Source of the DNA: Propionibacteriaceae bacterium
GTDB taxonomy: Bacteria; Actinomycetota; Actinomycetes; Propionibacteriales; Propionibacteriaceae
Assembly (NCBI GenBank): GCA_017882685.1
Contig: JADGPA010000081.1
Location: 1-40,763 of the forward strand
DNA: 40,763 nt
Direction: 5' to 3'
Shown here: positions 1-40,763 of the stretch, one piece after another
How the letters are laid out: each line of letters starts with the position of its first letter
How positions within the stretch are numbered: the first letter of the stretch is position 1
Program-made: the position numbers and the translations under genes
Notes under the pieces: model-generated
What the model saw: the letters and a program-made list of their open reading frames with translations, nothing else
Databases searched by the model: none
What the model was told of the DNA's origin: nothing

Positions 1-1
1 G

Positions 2-2002
2 CTACGGGATGGCGCCGTAGGTCTTGGCCTTGCGGACCAGCTCGACCCGGGTGTCGGCGTTGAACTTCTCCCGCAGGGTGACCACCTGCTTGCGCACGGT
101 GTTGACCGAAACGAACTGCTGGTCGGCGATCTCCTGCACGGTGGCTGAGGTCGCCATCAGCGGCAGCAGCACCTCTTCCCGCCGCGTCAGCTTGACCGCT
201 ACCGGTGCCGTCATGCCGCACTCCTGAAGCCCGGTGAAGGCACCACGCGCGCGGGCGGCGGCAAGGAAGCACTCATCGGAGGCGTGGTGGTGATGATGGT
301 TCCCGACAAGGACCGACCGCACACTCGAGGGCAGCATGGCGAACGGCACAAGGGTGTCGGCCTGCTCGCAGACGACGCACGCCGCGGCGGCCGCGCGGCC
401 GACCTGGTCGGACGGGGCTCCCGCCAACTGGAGGGCCGCAGCCTTCAGCGCGTACAGGTGCGCGCGGTCGGCCAGGGAGAGTTGCAGGGAGAAGATGCCT
501 TCGTCCGCCTTGGCCACAGCACGCTCGAAGTCCGAGGAGCACAGGGCGAACCGGGTGGCCGGAACGGCGGACACAGAGGCGTCGCCGTGGGCGAGCAACT
601 CGTTCACCAGCGGCTCGGCCTTGTTGAGCGCGCCGAAGTTGACCAGGAGTTCAGCCCGGGAACGCATCAGCAACGGCCCCCAGGGGGTGTCGAGGCTCGC
701 TTCGAACCCGGCGTCGGCGATCGAGTCGAATTGGGCCAGCGCCTGCTCCGGGTCAGACCAGATGATCGCTGCGGAAGTCAGGATCCGGGCATTCATCGGC
801 TGGATGTTGAACCAACTCGTGGCGGCACCCTCCAGTTCGTGCAGCTCCAGGTGGTGCCGGGCTCGCTCGTGGTCCAACACTCGGGTCGCTGCGTCTGCCC
901 AGCACAGGTGCATCCCAGGCTCGATCCAATTGATCACCGGACAGTTGTGTGCGGCGTGCCGGGCCAGGAATTTCTCGGCCATGGTGGCGTACTGGGTGTT
1001 GCCGGAGGCGCTGCTCGAACTGCCCACGACCATGGCGGCCAGGAATCCGGCGAATCCGCAACTGTCGGTGAGGATCATGCCGAGTTCGCCTTCGCGGCGC
1101 GCGCGCGCCCAGTCGGCCCGCATGAACGCCATCAGCGACGCAGTGGCATGGAAGAAGGTCAGGGACAGAGCGCCCACTGCGCTGCCGGCGAGGGAGGACT
1201 CGCGGATGACGTGGGTCAGCTCGAGATAGGTCTTCATGGCGCCGTCGAGCATCGGGTCTTCGAGCGACTCGGGGATCGTCGTCTGGGCCAGCATCCACAA
1301 CGTTCCGGCGGCGACCTTCGCGTCGGCCGGCTCCTTGTCGATCCACTTGGCGTGCAGCGTGCGCCCGTCCCGAATCAGCGCGGTGATCAGCTCGTCGAGG
1401 TCCAACTGCCCCGTTGCCGGGTCGAAGGCGGCGCAGAGCCCAGACCCGTAGCTCAGGCCGGGCCATTTGGCTCGCTCCTCTGCCGGGGCCTCGACGTATG
1501 CCGAACGCGATCGCAGGTTGGACATCAGTTCGGCGGGGGAGTAGGTGATCCAGAGAGCTTCGAGGCTCTGCCAGTCGCGACCCTCGAAGGCCCAGTTGGC
1601 CAGCTGCGCGCCGATGCCCGCCGGGACGATCCGGATGCCGGAGTGCACCAGTTGCGCGCGGATGTTGGCGAAGCCCGGATCCTCGTGCTCGAGTTCGGCC
1701 AGCATCGTCCGCCGCACCTCGGGGTGCAGGACGTACCGTCCCGGGGCCGCGCCGGCATCGCGTTCGAGGAAGAAGCCGACCCGGTCAAGGGTGGCCAGGA
1801 GTCCCCGGCAGCCCCCAGGCACACCGATGGATCCGGTGCTCTCCTGAGCGAGGGTCAGCAGTTCGCGGCAGGCACTCTCGGCGAGAGCGATGCGCGGCAC
1901 CCAGTGCGGGAGCTCGCCGGCCCGTCGACAGAGCTCTGGCCAGGAGGTGGCGGCGGGGAACGCGCCACCCGTGATCGGATCAGGTTCAGTGACACTAACC
2001 AT
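2..2002 (-). CDS. LuxR-family transcriptional regulator, large orphan type
   Basis: A 666-residue protein whose last ~60 residues form a LuxR/GerE helix-turn-helix: LTRREEVLLPLM, then VQEIADQQFVSVNTVRKQ. The long N-terminal part is alpha-helical and TPR/MalT-like in feel, but I see no Walker A or Walker B motif, so it lacks the ATPase domain of true LAL regulators. I chose the internal ATG (MVSVTEPD) over the longer ORF start because a purine-rich stretch precedes it and the extra 18 residues are low-quality sequence. The stop codon lies at the very edge of the window, so the gene is complete. No sensor domain, kinase partner or target is recognisable nearby; the ligand and regulon are unknown. 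Family call is sure, function is not. Confidence 0.85.
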   Translation of the reverse strand: MVSVTEPDPITGGAFPAATSWPELCRRAGELPHWVPRIALAESACRELLTLAQESTGSIGVPGGCRGLLATLDRVGFFLERDAGAAPGRYVLHPEVRRTMLAELEHEDPGFANIRAQLVHSGIRIVPAGIGAQLANWAFEGRDWQSLEALWITYSPAELMSNLRSRSAYVEAPAEERAKWPGLSYGSGLCAAFDPATGQLDLDELITALIRDGRTLHAKWIDKEPADAKVAAGTLWMLAQTTIPESLEDPMLDGAMKTYLELTHVIRESSLAGSAVGALSLTFFHATASLMAFMRADWARARREGELGMILTDSCGFAGFLAAMVVGSSSSASGNTQYATMAEKFLARHAAHNCPVINWIEPGMHLCWADAATRVLDHERARHHLELHELEGAATSWFNIQPMNARILTSAAIIWSDPEQALAQFDSIADAGFEASLDTPWGPLLMRSRAELLVNFGALNKAEPLVNELLAHGDASVSAVPATRFALCSSDFERAVAKADEGIFSLQLSLADRAHLYALKAAALQLAGAPSDQVGRAAAAACVVCEQADTLVPFAMLPSSVRSVLVGNHHHHHASDECFLAAARARGAFTGLQECGMTAPVAVKLTRREEVLLPLMATSATVQEIADQQFVSVNTVRKQVVTLREKFNADTRVELVRKAKTYGAIP

Positions 2003-2311
2003 CGAAGAGGGCCTCGGAGTTGGGGTGCGGATGATCCATGGCGGTGGATGTTGCAACCGCTTCGCGTCGAAATGGGGACGCCAAACGACTCAGGACATGC
2101 GGCGGCGAACCCCAGGGTGGCGGCCCTCCTGCCCGGAAGACGAGGGCGCGACACTCGTCAGGTACCTCCGGAAGGCCCTCGCGGGCACCCCGGACTACCC
2201 CGGACACGGCACAGGCTAGCTGCAAGATGCCGCATGACCATAGTGACGCGCCCGCGCTCGAATGGCATCCCCCCTGCGGGTGACCGCCCACAAAGGAATC
2301 GAGGAGCGTTC

Positions 2312-2329
2312 GGGGACGGTTCAGTCCCC
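2312..2329 (-). terminator. Stem-loop downstream of the lipoprotein gene
   Basis: Perfect 6-bp inverted repeat GGGGAC / GTCCCC around a 6-nt loop, about 30 bases after the lipoprotein stop codon. There is no clear T-tract, so terminator function is inferred from position. The rest of the roughly 360-base gap (2003-2360) between the lipoprotein stop and the LuxR start shows only a short direct repeat (CCCCGGAC, about 2190-2210) and no convincing gene. Confidence 0.4.
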
Positions 2330-2360
2330 AGCCCTGCGATCGGGACCGTGGGCTCCGAGA

Positions 2361-2786
2361 TCACTTGATCTGTGCGATGACCTGCGCCATCAGGTCGGTG
2401 GCCTGCTTGAACACGTCGCCGGCGTCACAGCCGTTCGCATCGAAGCTCTGCTTGGCTGTCCCGGCGGCCGACGCCTTGATGGTGATCGAGCCCTTGCCGC
2501 TGCAGGCGGTGCCCTTGCGGTCGCCAAGAGCCCGGACGCCGGTGGACAGTGCCGTCCAGGCGCCGTCGGGGAGCTTGTCGGTCTTCTTGTCGCCATTGAG
2601 GGTGTAGGTGGCATCGGTCGGCGTCACGACGAGGGTGTAGTCACCCGCGGGAAGGTCGGTGGCGCCCTGCGGGCTCGTGTAGGTCACTTCGATCTTGTCC
2701 CAGTCCGCTGTACCGAGCGCTTGCGAACACCCGGCAAGGGCCAGCAGGAGCACCAGGACACTGACAACAACTCGCCTCATAACCAT
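2361..2786 (-). CDS. Small secreted lipoprotein, function unknown
   Basis: About 141 residues with a classic lipoprotein signal peptide: a positively charged start (MRR), a run of Val/Leu, and the lipobox LALAGC with Cys near residue 20. The mature part is a small beta-rich domain with two Cys residues that could form a disulfide (TACSG and NGCDAG). It is therefore probably exported and anchored to the outer face of the membrane. The ORF track extends further upstream, but the extra residues precede the signal peptide and are unlikely to be real; ATG at 2786 or 2780 are both possible. No family recognised. It lies divergent from the MFS gene, about 110 bases away. Confidence 0.75.
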   Translation of the reverse strand: MVMRRVVVSVLVLLLALAGCSQALGTADWDKIEVTYTSPQGATDLPAGDYTLVVTPTDATYTLNGDKKTDKLPDGAWTALSTGVRALGDRKGTACSGKGSITIKASAAGTAKQSFDANGCDAGDVFKQATDLMAQVIAQIK

Positions 2787-2893
2787 GAGGGTAGCCGCAA
2801 GACCCGTCCAGCGCTGGGGGCAGAATCCGCACCTGGGCTTCTGGTGCACCGACCCGGTCCCCCGCCGCGCGCTGATGCACCACAATCACAGAC

Positions 2894-4168
2894 GTGCCTG
2901 CAGCGACCGATTCCCCCAACCCGGGCTGGACGGGCACCGTGTGGACGGGCCACGTCGCCGGGTCGGCCACCTACCGCCGCATCGTTGTCGCGCTCATGGC
3001 CGGCGGCCTGGCCAACTTCTCGCTGATGTACTTCGTGCAGCCGCTCCTGCCGCTGCTGGCCGCCCACTACGGCGTCAGCGCCGCCGAATCTGCGCATGCG
3101 CTGTCGGCGACAACGCTGGCGATCATCGTCGGCCTCGCCGTCGCCGGGCCGCTCGCCGACCGGGTGGGACGGGTCGCCGTGATGCGCTGGTCGCTGCTGG
3201 CTTCCGGGGTGCTCGGGTTGGTCTCTGCGTTCACCCCGAACTGGGCGAGCCTCGTCACCGTCCGCGGGTTGCTGGGACTCTCGCTCGCCGGACTGCCGGT
3301 CGCCGCGCTGGCCTACCTGCGTGAGGAGGTTGACACCGCCTCGCACCCGCGGGCCAACGCCACCTACATCGCAGGCACGGCTGTCGGCGGCGCCGTCGGG
3401 CGGCTGTTGCCCGGTCCGCTGGCACTGCTGGGCGGCTGGCAGCTTGCAGCGGTCGCGCTGAGCCTCGTGACGCTTGCCGCCGGGGCAGCCCTGTTCGTCC
3501 TGCTGCCGCCGGCCCGGGGGTTCCGCCCGCACGCGGTCGGGCTGCGTCACGTTCTGCTCGGCACCGTCGGCGCAGCGCGTGACCGGGTCGTCCTCCTGCT
3601 CTGCCTTGCCGGTTTCACCGCCATGGGTGCCTTCGTCGGCATCTACAACGCGATCGGGTTCCGCTTGGCTGCCCCGCCCCTGCTCCTCGGCGCTTCGGCG
3701 GCTCTGGTGTACCTGGCCTACCCGGTTGGGATTGCAGCCCCGGGCCTCATCCGCAGGCTCAGTGACCAGATCGGGCGTGGGCTGGCCACCGTCGTGGCCA
3801 TAGGGCTTCTCGCTCTCGCTGTGGTGGTGGTTTCGCTGCCATCGCTGGTAGCCGTGGTGATCGGGCTCGGGATGCTGACCTTCGCCTTCCTCGGCGCGCA
3901 TTCCCTGCTGAGTGGCTGGGTGGTCGATCGGGCGCGACGCGCGGGCATCGGCACGGCGCAGGCGTCCAGCGCCTACCTGAGCACCTACTACCTGGGCAGC
4001 ACCGTCGCCGGCGCGCTGGCGACCTGGCAGTGGCAGGCCGGCGGCTGGGCGGGCGTGGAGACGCTCTCGCTCGCCCTCACCGGTGCGGCGCTGGTGGTCA
4101 CAGCGCTGGCAACGGCGGCCGACCGCAACCCGAAGGTGGCAGACGACGGGGACGCCGTCCTCGACTGA
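2894..4168 (+). CDS. MFS transporter, drug/metabolite efflux type
   Basis: A 424-residue, 12-helix major facilitator superfamily protein. The helix 2-3 loop motif is present (AGPLADRVGR), and a weaker copy occurs at the domain boundary in the second half (RRLSDQIGRG), as expected for a duplicated 6+6 helix fold. The early segment resembles the DHA1/YnfM-like exporters. It starts at GTG. No clear Shine-Dalgarno is seen, so the message may be leaderless. Substrate cannot be told from the sequence. It faces a dehydrogenase gene convergently. Family is certain; transport direction (efflux) is inferred from subfamily resemblance. Confidence 0.85.
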   Translation: MPAATDSPNPGWTGTVWTGHVAGSATYRRIVVALMAGGLANFSLMYFVQPLLPLLAAHYGVSAAESAHALSATTLAIIVGLAVAGPLADRVGRVAVMRWSLLASGVLGLVSAFTPNWASLVTVRGLLGLSLAGLPVAALAYLREEVDTASHPRANATYIAGTAVGGAVGRLLPGPLALLGGWQLAAVALSLVTLAAGAALFVLLPPARGFRPHAVGLRHVLLGTVGAARDRVVLLLCLAGFTAMGAFVGIYNAIGFRLAAPPLLLGASAALVYLAYPVGIAAPGLIRRLSDQIGRGLATVVAIGLLALAVVVVSLPSLVAVVIGLGMLTFAFLGAHSLLSGWVVDRARRAGIGTAQASSAYLSTYYLGSTVAGALATWQWQAGGWAGVETLSLALTGAALVVTALATAADRNPKVADDGDAVLD

Positions 4169-4186
4169 TCCTCGGGCCGCTGACGC

Positions 4187-4214
4187 GTCCCTCGTCCCTC
4201 GTCCCTCGTCCCTT
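4187..4214. repeat. Tandem heptamer GTCCCTC, four copies
   Basis: Three exact copies and one near-copy (GTCCCTT) of a 7-mer between two convergent genes. It is flanked on both sides by GCTGACGCG. Copy number may vary between strains; no function evident. Confidence 0.8.
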
Positions 4215-4248
4215 CTCAGCGCTGACGCGCTGTGGCGGTCGTGTCTGA

Positions 4249-5109
4249 TCAGTCCTGGAACGCACGCCACACCGCCGCGATGTCGGCGTGCGCGGCGCCG
4301 CCGTCGGCGGCGGTCGCGTACAACTCGTCCAGGGCGGCAAGCAGCTGCTGCGGCATGCCCGGCGTCGCCTCCCTCGCGAGCCTGACGTCCTTGAGCAGCC
4401 CCACCACCTCGAACTGGGCCTCGAAGCCGTGCTTCAGCATCGCTCCGCCCTTGAGCTGTGCGTAGGGGCTGTCGGCCGGGGCGCCATGCAGCGCCTCGAG
4501 CACGAGGGCGGGATCGAGACCGAGTCGGTCGGCGATCGTCAGCGACTGTGCAATGCCTGCGGTGATGGTGGCGATCCAGGCATTCATGGCCAGCTTCAGC
4601 GCGGACGCGGCCGGAGCTGCCTGCCCCGCCCGCACGGTCTTCGTCGCGATCGCTGCGATAACCGGTTCCACTGCGACCAGATCCTCGTCGCTGCCAGCGA
4701 GCAGGGCGGTCAGCGTCCCTGCCTCCGCCGGCGCCTTCGTGCCGAGGACGGGCGCGTCGACGAAGCCGATGCCGGCCGCCGCAGCAGCGGTCGCGAACCG
4801 GTTGGCGGCCTCCACACCTACGGTGGAGCACTGCAGCCAGATGGCGTGGCTCTCGATTGCGGGCAGCGCCTCAGCGAAGACCGCCTCCACAGCGTCGGCG
4901 TCGAACAGCATGGTGAGCACCACGTCGGCCCCTGCCACCGCGCCTGTCACATTGCCGGCCACGCGCGCGGGCCCGTCCACGAAAGACGCTGCCCGGCCGG
5001 CGGAGCGGTTCCAGACCGTTGTCGCCATGCCTGCACCGCTGATCCGTCGCGCCATCGCCGCGCCCATCGTGCCAAGTCCCAGTACTGCAACCTTGGGCGT
5101 CGCGCTCAT
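4249..5109 (-). CDS. NAD(P)-dependent beta-hydroxyacid dehydrogenase
   Basis: A 286-residue member of the 3-hydroxyisobutyrate dehydrogenase / tartronate semialdehyde reductase / GLYR family. The N-terminal Rossmann signature is GLGTMG (residues 11-16). The substrate-side segment is DAPVLGTKAPAEAG, and the family's catalytic lysine falls in ASALKLAMNAW (Lys172). The reaction would be reversible oxidation of a short 3-hydroxyacid, or reduction of the matching semialdehyde. Length is normal. Start chosen at MSATPK, preceded by AGAGGA; the ORF track adds 11 residues. It is divergent from the TauE-like permease, which could share a substrate, but nothing in the sequence proves that. Exact substrate unknown. 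Confidence 0.85.
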   Translation of the reverse strand: MSATPKVAVLGLGTMGAAMARRISGAGMATTVWNRSAGRAASFVDGPARVAGNVTGAVAGADVVLTMLFDADAVEAVFAEALPAIESHAIWLQCSTVGVEAANRFATAAAAAGIGFVDAPVLGTKAPAEAGTLTALLAGSDEDLVAVEPVIAAIATKTVRAGQAAPAASALKLAMNAWIATITAGIAQSLTIADRLGLDPALVLEALHGAPADSPYAQLKGGAMLKHGFEAQFEVVGLLKDVRLAREATPGMPQQLLAALDELYATAADGGAAHADIAAVWRAFQD

Positions 5110-5186
5110 CTGCCTGCCCGTCCTCTCGTCGGAGTCCAACATAGAATCCCCTCGACCGTTGCCACCAGCCAGATCGGGGCGTCTCC

Positions 5187-6020
5187 ATCCTCATCGACCT
5201 GCCCACCACCCTGTTCCCGGAAGGCCTCACCTGGGGCCTGCTGGGGCTCGTTGCCCTCGCGGCCTTCACCGCCGGCTGGGTGGACGCTGTCGTCGGCGGC
5301 GGCGGGCTGCTGCAGCTGCCAGCACTGCTGCTGGTGCCGGGCATCACGCCGGTGCATGCGCTGGCAACGAACAAGTTCGCCTCGATCTTCGGCACGGCAA
5401 CCAGCAGCATCACCTACTACCGTCGCACCCATCCCGACCTGCGCACAGCGTTGCCGATGGCAGGGATCGCACTCGCCGGCAGTTTCGGCGGCGCCAGCGT
5501 TGCCGCACTGCTCCCGGTTGCCGTGTTCAAGCCGATCATCGTGATTGCCCTGCTCGGCGTGGCGGTCTTCAGCGCCACGCGGCCGGCGATGGGAGCAGAA
5601 ACCCGGCTGCGGTTCGCCGACCGTCGCCGCCACCACGGCAGCGCTGCCCTGATCGGCGCGGGTATCGGGTTCTACGACGGCATGCTCGGCCCGGGCACCG
5701 GCACGTTCCTTGTGATCTCGCTGGTCAGCGTCCTCGGCTACAACTTCCTCGAGGCCAGCGCGAAGGCGAAGATCGTCAATTTCGCCACAAATCTTGGAGC
5801 CCTTCTGCTGTTCGTCCCCCACGGTGCCGTGCTGTGGGGCCTCGGCGCCGTCCTCGCAGCAGCCAACATGGCCGGCGGCTACCTGGGCTCCCGGACGGCT
5901 ATCGCCCACGGCACCGGCTTCGTGCGCGTCGCGTTCCTGGCGGTCGTCGGCGTCCTCATCCTGCGGCTCGGCTTCGACGTGTGGAACGAGAGCCTGCGCG
6001 GCTGGTTCACGACCCGCTGA
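5187..6020 (+). CDS. TauE/SafE-family sulfite/organic anion permease; start codon uncertain
   Basis: Membrane protein with the family hallmark AGWVDAVVGGGGLLQLP near the N terminus and a matching second half (GFYDGMLGPGTGT), typical of the duplicated TauE/SafE (DUF81) fold with 8 or so helices. The usual first GTG in the track (5280) would cut helix 1 in half. The frame is open back to 5145 and reads as a credible N terminus (LIDLPTTLFPEG, then a hydrophobic run), but contains no ATG, GTG or TTG. I therefore placed the start at an ATC codon (5187) about 7 bases after GGGG. A sequence error is the other explanation. Family members export or import sulfite, sulfoacetate or related anions; the substrate here is unknown. 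Confidence 0.75.
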   Translation: MLIDLPTTLFPEGLTWGLLGLVALAAFTAGWVDAVVGGGGLLQLPALLLVPGITPVHALATNKFASIFGTATSSITYYRRTHPDLRTALPMAGIALAGSFGGASVAALLPVAVFKPIIVIALLGVAVFSATRPAMGAETRLRFADRRRHHGSAALIGAGIGFYDGMLGPGTGTFLVISLVSVLGYNFLEASAKAKIVNFATNLGALLLFVPHGAVLWGLGAVLAAANMAGGYLGSRTAIAHGTGFVRVAFLAVVGVLILRLGFDVWNESLRGWFTTR

Positions 6021-6094
6021 GCCGTTGTCGGGCGGTAGGCTTCGAGCCACCCCGAATCGTCGCAGACGCGACGCAGCTGAAGTGAGGTATTACA

Positions 6095-6859
6095 GTGCCG
6101 GTCGCCCTGGAGGCCCGCGGGTTGGTCAAGGTCTTCGGCGACAAGCACGCTGTCGACGGTGTCGACCTCACCATCCCCAAGGGCACGTTCTACGGCATCG
6201 CCGGCCCGAACGGTGCCGGCAAGTCCACGACGCTGCGCATGCTCAGCGGCCTGCTGCGTCCCGATGCGGGCACGGCGACCATCGACGGCGTGCCGGTCTG
6301 GCCGAACCCTCTCGAGGCCAAGTCGCGGGTCGGGTTCGTGCCCGACAACCCGGTGCTGTTCGACCGACTCACCGCAGCGGAGATGCTGGAGTACGCCGGC
6401 ATGCTGCGCAAGATGGACCCCGCCGTGGTGGCGTTGCGGTCCGCGGAGTTGCTGCGCGTGCTCGATCTCGCAGACCAGCCGGAGAAACTGATCGCCGACT
6501 TCTCCCTCGGGATGATCAAGCGCATCGGCCTGGGCGTTGCGCTGCTGCACAGCCCGCGGGTGCTCATCCTCGACGAGCCGTTCGGCGCCCTCGACCCGGT
6601 GAACACCCAGGTGATGGAGGAAATGCTGCAGCTGTACCGCCGAGGCGGCGGGACGGTGGTATTCGCCAGTCATGTCATGGACGTGGTTCAGCGGCTGTGC
6701 GACCGGCTGGTCGTCATCGGCGCCGGTCGGGTGCTCGTTGAGGGCACCGTCGCGGAGGTGTCGGGCGGCAGGAACCTGCAGGACGCCTTCGTGGAACTCG
6801 TCGGTGGCCGGGACCTCGAAGAAGGCGAGCTCGCGTGGCTCTCATCCTCCTCCGGCTGA
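6095..6859 (+). CDS. ABC transporter ATP-binding protein
   Basis: A 254-residue ABC-2-type nucleotide-binding protein. Walker A is GPNGAGKST (residues 37-45), the signature is the FSLGM variant common in this subfamily, Walker B is VLILDEPFGALD, and the H-loop is in FASH. The GTG start has a good ribosome site (GAGG, 8 bases upstream). A TAGGCT hexamer at 6036-6041 could be its -10, followed by a short leader with a small CGTCGC/GCGACG hairpin. The next gene, a membrane protein, starts 25 bases inside this one, so the two are translationally linked and form one exporter. Substrate unknown. Confidence 0.92.
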   Translation: MPVALEARGLVKVFGDKHAVDGVDLTIPKGTFYGIAGPNGAGKSTTLRMLSGLLRPDAGTATIDGVPVWPNPLEAKSRVGFVPDNPVLFDRLTAAEMLEYAGMLRKMDPAVVALRSAELLRVLDLADQPEKLIADFSLGMIKRIGLGVALLHSPRVLILDEPFGALDPVNTQVMEEMLQLYRRGGGTVVFASHVMDVVQRLCDRLVVIGAGRVLVEGTVAEVSGGRNLQDAFVELVGGRDLEEGELAWLSSSSG

Positions 6860-8397
6860 GACTGGTGATTGCCGGGCGCTCCCGCGGACAGAGCAACGGT
6901 GCCCGGTTGTACTTCGCCACGACCTGGGTGGTGGGCAGTGTCGGCGGGTTGCTGGCGTGCATGTCCGTCGCGACCCTTGTCTCCGGGGGCGGCGTGGGCG
7001 ACCTGCTCCTGATGGCCATGTTCGCCTCGATCTTCATCCCGTGGGTGGTCGGCCCCATCGTCGAACCCACACTGGCCGACGGCGTGGTCGACCCGCAACG
7101 GCTTGAGCAGTTCCCGCTCACCGGCTGGCAGCAGGTCAGCGGCCTGCTGGCTGGGGCGATGGTTTCCCCCACCACGACCTTCACGTTCCTCTTCGCGGCC
7201 GGTGGCACGATCGCGCTCGGCCAGTCGCTGTCCGCGCGGCTCGCCTCGCTGGTGGTCGCTGTGGCCTTCACGGTGATGTGCGTCGCCGTCTCGCGGGCGG
7301 CGCAGGCCGTGCTCGCCGGTGCCCTGCGCTCACGCCGTGGCGCCGACATCGCCGCGTTCTCCGCCAGCCTGATGGTGCTGGGCATCTACCTGTTCGCCCA
7401 GCAGGCACGCTCGGCCTCCGTCGCTTTCGGTGGCGAGAGGGCGTCCGGCCCGCTGGGCACCTACCTCAGCTGGACGCCGTCCGGGGCCGCCGGCGAGGCG
7501 ATCACCAGCGCCCGGGACGGGAACTGGCTGGTTTTCGCGCTTCGGCTTGCCGTGATCCTGCTCACGGTTGGCCTTGCCATGAGCGGCTGGGTCTGGGCTC
7601 TCGGCCGACGTGTGGACGGCATCACCTCGTCCCACCGCACGCCCAGCCGGCACCCCATCGTCGCCGCCCTGCCGCTCTCCCCCGCGCTCTTGCGGCGCCT
7701 GCCACCCGGCCCGACATCGGCTGCGGCGGCCCAACAGCTGCGCTACTTCTTCTTCCGCTCCCCGCGCGCCATCCAGACCCTGATCATCCCGCCGGTGATG
7801 GGCGTTGTGGTCGCCCACGCCAGCTTCACCGACTACGGGCTCGCAGCCCAGTCGGCAGCCTTCGCGGCGATGTCGGTGGTTGCCGGCAGCTTCAACCTGT
7901 TCGGCTACGACGGTCCCGGCTTCAGCTACCTGCTGCTCGGCGGTGCCCCGCTTCCCCGCGTCCTCGTCGGCAAGGCGATGGCGCCGATGCTGTACCTGGT
8001 GCCGATGGTGGTCGTGTTCAACCTCACCGAGGCCCTCATCCGCGGCACCCAGGGGCCGGTCTTGCCCGCCATCCTCGCAGGCACCTCCGTTGTGGCCCTC
8101 GGCGTCGGCGTCGGGTCGCTGTCCAGCGTGTTCAACCCCAGCGACCAATCCCGCGTGGGGCAACGGCAAGGGTCGTTCCTCAAGGTGTTCGCCTGGTTCA
8201 TGGGGTTCTTCGCGTTCACGGGCGTCGGCGCGCTGATCTGGGTGCTCGTCGCCTGGTTCGCCGGACCGTTCATCGCTGCGGCGGTCATGACCGCCGCAGC
8301 GATCGGCATCAGCGCCCTTCTCCTGCGCTGGGCCGGACGCCGGCTCGAGCGCGATCCCTATCCGGTGCTGGCCAAACTCGACCCGCGGGTGGCGTGA
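6835..8397 (+). CDS. ABC transporter permease (ABC-2-like)
   Basis: A 520-residue integral membrane protein with many hydrophobic helices in two groups separated by a polar stretch around residues 260-310. It lacks recognisable enzyme motifs. Position and overlap with the preceding ATPase gene show that it is the membrane partner of that ATPase. The GTG start lies inside the ATPase gene with AAGGCGAG upstream. Its last 40 bases overlap the last 40 bases of the convergent apbE gene. Transported substrate cannot be inferred. Confidence 0.8.
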   Translation: MALILLRLRLVIAGRSRGQSNGARLYFATTWVVGSVGGLLACMSVATLVSGGGVGDLLLMAMFASIFIPWVVGPIVEPTLADGVVDPQRLEQFPLTGWQQVSGLLAGAMVSPTTTFTFLFAAGGTIALGQSLSARLASLVVAVAFTVMCVAVSRAAQAVLAGALRSRRGADIAAFSASLMVLGIYLFAQQARSASVAFGGERASGPLGTYLSWTPSGAAGEAITSARDGNWLVFALRLAVILLTVGLAMSGWVWALGRRVDGITSSHRTPSRHPIVAALPLSPALLRRLPPGPTSAAAAQQLRYFFFRSPRAIQTLIIPPVMGVVVAHASFTDYGLAAQSAAFAAMSVVAGSFNLFGYDGPGFSYLLLGGAPLPRVLVGKAMAPMLYLVPMVVVFNLTEALIRGTQGPVLPAILAGTSVVALGVGVGSLSSVFNPSDQSRVGQRQGSFLKVFAWFMGFFAFTGVGALIWVLVAWFAGPFIAAAVMTAAAIGISALLLRWAGRRLERDPYPVLAKLDPRVA

Positions 8398-9227
8398 GCG
8401 CCCGGCTTGATTCCCGAGATCGTGCTCACCGTGCCGTCGGTCCCCACCAGGATGCCGGCGTGGTCGGGAAGGGTGGCGATCCACGGGAGCGCCGCAGCCC
8501 CCTTCACGAACGCCGCCGTCGCGTAGACGTCAGCCCAGGTGAGCTTCGGCCCGATCACCGTGGCCGACTGCAGCCCGTCCGCCGCAGTCCCGGTGGCCGG
8601 GTCGACGATGTGCGTGCCCCGGGCAGCCGTGCCGGAGGTGGCGACGGTGCCGGTGCGCAGCTCGAGGGAGCGCAAGGTATGCGACCGGTTCCGTGGGTCC
8701 TCCACCGCCACCACCCAGCCGGGGGTGTCAGTGCGGTTGCACGCCACGGCGATGTCGCCGCCGGCACAGACAAGGGCGTCGTGGGGGCCGAGCTTGCACA
8801 GGTCGGCGAGCAGAGCGGTGAACGCCTGCTCGACCGCCCAGCCTTTCACCAGCCCCGTCGGGTCGAAGCACTGCCGCCCGTCGGGTCCTGGCAGCCAGGC
8901 GGCGAACGACCCACCGGTGCGGTGACCGGCCAGCTCACACAGCGCCGCGACGTGGCGGATGCGGGGGTGGGCGTCGACCAGCCGGTCGCGTCCGTCGGAG
9001 ATCCGGCGCACCGGGCTGTCGGGCAGCCAGGTGCTGAACATCGCCTCGTCGGCGCGGAGTTCTGAGAAGGCTGCCTCCACAGCCGCGGCAACGCCGGGCC
9101 GGAGAGCCTGTGGACCGCGGACGTGGATGCTCACCGGGAGCCCCATGATCTGGGCGACGAACGCGCGGCGCGGCACGTCCTGCTGGCGGTCGGTGACGAC
9201 GGTGACCTGGGTCGGCATGGCGCTCAT
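8358..9227 (-). CDS. apbE: FAD:protein FMN transferase (ApbE)
   Basis: A 289-residue ApbE-family enzyme that moves FMN from FAD onto a threonine of a target flavoprotein. Visible motifs: DPTGLVKGW (122-130, FAD/Mg site), CAGGDIA, ATSGTAARGTHIVDPATG (197-213) and WADVYATAAF (Mg-binding Asp233 expected). No signal peptide or lipobox is evident, so it would act in the cytosol unless exported by another route, which is odd if the target domain lies outside. Its ATG overlaps the stop of the FMN-binding protein gene (ATGA), which strongly suggests that protein is its substrate. Its 3' end overlaps the convergent ABC permease gene by 40 bases. Confidence 0.92.
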   Translation of the reverse strand: MSAMPTQVTVVTDRQQDVPRRAFVAQIMGLPVSIHVRGPQALRPGVAAAVEAAFSELRADEAMFSTWLPDSPVRRISDGRDRLVDAHPRIRHVAALCELAGHRTGGSFAAWLPGPDGRQCFDPTGLVKGWAVEQAFTALLADLCKLGPHDALVCAGGDIAVACNRTDTPGWVVAVEDPRNRSHTLRSLELRTGTVATSGTAARGTHIVDPATGTAADGLQSATVIGPKLTWADVYATAAFVKGAAALPWIATLPDHAGILVGTDGTVSTISGIKPGAHATRGSSLASTG

Positions 9228-9709
9228 CCCAGGTGGGCGGCGTCGATCGCCGACTGCAGCGACTCCAGGTAGCCGTTGCTGGTAACCGTGGCGCCGGAGA
9301 CCGCGTCGATGGAGGCGCTCTGCGCCTTGACGACCTCGGCGTTCAGTGCCGGCACGGCGTAGGCATTGATCTGCTGGTCCCTGGGGTTGTCGTTCGGGAA
9401 CTGGACGGCGTCGGCGCTGGTGATCTTGCCGTTCTCGACGGTGATCTCGACCTGCACGGTGCCCCAGCGGGTTTCGACGGCGCCGCCGGTATAGGCGCCG
9501 TCGCCGCCAGAACTGGGTGCCGATCCCGTCGAACCGGCCGAAGCCGTCGCGCTCGGTGCGGTCGTCGTGGTGCCCGCATCGGACCGGGTGCTGCCTGAGT
9601 CGGTCGCCTCTGGGGTGGTGTTAGCGACGTTCTGGGTGCTGGTGCGATAACTGAACAGCATCACCAGGCCGCTGATCGTCGTCATGACCGCAAGGACGAT
9701 CTTCTTCAT
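9224..9709 (-). CDS. Membrane-anchored FMN-binding domain protein
   Basis: A 161-residue protein: one N-terminal membrane anchor (residues 4-20), a Ser/Thr/Gly/Ala-rich linker (about 30-75) and an FMN_bind domain at the C terminus. The flavinylation motif DAVSGAT (135-141) is intact, so Thr141 is the expected site of phosphoester-linked FMN. The linker looks like a flexible tether on the outside of the cell, comparable to NqrC/RnfG-type extracellular flavin carriers. It sits between a transmembrane reductase and apbE: the reductase would supply electrons and ApbE the flavin. Electron acceptor unknown. Domain call is firm; the topology and partner are inferred. Confidence 0.9.
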   Translation of the reverse strand: MKKIVLAVMTTISGLVMLFSYRTSTQNVANTTPEATDSGSTRSDAGTTTTAPSATASAGSTGSAPSSGGDGAYTGGAVETRWGTVQVEITVENGKITSADAVQFPNDNPRDQQINAYAVPALNAEVVKAQSASIDAVSGATVTSNGYLESLQSAIDAAHLG

Positions 9710-9739
9710 GGTTGGTTTCTCCCCTCTCGGTGGTGCTGG

Positions 9740-11173
9740 TTACCAGCTGAAGCGTTCGTCGTGGATGTTGGCTGCGGGCACCCCGCACTCGATGGCTGCA
9801 TGGCGGGCGGCGTCCATCCATGCGTCGGCACCGCAGAGGAACACGTCGTTCGTGGCGATGTCGGGCACCAGCTGGGCAAGCGCGGCAGCGTCGGATAGCA
9901 GGCCGGCCGATTCGGGCAGCCAGGACGGGCGTCCGGGCAGCCGGCGTCCCACGAGGTAGTACACGCGGGCGCCGGTGCGGGCGGCGATCGCCTCGAGTTC
10001 TCCGCGCAGCACCAGGTCGGCCCTGCTGCGGGCTCGATAGAGCAGGGTCACGTCGCCGGGCTCGGCGGGCAGGTCCTCGAGAAGGGCACGCAGCGGGCTG
10101 ATCCCGATGCCGCTGGCCATGAGGGTGACCAAGCCCCGGGTGCGGACGCCGGTGTGCAGCCGTCCGTAGGGACCCTCGATCACCACCCGGCTGCCGGGCT
10201 TGACGCTGGCCAGCGCATGGCTGCCGTCGCCGAGGTCCTTGACCGTGATCCGCAGGGTATTGTCGGTGGGGGCCGCAGACAGCGAGTACGGGTGCGACCG
10301 CGACCAGCCGGGGCCGGAGAGGAAGCGCCAGTTGAAGAACTGGCCGGCAGCCACCGGCATGTCGAGAAGGTTCCGGCCGCGCATCCACACCGAGACCACG
10401 TCGTGGCTCTCCCGCACAACGGCGGTGACCCGCAGGTCGTGGGCGAAGGTGCGGTACAGCGGCACGCCGACCCGCCAGATTCCGATGGCTGCGACGGCTG
10501 CGATCCACAGCCCCCACCAGTAGATGGTCGCGAACGCACTCGTCAGGAACTCCTGCCCGGTCCACAGCTGGTGCGGGATGGCCAGGCCGACGCCGAGGTA
10601 GGCGTACAGGTGCAGCAGGTGCCAGGACTCGTAGCGCAGCTTCTTGCGCGCCTTGCGGATGCTGGTGACGGTCACCAGCACCAGCAGCAGCGTGCCTGCA
10701 AGGGCGAGCAGCATGCCCGGGTAGTCGACGGTCATCTCCCAGAACTGCACGAACGGGTTCAGGTTCGCCGCCAGCGCGTAGCCGATGACGATGGCGACAA
10801 GATGGGCCAGCATCAGGTTTAACGACCAAAAGCCCACCAGACGGTGTCGTCGGGCCAGAACGTCGTGGCCGTAGACCCGCTCCACCATCGGGATGCGGGA
10901 GATCAGCAGCACCTGGATCAGGAGGAGGTCGGCAGAGATCAGGCCGGTCAGCCGGCCGAGGCTGGTGAACGCGCCGGGGACGGTGCCCATCGCCTGGATG
11001 CCACCACCGGCCATCCACAGCGCTACGACGACCAGCATGCTGAGCCACGCGGCGACGCCGACGGCGTCCCGCCACCAGCCCGGTACGCGGGCGGGCACAC
11101 GCTGCGGCATGGCCAGCGCGGGACGGTGCGGGGACGCGGTATGGGTCTCGCGCGCCCCTGTGATGGTTGCCAT
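9740..11173 (-). CDS. Transmembrane ferric-reductase-like flavoprotein oxidoreductase
   Basis: A 477-residue two-part protein. The first ~230 residues form a ferric-reductase-like membrane domain with several helices and candidate heme histidines (RRHRLVGFW, LMLAHLVAI, WHLLHLYAYLG, IPHQLW). The rest is a ferredoxin-NADP reductase module: FAD site RSHPYSLSAAP, NAD(P) segment GIGISPLRALL, and the C-terminal FLCGADAWMDAAR. It would carry electrons from cytosolic NAD(P)H through FAD and heme to the outer face. Start chosen at MATITGARE because AGGAG lies just upstream; the ORF track adds 16 residues. The FMN-binding protein gene follows 30 bases downstream. Real acceptor (iron, the FMN protein, or something else) unknown. 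Confidence 0.88.
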   Translation of the reverse strand: MATITGARETHTASPHRPALAMPQRVPARVPGWWRDAVGVAAWLSMLVVVALWMAGGGIQAMGTVPGAFTSLGRLTGLISADLLLIQVLLISRIPMVERVYGHDVLARRHRLVGFWSLNLMLAHLVAIVIGYALAANLNPFVQFWEMTVDYPGMLLALAGTLLLVLVTVTSIRKARKKLRYESWHLLHLYAYLGVGLAIPHQLWTGQEFLTSAFATIYWWGLWIAAVAAIGIWRVGVPLYRTFAHDLRVTAVVRESHDVVSVWMRGRNLLDMPVAAGQFFNWRFLSGPGWSRSHPYSLSAAPTDNTLRITVKDLGDGSHALASVKPGSRVVIEGPYGRLHTGVRTRGLVTLMASGIGISPLRALLEDLPAEPGDVTLLYRARSRADLVLRGELEAIAARTGARVYYLVGRRLPGRPSWLPESAGLLSDAAALAQLVPDIATNDVFLCGADAWMDAARHAAIECGVPAANIHDERFSW

Positions 11174-11189
11174 GTCGACTCCTGATCGG

Positions 11190-11204
11190 CTTGGTTCGAC
11201 CAAG
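11190..11204 (-). promoter_or_regulatory. Small dyad in the reductase leader
   Basis: CTTGGT-TCG-ACCAAG, a perfect 6-bp dyad 16 bases before the reductase start codon and just upstream of its AGGAG. It could be an RNA hairpin affecting initiation or a repressor half-site pair. Function inferred only from position. Confidence 0.35.
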
Positions 11205-11268
11205 AGACTGTCCAACCCCACTGGCAGAACCGTGGCTGCCGCCTTTGCGTTCCCTGTGAACTCCGGGC

Positions 11269-12123
11269 TCAGCCCGCCAAGGGGCTGTCCGCCAGGGGGT
11301 CCATCGGCCCAGCCAGCGTCCGCAGCGCTGCGAGCCCGCGGGATTCCAGCCGGCGCACCGTGCTGGTGCTCAGGCCCAGCCGGGCAGCGATGTCGGCGAC
11401 GTCGACGGGTTCGCCGGTGGCCAGGCCGTACCGCAGCGCGACCACCTTGGCCTGGTCGGGGTCGATGCGCCGCAACACCCGCCGCACCTGGCGGGCATAG
11501 ATGGCCCGATCGGGGTCGGGGCCGGACGCGATCGCCAGCGCCGGCCCTTCCTCGGCCGGGTCGAGGGCGACGGGGGCGCGGTGTCCGAGCAGTTGCCGCG
11601 TCCAGTCGACCGGACGGCCGAGCGCTTCAGCCAGTTCGACGGCTTCGACGCTGCGGCCGTGCTCCTGCACCAGCGCGCCCTCCACGCCGCGGGCCTGTCG
11701 CAGGCGCATCGCCCGGCTGTCCGGCAGAGCAAGCGCACCGAGCCGACCTGCCGTCGCCTCTGCCAGCCGCTGGCGGATGCGCACGGTTGCGAAGGTGGAG
11801 AACCGGCCTCGCCCCGGGTCGAACCGCTGCAGCGCGCCGGCGAGGGCGACGAAGCCTTCCTGGAACAGGTCGTCGATCGGCAGCCCCGCGCGGCCGGACT
11901 CGCGTCCCACCAGCTTCCACACGAGCCGCAGGTTGGCCAGCAGGAAGTCCTGCCAGGCCTGGCGTCCGGCATCGACGAGGAGGACGAGTTCCTCGACGGT
12001 TGCGGCAACCGGACGGTCGCCGCTGGCCAGTAGCTCAGCGGCGAGGACGCCGGCTTCGATGCGCCGGGCGAGCAGTTGCTCCTGTGCCGGTGTCAACAAC
12101 GGGGCGGATTGCGGCTTCTTCAT
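11269..12123 (-). CDS. RNA polymerase sigma-70 family factor (alternative)
   Basis: A ~284-residue sigma factor. Region 2 is seen as LLANLRLVWKLV through LPIDDLFQEGFVALAGALQRFDP and FSTFATVRIRQRL; region 3 is a helical middle; region 4 ends with DIAARLGLSTSTVRRLES, a helix-turn-helix for the -35 box. Region 1.1 is absent, so it is not the housekeeping factor; a group 3-like role is likely. It lies 122 bases after dnaG and 95 bases before the membrane reductase operon, all on one strand, so it may be expressed with either. No anti-sigma factor gene is adjacent. ATG at 12123 chosen (MKKPQ); an in-frame GTG at 12189 is possible. Confidence 0.85.
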   Translation of the reverse strand: MKKPQSAPLLTPAQEQLLARRIEAGVLAAELLASGDRPVAATVEELVLLVDAGRQAWQDFLLANLRLVWKLVGRESGRAGLPIDDLFQEGFVALAGALQRFDPGRGRFSTFATVRIRQRLAEATAGRLGALALPDSRAMRLRQARGVEGALVQEHGRSVEAVELAEALGRPVDWTRQLLGHRAPVALDPAEEGPALAIASGPDPDRAIYARQVRRVLRRIDPDQAKVVALRYGLATGEPVDVADIAARLGLSTSTVRRLESRGLAALRTLAGPMDPLADSPLAG

Positions 12124-12127
12124 TGCC

Positions 12128-12176
12128 ACACCCTGCGGGGTGTTCCCAGGAGTTGGCGCCGACGAATTCCGGCGCC
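12128..12176 (-). promoter_or_regulatory. Two hairpins in the sigma-factor leader, one over the ribosome site
   Basis: Read on the minus strand: GGCGCCG / CGGCGCC with an 8-nt loop, then ACACCC-CGCA-GGGTGT, then four bases and the ATG. The only Shine-Dalgarno-like bases (AGGG) lie in the right arm of the second hairpin, so folding would hide them. Translation control is inferred. Confidence 0.45.
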
Positions 12177-12245
12177 TGTGGAGCAACACATCGACAACAC
12201 TTGTTCCTGTGGGGCCCCAACACCCCTGAAGAACAACCCGACCGG

Positions 12246-14132
12246 CTAGATGGCCGGACCGGTGGCGAGGGTCAGCAGTTCCTTGCGCCGCGTTTCCAGG
12301 TTCACGAGCTTGGCGAACATGCGGTCATAGGCGGGCCGGTCGTCCAGCGGATTCGTACGCTGCAGCCTCGACTTCAGGTCCGCGATCTGGCGCGACACCG
12401 TGAGTACCCGTAGCTGTGAGCTGTACTCCCGGGAGTAGCCCTCAGTGGCATCGCGCATCCCGGGTTCGACCGCAAGGCTCACCAGCAACTGCTCGAGCAC
12501 CGGATCGGGGTTGGCGTGCAGGATGCGCTGCGTCCAGTTGCGCTGGTGCTCTTCGCTCGGGCCGTCGCCGGCTGCGAGCACCGACTCGAACAGTGCCCGG
12601 TAGGTGGGGTGGACGAAATCGTCGGTTGTGAGCCCGTTCCAGCCCTCACTGAAGGTCTCCGGAGCGCGGACGAGCAGCCTCAGCGTGCCGCGTTCCGCCT
12701 CGAGCCGACGGTCGCGCGGGTCGGGCACCGGCAGGGATTCCTTCGGCTCCGGCATGCCCGGCAGCGCCTCGTCGGAGTCGTGCTCGTGCCTGCGCTCGGC
12801 CGGACGTCCGCGGCGCTGCACGGTCACCTTCACCTCTTGCCGGACGACGTTGGGGTCCGGTTCTCCCAGCCATTTGGAGAGCTCCCGGATATAGCGCTCG
12901 AGCAAGCTCTGGTCGCGGATGCTGCTGACCAGCGGCGCGGCTGCACGCAAGGCTGCCAGGCGCCCGTCGACACGGTCGAGGTCATACCCGGCGATGACGT
13001 TTCGCATCACGAACTGGTACAGCGGCACCCGCCGTCCGACGAGCTCGCGCAGGGCTGCATCCCCGTGCTGGATGCGCAGGTCGCACGGGTCTAGGCCGGT
13101 GGGCTCGATGGCGACGTAGGTCTGGGATCCGAAGTTCTGGTCGCCCTTGAAGACCTTCAGGGCTGCGGCCTGGCCGGCGGCGTCACCGTCGAAGGTGAAG
13201 ATCACCTCGCCCCCGGCCACGTCGCCGGTGCCCAGCATCCGCTGCAGCAGCCGGGCGTGTTCGTCGCCGAACGCCGTGCCGCAGGACGCGACGGCGGTGT
13301 CCACCCCGGAGAGGTGGCAGGCCATCACGTCGGTGTAGCCCTCGACGACGACGGCCTGGCTCTTCTTGGCGATGTTCTGCCGTGCAAGGTCGAGGCCGTA
13401 GAGCACGTTCGACTTCTTGTAGACGATCGTCTCCGGCGTGTTCAGGTACTTGGCGGGCATCCGGTCGTCGTCGAAGATCTTGCGGGCGCCGAAGCCGAGC
13501 ACCGAGCGGCCTGCGTCCCGAATCGGCCACAGCACCCGGCCCTGGAAGAAGTCCCAGCCGTTCTCCCGGACCAGGCCGGCCTTGACCAGCTCGGCGTCGG
13601 TGAAACCGCGTGCCTTCAGGTGCTGGCCAAGTTCATGGCCGCCGGTCGGGGCGAAGCCGATCCCGAACTGTTCTGCCGCCACCTTGTCGAAGCCGCGGGA
13701 GTCGAGGAACTGGCGTCCGGGCAGGGCACCGGAACCCGTCAGCTGGCCTGCGAAGTACTCCGCGGCCTGCTGGTTGGCCTCGAGGACACGCAGCCGCAGG
13801 CCCGGCTCCATCCGCTGCCCGCCACCGTCGGAGTAGCGCAGCTGGACGCCGACGCGGTCGGCGAGGAACTCCACAGCCTCGCTGAAGCTCACGTTGTTGA
13901 TCTTCTGGACGAAGGCGATCACGTCACCGCCCTCGCCGCAGCCGAAGCAGTGGTAGAAGCCACGGGCGGGGTTGACGTTGAAGGACTGGGTCTTCTCGTC
14001 GTGGAATGGGCACAGACCGCTGAGTGACCCACCACCGGCACGGCGGAGGGTCAGGTACGACCCGACGACCTCATCGATGCGGGAGCGTTCCCGGACGGTC
14101 GCCAGATCCTCTTCGTTGATCAGCCCGGCCAC
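12246..14132 (-). CDS. dnaG: DNA primase DnaG
   Basis: A complete 628-residue primase that makes the RNA primers for replication. The CHC2 zinc-binding domain is intact (Cys41, His44, Cys62, Cys65 within CPFH and CFGCGEGGD). The Toprim core shows VVVEGYTDVMA and TFDGDAAGQAA, which hold the metal-binding acidic residues. The C-terminal helicase-binding region follows (residues ~440-628). It starts at GTG, with TAGACT exactly six bases upstream and no Shine-Dalgarno, so a leaderless mRNA is likely. In many actinobacteria dgt lies directly upstream; here an MFS gene sits between them. Confidence 0.97.
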   Translation of the reverse strand: MAGLINEEDLATVRERSRIDEVVGSYLTLRRAGGGSLSGLCPFHDEKTQSFNVNPARGFYHCFGCGEGGDVIAFVQKINNVSFSEAVEFLADRVGVQLRYSDGGGQRMEPGLRLRVLEANQQAAEYFAGQLTGSGALPGRQFLDSRGFDKVAAEQFGIGFAPTGGHELGQHLKARGFTDAELVKAGLVRENGWDFFQGRVLWPIRDAGRSVLGFGARKIFDDDRMPAKYLNTPETIVYKKSNVLYGLDLARQNIAKKSQAVVVEGYTDVMACHLSGVDTAVASCGTAFGDEHARLLQRMLGTGDVAGGEVIFTFDGDAAGQAAALKVFKGDQNFGSQTYVAIEPTGLDPCDLRIQHGDAALRELVGRRVPLYQFVMRNVIAGYDLDRVDGRLAALRAAAPLVSSIRDQSLLERYIRELSKWLGEPDPNVVRQEVKVTVQRRGRPAERRHEHDSDEALPGMPEPKESLPVPDPRDRRLEAERGTLRLLVRAPETFSEGWNGLTTDDFVHPTYRALFESVLAAGDGPSEEHQRNWTQRILHANPDPVLEQLLVSLAVEPGMRDATEGYSREYSSQLRVLTVSRQIADLKSRLQRTNPLDDRPAYDRMFAKLVNLETRRKELLTLATGPAI

Positions 14133-14138
14133 GGCCGA

Positions 14139-14144
14139 AGTCTA
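14139..14144 (-). promoter_or_regulatory. -10 hexamer for leaderless dnaG
   Basis: TAGACT on the minus strand ends six bases before the dnaG GTG. No Shine-Dalgarno lies between. A -35 is weak (TTCAGG at 16-bp spacing). Confidence 0.45.
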
Positions 14145-14221
14145 GGGCGTCCCGCGTAACCCTGAACGCTCTGCGGTGCACCCGGCACATCCTCGCCGGC
14201 GCCCGGCGCTACGCGACCCAC

Positions 14222-15367
14222 CTAGGGCCCTGACCTGACCCGCATCCGCATCGCGAGGTCGAGCAGCGCAGCAACGGCAGCGAGGCCGGTGACGGGCGGG
14301 GCGAAGGCCAGCACCGAGCGGTCCATCGCCAGCCCGATCAGCAAGGGGAACACCGCTGCCCCCACCGACGAGGCTCCCGCCTGGTAGCCGACCACGGCAT
14401 CGGCGCCGGCGGCAGAGGTGCGCTCCGCCGTGGTCAGGATCAGCAGCGGATATACCGGCGCCGCGGCGAACCCGAACAGCAACACCGCACCCATGGCACC
14501 CGGCGGGCCGCCCAGCCAGGCCAGCAGCCCGGCGGCGACCAGGCCGGTCGCGGCCCAGCCGAGCACCGGCCACGGCCCGACCCGCTCGGCCAGCCACCCC
14601 AGTCCCACGCGTCCGGCGAACATCACCAGCCAGTAGCCGGACGCCAGCAGGCCGGCGGCCACCGGACCCACCCCGATCCCAACGGTGAGGAAGGTGAACG
14701 CCCACAGCGCGACGCCGGACTCGATCCCGGTCTGCACGGCCACCGCCGTCAGCCCGATCGCGACGTCGGCCCGCCGCGCGCGCGTCCGCGGTGCGTGTTC
14801 CTCGCCGTCCCCACCCGGCGCGGCCACCGGCGCCATCCACCGGGCGTGGGTGAACCAGAACAGCAGCCCGAGCGCCAACTGGACGACAGCGATCACCACG
14901 TAGGGCCACCGCCACCCGAGGCCGGTCTGCACGAAGGCGGTCACCAGCAACGGGGAGAGCGCTGCTCCCGCGACGAAGGAAGCGTGCAGGTGATTGATGC
15001 GGCGTGGTCCGAAGGTGCGCGCGGCATGGGCGTTGAGGGTGGCGTCGATCGCCCCGCCGGCGAAGCCGCCCAGCGCGACGCTGGCCAGGAACTGCACGAA
15101 GCCGGGACTGGTGGCGGAGACCACCAGTGCCCCGGCGGACAGCCAGGTGCTGGCTGCCAGCAGTCGGCCCACGCCGAACCGGCGGGCCAGACGGCTGGCG
15201 AAGGCTGTCGAGACCAGGGTGGCGAGCACGCCGACGGGCGGCACAAGGCCGGCGGCAGCCACGGTCAGGCCGAAGTCGAGGCGCATCGACGGCCAAGCGA
15301 CGCCGAGGGTGGAGTCGGGCAGGGCAATGCTGAAGAACGCCAGATAGGCGAGGATGACAAGGAACAT
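14222..15367 (-). CDS. MFS transporter
   Basis: A 381-residue, 12-helix major facilitator protein without extra domains. The first half has the loop RLARRFGVGRLL in place of the usual motif A, and the second has LGWLAERVGPWPVL. The profile resembles FucP/YcaD-like or Bcr-type families but I cannot assign a substrate. It is inserted between dgt and dnaG on the same strand; the 89-base gap to dnaG contains the presumed dnaG promoter, and hairpins separate it from dgt, so it is likely its own unit. ATG start, ordinary base composition. Confidence 0.8.
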   Translation of the reverse strand: MFLVILAYLAFFSIALPDSTLGVAWPSMRLDFGLTVAAAGLVPPVGVLATLVSTAFASRLARRFGVGRLLAASTWLSAGALVVSATSPGFVQFLASVALGGFAGGAIDATLNAHAARTFGPRRINHLHASFVAGAALSPLLVTAFVQTGLGWRWPYVVIAVVQLALGLLFWFTHARWMAPVAAPGGDGEEHAPRTRARRADVAIGLTAVAVQTGIESGVALWAFTFLTVGIGVGPVAAGLLASGYWLVMFAGRVGLGWLAERVGPWPVLGWAATGLVAAGLLAWLGGPPGAMGAVLLFGFAAAPVYPLLILTTAERTSAAGADAVVGYQAGASSVGAAVFPLLIGLAMDRSVLAFAPPVTGLAAVAALLDLAMRMRVRSGP

Positions 15368-15450
15368 GTCCGGGAGCTCCCACAGATCGGACGTGGATGG
15401 GTTGCGATCTGCGCGAACCGTCAGCGGAGCGCGACTTCAGGAACGGGGCC

Positions 15451-15505
15451 GGCACGCGTCTGCGGTCAGCGCGTGCCTCCCACGCCGGGACATCCAGACA
15501 TGTCC
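15451..15505 (-). terminator. Two hairpins downstream of dgt
   Basis: GGACAT / ATGTCC (15488-15505, 6-nt loop) and GGCACGCG / CGCGTGCC (15451-15477, 11-nt loop) follow the dgt stop codon. No T-run is present, so termination is inferred. Confidence 0.4.
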
Positions 15506-15533
15506 GGAAGCGTACTCCCGCCCTTCCCGCTAG

Positions 15534-16658
15534 CTAGGCGCCGCGGCCGATCCCGCGGGGCAGGCGTTCGGGATCCCAGCCCAGCAGGTCGGCAGCTGTC
15601 TCGAAGGCGAACCGGTCGGTCATCCCTGCCACGTAGGTGACCGCGGCCTGCACAACCCCGTCCCCTTCCAGCCCCCGCGTGGCAAGATCGCCTGGCATCG
15701 AGCCGGGATGCTCGCAGTAGTAGGTCACGAGCGCGCGAAGCACCTCGATGACGGCAGCGGCCTGCGCGAGGGAGTCAGGGCGGGTGTAGATGCGCTCGTA
15801 GTTGAAGGCCCGCAACGCTGCAAGGGCCGCGGCCGGCTCGTCGGCCATCCCGACCTGACCGGTGGCGGCGACCGTTCCGACCACGGCCCTGACGAACGCT
15901 CCGAGTTGCTGGCGACGGGTACGTCCGCACGCAGCGACGACCTCGGCCGGCAGGTCGTCGAGGCTGAGGATGCCGGCGCTGGCGGCGTCCTCCAGGTCGT
16001 GGGCGCAGTAGGCGATCCGGTCCGCCCAGCTGACGATCTCGCCCTCGACGGTGGCCGGGACGGGACGGGACCAGGAGTGGTTGCGGATGCCGTCGAGGGT
16101 CTGGCTGCACAGGTTGAGCCCCGTGAGCACGATGTCTGCGCCCCACGGGCCGTGGTTGTAGCCATCGGTGAGGAATGCGTCGAAGGCGTCCTCGCTGGCA
16201 TGTCCGCCGGGACCGTGGCCGCAGTCGTGGCCCAAAGCGATCGCCTCGGCGAGGGTGACGTTCGCCCCCACGCCGCGGGCGATCGAGGTCGCCACCTGTG
16301 CCACTTCGAGGGCGTGGGTGAGCCGCGTCCGCTGGTGGTCGGTGGGGAACACCACCACCTGGGTCTTCCCGGCAAGCCGACGGAAGGCCGTGGAGTGCAC
16401 GATGCGATCACGGTCACGCTCGAAGCAGGTGCGTTCGGGGTCGGGCTCCTCCGCGAGCGCGCGGGCCCCTGCCCCCAGGGCCAGCGCCGCGCCTGCACGG
16501 AGGTGTTCGGCCTCCCACGCCTCCCGCTGCTGCCGCAGGATGGGGACTTCGAGTTCGATACGTCCGCCCGGGTCGCGGTGCGCGCGGACCAGCCGGTCAC
16601 CGGTGTGCCCGGACATCGTCTCGGCCCAGGCGATGGCGCGCGGTTGCAACTCTGGCAT
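15534..16658 (-). CDS. dgt: Deoxyguanosinetriphosphate triphosphohydrolase-like protein
   Basis: About 374 residues, an HD-superfamily dNTP triphosphohydrolase. The core is visible: FERDRDRIVHSTAFRRLAGKTQV, then RLTHALEVAQVA and LGHDCGHGPGGHASE, which give the metal-binding His/Asp set, and later SWADRIAYCAHDLED. It hydrolyses dNTPs to deoxynucleosides and triphosphate, tuning nucleotide pools. The neighbourhood with dnaG is the common actinobacterial arrangement. Start: ATG at 16658 has GGAG close by; GTG at 16679 is an alternative. The first ~70 residues before the core are not a conserved part of the family that I recognise. Confidence 0.88.
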   Translation of the reverse strand: MPELQPRAIAWAETMSGHTGDRLVRAHRDPGGRIELEVPILRQQREAWEAEHLRAGAALALGAGARALAEEPDPERTCFERDRDRIVHSTAFRRLAGKTQVVVFPTDHQRTRLTHALEVAQVATSIARGVGANVTLAEAIALGHDCGHGPGGHASEDAFDAFLTDGYNHGPWGADIVLTGLNLCSQTLDGIRNHSWSRPVPATVEGEIVSWADRIAYCAHDLEDAASAGILSLDDLPAEVVAACGRTRRQQLGAFVRAVVGTVAATGQVGMADEPAAALAALRAFNYERIYTRPDSLAQAAAVIEVLRALVTYYCEHPGSMPGDLATRGLEGDGVVQAAVTYVAGMTDRFAFETAADLLGWDPERLPRGIGRGA

Positions 16659-16728
16659 GGCTCCATCTTGGCAGCACACCCCGCACGGTGTCGGGCGGGC
16701 AATCCGGAGCCGGTGCCCGCCTCGGCGC

Positions 16729-16734
16729 TAACCT
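16729..16734 (+). promoter_or_regulatory. -10 hexamer for a leaderless transcript
   Basis: TAACCT ends exactly six bases before the ATG of the repeat protein gene, with no Shine-Dalgarno between. It is divergent from dgt, with 82 bases between the two start codons. Confidence 0.4.
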
Positions 16735-16740
16735 GTGCGC

Positions 16741-17562
16741 ATGTCCAATGAGCAACCGGTCACGCCGCAGAACCCCGACAACTCCACCGGGAGTGTCCCG
16801 GGTCCGTCGCCGGAGCCGGGCTACGGCCAGCAGCACCCGCAGCAGGGCTACGGACAGCAGCCCCAGCCGTACGGCCAGCAGTATCCCCAGCAGGGCTACG
16901 GCCAGCCGCCGCAGCAGTACGGGCAGCCGCAGTACGGCCAGCAGTACCCGCAGCAGGGCTACGGCCAGCCGCCACAGCCGCCACAGCTGCCACAGCAACC
17001 CCAGCAGTACGGGCAGCCGCAACAGCCCCCGCAGCCCTACGGCCAGCAGCCTCAGCAGGGTTACCCGCCACGGCCGCAGCCGAGCCAGCAGGAGAACCCC
17101 TACCAGATCACCCACTGGGCGGCGCAGTACGGCAACCAGACCGAGGAGCCGGTGCAGTACCAGCAGTCGCCCTACCCAGTGCCCGGCCAGAAGGCAGCGA
17201 AGAGCCCCCTCCTCGGGATGATCGCCTTCGTCGTCGTGCTGCTCTGCCTCGTGCTCGTCTGCTTTGCCGCCCAGCCCATCGGGGAGATTTTCTCCAGCCT
17301 GATCCTGGCAACCGGGTCGACCAGTGTCGACCAGACCACGCTCACCCAGCTGCTCATGGAGCAGGCGCCGATGCAGGTCATGATGATGAACATCGGCTCG
17401 ACGGTCGGCTTCGCAGGCTGGATCACCGGGATCGTCGCCGCCGTCGCCGGTCGGGGCCGGTTGTGGGGCGTGCTCGCGATCGTCGTTGGCACCCTCGCCC
17501 CGATCATCATGTTCGCCGTGATGATTACAGCCATGCTGCCGGCGCTCAGCGCTGTCCGCTGA
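16741..17562 (+). CDS. Q/P/Y/G-rich repeat membrane protein
   Basis: A 273-residue protein in two parts. Residues ~28-115 are a disordered tail of imperfect repeats around QQGYGQPP and QYGQ, with very few charged residues. After ~155 there are three or so membrane helices: GMIAFVVVLLCLVLVCF, IGSTVGFAGWITGIVAAV and WGVLAIVVGTLAPIIMFAV. No enzyme motif. Such Pro/Gln/Tyr-rich tails on small membrane proteins are common in actinobacteria and are thought to be cytosolic, but the role is unknown. It has its own probable leaderless promoter and a strong terminator-like stem after the stop. The track's two extra N-terminal residues are unlikely. Confidence 0.8.
   Translation: MSNEQPVTPQNPDNSTGSVPGPSPEPGYGQQHPQQGYGQQPQPYGQQYPQQGYGQPPQQYGQPQYGQQYPQQGYGQPPQPPQLPQQPQQYGQPQQPPQPYGQQPQQGYPPRPQPSQQENPYQITHWAAQYGNQTEEPVQYQQSPYPVPGQKAAKSPLLGMIAFVVVLLCLVLVCFAAQPIGEIFSSLILATGSTSVDQTTLTQLLMEQAPMQVMMMNIGSTVGFAGWITGIVAAVAGRGRLWGVLAIVVGTLAPIIMFAVMITAMLPALSAVR
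16822..17082 (+). repeat. Coding low-complexity repeats (YGQQYPQQ type)
   Basis: Degenerate 15-27 base units encoding Tyr-Gly-Gln-Gln/Pro blocks. The repeats are in frame and could expand or shrink by recombination. This is a coding repeat, not a CRISPR array: there are no regular unique spacers. Confidence 0.8.
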
Positions 17563-17572
17563 CCTCTCGCTT

Positions 17573-17608
17573 CCAGGAACGGCCGGGCAAACGCCCGGCC
17601 GTTCCTGG
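17573..17608 (+). terminator. 16-bp perfect stem-loop after the repeat protein gene
   Basis: Arms CCAGGAACGGCCGGGC and its exact complement with a 4-nt AAAC loop, starting 10 bases after the stop codon. No U-tract follows. Strength and position support a terminator. Confidence 0.7.
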
Positions 17609-18191
17609 TTCGGGCCACCCTCGCCAAGGGTTGGGGGGCTACCAGGCGGTGGTCGAAACCTGATGGCGGGGTATTGAGGACCGTTCACGACGGGCAGGGC
17701 GATCGGGCCCGACGCGGTAGGACGCGATCCCCGTTGCACCTTTCACCAGCAGATTGCTCACATTTGACCAGACGTGCACCCATGGGCCTGACCAACCTCT
17801 GCACCAAAAGGGTGGCTTCATCTGGACGCGGCTCGCTCCATGGGCAAATCTAGGAACGTAAACAAGCAAGGCGAACAAGCTTCACAGACGCAGTAGCCGT
17901 CCCCCGCAAGGTTGCCCGACCCCCCCGGCGCCCTTCTCGTCATTCCCCAAGGACCTTGGGGCGGCAATACGACCCATGACACACGGATGAGTACCGGACA
18001 TGGGCCCCTCGCGAACCGGGGTCGACACCCTCCCCGACCCCGGATCGCAAAACTCTGTTGAGGTCTTGCTGGCGCCCCGGCTCGCGTTTCGCAGCTGCCG
18101 CCTGACGCACCGCACCCCTCGATCATCTGCCCGGCTCCCAACCCCTCCGGAGTCGGGCAGGTAACACTCCGATAACCAGAGCGCAAGAGTT
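17609..18191. other. Intergenic region with several dyads, no convincing gene
   Basis: About 580 bases with no well-supported gene, lower GC than its neighbours, and no coding-like ORF (the ORFs of the track here run across into nagZ antisense). Structure seen: a dyad CCCCAAGG-A-CCTTGGGG at 17945-17961; a 14-bp stem with one mismatch (CCGGGGTCG / CGACCCCGG core) at 18011-18048 with a 10-nt loop; and a 12-bp stem with one mismatch (CTGCCCGGCTCC / GGAGTCGGGCAG) at 18127-18160. These could be a small RNA, protein sites or old repeats. I recognise no known RNA family. Confidence 0.55.
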
Positions 18192-18223
18192 TTGCTCCCG
18201 TTGAGTCAGTAAGGTTTACTAAC
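18192..18223 (+). promoter_or_regulatory. nagZ-operon promoter with overlapping ROK-type operator
   Basis: A possible promoter TTGCTC-N17-TTTACT (18192-18220). Over the -10 lies a dyad AGTAA-GGT-TTACT that extends to GT.AGTAA...TTACT.AC (18205-18223, seven of eight base pairs). TTAGTAAA/TTTACTAA-like palindromes are typical operators for ROK-family repressors of sugar genes, so repression by a ROK or similar protein is inferred. No repressor gene is in the window. Confidence 0.5.
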
Positions 18224-18227
18224 CAGC

Positions 18228-18320
18228 GTGCAGGCACCGATTCGCCGCAAGTTGCGTCCCGAGGACGCCCGGCCTGACCTGGGTGGCCTGATGACCCCAA
18301 CTCCGCGTTACCGGCGATGA
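18228..18320 (+). CDS. Possible 30-codon leader ORF coupled to nagZ
   Basis: GTG seven bases after the presumed -10 TTTACT, then 30 codons and a TGA that overlaps the nagZ ATG (ATGA). The peptide is rich in Arg and Pro (starts QAPIRRKLRPED, ends PRYRR). There is no Shine-Dalgarno, so it would be translated from a leaderless mRNA. GC at third positions is about 70%, less than I would expect for the genes around, so coding is not proven. It is too short for the ORF track. If real, it would couple nagZ translation to its own. Confidence 0.35.
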   Translation: MQAPIRRKLRPEDARPDLGGLMTPTPRYRR

Positions 18321-19825
18321 CCGAAGCAGAGCTGCGCCGCGCCATCCGCGCGACCCTGATGCCCGGTTTCGACGGGCCGGTGCTGCCCGGCTGGCTGGCG
18401 GCAGAGCTCACCGCCGGCCTTGGCTCGGTGTGCCTGTTCGGTACCAATGTGGTCTCCGCAGAACAACTGCGCCAGCTGACCGCTGCCATCCACTCCGCCG
18501 GACCGGCAGCGCTGGTGGCGATCGACGAGGAGGGCGGCGACGTCACCCGCCTGCACCACCGTGAGGGGTCCCTGCACCCATCTGCTGCGTATCTGGGATC
18601 CCTGGACGACGTGGACATGACCGAGGCCGTCGCGGCCGACATCGGCGCACAACTGGTGGCTGCGGGGGTGGACCTGAACCTCGCCCCGGTCGCGGACGTG
18701 AACTCCAACCCGCTTAACCCGGTGATCGGGGTGCGCAGCTTCGGTGCGGAACCGGAGCTCGCGGCGAGACACGTCGCCGCCTACACCCGGGGACTGCAGG
18801 CCGCAGGGGTCGGCGCCGTCGCGAAGCACTTTCCGGGCCACGGCGACACAGCGACCGACTCCCACCGTGAACTGCCGACCATCACAGTGGACGCGGCCAT
18901 GCTCGCGTCCCGTGAGCTGGTGCCATTCCGGGCGGCGATCGCCGCGGGCTCCCTCGGCGTGATGACCTCGCAAATCCTTGTGCCAGTGATTGACGCCGAG
19001 TGGCCGGCCACCCTCTCTGCGTCCGTCCTGCAGCTGTTGCGCGACGACCTCGGCTTCACCGGCGCGATCGTCAGCGACGCCCTCGACATGGCCGGCGCCA
19101 GCTTGGGTCGCGGTATCCCGGAGGCGGCCGTGCTCGCGCTCGCCGCAGGGGTCGACCTGCTCTGCATCGGCACGGACAACACCGCCGACCAGCTCGCCGA
19201 AATCATCGGCCACGTGTTCGACGCCGTGCGGGGCGGACGGCTCAGCGAGGAGCGCCTCCGGGACGCAGCGGGGCGGGTGGCGGCCCTATCTGCGGCTGTC
19301 GCGGAGCTTCGTGAGGAACACACCAACACCGGAACGCTCCCTGAGGAGCTTCGTGAGGAACGAACGAAGCCTCACGAAGGGCCGCCGCCCCACTCCCCCG
19401 CCGGCTTCTGGCTGCGCGGGCCGATCGCCCCGCTGACCGCCCCGGTGCTGCTCCGCCTGGAGTCGCCGGCCAACATCGCCGCCGGGGAGGACACCGTCTG
19501 GGGCATCGGGGAACACCTGGCCGGCGAGCTGGAACACCACCTCAGGGGAGCGACCTGCGTCACTGCTGCGACCCTCGCCGACGTGGCGGCCGTCCTTGCC
19601 GCGTACCCCGACCGTCCATTGGTGGTGCAGGGACGCGACCTCGCACGGGTCGACTTCCTTGCCCGCGCAGCGACCGTGGTCAAGGACCAACGACCCGACT
19701 CGGTACTGGTGGAACTGGGCTGGCCGCAGCTCACCGGCGTCCCGCCTGTCGATATCGCGACCTACGGGGCCGGCCGAGGTGCTGCGATCTGCCTGATCAC
19801 ATTGCTCTCGGAAGGGGCCAGATGA
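18317..19825 (+). CDS. nagZ: Beta-N-acetylhexosaminidase, glycoside hydrolase family 3 (NagZ)
   Basis: A 502-residue GH3 enzyme. The N-terminal barrel holds DEEGGDVTRL, the NagZ signature KHFPGHGDTATDSH (170-183, with the acid/base His/Asp pair) and the nucleophile in SDALDM (Asp254). Role: cleaves GlcNAc from anhydroMurNAc-peptides or other muropeptides in peptidoglycan recycling. The enzyme lacks a signal peptide, so it is cytosolic or released unusually. A second domain (~370-502) makes it longer than the ~340-residue Gram-negative NagZ. Between domains is an odd charged linker made by a DNA repeat. Its stop overlaps the start of the downstream sugar kinase (ATGA), so the two are co-translated. 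Confidence 0.9.
   Translation: MTEAELRRAIRATLMPGFDGPVLPGWLAAELTAGLGSVCLFGTNVVSAEQLRQLTAAIHSAGPAALVAIDEEGGDVTRLHHREGSLHPSAAYLGSLDDVDMTEAVAADIGAQLVAAGVDLNLAPVADVNSNPLNPVIGVRSFGAEPELAARHVAAYTRGLQAAGVGAVAKHFPGHGDTATDSHRELPTITVDAAMLASRELVPFRAAIAAGSLGVMTSQILVPVIDAEWPATLSASVLQLLRDDLGFTGAIVSDALDMAGASLGRGIPEAAVLALAAGVDLLCIGTDNTADQLAEIIGHVFDAVRGGRLSEERLRDAAGRVAALSAAVAELREEHTNTGTLPEELREERTKPHEGPPPHSPAGFWLRGPIAPLTAPVLLRLESPANIAAGEDTVWGIGEHLAGELEHHLRGATCVTAATLADVAAVLAAYPDRPLVVQGRDLARVDFLARAATVVKDQRPDSVLVELGWPQLTGVPPVDIATYGAGRGAAICLITLLSEGAR
19303..19379 (+). repeat. Direct and inverted repeat inside nagZ
   Basis: The 17-mer starting GGAGCTTCGTGAGG occurs at 19303-19319 and 19345-19361, 42 bases apart and in frame. 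Next to copy two, CTTCGTGAGG (19349-19358) pairs with CCTCACGAAG (19370-19379). It encodes the linker ELREE...ELREERTKPHEG. Confidence 0.75.
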
Positions 19826-20778
19826 CCAAGCCGCCGGCCTCAGGACTGAGCCTCGGCATCGACATCGGCGCCTCCAAGACCCACGGCATCCTGCTGGACG
19901 CGGACGGTTCGCGCCTCGCCGAGACCGTCCGCCCCACCCTGACTGGGCCCGAAGGCGTGGTGAACACAGCTGTCGCCGTCGTCATCGAGTGCCTCGGCCA
20001 GGCCACTGCGCCGGACGCAGCGGTCTCGATCGGCATCGGGATCCCCGGCCAGGTCGACCCGGCGACCGGTCTGGTGCGGACAGCCGTGAACCTCGGCATC
20101 AGCGAACTCGACCTGGGACAGCGCCTGACCGCCGCTCTCGGCGTGCCGGTCACGATCGACAACGACGTGAAGGCAGCGGCGCTCGGAGCGGCGAACCACC
20201 TTGGTGTCGCTGACGGCGACCTGGCCTACCTCAACTTCGGCACCGGCGTCGCCGCGGCGGCAGTCGTGCACGGACGCCTCGTGCGCGGGCATGGCAACCT
20301 GGCCGGCGAGATCGGGCACATCCCGGTCGACCCGCAGGGCGAACGCTGCCAATGCGGCCAGCGTGGCTGCCTTGAGGTGCTCGCCGGCGGCGGACGGATC
20401 GCCGCCCGCCTGGCAGCCCTCGGAACGGGACTCACCCTCGGCACCCTCGTACAGGCCGCCGCGGCCGGTGAGCCAGGGGCGGAAGCCGAGGCCGACCGAC
20501 TGTGCACCGGGATCGCGCTCGCCGTCCAGCTCGTCGTGCTAACCCAGGGATCGGAGCTGGTGGTCCTGGGCGGTGGCGTCATCCACACCGCGCCGGGGCT
20601 GGTGCCGCGCGTGCAGGAGGTCCTGATCGCGCGAGCAGAGGAATCGGAGTTCCTCGCCTCGCTGCGCCTGGCTGAACGGATCACGGTGATTCCGGCCGAC
20701 TACCCGGTGGCTGCGATCGGAGCGGCACTGGTCGGGCTCCGGCGCACGCGGGCAAAGCAGCTGGCGCCGATCGGCTGA
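19822..20778 (+). CDS. ROK-family sugar kinase (glucokinase or GlcNAc kinase)
   Basis: A 318-residue ROK kinase. The ATP-binding loop GIDIGASKTHG is at 12-22, the catalytic Asp in TIDNDVKAAA (Asp115), the sugar-binding EIGH at 163-166, and the zinc motif CQCGQRGCLE at 176-185. No DNA-binding HTH precedes the kinase domain, so it is an enzyme and not a repressor. Its ATG overlaps the nagZ stop; the pairing suggests phosphorylation of the GlcNAc that NagZ releases, although glucokinase cannot be excluded. Its stop abuts the convergent dusB stop (TGATCA), with no spacer at all. Confidence 0.88.
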   Translation: MTKPPASGLSLGIDIGASKTHGILLDADGSRLAETVRPTLTGPEGVVNTAVAVVIECLGQATAPDAAVSIGIGIPGQVDPATGLVRTAVNLGISELDLGQRLTAALGVPVTIDNDVKAAALGAANHLGVADGDLAYLNFGTGVAAAAVVHGRLVRGHGNLAGEIGHIPVDPQGERCQCGQRGCLEVLAGGGRIAARLAALGTGLTLGTLVQAAAAGEPGAEAEADRLCTGIALAVQLVVLTQGSELVVLGGGVIHTAPGLVPRVQEVLIARAEESEFLASLRLAERITVIPADYPVAAIGAALVGLRRTRAKQLAPIG

Positions 20779-21924
20779 TCAGCCGCCAGAGGCGTCGGAT
20801 TCGGCGTCGGCGATGTCGGCGTCGCCGAGTTCTGCGGAGTCCAGCCACCCGTAGGGCATGACCACCTTGTCCCGCGGCGTGCCCTGGCGTCCGCGGGGCG
20901 CACCGAGCTCGCCGGCAGGGAACTCGACGTCGGCGTCCAGCTGCGCGAGGAGAGCGTCCAGCTCGGCAAGCGAGCTCACCATCGCCAGCGCCCGGCGCAG
21001 GTCGCCGCCTACGGGGAAGCCCTTGAAGTACCACGCCATGTGCTTGCGCAGATCGGTGAGACCGTGCTTCTCCCCGTGGATTTCGGCGAGGAGTTCCGCG
21101 TGCCGGTGCACCATCGCCGCCACCTCGCCGAGGGTCGGCAGCGCGCGGCGCTCGTGTCCGGCAAAGGCGTCGGCGAGGTCTCGGAACAGCCAGGGACGGC
21201 CGAGGCAGCCGCGTCCGACCACCACGCCCGCGCAGCCCGTTGCCTCGATCATGGCCAGCGCATCCGCTGCCTCCCAGATGTCGCCGTTGCCCAGCACCGG
21301 GATGTCCACGGCGTCAACGAGGGTCGCGATCGCCTCCCAGGCTGCCACCCCCGAGTAGGCCTGCTGGACGGTGCGTGCGTGCAGTGCGATCGCTGCGCAG
21401 CCGGCGTCCTGGGCGATGCGACCGGCGTCGAGGTAGGTGGGGTGGTCGGCATCGATGCCCAGGCGGGTCTTCATGGTCACCGGCACGCCGTAGCAGTCCG
21501 CCGCGGCGACCGTGGCACGCAGGATTGCCGCCAGCCGGTCACGCTTCCACGGCAGCACTCCCCCGCCGCCACGCCTGGTCACCTTGGGTACAGGGCAGCC
21601 GAAGTTCAGGTCGACGTGGTTCACGCCGAACTCCGCGCAGAGGATCTCGGTGGCCCGCGCCATCACGTCCGGATCCACCCCATAGAGCTGCACCGAACGG
21701 ACGGTCTCGCCCGGGTCGAACCGCAGCATGTCGAAGGTCTTGGGGATACGTTCGACGATCCCGCGACTGGTGATCATCTCGCAGACGTAGAGGCCCGCGC
21801 CCTGCTCGCGGCACAGCTGCCGGTACGCGGCGTTGGTGATGCCGGCCATCGGCGCGAGCACCACCGGCGGCACGACCTCGACGGTGCCGCCGCCGGGTGC
21901 GACCAGGCGAAGTGCCTCGACCAT
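20779..21924 (-). CDS. dusB: tRNA-dihydrouridine synthase (DusB)
   Basis: A 381-residue FMN enzyme that reduces uridine to dihydrouridine in tRNA. The TIM-barrel start is VVLAPMAGITNAAYR; the catalytic Cys110 is in LNFGCPVPKVTRRGGG; FMN-side motifs follow (TMKTRLGID, ALHARTVQQAYSG, VLGNGDIW, GVVVGRGCLGRPW). A C-terminal helical domain binds tRNA, then ~50 extra acidic residues with no known role. Strong ribosome site (GGAGG) just before the ATG. Its message likely begins with a perfect 23-bp stem-loop, described separately. Convergent with the ROK kinase, stop codons touching. Confidence 0.95.
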   Translation of the reverse strand: MVEALRLVAPGGGTVEVVPPVVLAPMAGITNAAYRQLCREQGAGLYVCEMITSRGIVERIPKTFDMLRFDPGETVRSVQLYGVDPDVMARATEILCAEFGVNHVDLNFGCPVPKVTRRGGGGVLPWKRDRLAAILRATVAAADCYGVPVTMKTRLGIDADHPTYLDAGRIAQDAGCAAIALHARTVQQAYSGVAAWEAIATLVDAVDIPVLGNGDIWEAADALAMIEATGCAGVVVGRGCLGRPWLFRDLADAFAGHERRALPTLGEVAAMVHRHAELLAEIHGEKHGLTDLRKHMAWYFKGFPVGGDLRRALAMVSSLAELDALLAQLDADVEFPAGELGAPRGRQGTPRDKVVMPYGWLDSAELGDADIADAESDASGG

Positions 21925-21946
21925 CCGTCCTCCACCTCCTCGCTCT

Positions 21947-22000
21947 CCGACTTGTCAGAATCTCCTTCGGCTCCAGGCGAAGGAGATTCTGACAAGTCGG
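21947..22000. repeat. Perfect 23-bp inverted repeat at the dusB leader
   Basis: Arms 21947-21969 and 21978-22000 are exact complements, with an 8-nt loop (GCTCCAGG). Both arms include AAGGAGATT on one strand or the other. It lies between two divergent genes, about 22 bases before the dusB ATG, so it is not a terminator of either. Outward from it lies a TAGGCT -10 for dusB, which puts the stem at the mRNA 5' end. Confidence 0.9.
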
Positions 22001-22010
22001 CAGGGGGGTC

Positions 22011-22016
22011 AGCCTA
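22011..22016 (-). promoter_or_regulatory. -10 hexamer for dusB
   Basis: TAGGCT on the minus strand, the same hexamer used before several other genes in the window. Transcription would begin near 22004, just ahead of the 23-bp stem. No convincing -35. Confidence 0.4.
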
Positions 22017-22046
22017 CCTACCACCCTGCGCAGCACGCCTTATGCG

Positions 22047-22052
22047 TATGCT
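22047..22052 (+). promoter_or_regulatory. -10 hexamer for leaderless pcm
   Basis: TATGCT, eight bases before the pcm GTG. Only GGTGGG, not a clear Shine-Dalgarno, lies between. Divergent from the dusB promoter. Confidence 0.4.
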
Positions 22053-22060
22053 CTGGTGGG

Positions 22061-22636
22061 GTGAGCACTGAGCACGCCCGAGTCGTGGCAGCGATGGCCG
22101 ACGTGCCGCGGCGCCGGTTCCTGCCCGAGGACATGCAGGACCTCGCCACCCTCGACCAGCCGCTGCCGATCGGGCACGGCGCCACGAACTCCCAGCCGTG
22201 GACGGTGCAGTTCATGCTCGAACTCCTCCGCGTCCCAGATGGCGCGACAGTGCTGGACGTGGGCAGCGGCTCGGGCTGGACGACGGCGCTGCTGGCGCAC
22301 CTCACCGGGCCGAAGGGCACGGTGACCGGCGTCGACGTGGTGCCTGAGCTCGTTGCGATGGGCCAGCGGAATATGGCCGGACTGAACCTGCCCTGGGCCC
22401 GGATCCAGCTGGCAGTGCCGAAGCGGCTCGGACTGCCCGATGATGCGCCGTTCGACCGGATCCTCGTCTCGGCCGAACCCGGCGACATCCCAGAAGAGCT
22501 GGAATCCCAGCTGGCCGTCGGCGGACGCATGGTGCTGCCGGCGTCCGGGGTGATGTGGGTGGTCGACCGCGACCACGAAGGCTGGCACCGCGAGCCTGTG
22601 ACGGGCTACCGCTTCAGCTTCGTCCCACTGGTCTGA
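22061..22636 (+). CDS. pcm: Protein-L-isoaspartate O-methyltransferase-like protein
   Basis: A 191-residue SAM-dependent methyltransferase of the PCMT type, which repairs isoaspartyl residues in aged proteins. The family's early segment is present (VPRRRFLPEDM ... PLPIGHG), but the usual GQTISAP substrate loop is ATNSQPW here. SAM motif I is VLDVGSGSGWTTALLA, followed by GVDVVPELV and FDRILVSAEPG. The GTG start at 22061 is chosen because it opens the conserved region; the longer track ORF runs through the intergenic repeat. The divergent loop could mean a different specificity. Confidence 0.82.
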   Translation: MSTEHARVVAAMADVPRRRFLPEDMQDLATLDQPLPIGHGATNSQPWTVQFMLELLRVPDGATVLDVGSGSGWTTALLAHLTGPKGTVTGVDVVPELVAMGQRNMAGLNLPWARIQLAVPKRLGLPDDAPFDRILVSAEPGDIPEELESQLAVGGRMVLPASGVMWVVDRDHEGWHREPVTGYRFSFVPLV

Positions 22637-22662
22637 ACAGAACCGTCCCCGTTTCTGTTCAG
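22633..22662. terminator. Bidirectional terminator spanning both stop codons
   Basis: CTGAACAGAA / TTCTGTTCAG with a 10-nt loop. The pcm TGA lies in the left arm and the glyS stop in the right arm, so one stem serves both convergent genes. Confidence 0.7.
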
Positions 22663-24041
22663 CAGCCCAGTAGGCGGGCGCCCAGGTAGGCCTGCACCTG
22701 GTCGAGTGCCACGCGCTCCTGGCTCATCGTGTCCCGCTCGCGGATGGTGACCGCGTCGTCCTCGAGGGTGTCGAAGTCGATCGTGATGCAGTACGGGCTG
22801 CCGATCTCGTCCTGGCGGCGGTAGCGGCGTCCGATCGCCTGGGCGTCGTCGAACTCCACGTTCCAGATCTTGCGCAGCTGCGCGGCCAGGTCCCGGGCCT
22901 TCGGCGACAGGTCGGCGTTGCGCGACAGCGGGAGCACGGCAGCCTTCACCGGAGAGAGCCGCGGGTCGAGCTTCAGCACCGTCCGGGTGTCGACCCCGCC
23001 CTTGGCGTTGGGCGCCTCGTCCTCGGTGTAGGCCTCGACGAGGAAGGCCATCAGCGAGCGGGTGAGGCCGGCCGCAGGCTCGATCACGTACGGCAGGTAG
23101 CGCTCGCCGGACGCCTGCTCGAAGTACGACAGATCGGTGCCGGAGTGCGTGGAGTGCGTGCCCAGGTCGAAGTCGGTGCGGTTGGCGATGCCTTCCAGCT
23201 CACCCCAGCCGTCGCCACCGGCGAAGCCGAAGTTGTACTCGATGTCGACCGTGCGCTTGGAGTAGTGCGACAGCTTCTCCTTGGGGTGCTCGTAGTGCCG
23301 CAGGTTGCCCTCGGAGATGCCCAGGTCGGTGTACCAGGAGGTGCGGGTGTCGATCCAGTGCTGGTGCCATTCCTCGTCGGTGCCGGGCTTGACGAAGAAC
23401 TCCATCTCCATCTGCTCGAACTCGCGCGTCCGGAAGATGAAGTTGCCCGGCGTGATCTCGTTGCGGAAGCTCTTGCCCACCTGGCCGATGCCGAAGGGCA
23501 CCTTCATGCGGGCGGTGCCCTCGACGTTCTTGAAGTTGATGAAGATGCCCTGCGCCGTCTCCGGACGCAGGTAGTGCAGGCCCGACTCGTCCTCGATGAC
23601 GCCGAGGTAGGTCTTCAGCATCATGTTGAAGTCGCGCGGCTCGGTGAACCGGCCGAGGGTGCCGCACTCGGGGCAGTTGATCTCCTCGAGGCCGGAGGCC
23701 TTGCGTCCCTTCTTGTGCTCGAAGTTCTCCTCGAGCACGTCGGCGCGGAACCGCTTGTGGCACGAAAGGCACTCGGTGAGCGGGTCGGAGAAGACACCGA
23801 CGTGGCCGGAGGCGACCCACACCTGACGGGGAAGGATGATCGAGGAGTCGAGGCCGACGACGTCGTCGCGTCCCTGCACGACCGAACGCCACCACTGGCG
23901 CTTGATGTTCTCCTTGAGTTCGACGCCGAAGGGTCCGTAGTCCCAGGCGGCCCTGGTGCCGCCGTAGATCTCCCCACAGGGGTACACGAACCCGCGGCGC
24001 TTGGTCAGGCTGATCACATTCTCCAGGCGGCTGGCCACCAT
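22659..24041 (-). CDS. glyS: Glycyl-tRNA synthetase, alpha2 type
   Basis: A 460-residue class II synthetase of the single-chain, homodimeric type found in Gram-positives and eukaryotes. Motif 2 is [25 protein letters not shown], motif 3 lies around [16 protein letters not shown], and a CxxC pair of zinc-like sites is in the insert ([16 protein letters not shown]). The C-terminal anticodon-binding domain (about 355-460) is complete. ATG with AGGGAG upstream. Usual length. It ends in a shared terminator with pcm. Confidence 0.97.
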
Positions 24042-24085
24042 GTACTCCCTCGTCGGCGCGACGTGCTGCCCGGCTGACAGCCCGC

Positions 24086-24397
24086 TCAGCCTACCGTTCC
24101 ACGCGGCCGGTTCTCTCCGACGTCGGACGGCTTGGCGTACGCACTGGGCTCATCGATGGCCAGCGACAGCAAGGGCACCAGCACCATCCTTGCCGGGGTG
24201 CCGTTGAACGCCCTGCGGTAGCTGCCGACGTCTGCCCAGCGGCTCACGATCGCCCACAGTTCCGGATCGTCGAGGTTCTGCACGAGCTCGGCGCCCTCGC
24301 TGCCCTGCGAGGACGCGAACTGCCGCACCACCGCACCGGCCTGCATCCTGAACCCCGACGGGTCGCCGGGTACGCGGAACCTGCTGATCGCCAACAC
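24086..24397 (-). CDS. Antibiotic biosynthesis monooxygenase-like (ABM-fold) small protein
   Basis: A 103-residue protein resembling the ABM/dimeric alpha-beta barrel fold: a first strand (AISRFRVP), a helix ([12 protein letters not shown]), the strand [18 protein letters not shown], and [23 protein letters not shown]. Members range from heme-degrading enzymes to quinol monooxygenases and many unknowns. No catalytic residue can be named. GTG start. It lies directly downstream of a decayed phosphotransferase gene on the same strand and 44 bases before glyS; a TAGGCT at its 3' end may be a glyS promoter. Confidence 0.65.
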
Positions 24398-24426
24398 GGG
24401 CTCATGGTAGCCATCCGGCTACAGCC

Positions 24427-24905
24427 GACGCCTCGGGCCAGGGTCAGTGCGAGGAGTTCCTCCAGACCTGCCCGGATCCTCCCTGCGGTCAGGTCCGGAC
24501 GGGCGGGCGCCGCCGCGGGCAGGATGTGGGCGGGGTCGGGCAGGAAGCCGAGGATGTCGCTGACCTGCCAGTAGCGGAACTCCTCGGGGTTGAGCTGGCC
24601 TCCCTGGCGCAGGTAGGCCGCGCGGAAGGCGTCCGCGCCAGCAGTCGTGTGCAGCATGGCGAAGTCGGAGCGGCGCGCGACGTCGAATTCGGCCGGTCCC
24701 CAGGACGTCTCGGCCCAGTCGATGAGCCCGCCGACGACCTCGCCCTGCCACCGGATGTTGCCGAGGTGGAACTCGCGGTGCAGCAGCCCGAACGGCGTCG
24801 GCGGCGCCCCGCAGCCCGCAGGTCGATCGCCCGTTGCCACAGCGCTGGCCGGATCATCCAGCCCGGAACCTCGGGCTCGGCAGGCCCGCGGTACTCGCCA
24901 ACGCC
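24427..24905 (-). pseudogene. Aminoglycoside phosphotransferase (APH)-family remnant
   Basis: The C-lobe of an APH/choline kinase-like protein is split over two frames. Frame A (24807-24905) reads VPGWMIRPALWQRAIDL, the helix before the catalytic loop. Frame B (24427-24810) continues with GLLHREFHLGNIRW and GGLIDWAETSWGPAEFDVA, the Brenner loop and DFG-like metal site. One or two bases lost or gained near 24807 explain the shift. The loop has Glu where the catalytic Asp is expected (HREFHLGN versus HxDxxxxN). The N-lobe (about 130 residues) is missing; the HxlR gene ends 20 bases before it. A gene broken in at least three ways. Confidence 0.75.
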
Positions 24906-24924
24906 CGCTCGGGCAGGGCCGCAC

Positions 24925-25374
24925 CTAGAACCACTGGAGGCCCTCGCCGGGCGCGTCCTCACGCTGGTCGACCGGCTCGTCACAGGTCGGGCACCAGGGA
25001 CGGGTCACGACGGGCGTCCCGCAGCGGCGGTGCACCGGCGCGCCGGACGCACCCTCGCGGGCACCGCCCCACTCGGCGAGCGTCGCGATGGCCGCAGCGA
25101 GCCGGCGCCCGGGAGCGGTCAGGGAGTACCGCATGCGTACCGGCCGGTGTTCGTACGGGGTCGCGGTCAGCAGGCCGACCCGCTGCAGCGTGCGGAGACG
25201 GGCGGTGAGGATCGTCGGGGCGATGCCGTTAACCTCGCCGGCCAGTTCGCCGAAGGTGCGGTCCCCGTCCAGCAGGGCGCCGACCAGCCGCAGGCTCCAC
25301 CGGTCACCGACCAGGCGGGCGGCGACGTCGAGACCGTCCAGATTGCCGATCGATGGGCTATTGCCAGAGACCAT
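24925..25374 (-). CDS. HxlR-family winged-helix regulator
   Basis: A 149-residue MarR-like HxlR regulator. The typical block is present: LVGDRWSLRLVGALLDGDRTFGELA, then IAPTILTARLRTLQRVGLL and the wing RYSLTAPGRRL. After residue ~115 comes a Cys-containing tail (CGTPVVTRPWCPTCDE) that could bind zinc, an unusual addition. It is divergent from the trypsin-like protease gene with 54 bases between starts, and a near-perfect palindrome there is its likely target, so it may repress both genes. The effector is unknown. Confidence 0.88.
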   Translation of the reverse strand: MVSGNSPSIGNLDGLDVAARLVGDRWSLRLVGALLDGDRTFGELAGEVNGIAPTILTARLRTLQRVGLLTATPYEHRPVRMRYSLTAPGRRLAAAIATLAEWGGAREGASGAPVHRRCGTPVVTRPWCPTCDEPVDQREDAPGEGLQWF

Positions 25375-25391
25375 GGCGAGAGCATATCGTC

Positions 25392-25408
25392 ACTAGCGAT
25401 TCGATAGT
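25392..25408. promoter_or_regulatory. Operator palindrome between hxlR-type gene and protease
   Basis: ACTAGCGA-T-TCGATAGT, seven of eight base pairs, centred in the 54-base divergent gap. It is the natural binding site for the adjacent HxlR protein. Inferred from symmetry and position. Confidence 0.55.
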
Positions 25409-25428
25409 AACTAGGAGGAGATGGCGAT

Positions 25429-26304
25429 ATGACAGTCATCGAAGAACTGACCGACCTCGTCCGCACAGCGAACGACAGCTCCGCGGCAGCGGTCGTCACG
25501 ATCGGGAGCAGGGGCCGCGGCTCCGGCTTCGTGGTCGCGCCGGGCAAGGTGCTCACCAACGCCCACAACCTGCGGGACCGCACGACCCAGGTGAGCTTCG
25601 CCGACGGCCGCTCGGTGCAGGCCACCGTCACCGGCAGCGACCTGGACGGCGACCTCGTTGTCCTCGACGTCGACACCGCCGACATCGCCCCGCTCACCTG
25701 GGCGGCCGAAGCGCCGACCACCGGCGACGTGGTCGTCACCGTGACAGCCGGACGGCATCGCCGTCGCGTGACCTGGGGGCAGGTGACCGCAACTGAGGCC
25801 GGTTTCGAGGGCCCCCGCGGCCGACCGATCACCGGCGCGCTTGAGCACTCGGCGCCGTGCGCACCGGGCTCATCCGGGGCGCCCGTGCTCGACCGCGAAG
25901 GCCATGTTGTCGGCATCAACACCCACCGCCTCGAGTACGGCTTCTACCTGGCCCGGTCGGTGGACGCGGCGCTGCGCGAGGTCGTGGACGGCATGGCAGG
26001 CGGCCGCACGTTCGAGCCTGCCCACCTCGGTGTGGCTGTGGCCCCGCCGAACGTCGCGGCACGGCTCCGCGCGGCTGTCGGCCTCACCGGACGCGACGGG
26101 CTTCTGGTGCGGGAGGTGGCCGACGGCAGCCCGGCAGCCCAGGCGGGCATCGCCCAGGGCGACCTGCTGGTGCGGGCCGGTGGCCGGGAGTTGCGGACAA
26201 CCGATGACCTGTTCGCCGTGCTGGGCGGTATCAGCACCGGCGACCAGGTGGTGCTGGGCGTCGTCCGCGGCGTCGAAGAACTGGACGTCACCGTCACGTT
26301 CTAG
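25429..26304 (+). CDS. Trypsin-like serine protease with PDZ domain, cytosolic HtrA type
   Basis: A 291-residue HtrA/DegP-like protease. The catalytic triad is intact: His46 (TNAHNL), Asp75 (DLDGDLVVLD) and Ser149 (GSSGAPVLD). A single PDZ domain occupies the C-terminal ~100 residues (AHLGVAVAP ... GSPAAQAGIAQGDLLV). There is no signal peptide or membrane anchor: it begins MTVIEELTDLVRTAND. Most HtrA proteins are exported, so a cytosolic role is unusual. Strong ribosome site (GGAGGAG, 8 bases upstream). Divergent from an HxlR regulator that probably controls it. Substrate unknown. Confidence 0.85.
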   Translation: MTVIEELTDLVRTANDSSAAAVVTIGSRGRGSGFVVAPGKVLTNAHNLRDRTTQVSFADGRSVQATVTGSDLDGDLVVLDVDTADIAPLTWAAEAPTTGDVVVTVTAGRHRRRVTWGQVTATEAGFEGPRGRPITGALEHSAPCAPGSSGAPVLDREGHVVGINTHRLEYGFYLARSVDAALREVVDGMAGGRTFEPAHLGVAVAPPNVAARLRAAVGLTGRDGLLVREVADGSPAAQAGIAQGDLLVRAGGRELRTTDDLFAVLGGISTGDQVVLGVVRGVEELDVTVTF

Positions 26305-26312
26305 CGGGTCGT

Positions 26313-26337
26313 GGTCTCGACCCTTCGACAGGCTCAG
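26313..26337. repeat. Dispersed actinobacterial intergenic repeat fragment
   Basis: Holds CGACCCTTCGACAGGCTCAG, which resembles short repeats scattered between genes in many actinobacteria. Only one copy is seen in this window; identification rests on memory of the pattern. Confidence 0.45.
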
Positions 26338-26376
26338 TGCAGGCGCTCCTCGACCAGCGAGTGAGTGGACGCGAAG

Positions 26377-26404
26377 AAGCCCCGGCACCGGAGTGACGGG
26401 GCTT
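26377..26404. terminator. Terminator between protease and sugar permease genes
   Basis: AAGCCCCG / CGGGGCTT with a 12-nt loop, followed by TTT on the plus strand. It lies between two convergent genes, so it can end both. Confidence 0.65.
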
Positions 26405-26416
26405 TCCTTGCTCCTG

Positions 26417-27793
26417 CTACTGCACGTCGTTCTGGCGGTTCAGGCCGGCGTCGAGGTCGGTCCTTGTGCTTGCCGAGGCGTCCGATACCCCGGTCTTCTG
26501 TGCTGCCATTTGGGCCCGCTGCGGGGTCTGGTCGATAGATGCGTTGCCGTCCCCGCGCCGCATGCCGCGCTGGATCATGCCGATGATGCTGGGCTTGCCC
26601 TGCATCTTGCTGAGCACGTCGAACGCAACGGCGCCCAGGAGCACCAGGCCCTTGATCACCTGGATCAGGTTCTGGTCAACGCTCATGTTGGCAAGGCCGA
26701 GGTTCAGCACGCCCATCACGAGACCACCGATCATGGAACCGATCACGGTGCCGATGCCGCCGGTCACCGCAGCGCCACCGATGAAGACGGCCGCGATCGC
26801 GTCCAGCTCGAAGCCGGTGCCGTCCTTCGGGTTGGCAGCGTTCAGGTAGGCGGTGTAGACCATGCCGGCGATACCGGCGAGCATGCCCATGTTCACCATG
26901 ACCAGGAAGTCGATCCGCTTGGTGTTCACACCGGTCAAGCGAGCGGCGTTGCGGTTGCCACCGACGGCGTAGATGTGGCGGCCGAAGACCGTCTTCTGGG
27001 TGATGAAGCTGTAGATGATGATCAGGGCCAGCAGGATCAGGCCGACAACGGGGACACCCTTGTAGGAGGCCAGCAGCATCGAGAACGCGATGATGAGGGC
27101 GCTGATGAGGACGACCTTCGTGACCGAGCCCACCATGGAAGCCGGCTTCATGCTGTGCTTCTTCAAGCCGGCACGGTGACGCAGTTCCATCCAGATGACC
27201 GCGCCGACCCCGATCAGGGCCAGCAGCACGGTCAGGTTGTGGTAGTTCGTCACGGGACCGACGGCCGGGAGGTAGCCGTTCGCGATCGCCTGGAATGCGT
27301 CGGGCACCGGGATCGACTGGGCGCCCAGGATCATCAGGTCAAGGCCGCGGAACAGGAGCATGCCGGCGAGGGTGACGATGAAGGCCGGTATGCCGACGTA
27401 GGCCACCCAGAAGCCTTGCCACATGCCGACGAGGATGCCTAGCAGGATGCCGAGCAGGATCGCCGCGTACCAGGGGAAGTGCCATTGCGCCATCGCCAGG
27501 GCCACCGTTGCGCCGACGAAGGCACAGACCGAGCCGACGGACAGGTCGATGTGGCCGGCGATGATCACCATCACCATGCCGATGGCCAGGATCAGCACGT
27601 AGCCGTTCTGGACCAGCAGCAGGGTGATGTTGCGGGGCTGGACGAACAGTCCGTCGGTCATGAACGTGAACAGGACCATCAGCAGCAGCAGGGCGATCAT
27701 CATGCCGTACTGGCGCAGGTTGCCGGAGAGCTTCGGGCCGCGTCGCTTGATCGCGGGGGCCTCAACAGGTGCAATCACCGTCGGTTCGGCCAT
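26417..27793 (-). CDS. gguB: Sugar ABC transporter permease (GguB/XylH/AraH type)
   Basis: A 458-residue branched-chain/ribose-type permease. The family motif GHIDLSVGSV is present near residue 80, with eight or more helices and the C-terminal block GFELDAIAAVFIGGAAVTGGIGTVIGS. The size and a ~50-residue insertion in the middle match the GguB/MmsB/XylH subgroup that works with ChvE-like binding proteins. It imports a monosaccharide, probably L-arabinose given the neighbouring araDA. The start lies 4 bases after the ATPase stop. The last ~40 residues are a polar tail with no known role. Confidence 0.9.
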   Translation of the reverse strand: MAEPTVIAPVEAPAIKRRGPKLSGNLRQYGMMIALLLLMVLFTFMTDGLFVQPRNITLLLVQNGYVLILAIGMVMVIIAGHIDLSVGSVCAFVGATVALAMAQWHFPWYAAILLGILLGILVGMWQGFWVAYVGIPAFIVTLAGMLLFRGLDLMILGAQSIPVPDAFQAIANGYLPAVGPVTNYHNLTVLLALIGVGAVIWMELRHRAGLKKHSMKPASMVGSVTKVVLISALIIAFSMLLASYKGVPVVGLILLALIIIYSFITQKTVFGRHIYAVGGNRNAARLTGVNTKRIDFLVMVNMGMLAGIAGMVYTAYLNAANPKDGTGFELDAIAAVFIGGAAVTGGIGTVIGSMIGGLVMGVLNLGLANMSVDQNLIQVIKGLVLLGAVAFDVLSKMQGKPSIIGMIQRGMRRGDGNASIDQTPQRAQMAAQKTGVSDASASTRTDLDAGLNRQNDVQ

Positions 27794-27797
27794 GGTG

Positions 27798-29330
27798 TCA
27801 GTCTGCCTTTCGTTGAGTCATGTAGCGCATGAGAATTTCCTGGTCGGCCTCCGACTTAGGAAGGTCGGCCGTGATCACCCCGGCGCTCAGGGTGTAGATC
27901 CGGTCGCAGATACCGAGCAGTTCGGGCAGCTCGGAGGAGATCATCAGAACCCCCTTGCCTGCGTCGGCCATCTTGTTGATCAGTTCGTAGATCTCGTACT
28001 TCGCGCCCACGTCGATGCCGCGGGTCGGCTCGTCGAGGATCAGCACATCCGGGTCGGTGAACAGCCACTTGCCGAGCACGACCTTCTGCTGGTTGCCTCC
28101 GGAGAGCTTGTTGACGCCCTCCTCGATGGACGGCGCCTTGATCCGCATGCTCTTCCGGTACTTCTCGGCGGCGACGACCTCCTCGTTGTCGTTGATGACG
28201 CCGAAGTGCTGGAGCTTGTGCAGCCCGGCGGACGTGATCGATTGCCGGATGGTGTCGAGAAGGTTCAGCCCGAGGCTCTTGCGGTCCTCTGTGACGTAAG
28301 CGAGGCCGGCGTTGATGGCCTGCTGGACGGTGCGGATGTTCACCTCCTTGCCATGCAGGAACAGTTGGCCGGACAGCTTCTGGCCGTAGGTCTGACCGAA
28401 CACGCTGCGGGCGAACTCGGTGCGCCCGGCGCCCATCAGCCCCGCCAGGCCAACGATCTCGCCGCGGCGGACGCTCAGGCTGGCGTTCTTCACGACCATC
28501 CGCTCGCCGTCCTCCGGGTGCGCCACCGTCCAGTTGCGGACGTCCATCAGCACCTCGCCGATGTGCGGGGTGTGTTCGGGGAAGCGGTGCTCCAGGTCGC
28601 GGCCGACCATGCTCCGGATGATCCGGTCCTCGTTGACCCCGTCGTCCTTGATGTCGAGGGTCTCGATGGTCTTGCCGTCACGGAGGATCGTGATCGAGTC
28701 GGAGATGGCCTCGATCTCGTTCAGCTTGTGGCTGATCATGATCGAGGTGATGCCCTTGGCCTTGAGCTCCTTCAGCAATCCGAGCAGGTGCCGGGAGTCG
28801 CCGTCGTTGAGGGCAGCGGTCGGCTCGTCGAGGATGAGGAGCTTGACCTCCTTGCCCAAAGCCTTGGCGATCTCGACCAGCTGCTGCTTGCCGATACCGA
28901 TGCTCTTGATCTGCGCGTCCGGGTTCTCGTCCAGGCCGACGTGCTCCAGCAGCGCACGGGCGCGGGCGTTGGCCGCGTGCCAGTCGATGACGCCACCCCT
29001 GGCCTGCTCGTTGCCGAGGAACATGTTCTCGGTGATGGTCAGCTCAGGGATCAGCGCAAGTTCCTGGTGGATGATCGCGATGCCGGCTGCTTCGCTCTCC
29101 GGGATGTTCTTGAACTTGACCTCTTGGTCGTCGAAGAAGATGTCGCCCTCATAGGTGCCGTGCGGGTACACCCCCGACAGCACCATCATCAGGGTGGACT
29201 TGCCGGCGCCGTTCTCCCCGCAGATGCTGTGGATTTCGCCACGCTTCACTTCGAGGTTCACATCCGACAGGGCTTTTACCCCCGGGAATTCCTTGGTGAT
29301 GTTGCGCATCGACAGGATCATGTCGACCAT
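27798..29330 (-). CDS. gguA: Sugar ABC transporter ATPase, two NBDs (GguA/AraG type)
   Basis: A 510-residue protein with two fused nucleotide-binding domains. NBD1: Walker [10 protein letters not shown], signature [15 protein letters not shown], Walker [12 protein letters not shown]2: degenerate Walker A (GLMGAGRTE), canonical signature [15 protein letters not shown] and [16 protein letters not shown]. The degenerate second Walker A is normal in the CUT2 sugar family, where only one site need hydrolyse. Start [10 protein letters not shown] chosen because GGGGGAA precedes it; the track's longer form runs through the intercistronic hairpin. Operon with binding protein and permease. Confidence 0.93.
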
Positions 29331-29392
29331 GCGTTGTTCCCCCTTTGTCAGTTCCTGAGAAGACGGTCCCCCGCCCCCGGGGGTGCTGGTCC

Positions 29393-29420
29393 TGGTGGCG
29401 GACGCGAGCGCCCGCCACCA
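29393..29420 (-). terminator. Intercistronic hairpin after the binding-protein gene
   Basis: Twelve base pairs with one mismatch (TGGTGGCGG ... CCGCCACCA), 18 bases after the chvE stop. Likely a 3' mRNA stabiliser or partial terminator that keeps the binding protein in excess over ATPase and permease. Confidence 0.55.
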
Positions 29421-29438
29421 GAATGGCAGCATTTCAGA

Positions 29439-30539
29439 TCACTTGAGCTGATCCGCGGTGTAGTAGTTCGCCTTGGTCAGGATGTCGACAGCGTTGCTCT
29501 TGTCGACCGAAACGGGCTGCAGCAGCATGGTCGGGACGACCATGACGCCGTTGTTGTACGACTTGGTGTCGTTGACCGTGACCTTGCCGCCGCTCAGGAC
29601 TTCCTGAACCATCGATGCGGTGGTCTTGGCCAGCTCGCGGGTGTCCTTGAAGATGGTCGAGTACTGCTCGCCCGACAGGATCATCTTCACGGACTCCAGC
29701 TCGGCGTCCTGGCCGGTGACGATCGGCATGGCCTTGCCGCCGGTGCCGTAGCCGTTGGCCTTCAGGGCCGCGATGATGCCACGGGAGATGCCGTCGTAAG
29801 GAGCCAGCACACCGGAAACGTCGGCGCTCGAGTACGACTTGGTGAGCAGGTTCTCCATGCGCTTCTTCGCAACGCCGGCGTCCCAACGCAGGGTGGTGAC
29901 CTTGTTGAAGTCGGTCTCACCGGAGACGATCTTGACGGTGCCGTCGTCGATCTTCGGCTGAAGGATGCTCATGGCGCCGTCGAAGAAGAACTTCGCGTTG
30001 TTGTCGTCGGCAGACCCGGCGAACAGCTCGACGTTCCACGGGGACTTGGCGCCGGAGGCCTTCAGGCCGTCCAGCAGCGAGGTGCCCTGGAGCACGCCGA
30101 CCTTGAAGTTGTCGAAGGTGGCGTAGTAGCTGACCGCGTCGGTCTCGCGCAGGAGCCGGTCGTAGGCGATGACCGGGATGTTGGAGTCCTTGGCGTCCTT
30201 CAGCGCACCCTTGAGGGCAACGCCGTCGATGGCCGCGATGACCAGCAGCTGGTTCTTCTTGGTGATCATGTCGGAGACCTGGGTCACCTGGGTCGGGATG
30301 TCGTCGTTGGCGTACTGCAGGTTGACGGTGTAGCCGGCCGCCTCGAGCGTCTGCTTGACGTAGTCGCCGTCCTTGATCCAACGCTCGGAGGTCTTGGTCG
30401 GCATTGCGATGCCGATCGTGCCCTTCGCAGCGGCTCCACCGGATGCACTACCCGAGGCCGACGGCGCTGCCGCCTGGCCGCACGCGGTGACCGTCAGCGC
30501 CAGTGCTGCGGTGGCTGCGAATGCAACCAATTTGCGCAT
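29439..30539 (-). CDS. chvE: ChvE-type sugar-binding lipoprotein
   Basis: A 366-residue periplasmic-binding-fold protein. The signal peptide ends in the lipobox VTAC (Cys20), so it is a lipid-anchored receptor outside the membrane. A Ser/Ala/Gly linker is followed by the Peripla_BP_4 fold: GTIGIAMPTKTSERW, QLLVIAAIDG, VIAYDRLLRE, then AMPIVTGQDAELESV. ChvE/MmsB-like receptors bind L-arabinose, D-galactose, D-xylose or glucose. araD and araA lie upstream on the same strand, favouring L-arabinose. ATG with a purine-rich leader. Confidence 0.9.
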   Translation of the reverse strand: MRKLVAFAATAALALTVTACGQAAAPSASGSASGGAAAKGTIGIAMPTKTSERWIKDGDYVKQTLEAAGYTVNLQYANDDIPTQVTQVSDMITKKNQLLVIAAIDGVALKGALKDAKDSNIPVIAYDRLLRETDAVSYYATFDNFKVGVLQGTSLLDGLKASGAKSPWNVELFAGSADDNNAKFFFDGAMSILQPKIDDGTVKIVSGETDFNKVTTLRWDAGVAKKRMENLLTKSYSSADVSGVLAPYDGISRGIIAALKANGYGTGGKAMPIVTGQDAELESVKMILSGEQYSTIFKDTRELAKTTASMVQEVLSGGKVTVNDTKSYNNGVMVVPTMLLQPVSVDKSNAVDILTKANYYTADQLK

Positions 30540-30660
30540 TGCTGCTCACTTTCTCGATCCCCCGCCCCAAGCGATGAGGATCTGTTTCTTGATGTGATGC
30601 CCGCCCCGGGAAGCCCCCGCGGTCGAGCGGTATTCAGTTGTGTGGTCCGGCAGGTCGGGC

Positions 30661-32154
30661 TCAGAAGCCCATGGCCAGCCGGTGGTAGGCGTTGTTCCAG
30701 CGCAGTTCCTTGAGGAACTGCGAGGTCTTGGTTTCCGCACCGATGAGCGCCAGTTCGACGCCCAGCATCTCGGCGAGGTCGGTGAGGTGCTCGGAGTTGA
30801 GCGCCGTCGACATGACCGTGTGGTGGGGCCCGCCGGCGCTCAGCCAGCATTCGGTGGAGGTGGCGAAGTCGGGCTTCGGCGCCCAGACGGCCCGTGCAAC
30901 GGGCAGGTTGGGCATCTCGGCCAGCGGCGGCACGACGGTGATCTCGTTGGCGACCATACGGAAACGGTCGCCGAGGTCGGACAGCCCGAGGGTGATGGCG
31001 TCGCCGGGGGCCGCGTCGAACACCATGCGGACGGGGTCCTCACGGCCGCCGATGCCCAGCGGGTGCACCTCGATGCGCGGGGTGTCGACGGCGATCGTCG
31101 GGCACACCTCGAGCATGTGGGCGCCGAGGATCAGGTGGCGTCCCGGCTCCAGGTGGTAGGTGTAGTCCTCCATGAACGAGGTGCCGCCGGGCAGGCCGGC
31201 AGCCATCGTCTTCAGGGTCCGTCCGAGCACGGCGGTCTTCCAGTCGCCCTCGCCGCCGAAGCCGATGCCCTCTGCCATCAGCCGCTGGACGGCGAGGCCG
31301 GGGAGCTGGCGCAGGCCGCCGAGGTCCTCGAAGTTTGTGGTGAAGGCGCCGTAGCCGCCGTCGATGACGAAGCGGCGCAGGGCCACCTCGATGCGGGCGC
31401 CGTAGCGCAGCGAGTCGGCACGGTCGGCGCCCGGGTGGAGCTCCGGCGCGACATCGTAGAGGTCGAGGTACTCGGTGATCAGGGCGTCGATCTCCGCCTC
31501 GGCCACCTCGTCGACGACGGCCACGAGGTCGTTGACGCCGTAGGTGTTCACCGAGACGCCGAGGCGTCGCTCGGCCTCGACCTTGTCGCCCTCGGTGACT
31601 GCGACGTTGCGCATGTTGTCGCCGAAGCGCACCAGCTTCATGGTGCGCAGTTCTGACCAGGCGAGCGCAGCCCGGGACCAGGTGCCGACCCGGTTGATGA
31701 CCACCGGGTCGCTGACGTGACCAGAGACGGTCTTGCGCGGCACGCCTAGGCGGGTAGCGATGTAGGCGAACTCACGGTCGCCGTGGGCGGCCTGGTTCAG
31801 GTTCATGAAGTCCATGTCGATGGACGCCCAGGGCAGGTCCCGGTTCACCTGGGTGTGCAGGTGCAGGAACGGCTTGCGCAGCGCGTCGAGGCCACCGATC
31901 CACATCTTCGCCGGCGAGAAGGTGTGCATCCAGGCGATCACGCCGACGCAGTTGTCGTCGGCGTTGGCCTCGAGCATCACGCGACGGATCGCGGCGGCGT
32001 CGGTGAGCGTCGGCTTGGCGACGACCTCAGCCGGGATCTGCTCAGCGGCGGCGAGGGCGTTGGAGATCTGGGCGGACTGGTCCCGCACCTGCAGCAGGAC
32101 GTCGTCGCCGTAGAGTCCCTGACTTCCGGTCAGGAACCAGATCTGCTTGCTCAT
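30661..32154 (-). CDS. araA: L-arabinose isomerase
   Basis: A 497-residue enzyme converting L-arabinose to L-ribulose in the cytosol, using Mn2+. It starts [16 protein letters not shown], the family's usual N terminus, and contains [22 protein letters not shown] and [10 protein letters not shown], which hold the catalytic Glu residues and a metal-binding His. Length is standard. The start at 32154 overlaps the araD stop (ATGA) and is preceded by AAGGAAG. The much longer ORF in the track is an artefact of an open frame through araD. Confidence 0.96.
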
Positions 32155-32840
32155 CTTGTGCTTCCTTGTCCATAGACGTTCTGGTAACGGTCGAACAGCC
32201 GGTCGATGTCGGCCGCTGCGATGGGCACCGGCTCGCCGAGCTGGCGGGAGAAGTGGACGGTGCGGGCGACGTCCTCGACCATGACTGCGGCCTTGACCGC
32301 GTCCCTGGCGTCCTTGCCGATGGTGAACGGGCCGTGATTGGCCATCAGGACCGCTCGCGAACGGCTGTGGCTGAGGGTCTCGACGATGCCGCGGCCGATC
32401 GAGTCGTCCCCGATCAGCGCGAACGGGCCCACCGGGATGTCGCCGCCGAACTCGTCGGCCATCATGGTGAGCACACACGGGATCGGCTCCCTGCGCGCGG
32501 CCCAGGCCGTGGCGTAGTCGGAGTGCGTGTGCACGACGCCGCCGATCTCGGGCATGTTCTTGTAGACGTAAGCGTGGGCTGCGGTATCCGACGAAGGGCT
32601 CCGCGTACCTTCCACCAGGTTGCCGTCGAAGTCGCAGACCACCATCGCCTCGGGGCTGAGGTCGTCGTAGGAGACACCAGAGGGCTTGATGACCAGCAGG
32701 TCGGCGCCGGGAACACGGGCGGAAACGTTGCCGGCGGTCCAGACCACCAAGCCGTTGCGGGGCAGCTCGTTGTGCAGCGCAGCGACCTCGGATTTGAGGC
32801 CGTCGACCAATTCGCGGAGATCTGCCGGTACGGACGTCAC
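32151..32840 (-). CDS. araD: L-ribulose-5-phosphate 4-epimerase
   Basis: A 229-residue class II aldolase-fold enzyme turning L-ribulose 5-phosphate into D-xylulose 5-phosphate, the entry to the pentose phosphate pathway. Zinc ligands are visible in [13 protein letters not shown] and the later NHGPFTIG; the phosphate-binding parts are TAGNVSARV and [14 protein letters not shown] start, no clear Shine-Dalgarno. First gene of araD-araA and probably of the transporter, upstream of which lie two LacI-type palindromes. The 186-base gap to recO holds these. Confidence 0.95.
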
Positions 32841-32959
32841 TGCTGGACCCCTGTTTCACCCGTCCGGTGGAAACCCACCCCGACAACGCTGTTCGCGGTA
32901 TACGCCACCACTTCGATGTGCTCCCTGTAACTGACGGCTTCTTTGCCCGCCACCGAGGA

Positions 32960-33020
32960 TGTTACCGGTACCACAACCCAGTTCGTGACATCTGGAGATA
33001 ACAGTTTGATATCGGTAACA
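32960..33020 (-). promoter_or_regulatory. Two LacI-type operators upstream of araD
   Basis: TGTTACCGGTACCA (32960-32973) matches the perfect palindrome TGTTACCGGTAACA at 13 of 14 bases. TGATATCGGTAACA (33007-33020) matches at 12 of 14. The centres are 47 bases apart, about 4.5 helical turns. An AraR-like LacI repressor is inferred; none is coded here. A third, weaker site lies before the kinase gene. Confidence 0.6.
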
Positions 33021-33026
33021 CTGCTG

Positions 33027-33782
33027 TCAGTCGGCTGTGTGCGGCCGGTCAACGTGGCTGAGCGAACGCAGCCCGTGGTCGAGGTGCCAGCCGATGAAGG
33101 CAGCCACCATGCCGCTTCCCTGTCTCAGGGTCGGAGCGGAAATCTCGCGGGTTGAGCGCCAGTCACCGGCCAGCAGCGCACCCAGGTAGGTCACGGTCGC
33201 CGGGGCCGGGTGGGCGGAGCCGGGCGGGCGGCACCGCCGACAGACCATGCCGCCGAGCTGGGGTGAGAAGGCCTCGTGCGGCCCCGCTGCGCCACAGCGC
33301 GCGCAGTCCCCCAGCGTTGGCGCGTAGCCCGCCAGGGCCACCGCGCGCAGCAAGTAGGCGTCCATCACCATGGTGGCCGGACGCACGCCGTCCGAGGTGC
33401 CGGCGGTGAGCGCCTGCAGCGCCCCGACCAGCAACTGGAATTGCTGCAGGGCGGGCTCGCCCTCCTCAGTCACCAGCCGGTCGGCGGTCTCGATCATCAC
33501 CTGACCGGTGGTGTAGCGCTCATAGTCGTGGGCGAGGGGCTCGGAGTAGGGGTGCAGGGTCACCGCCTGGGTGATCACGTCCAGCGTCCTGCCGGTGGCG
33601 AACTGCAGGTCGACATGGCTGAACGGCTCCAGCCGCGCGCCGAACTTCGACGACGTCCGACGGACACCGCGGGCTACGGCCCTGACCTTGCCGTGACGCC
33701 GCGAGAGCATGGTGATGATCCGGTCGGCCTCGCCCAGCTTGTGGGTGCGAAGTACGACGGCCTCGTCACGGTAGGTCGGCAC
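33027..33782 (-). CDS. recO: DNA repair protein RecO
   Basis: A 251-residue recombination mediator that loads RecA with RecR and anneals ssDNA. The N-terminal OB domain begins [36 protein letters not shown]; the C-terminal part holds a zinc site (CARCG and VCRRC). Start GTG; a GAGAAT six bases upstream is a weak -10 suggestive of a leaderless message. In many actinobacteria uppS follows recO; here the arabinose kinase, a SIMPL protein, an aldo/keto reductase and hsp20 lie between. Confidence 0.93.
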
Positions 33783-33839
33783 CCGGCCATTCTCCCCCGC
33801 GGTGTCGCATTGGCGACCAAGGTGGCTGTGGGCGTGGCG

Positions 33840-33869
33840 TTGTTAGCGCGCACACCATGCTGCAATGAT
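33840..33869 (+). promoter_or_regulatory. Promoter and third LacI-type site of the kinase gene
   Basis: TGTTAGCGCGCACA (33841-33854) keeps the TGT...ACA ends and the CG centre of the araD-side palindromes (10 of 14 matches). It overlaps a possible -35 TTGTTA, with AATGAT 18 bases further as a -10. Weaker than the other two sites. Confidence 0.4.
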
Positions 33870-33935
33870 TGCCTCAGTTCACTGGCTTGCTCGGGAAGCG
33901 ACCGCCGCGCCGAGCCACCAGAAGGAGGATCAACG

Positions 33936-35546
33936 ATGATCGACGGCCTGGCAGTCACCAGTATTCGCGAAGCGATCGAGGGCGGACGGACCGCCCTGGG
34001 CATCGAGTTCGGTTCGACAAGGATCAAGGCCGTCCTGGTCGGTCCCGACAACCAGCCGATCGCGACCGGCAGCCACGACTGGGAGAACCAGTTCGTGAAC
34101 CGGGTCTGGACCTATTCGGTGGATGCGGTCTGGGCCGGGCTGCAGGACTGCTACGCCTCCCTGGCCCGCGATGTCCAGGAGCGCTACGGCGTGCCGCTGG
34201 CAGGAGTCGGCGCTCTCGGCGTGTCGGCGATGATGCACGGCTACATGGCCTTCGACGCGGCTGGCGAGCTGTTGGTGCCGTTCCGGACGTGGCGCAACAC
34301 GATCACCGGTGAGGCGGCCGAGCAGCTCAGTGAGCTGTTCGGGCACAACATCCCGCAGCGCTGGAGCATCGCCCACCTGTACCAGGCGATCCTGAACGGC
34401 GAGGAGCATGTCGGCGCGATCGCCCACCTGAACACGCTGGCCGGATATGTGCACTGGAAGCTCACCTCGGAGCTGGTGCTCGGTGTCGGGGACGCCAGCG
34501 GCATGTTCCCGATCGACATCGCCACCGGCGGCTACAACGCTGCGATGGTGACCCAATTCGACGATTTGGTGGCGGCGAAGGGCTTCGACTGGACGCTGGG
34601 CGCCATCCTGCCCGACGTGCTGCCGGCCGGTGCCGCCGCCGGCACGCTGACCGAGGCCGGCGCCCGGCTCCTCGACCCCAGCGGGACGCTGCAGGCCGGC
34701 ATCCCGCTGTGCCCGCCCGAAGGTGATGCCGGCACCGGCATGGTGGCGACCAACTCTGTGGCCCGGCGCACCGGCAACGTCAGCGCCGGCACCTCGATCT
34801 TCGCGATGGTGGTGCTGGAGCACGAGTTGGCAGCCCGGCACTCCGAGCTCGACCTCGTCACCACACCGGCCGGCGACCTGGTGGCAATGGTGCACTGCAA
34901 CAACGGGGCCAGCGAGCTCAACGCCTGGGTCGGCCTGTTCGGCGAGTTCGCCACCCGGCTCGGTGCCGGCTCCGACGCGAACGCGATCTTCGAGACCCTC
35001 TTCCGTGCCGCACTCGAGGGCGAGGCCGACTGCGGTGGGCTGCTGTCCTTCAACTACCTCTCCGGTGAGCACATCACCGGCCTGCACGAGGGGCGTCCGC
35101 TGTTCACCCGCACCCCGGACAGCCAGTTCAGCCTTGCCAACTTCATGCGCACCCACCTGTACGCCTCGCTGTCGACGCTGCGGATCGGCATGAACGTCCT
35201 GCTCAAGGACGAAGCGGTCGAGCTGGACTCGATGTTCGCCCACGGCGGGCTGTTCAAGACCAAGGGCGTCGCCCAGCGCTTCCTCGCCGCAGCGCTCGAC
35301 ACGCAGGTCTCGGTCGGCGACATCGCCGGCGAGGGCGGTGCCTGGGGCATCGCGCTGCTGGCCGCCTACCTGCGCGACAAGGCCGAAGGCCAGGACCTGG
35401 CGTCCTACCTCGGTCAGGTGGTGTTCGCCGGCGCGGCGCTGGAATCGGTGGACCCCGACCCGGCCGACGTCGCCGGCTTCACCGCCTATGTGGAGCGGTT
35501 CACCACTGGCCTGCCGATCGAACAGGCTGCAGTCGCCCACAGCTGA
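33936..35546 (+). CDS. araB: FGGY-family carbohydrate kinase, probable L-ribulokinase
   Basis: A 536-residue FGGY kinase of the subgroup found in arabinose clusters of bifidobacteria and clostridia, not the classic E. coli AraB lineage. The N-terminal ATP/sugar domain begins [19 protein letters not shown] and includes [13 protein letters not shown]; the second domain has [14 protein letters not shown] and the C-terminal [20 protein letters not shown]. It would phosphorylate L-ribulose, filling the only step missing between araA and araD. Ribosome site GAAGGAGG lies 7 bases before the ATG. Xylulose kinase activity is the alternative. It is transcribed away from recO. Confidence 0.8.
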
Positions 35547-35550
35547 GCCG

Positions 35551-35586
35551 TTCGCCGGCCGGGCGCGCCCGGCAGGCATCGGCGAA
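35551..35586 (+). terminator. Nested stem after the kinase gene
   Basis: Outer arms TTCGCCG / CGGCGAA enclose the palindrome GCCGGGCGCGCCCGGC, starting 5 bases after the stop codon. No T-tract. Confidence 0.55.
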
Positions 35587-35622
35587 TCTCCTGCGTTCGC
35601 GGCGGGCGTTTCGGGGTGGCCG

Positions 35623-35628
35623 TAGGCT
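35623..35628 (+). promoter_or_regulatory. -10 hexamer for the leaderless SIMPL gene
   Basis: TAGGCT, six bases before the ATG, with no Shine-Dalgarno between. Confidence 0.45.
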
Positions 35629-35634
35629 TCCGGG

Positions 35635-36255
35635 ATGGGTCTCCTTCGCGTCAGCGTCGACCACCTGGTCCGCATCTCGGCAACCTCAGCGCGCGTGCAC
35701 GCCCGCGTCCGCGGCTCCTCACTGGTCGCCACCGGCATCGCCGGTCGCAAGGCCGCGGAAGTGCGTGACGTAGTCGCAGCGCTCGCCGCCAGCGGGATCC
35801 GCGAGGACGTCGTCGAGGTGGCCGGCATCCGGCTCACCACCTCCGATGACCGCATCCTGCACAGCCAGAGCGTTGACATCCAGCTGGTGGTCACGGCCGA
35901 CACCGACCAGTTGCCCGACGTGCTCGGCGCGCTCGCGGACCGTCCCGGCGTTGCGGTGGAGCACCTGGAGTGGGTCTACGACGAGTTCGAGGCCAGCATC
36001 ACCGCCGCGGCAGAGGCGATGACCAAGGCACGGCGCAAGGCCGAGGCGATCGCTGCGGCCGCAGGGCTTGAAGTGACCGGCATCGCCACCGCGAGCGACT
36101 CCTGGACCATGCCGCAGGCTCAGGTGCAGCTGGCCGATTCTCCGATGACGTACGCCGCCCGCGCCAGTTCGGCGCCACTCGATCTCGGGGTGGAAATCAA
36201 CACAACCACGGAGCTGTCTACGCACCTCAGCGTGGATTTCGAGTTGTCACCATAG
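35635..36255 (+). CDS. SIMPL-domain (DUF541) protein
   Basis: A 206-residue SIMPL protein. The family's ABC-like architecture shows in VDIQLVVTADTDQLPDVLGAL, the helix ASITAAAEAMTKARRKAEAIAAAAGL, and GVEINTTTELSTHLSVDFEL at the end. Relatives such as E. coli YggE and BP26 sit in the periplasm; this one has no signal peptide and starts MGLLRVSVDH, so it is likely cytosolic. Family function is poorly known (stress links). The stop codon TAG is also the first half of the next gene's -10. Confidence 0.82.
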   Translation: MGLLRVSVDHLVRISATSARVHARVRGSSLVATGIAGRKAAEVRDVVAALAASGIREDVVEVAGIRLTTSDDRILHSQSVDIQLVVTADTDQLPDVLGALADRPGVAVEHLEWVYDEFEASITAAAEAMTKARRKAEAIAAAAGLEVTGIATASDSWTMPQAQVQLADSPMTYAARASSAPLDLGVEINTTTELSTHLSVDFELSP

Positions 36256-36258
36256 GCT
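36253..36258 (+). promoter_or_regulatory. -10 hexamer for the leaderless aldo/keto reductase
   Basis: TAGGCT, six bases before the ATG. It begins with the TAG stop of the SIMPL gene, so the two signals share bases. Confidence 0.45.
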
Positions 36259-36264
36259 GGGGCC

Positions 36265-37203
36265 ATGCATCGCATCTCGACGTTGAGAGTGTCTCCGATC
36301 TGCCTCGGTGGGAACGTGTTCGGGTGGACGGCGGATCCGGAGAATACGCAGGCCATTCTCGACGCCTTCCTCGAAGGTGGCGGTAACTTCATCGACACCG
36401 CCGATGTCTATTCGGCATGGGTCCCGGGCCACCGCGGCGGGGAGTCCGAGAGCCTGATCGGCGGTTGGCTGGGCCACCGTGCCAACCGGGACAAGGTCGT
36501 GATCGCCACCAAGGTGGCCAAGCACCCCATCCACCGTGGGTTGCGTCCCGCGAACCTCAAGATCTGCCTTGACGGCTCACGGCGACGGCTCGGCACCGAG
36601 GTCATCGACTTGTACTACGCGCACGAGGACGACGCACATGTGCCGATCGCCGAATGGGTCGGCGCGTTCGACCAGATGATCCAGCACGGCGCGATCAAGC
36701 ACTGGGGATTGTCGAACTTCACCCTCGCCCGCACGCAGGAGGTCATCGAAGTTGCCACCCGTGAGGGCCTGGCGCTGCCGGTTGCGGTGCAGCCGGGCTA
36801 CAACCTTGTACACCGTGGCGAGGTGGAGACCAGCGGTCTCGGCGCCTTCTGCGTCGAGCACAAGCTGGCGCTGGTGCCCTACTACGGGCTCGCCTCCGGG
36901 TTCCTCACGGGCAAGTACGCGCGCGGCGAGCACGTCCACGGGCCGCGGGCGGGACGGGTGAAGACCTACGCCACCGACGAGGGCTTCGCCGTTGTCGACG
37001 AGGTGGTCGCGATCGCAGACGAACTAGGCGTCGATCCGGCCACGGTCGCCCTTGCCTGGTTGCGCCAGCAGCCCGGCGTCGTCGCGCCGATCGCCTCGGT
37101 GAGTTCCGCGGACCAGCTGCCGGCGATCCTCGCAGCGGCCGAACTGAAGCTGTCGCGCTCGCAGGTCAACCGGCTGACGAAGGTCTCTGCGCCCTTCTGC
37201 TGA
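36265..37203 (+). CDS. Aldo/keto reductase
   Basis: A 312-residue NADPH-dependent AKR-family barrel that reduces aldehydes and ketones. The catalytic tetrad is complete: Asp and Tyr in NFIDTADVYS, Lys in VIATKVAKH, His in LYYAHEDD. Cofactor-binding parts at the C terminus are IASVSSADQL and related segments. The sequence is of the YghZ/YajO-like AKR group with no obvious substrate. It ends in a 19-bp terminator stem facing hsp20. Confidence 0.88.
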   Translation: MHRISTLRVSPICLGGNVFGWTADPENTQAILDAFLEGGGNFIDTADVYSAWVPGHRGGESESLIGGWLGHRANRDKVVIATKVAKHPIHRGLRPANLKICLDGSRRRLGTEVIDLYYAHEDDAHVPIAEWVGAFDQMIQHGAIKHWGLSNFTLARTQEVIEVATREGLALPVAVQPGYNLVHRGEVETSGLGAFCVEHKLALVPYYGLASGFLTGKYARGEHVHGPRAGRVKTYATDEGFAVVDEVVAIADELGVDPATVALAWLRQQPGVVAPIASVSSADQLPAILAAAELKLSRSQVNRLTKVSAPFC

Positions 37204-37210
37204 GCAACCG

Positions 37211-37252
37211 CGTACGTGCCGCCGTCCGACTGATCGGACGGCGGCACGTACG
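37211..37252. terminator. 19-bp perfect terminator stem
   Basis: Exact inverted repeat (core GTGCCGCCGTCCGA) with a 4-nt loop, eight bases after the aldo/keto reductase stop and 24 before the hsp20 stop. On the plus strand TCTTT follows. Serves both convergent genes. Confidence 0.8.
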
Positions 37253-37276
37253 GCGTCTTTGCCGGGTCCCCCGGGC

Positions 37277-37708
37277 TCAGCTGTCGACACTGCCCTCGAT
37301 CTGGGTCGTCCCGCCGCTGTGGGCAACGGCAATCTTGCGGGGCTTGGCCCCCTCGGCGACAGGGATCCGCAGGCTCAGCACACCGTCACGGTACTCCGCG
37401 CCGATCTTGTCCAGGGCCACGCCGTAGCCAAGAGTCAACTGGCGCGCAAACGTGCCGGTTGGGCGCTCGCGCACCAGCCACTTCTGCTCGTCGGTGGTCT
37501 CAGCAATGCGCTGCGCACGCACGGTCAGAGTGCGGTCGTCCACATCGACGTCGATCGATGCGGGGTCGACGCCGGGCAGGTCGACGCAGGCGACGAAGAC
37601 GTCACCGTCGCGGTACAGGTCCATCGGCATGGCGGCGCTGGCAGGCGTCCGGGCGACGTCGGAGAACCACCTGTCCACCTGGGTGAAGGGATCGAATGCT
37701 CGTGCCAT
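37277..37708 (-). CDS. hsp20: Small heat-shock protein, Hsp20/alpha-crystallin
   Basis: A 143-residue sHSP that holds unfolding proteins without ATP. The alpha-crystallin domain covers about residues 30-130: MDLYRDGDVFVACVDLPGVDP, LTVRAQR and the signature GVLSLRIPVAE. A flexible C-terminal tail follows (GGTTQIEGSVDS). ATG at MARAFDPF chosen; the track's 12 extra residues reach towards the operator. A CIRCE box and a HAIR-like box lie upstream, so both HrcA and HspR may control it. A possible promoter is TTGAAA-N17-CAGACT. Confidence 0.93.
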   Translation of the reverse strand: MARAFDPFTQVDRWFSDVARTPASAAMPMDLYRDGDVFVACVDLPGVDPASIDVDVDDRTLTVRAQRIAETTDEQKWLVRERPTGTFARQLTLGYGVALDKIGAEYRDGVLSLRIPVAEGAKPRKIAVAHSGGTTQIEGSVDS

Positions 37709-37731
37709 CTGGCTCACTTCCTCTCGTTTGG

Positions 37732-37758
37732 TTGGCACTCTCACTATCCGAGTGCTAA
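37732..37758 (-). promoter_or_regulatory. CIRCE element (HrcA operator)
   Basis: TTGGCACTC-N9-GAGTGCTAA, 17 of 18 bases of the CIRCE consensus. It lies 24 bases before the hsp20 ATG, downstream of the presumed -10, where HrcA binding would block transcription. Confidence 0.9.
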
Positions 37759-37795
37759 CTCCAGTCTGCGACAGTCTGGCGATGATTTCAAGAGA

Positions 37796-37816
37796 GTTGA
37801 GCCGAACACACTCAAC
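37796..37816. promoter_or_regulatory. HAIR-like element (HspR operator)
   Basis: GTTGAGC-N7-ACTCAAC, 11 of 14 bases of the HAIR consensus CTTGAGT-N7-ACTCAAG. It lies just upstream of the presumed -35 of hsp20 and 56 bases before uppS. Confidence 0.6.
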
Positions 37817-37859
37817 TTGTTCGCGGGGTGGCGGACGCCGGCATCCGTCCCTGCTCGTT

Positions 37860-37865
37860 TAGGCT
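37860..37865 (+). promoter_or_regulatory. -10 hexamer for leaderless uppS
   Basis: TAGGCT, exactly six bases before the uppS GTG, with no Shine-Dalgarno between. Same layout as the SIMPL and aldo/keto reductase genes. Confidence 0.45.
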
Positions 37866-37871
37866 GCTGGG

Positions 37872-38660
37872 GTGGCGAAGCGCAAGGAGATCCGTCCACC
37901 GGCACCCCACCCCTCCGGGGCCAGGCCTCCGGTCATCGACGCGCGGGCCCTTCCCCGCCACGTCGCGATCGTGATGGACGGCAACGGCCGCTGGGCGAAA
38001 GCGCGGAACCTGCCACGCACCGATGGCCACGCCCGCGGCGAGGATGCGCTGTTCGACGTGATCGAGGGCGCCGTCGAGCTCGGCATCAAGAACCTCTCCG
38101 CCTACGCCTTCTCCACCGAGAACTGGCGCCGCTCTCCCGACGAGGTGCGCTGGCTAATGGGGTTCAACCGCGACGTCATCCATCGTCGCCGCGACCAGCT
38201 GGACGCCCTGGGCGTGCGCATCCGGTGGGCCGGGCGCTCTCCGAAGCTGTGGCGCAGCGTGATCAGCGAGCTGCAGGACGCGGAGCGGCAGAGCGCCGAC
38301 AACAACGTGCTGACCCTGCAGTTCTGCGTGAATTACGGCGGACGCGCCGAAATCGTCGACGCCGCCCGCGCCATCGCAGAGGCGGCCGTGCGCGGGGAGC
38401 TCGACCCGTCCCGACTCACCGAGGCCAGGTTCCGGCGCTTCCTCGACGAGCCGGAGATCCCCGACGTCGACCTGTTCATCCGCTCCTCCGGCGAGCAGCG
38501 CACGTCCAACTTCCTGTTGTGGCAGTCTGCCTACGCCGAGATGGTGTTCATGGACCGGCTGTGGCCCGACTTCGACCGCAGGGACCTGTGGCGAGCGGTG
38601 GAGGACTACGCACAGCGCGACCGTCGTTACGGCGGCGCCCAACCGAACGTTGTCGGCTGA
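37872..38660 (+). CDS. uppS: Isoprenyl transferase (polyprenyl diphosphate synthase)
   Basis: A 262-residue cis-prenyltransferase making the C50-C55 lipid carrier for cell wall synthesis. The catalytic Asp36 is in [14 protein letters not shown]; later motifs are [24 protein letters not shown] and [24 protein letters not shown]. Actinobacterial homologues make decaprenyl or nonaprenyl products; product length cannot be read here. GTG start. The stop codon overlaps the ATG of the ApbE gene by one base (TGATG), so the two are co-translated. Confidence 0.95.
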
Positions 38661-39607
38661 TGCCGTTCGTCGCGATCCATTCCCCGATTCTGGGGACGGA
38701 TGTGGAGATCCGGGTAGACGCAGATCCGGAGGCCGCGCTCGCAGCCGACGCTGCTGTGGTGGCTGAGTTCGAGCGGTTGACAGCGGTCTTCTCGATCTAT
38801 GACGAGTCCAGTGAACTGTCGCGCTGGCGTCGCGGCGACGTCGATGGCTGCTCCTCCGAATTGACCGAGGTGCTGGCGGCCGCACAAGCCTGGCATGCGG
38901 CCAGCGGGGGCGCCTTCCACCCCGCGATCCAGCAGTTGCAGCGACGCTGGCAGCGTGCTGCCGCCGAGGACGTTCTGCCCGACCCGGCCGAGCTTGCCGA
39001 GCTGGCTGCCGCCTGCGCCACCCTGCCTTTCACGGTCGCCGATGGCCGGACGGAGCGGATCGCCGACTGCTCCGGGGTCGACCTGAACGCCATAGCCAAG
39101 GGCTACATGGTGGATCGGGCGGCGCTGACCGCCTCCGCCGTCCCTTCTGTGGACGCGGTGATGATCAACGCCGGCGGAGACCTCCGCCATCTGGGGGAAG
39201 GTTCCGTCCTGGTGGGAATCGAGGATCCGGCAGCGCCTTTCGGGGGAACTGCTCCTCGATGGCGGGTCCAGCTGGCCCGAGCCGGCCTGTCAACGTCCGG
39301 GGGGGCGAAGCAGGGATTCGCGGTCGCGGGTCAGTCGTACGCGCGAGTCATCGACCCGAGGACCGGCTGGCCGGTGACCAACACAACGTCGGCATCGGTG
39401 GTTGCCCCCGACGCGATGACGGCGGACGCCCTTTCCACGGTCCTTCGCGTCCTGCCGCCGGTGGAGGCGTTGGCCCTGGCCGAGGCGGAAGGCTGGGCCT
39501 GCCTCCTGGTCGGAGCAGACGGCGGCGAGAAGATGAGCCTCACCTGGCCGGCTACAGATCGCCAGAGCACCTCGGAGGACGAGCCCGATGCCAATCGGCG
39601 CGAATGA
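38660..39607 (+). CDS. Second ApbE-family FMN transferase
   Basis: A 315-residue ApbE. Motifs: DLNAIAKGYMVDRA (141-154), NAGGDLRHL (170-178), LSTSGGAKQGF (210-220), IDPRTGWPV (231-239) and TADALST (Asp256, metal). No signal peptide or lipobox. It is more canonical than the first ApbE of this window, but no FMN-binding protein lies beside it, so its target must be elsewhere (NqrC/RnfG, a urocanate/fumarate-reductase type, or the protein at 9224). Coupled with uppS by a one-base overlap. The longer track ORF is an artefact of the open frame in uppS. Confidence 0.92.
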   Translation: MPFVAIHSPILGTDVEIRVDADPEAALAADAAVVAEFERLTAVFSIYDESSELSRWRRGDVDGCSSELTEVLAAAQAWHAASGGAFHPAIQQLQRRWQRAAAEDVLPDPAELAELAAACATLPFTVADGRTERIADCSGVDLNAIAKGYMVDRAALTASAVPSVDAVMINAGGDLRHLGEGSVLVGIEDPAAPFGGTAPRWRVQLARAGLSTSGGAKQGFAVAGQSYARVIDPRTGWPVTNTTSASVVAPDAMTADALSTVLRVLPPVEALALAEAEGWACLLVGADGGEKMSLTWPATDRQSTSEDEPDANRRE

Positions 39608-39633
39608 AGGTCATCCGGAGGTGACTGCTGTGC

Positions 39634-40763
<1,130 letters not shown>

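Follow-up and report, generated by a model that had tools for sequence, protein, structure and literature searches.

A short open frame before nagZ in a Propionibacteriaceae genome as a probable scar of ROK repressor and transporter loss

The nagZ promoter region

The window analysed here is the whole 40,763-nucleotide stretch of contig JADGPA010000081.1 from a Propionibacteriaceae bacterium, and the parts of the nagZ promoter region and operon described below lie on its forward strand. It contains a nagZ-like gene of glycoside hydrolase family 3 (18317–19825; Pfam PF00933, E 2.8e-68), for which the closest NCBIfam model, beta-N-acetylhexosaminidase, scores 185 bits, under the cut-off of 207. 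A ROK-family sugar kinase gene follows (19822–20778; PF00480, E 2.5e-43), with an ATGA overlap between the two. The dN/dS values against the nearest relative, G027, are 0.21 for nagZ and 0.14 for the kinase, indicating purifying selection on average since the two lineages split, so both genes are probably still used.

Upstream of nagZ, a −35-like hexamer TTGCTC (18192–18197) and a −10-like hexamer TTTACT (18215–18220) are separated by a 17-nt spacer, just as the earlier note on this DNA had read them. Both are weak matches when taken alone and a sigma-70 scan called neither of them; at the −35 position CTTG is kept in most relatives, and the −10 assignment comes from its sequence, spacing and conservation, the latter being inseparable from that of an overlapping dyad. 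This dyad was also part of the earlier description, which placed it correctly over the −10 but understated its length: beyond the 13-base core AGTAA-GGT-TTACT (18208–18220), which can be read directly, it extends to 17 bp (18206–18222, TCAGTAAGGTTTACTAA), or 19 bp with an outer G/C pair. The pattern AGTAANNNTTACT occurs once in the window vs. zero times in 100 dinucleotide-preserving shuffles, and the dyad is a single copy in the 2.99-Mb genome, even with a wider pattern and one mismatch included. Further upstream lies a direct repeat, GTAAC-n6-ATAAC (18161–18176).

Seven bases past TTTACT, a GTG at 18228 opens a frame of 30 codons (18228–18320), the TGA of which (18318–18320) overlaps the nagZ ATG (18317–18319). 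Its third-position GC is 70%, the value reported before, with 80% over codons 1–15 and 60% over codons 16–30, so that the low overall figure is due to the second half. An RNA element was considered and rejected, there being no Rfam match in 16500–22700, and attenuation by an intrinsic terminator was rejected likewise, as no terminator-like site was found in 17560–18400. A separate block of approximately 330 bp without any obvious gene (17738–18069) shares 83% identity with G027, a level close to that of coding DNA; it has no match in the fetched loci of the other relatives, none in Rfam and no second copy in the genome.

The operator and its repressor in related genomes

Of the 29 other genomes in the genus, 13 contain the dyad, in exactly one copy each, while a reversed control pattern gave no match in the same search. 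The same layout recurs at four more loci, which belong to two other genera. In the relatives the dyad is always placed directly before a gene for a ROK-family repressor (rokR), and an ATG or GTG begins exactly 5 nt past it at all 18 loci of the three genera, counting the rokR stub of the window described below. The two start codons interchange among these loci and no conserved Shine-Dalgarno sequence precedes them. This conservation at 18/18 loci supports what the earlier note had proposed, namely a promoter under repression, with an operator placed over the −10, and a start codon positioned for leaderless translation. The window dyad differs from TTAGTAAGGTTTACTAA by one base, and its TCAGTAA variant is shared with the rokR operators of G020 and G012.

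RokR of G027 (368 aa) has a ROK domain (E 1.1e-42) and an N-terminal winged helix-turn-helix (MarR_2, E 1.3e-6). In the nearest relatives the N-terminus reads M-x-x-P-I-R-R-K-L-R-P-E-D-A-R-R-S-N-L-A-L-V, followed by the helix-turn-helix. A repressor with both domains, found here in the relatives only, and a palindromic operator with a 3-bp centre over the repressor's own promoter, with a sugar operon downstream, are what is seen in autoregulated ROK repressors of the NagC/Mlc/XylR type. The site of CsnR from Streptomyces lividans, GGTAGGAAACTTTCCTATC (PMC4856308), has the same TAG-n-AA...TT-n-CTA layout, but the CsnR palindrome differs in overlapping the transcription start of a chitosanase gene (PMC3048496). 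The window also differs from these systems in that it has no repressor, only the promoter, the operator and 16 codons. The ancestral rokR promoter was probably that of an autoregulated repressor, with a presumably leaderless message. An RTG at the expected transcription start without a Shine-Dalgarno sequence is also typical of leaderless actinobacterial mRNAs, and mycobacteria need no more than an ATG or GTG at the 5' end for leaderless initiation (PMC4633059); the window departs from them in that its frame is a broken gene and its transcription start a predicted one.

The upstream direct repeat recurs 45–46 nt before the dyad in 13 of the 14 genus promoters (degenerate in the 14th) and is also visible upstream of it in the two other genera. 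Within the genus its position is conserved while the surrounding sequence is not, and it is possibly an activator site upstream of the −35. In form it recalls MtrA boxes, to which GlnR boxes are similar. The sequence likeness consists of two GTAAC-like direct repeats with an 11-bp period, to be compared with the MtrA consensus GTAACCNNNNNGTAACC (PMC12323332).

We found no published description of a ROK regulon with the operator TTAGTAARGYTTACTAA, an RTG 5 nt downstream and an MtrA-like box upstream. The regulon defined in this way is conserved in at least three genera and merits a name. Six genomes of the genus (G004, G005, G009, G010, G023, and G029) encode RokR relatives 45–63% identical to that of G027 without the operator pattern; their operators probably differ, which makes these proteins useful for mapping the recognition residues. 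At L161 and L162, which belong to another genus, a dgt-like gene (start MAELPPRAIAWAQTMAGHPGD) stands opposite the rokR promoter. A dgt-like gene is also a neighbour in the window, one gene away, so the linkage between rokR and dgt is older than the genus.

Probable loss of rokR and the transporter, and the origin of the short frame

The nearest relative by nagZ (82%), G027, is the sister of the window at 100/99 support, and the pair is nested in a clade with G001 (97/99). Its operon runs rokR, extracellular sugar-binding protein, two permeases, nagZ, and ROK kinase, flanked by a membrane-protein gene and dus. As G027 and the next outgroup, G001, both keep nagZ along with rokR and transporter genes, the loss is a derived state of the window. 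BLAST of the window against the G027 locus (L126) gave colinear matches that stop at 18273/4268. The rokR remnant at this point, GTG and codons 1–16 (MQAPIRRKLRPEDARP..., 18228–18273), is identical to G027 rokR in 44 of 46 bases; it ends before the helix-turn-helix, and the peptide then diverges from RokR. After seven bases of unsure origin (18274–18280), where approximately 1,050 bp of rokR are missing, the alignment resumes at 18281/5319 for 36 bases. This piece (18281–18316) comprises the 3' end of rokR with its TGA and a remnant of the spacer between rokR and the binding-protein gene, with 31/36 identities at L126 5319–5354 vs. at most 21/36 elsewhere in the 13-kb locus. At the second junction (18316–18317) L126 5354 on the left is joined to the nagZ start on the right (18317/8629), with the BLAST match running from 18329/8636 inside nagZ; the roughly 3,270 bp missing here held the binding protein and the two permeases in front of nagZ. 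Altogether about 4.3 kb are missing with respect to G027, comprising the transporter and all of rokR from codon 17 onwards.

The 30-codon frame is therefore a chimera of a rokR stub, a junction, and an out-of-frame tail and spacer, and we consider it a deletion scar, an evolutionary relic of the loss of rokR and the transporter, with a probability of about 85% on this comparison of sequences. The earlier note had seen in it a leaderless leader peptide, rich in Arg and Pro and perhaps able to stall ribosomes, that governs nagZ translation. A GTG of the leaderless type, 30 open codons, the ATGA overlap and a nagZ without Shine-Dalgarno sequence would all suit such a peptide, and mycobacterial transcripts commonly begin with a short leaderless ORF (PMC4633059). 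However, anything longer than 7 nt in this frame can be traced to rokR, its tail or the spacer, and the relatives have the Arg-rich part as the conserved N-terminal end of their 368-aa repressor. Directly upstream of nagZ the relatives have other neighbours, mostly a permease gene, and no conserved short frame or peptide was found in them, the frame being rokR there. The note itself had asked for a frame conserved in relatives, where the same start codon opens a protein of approximately 365–400 aa instead, which refutes the leader-peptide reading by its own measure and leaves a purpose-built leader very improbable. In leaderless uORFs and attenuators, as in the window, a short frame without a leader runs up to the beginning of the gene that follows, but the frame of the window is chimeric, unconserved and accompanied by no terminator-like site within 17560–18400. 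The overlap with nagZ is explicable without selection: a stop lands in the nagZ start in one of three frames and 14 codons stay open in about 70% of cases (our own estimate), so that about one deletion in four would leave an open frame with ATGA overlap, a matter of roughly one-in-four luck. The possibility that the scar ORF acts as a mini-repressor was rejected; its RokR-derived part ends ahead of the helix-turn-helix (from about residue 20 of RokR), so that the peptide should not bind DNA.

The window comes from an assembly of 215 contigs that is 88.9% complete, which leaves residual doubt about the loss. The evidence for the deletions comes from a single contig, as we found these junctions in no other assembly. 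A contig that misjoins an intact operon, in a genome that keeps rokR and the transporter, would explain the same data. Against such an artefact, the two junctions lie 43 bases apart and neither has long shared words, on which assemblers join; there is a further indel in the upstream flank of the same stretch; and orthologs of RokR, the binding protein and the first permease were found on no other contig of the assembly. We regard an artefact as quite improbable. The best matches to these three proteins in the window's own genome are 33, 31, and 33% identical, vs. 74–100% (RokR), 82–100% (binding protein), and 84–100% (permease) for the orthologs in the relatives searched; a relocation of rokR and the transporter within the genome was rejected, only distant paralogs having been found. 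A rokR ortholog at E ≤ 1e-60 is present in each of the 13 other genomes of the genus that bear the operator, but not in the genome of the window, in which the search for an intact repressor gene returned only codons 1–16. A scan for distant homologs in the named genomes gave relatives at 37–55% only.

The DNA before the promoter has changed as well. Between window 18077–18105 and L126 3816–4102 approximately 258 bp are absent in the window, and a small gene that encodes a zinc-ribbon-like CxxC protein (MSTVFERILIRLERWMDRLVIPDDRYACGGCDDRFVSRSMG...), located just upstream of the rokR promoter in G027, is reduced to its last codons before the stop (RFAAAA*). The stretch upstream of the rokR promoter thus seems eroded too.

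A presumably captured promoter and the translation of nagZ

The sequence of events that we propose starts from an operon headed by rokR, with an MtrA-like box upstream of the promoter and, we infer, a leaderless message whose start codon lay approximately 7 nt past the −10. As the ancestral operator covered the −10, RokR most likely kept the operon, its own gene included, silent in the absence of a sugar ligand that released it. Deletions would then have removed rokR from codon 17 on, along with the genes of the ABC transporter, so that nagZ and the kinase were joined to what was left: the promoter with its operator and activator-like site, followed by 16 codons of rokR and a few dozen bases from its tail and the spacer. 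Given that the promoter and the MtrA-box-like repeat survive, these two genes appear to have captured the promoter of the repressor, and would now be transcribed from it together with an orphan operator. An operator that has lost its repressor would make them constitutive unless an unrelated factor acts, and derepression of the nagZ–kinase operon is to our mind reasonably likely.

One alternative is that another ROK repressor of the genome took over the operator, keeping nagZ regulated. The genome has several ROK paralogs, and the dyad is one change from the genus consensus, in the variant that G020 and G012 have before their rokR. Nevertheless, the paralogs that we read have the recognition helices NRSTIASLV, PSSTVSHAV, and SKPTAGQMI vs. 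TKVTVSDLV in RokR, the genome has the single site, with none at a paralog, and the dyad may have been conserved only because the deletion is recent or because it overlaps the −10. We therefore find continued use of the operator unlikely, and favour its having been orphaned by the deletions. A literature search on orphaned operators found nothing.

The start of nagZ has changed as well. In the relatives the gene starts just past the permease stop with an AAGG-type site, and the anti-Shine-Dalgarno pairing is −1.7 kcal/mol in the window vs. −4.0 to −10.6 in seven relatives; nagZ in the window has lost its Shine-Dalgarno sequence. For this reason, and given the ATGA overlap, it is plausible that ribosomes initiate without a leader at the GTG that opens the scar ORF, terminate at its stop and reinitiate at nagZ, a route that we put forward tentatively. 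It is likewise conceivable, if somewhat doubtful, that the deletion created a new regulation in one step, capturing a leaderless promoter and turning the stub and spacer into an obligatory translation-start module for nagZ. The locus lends itself, as a natural experiment, to asking if a leaderless mini-ORF can stand in for a Shine-Dalgarno sequence through reinitiation. More generally, an apparently regulatory small ORF can arise as the scar of a deletion, which calls for caution when small ORFs or leader peptides are annotated from a single genome.

Finally, G014 has two nagZ paralogs, at C1:70747–72204 and C1:792649–794091 (64 and 59% identical to that of the window, respectively), and only the second of them lies close to the operator and rokR.
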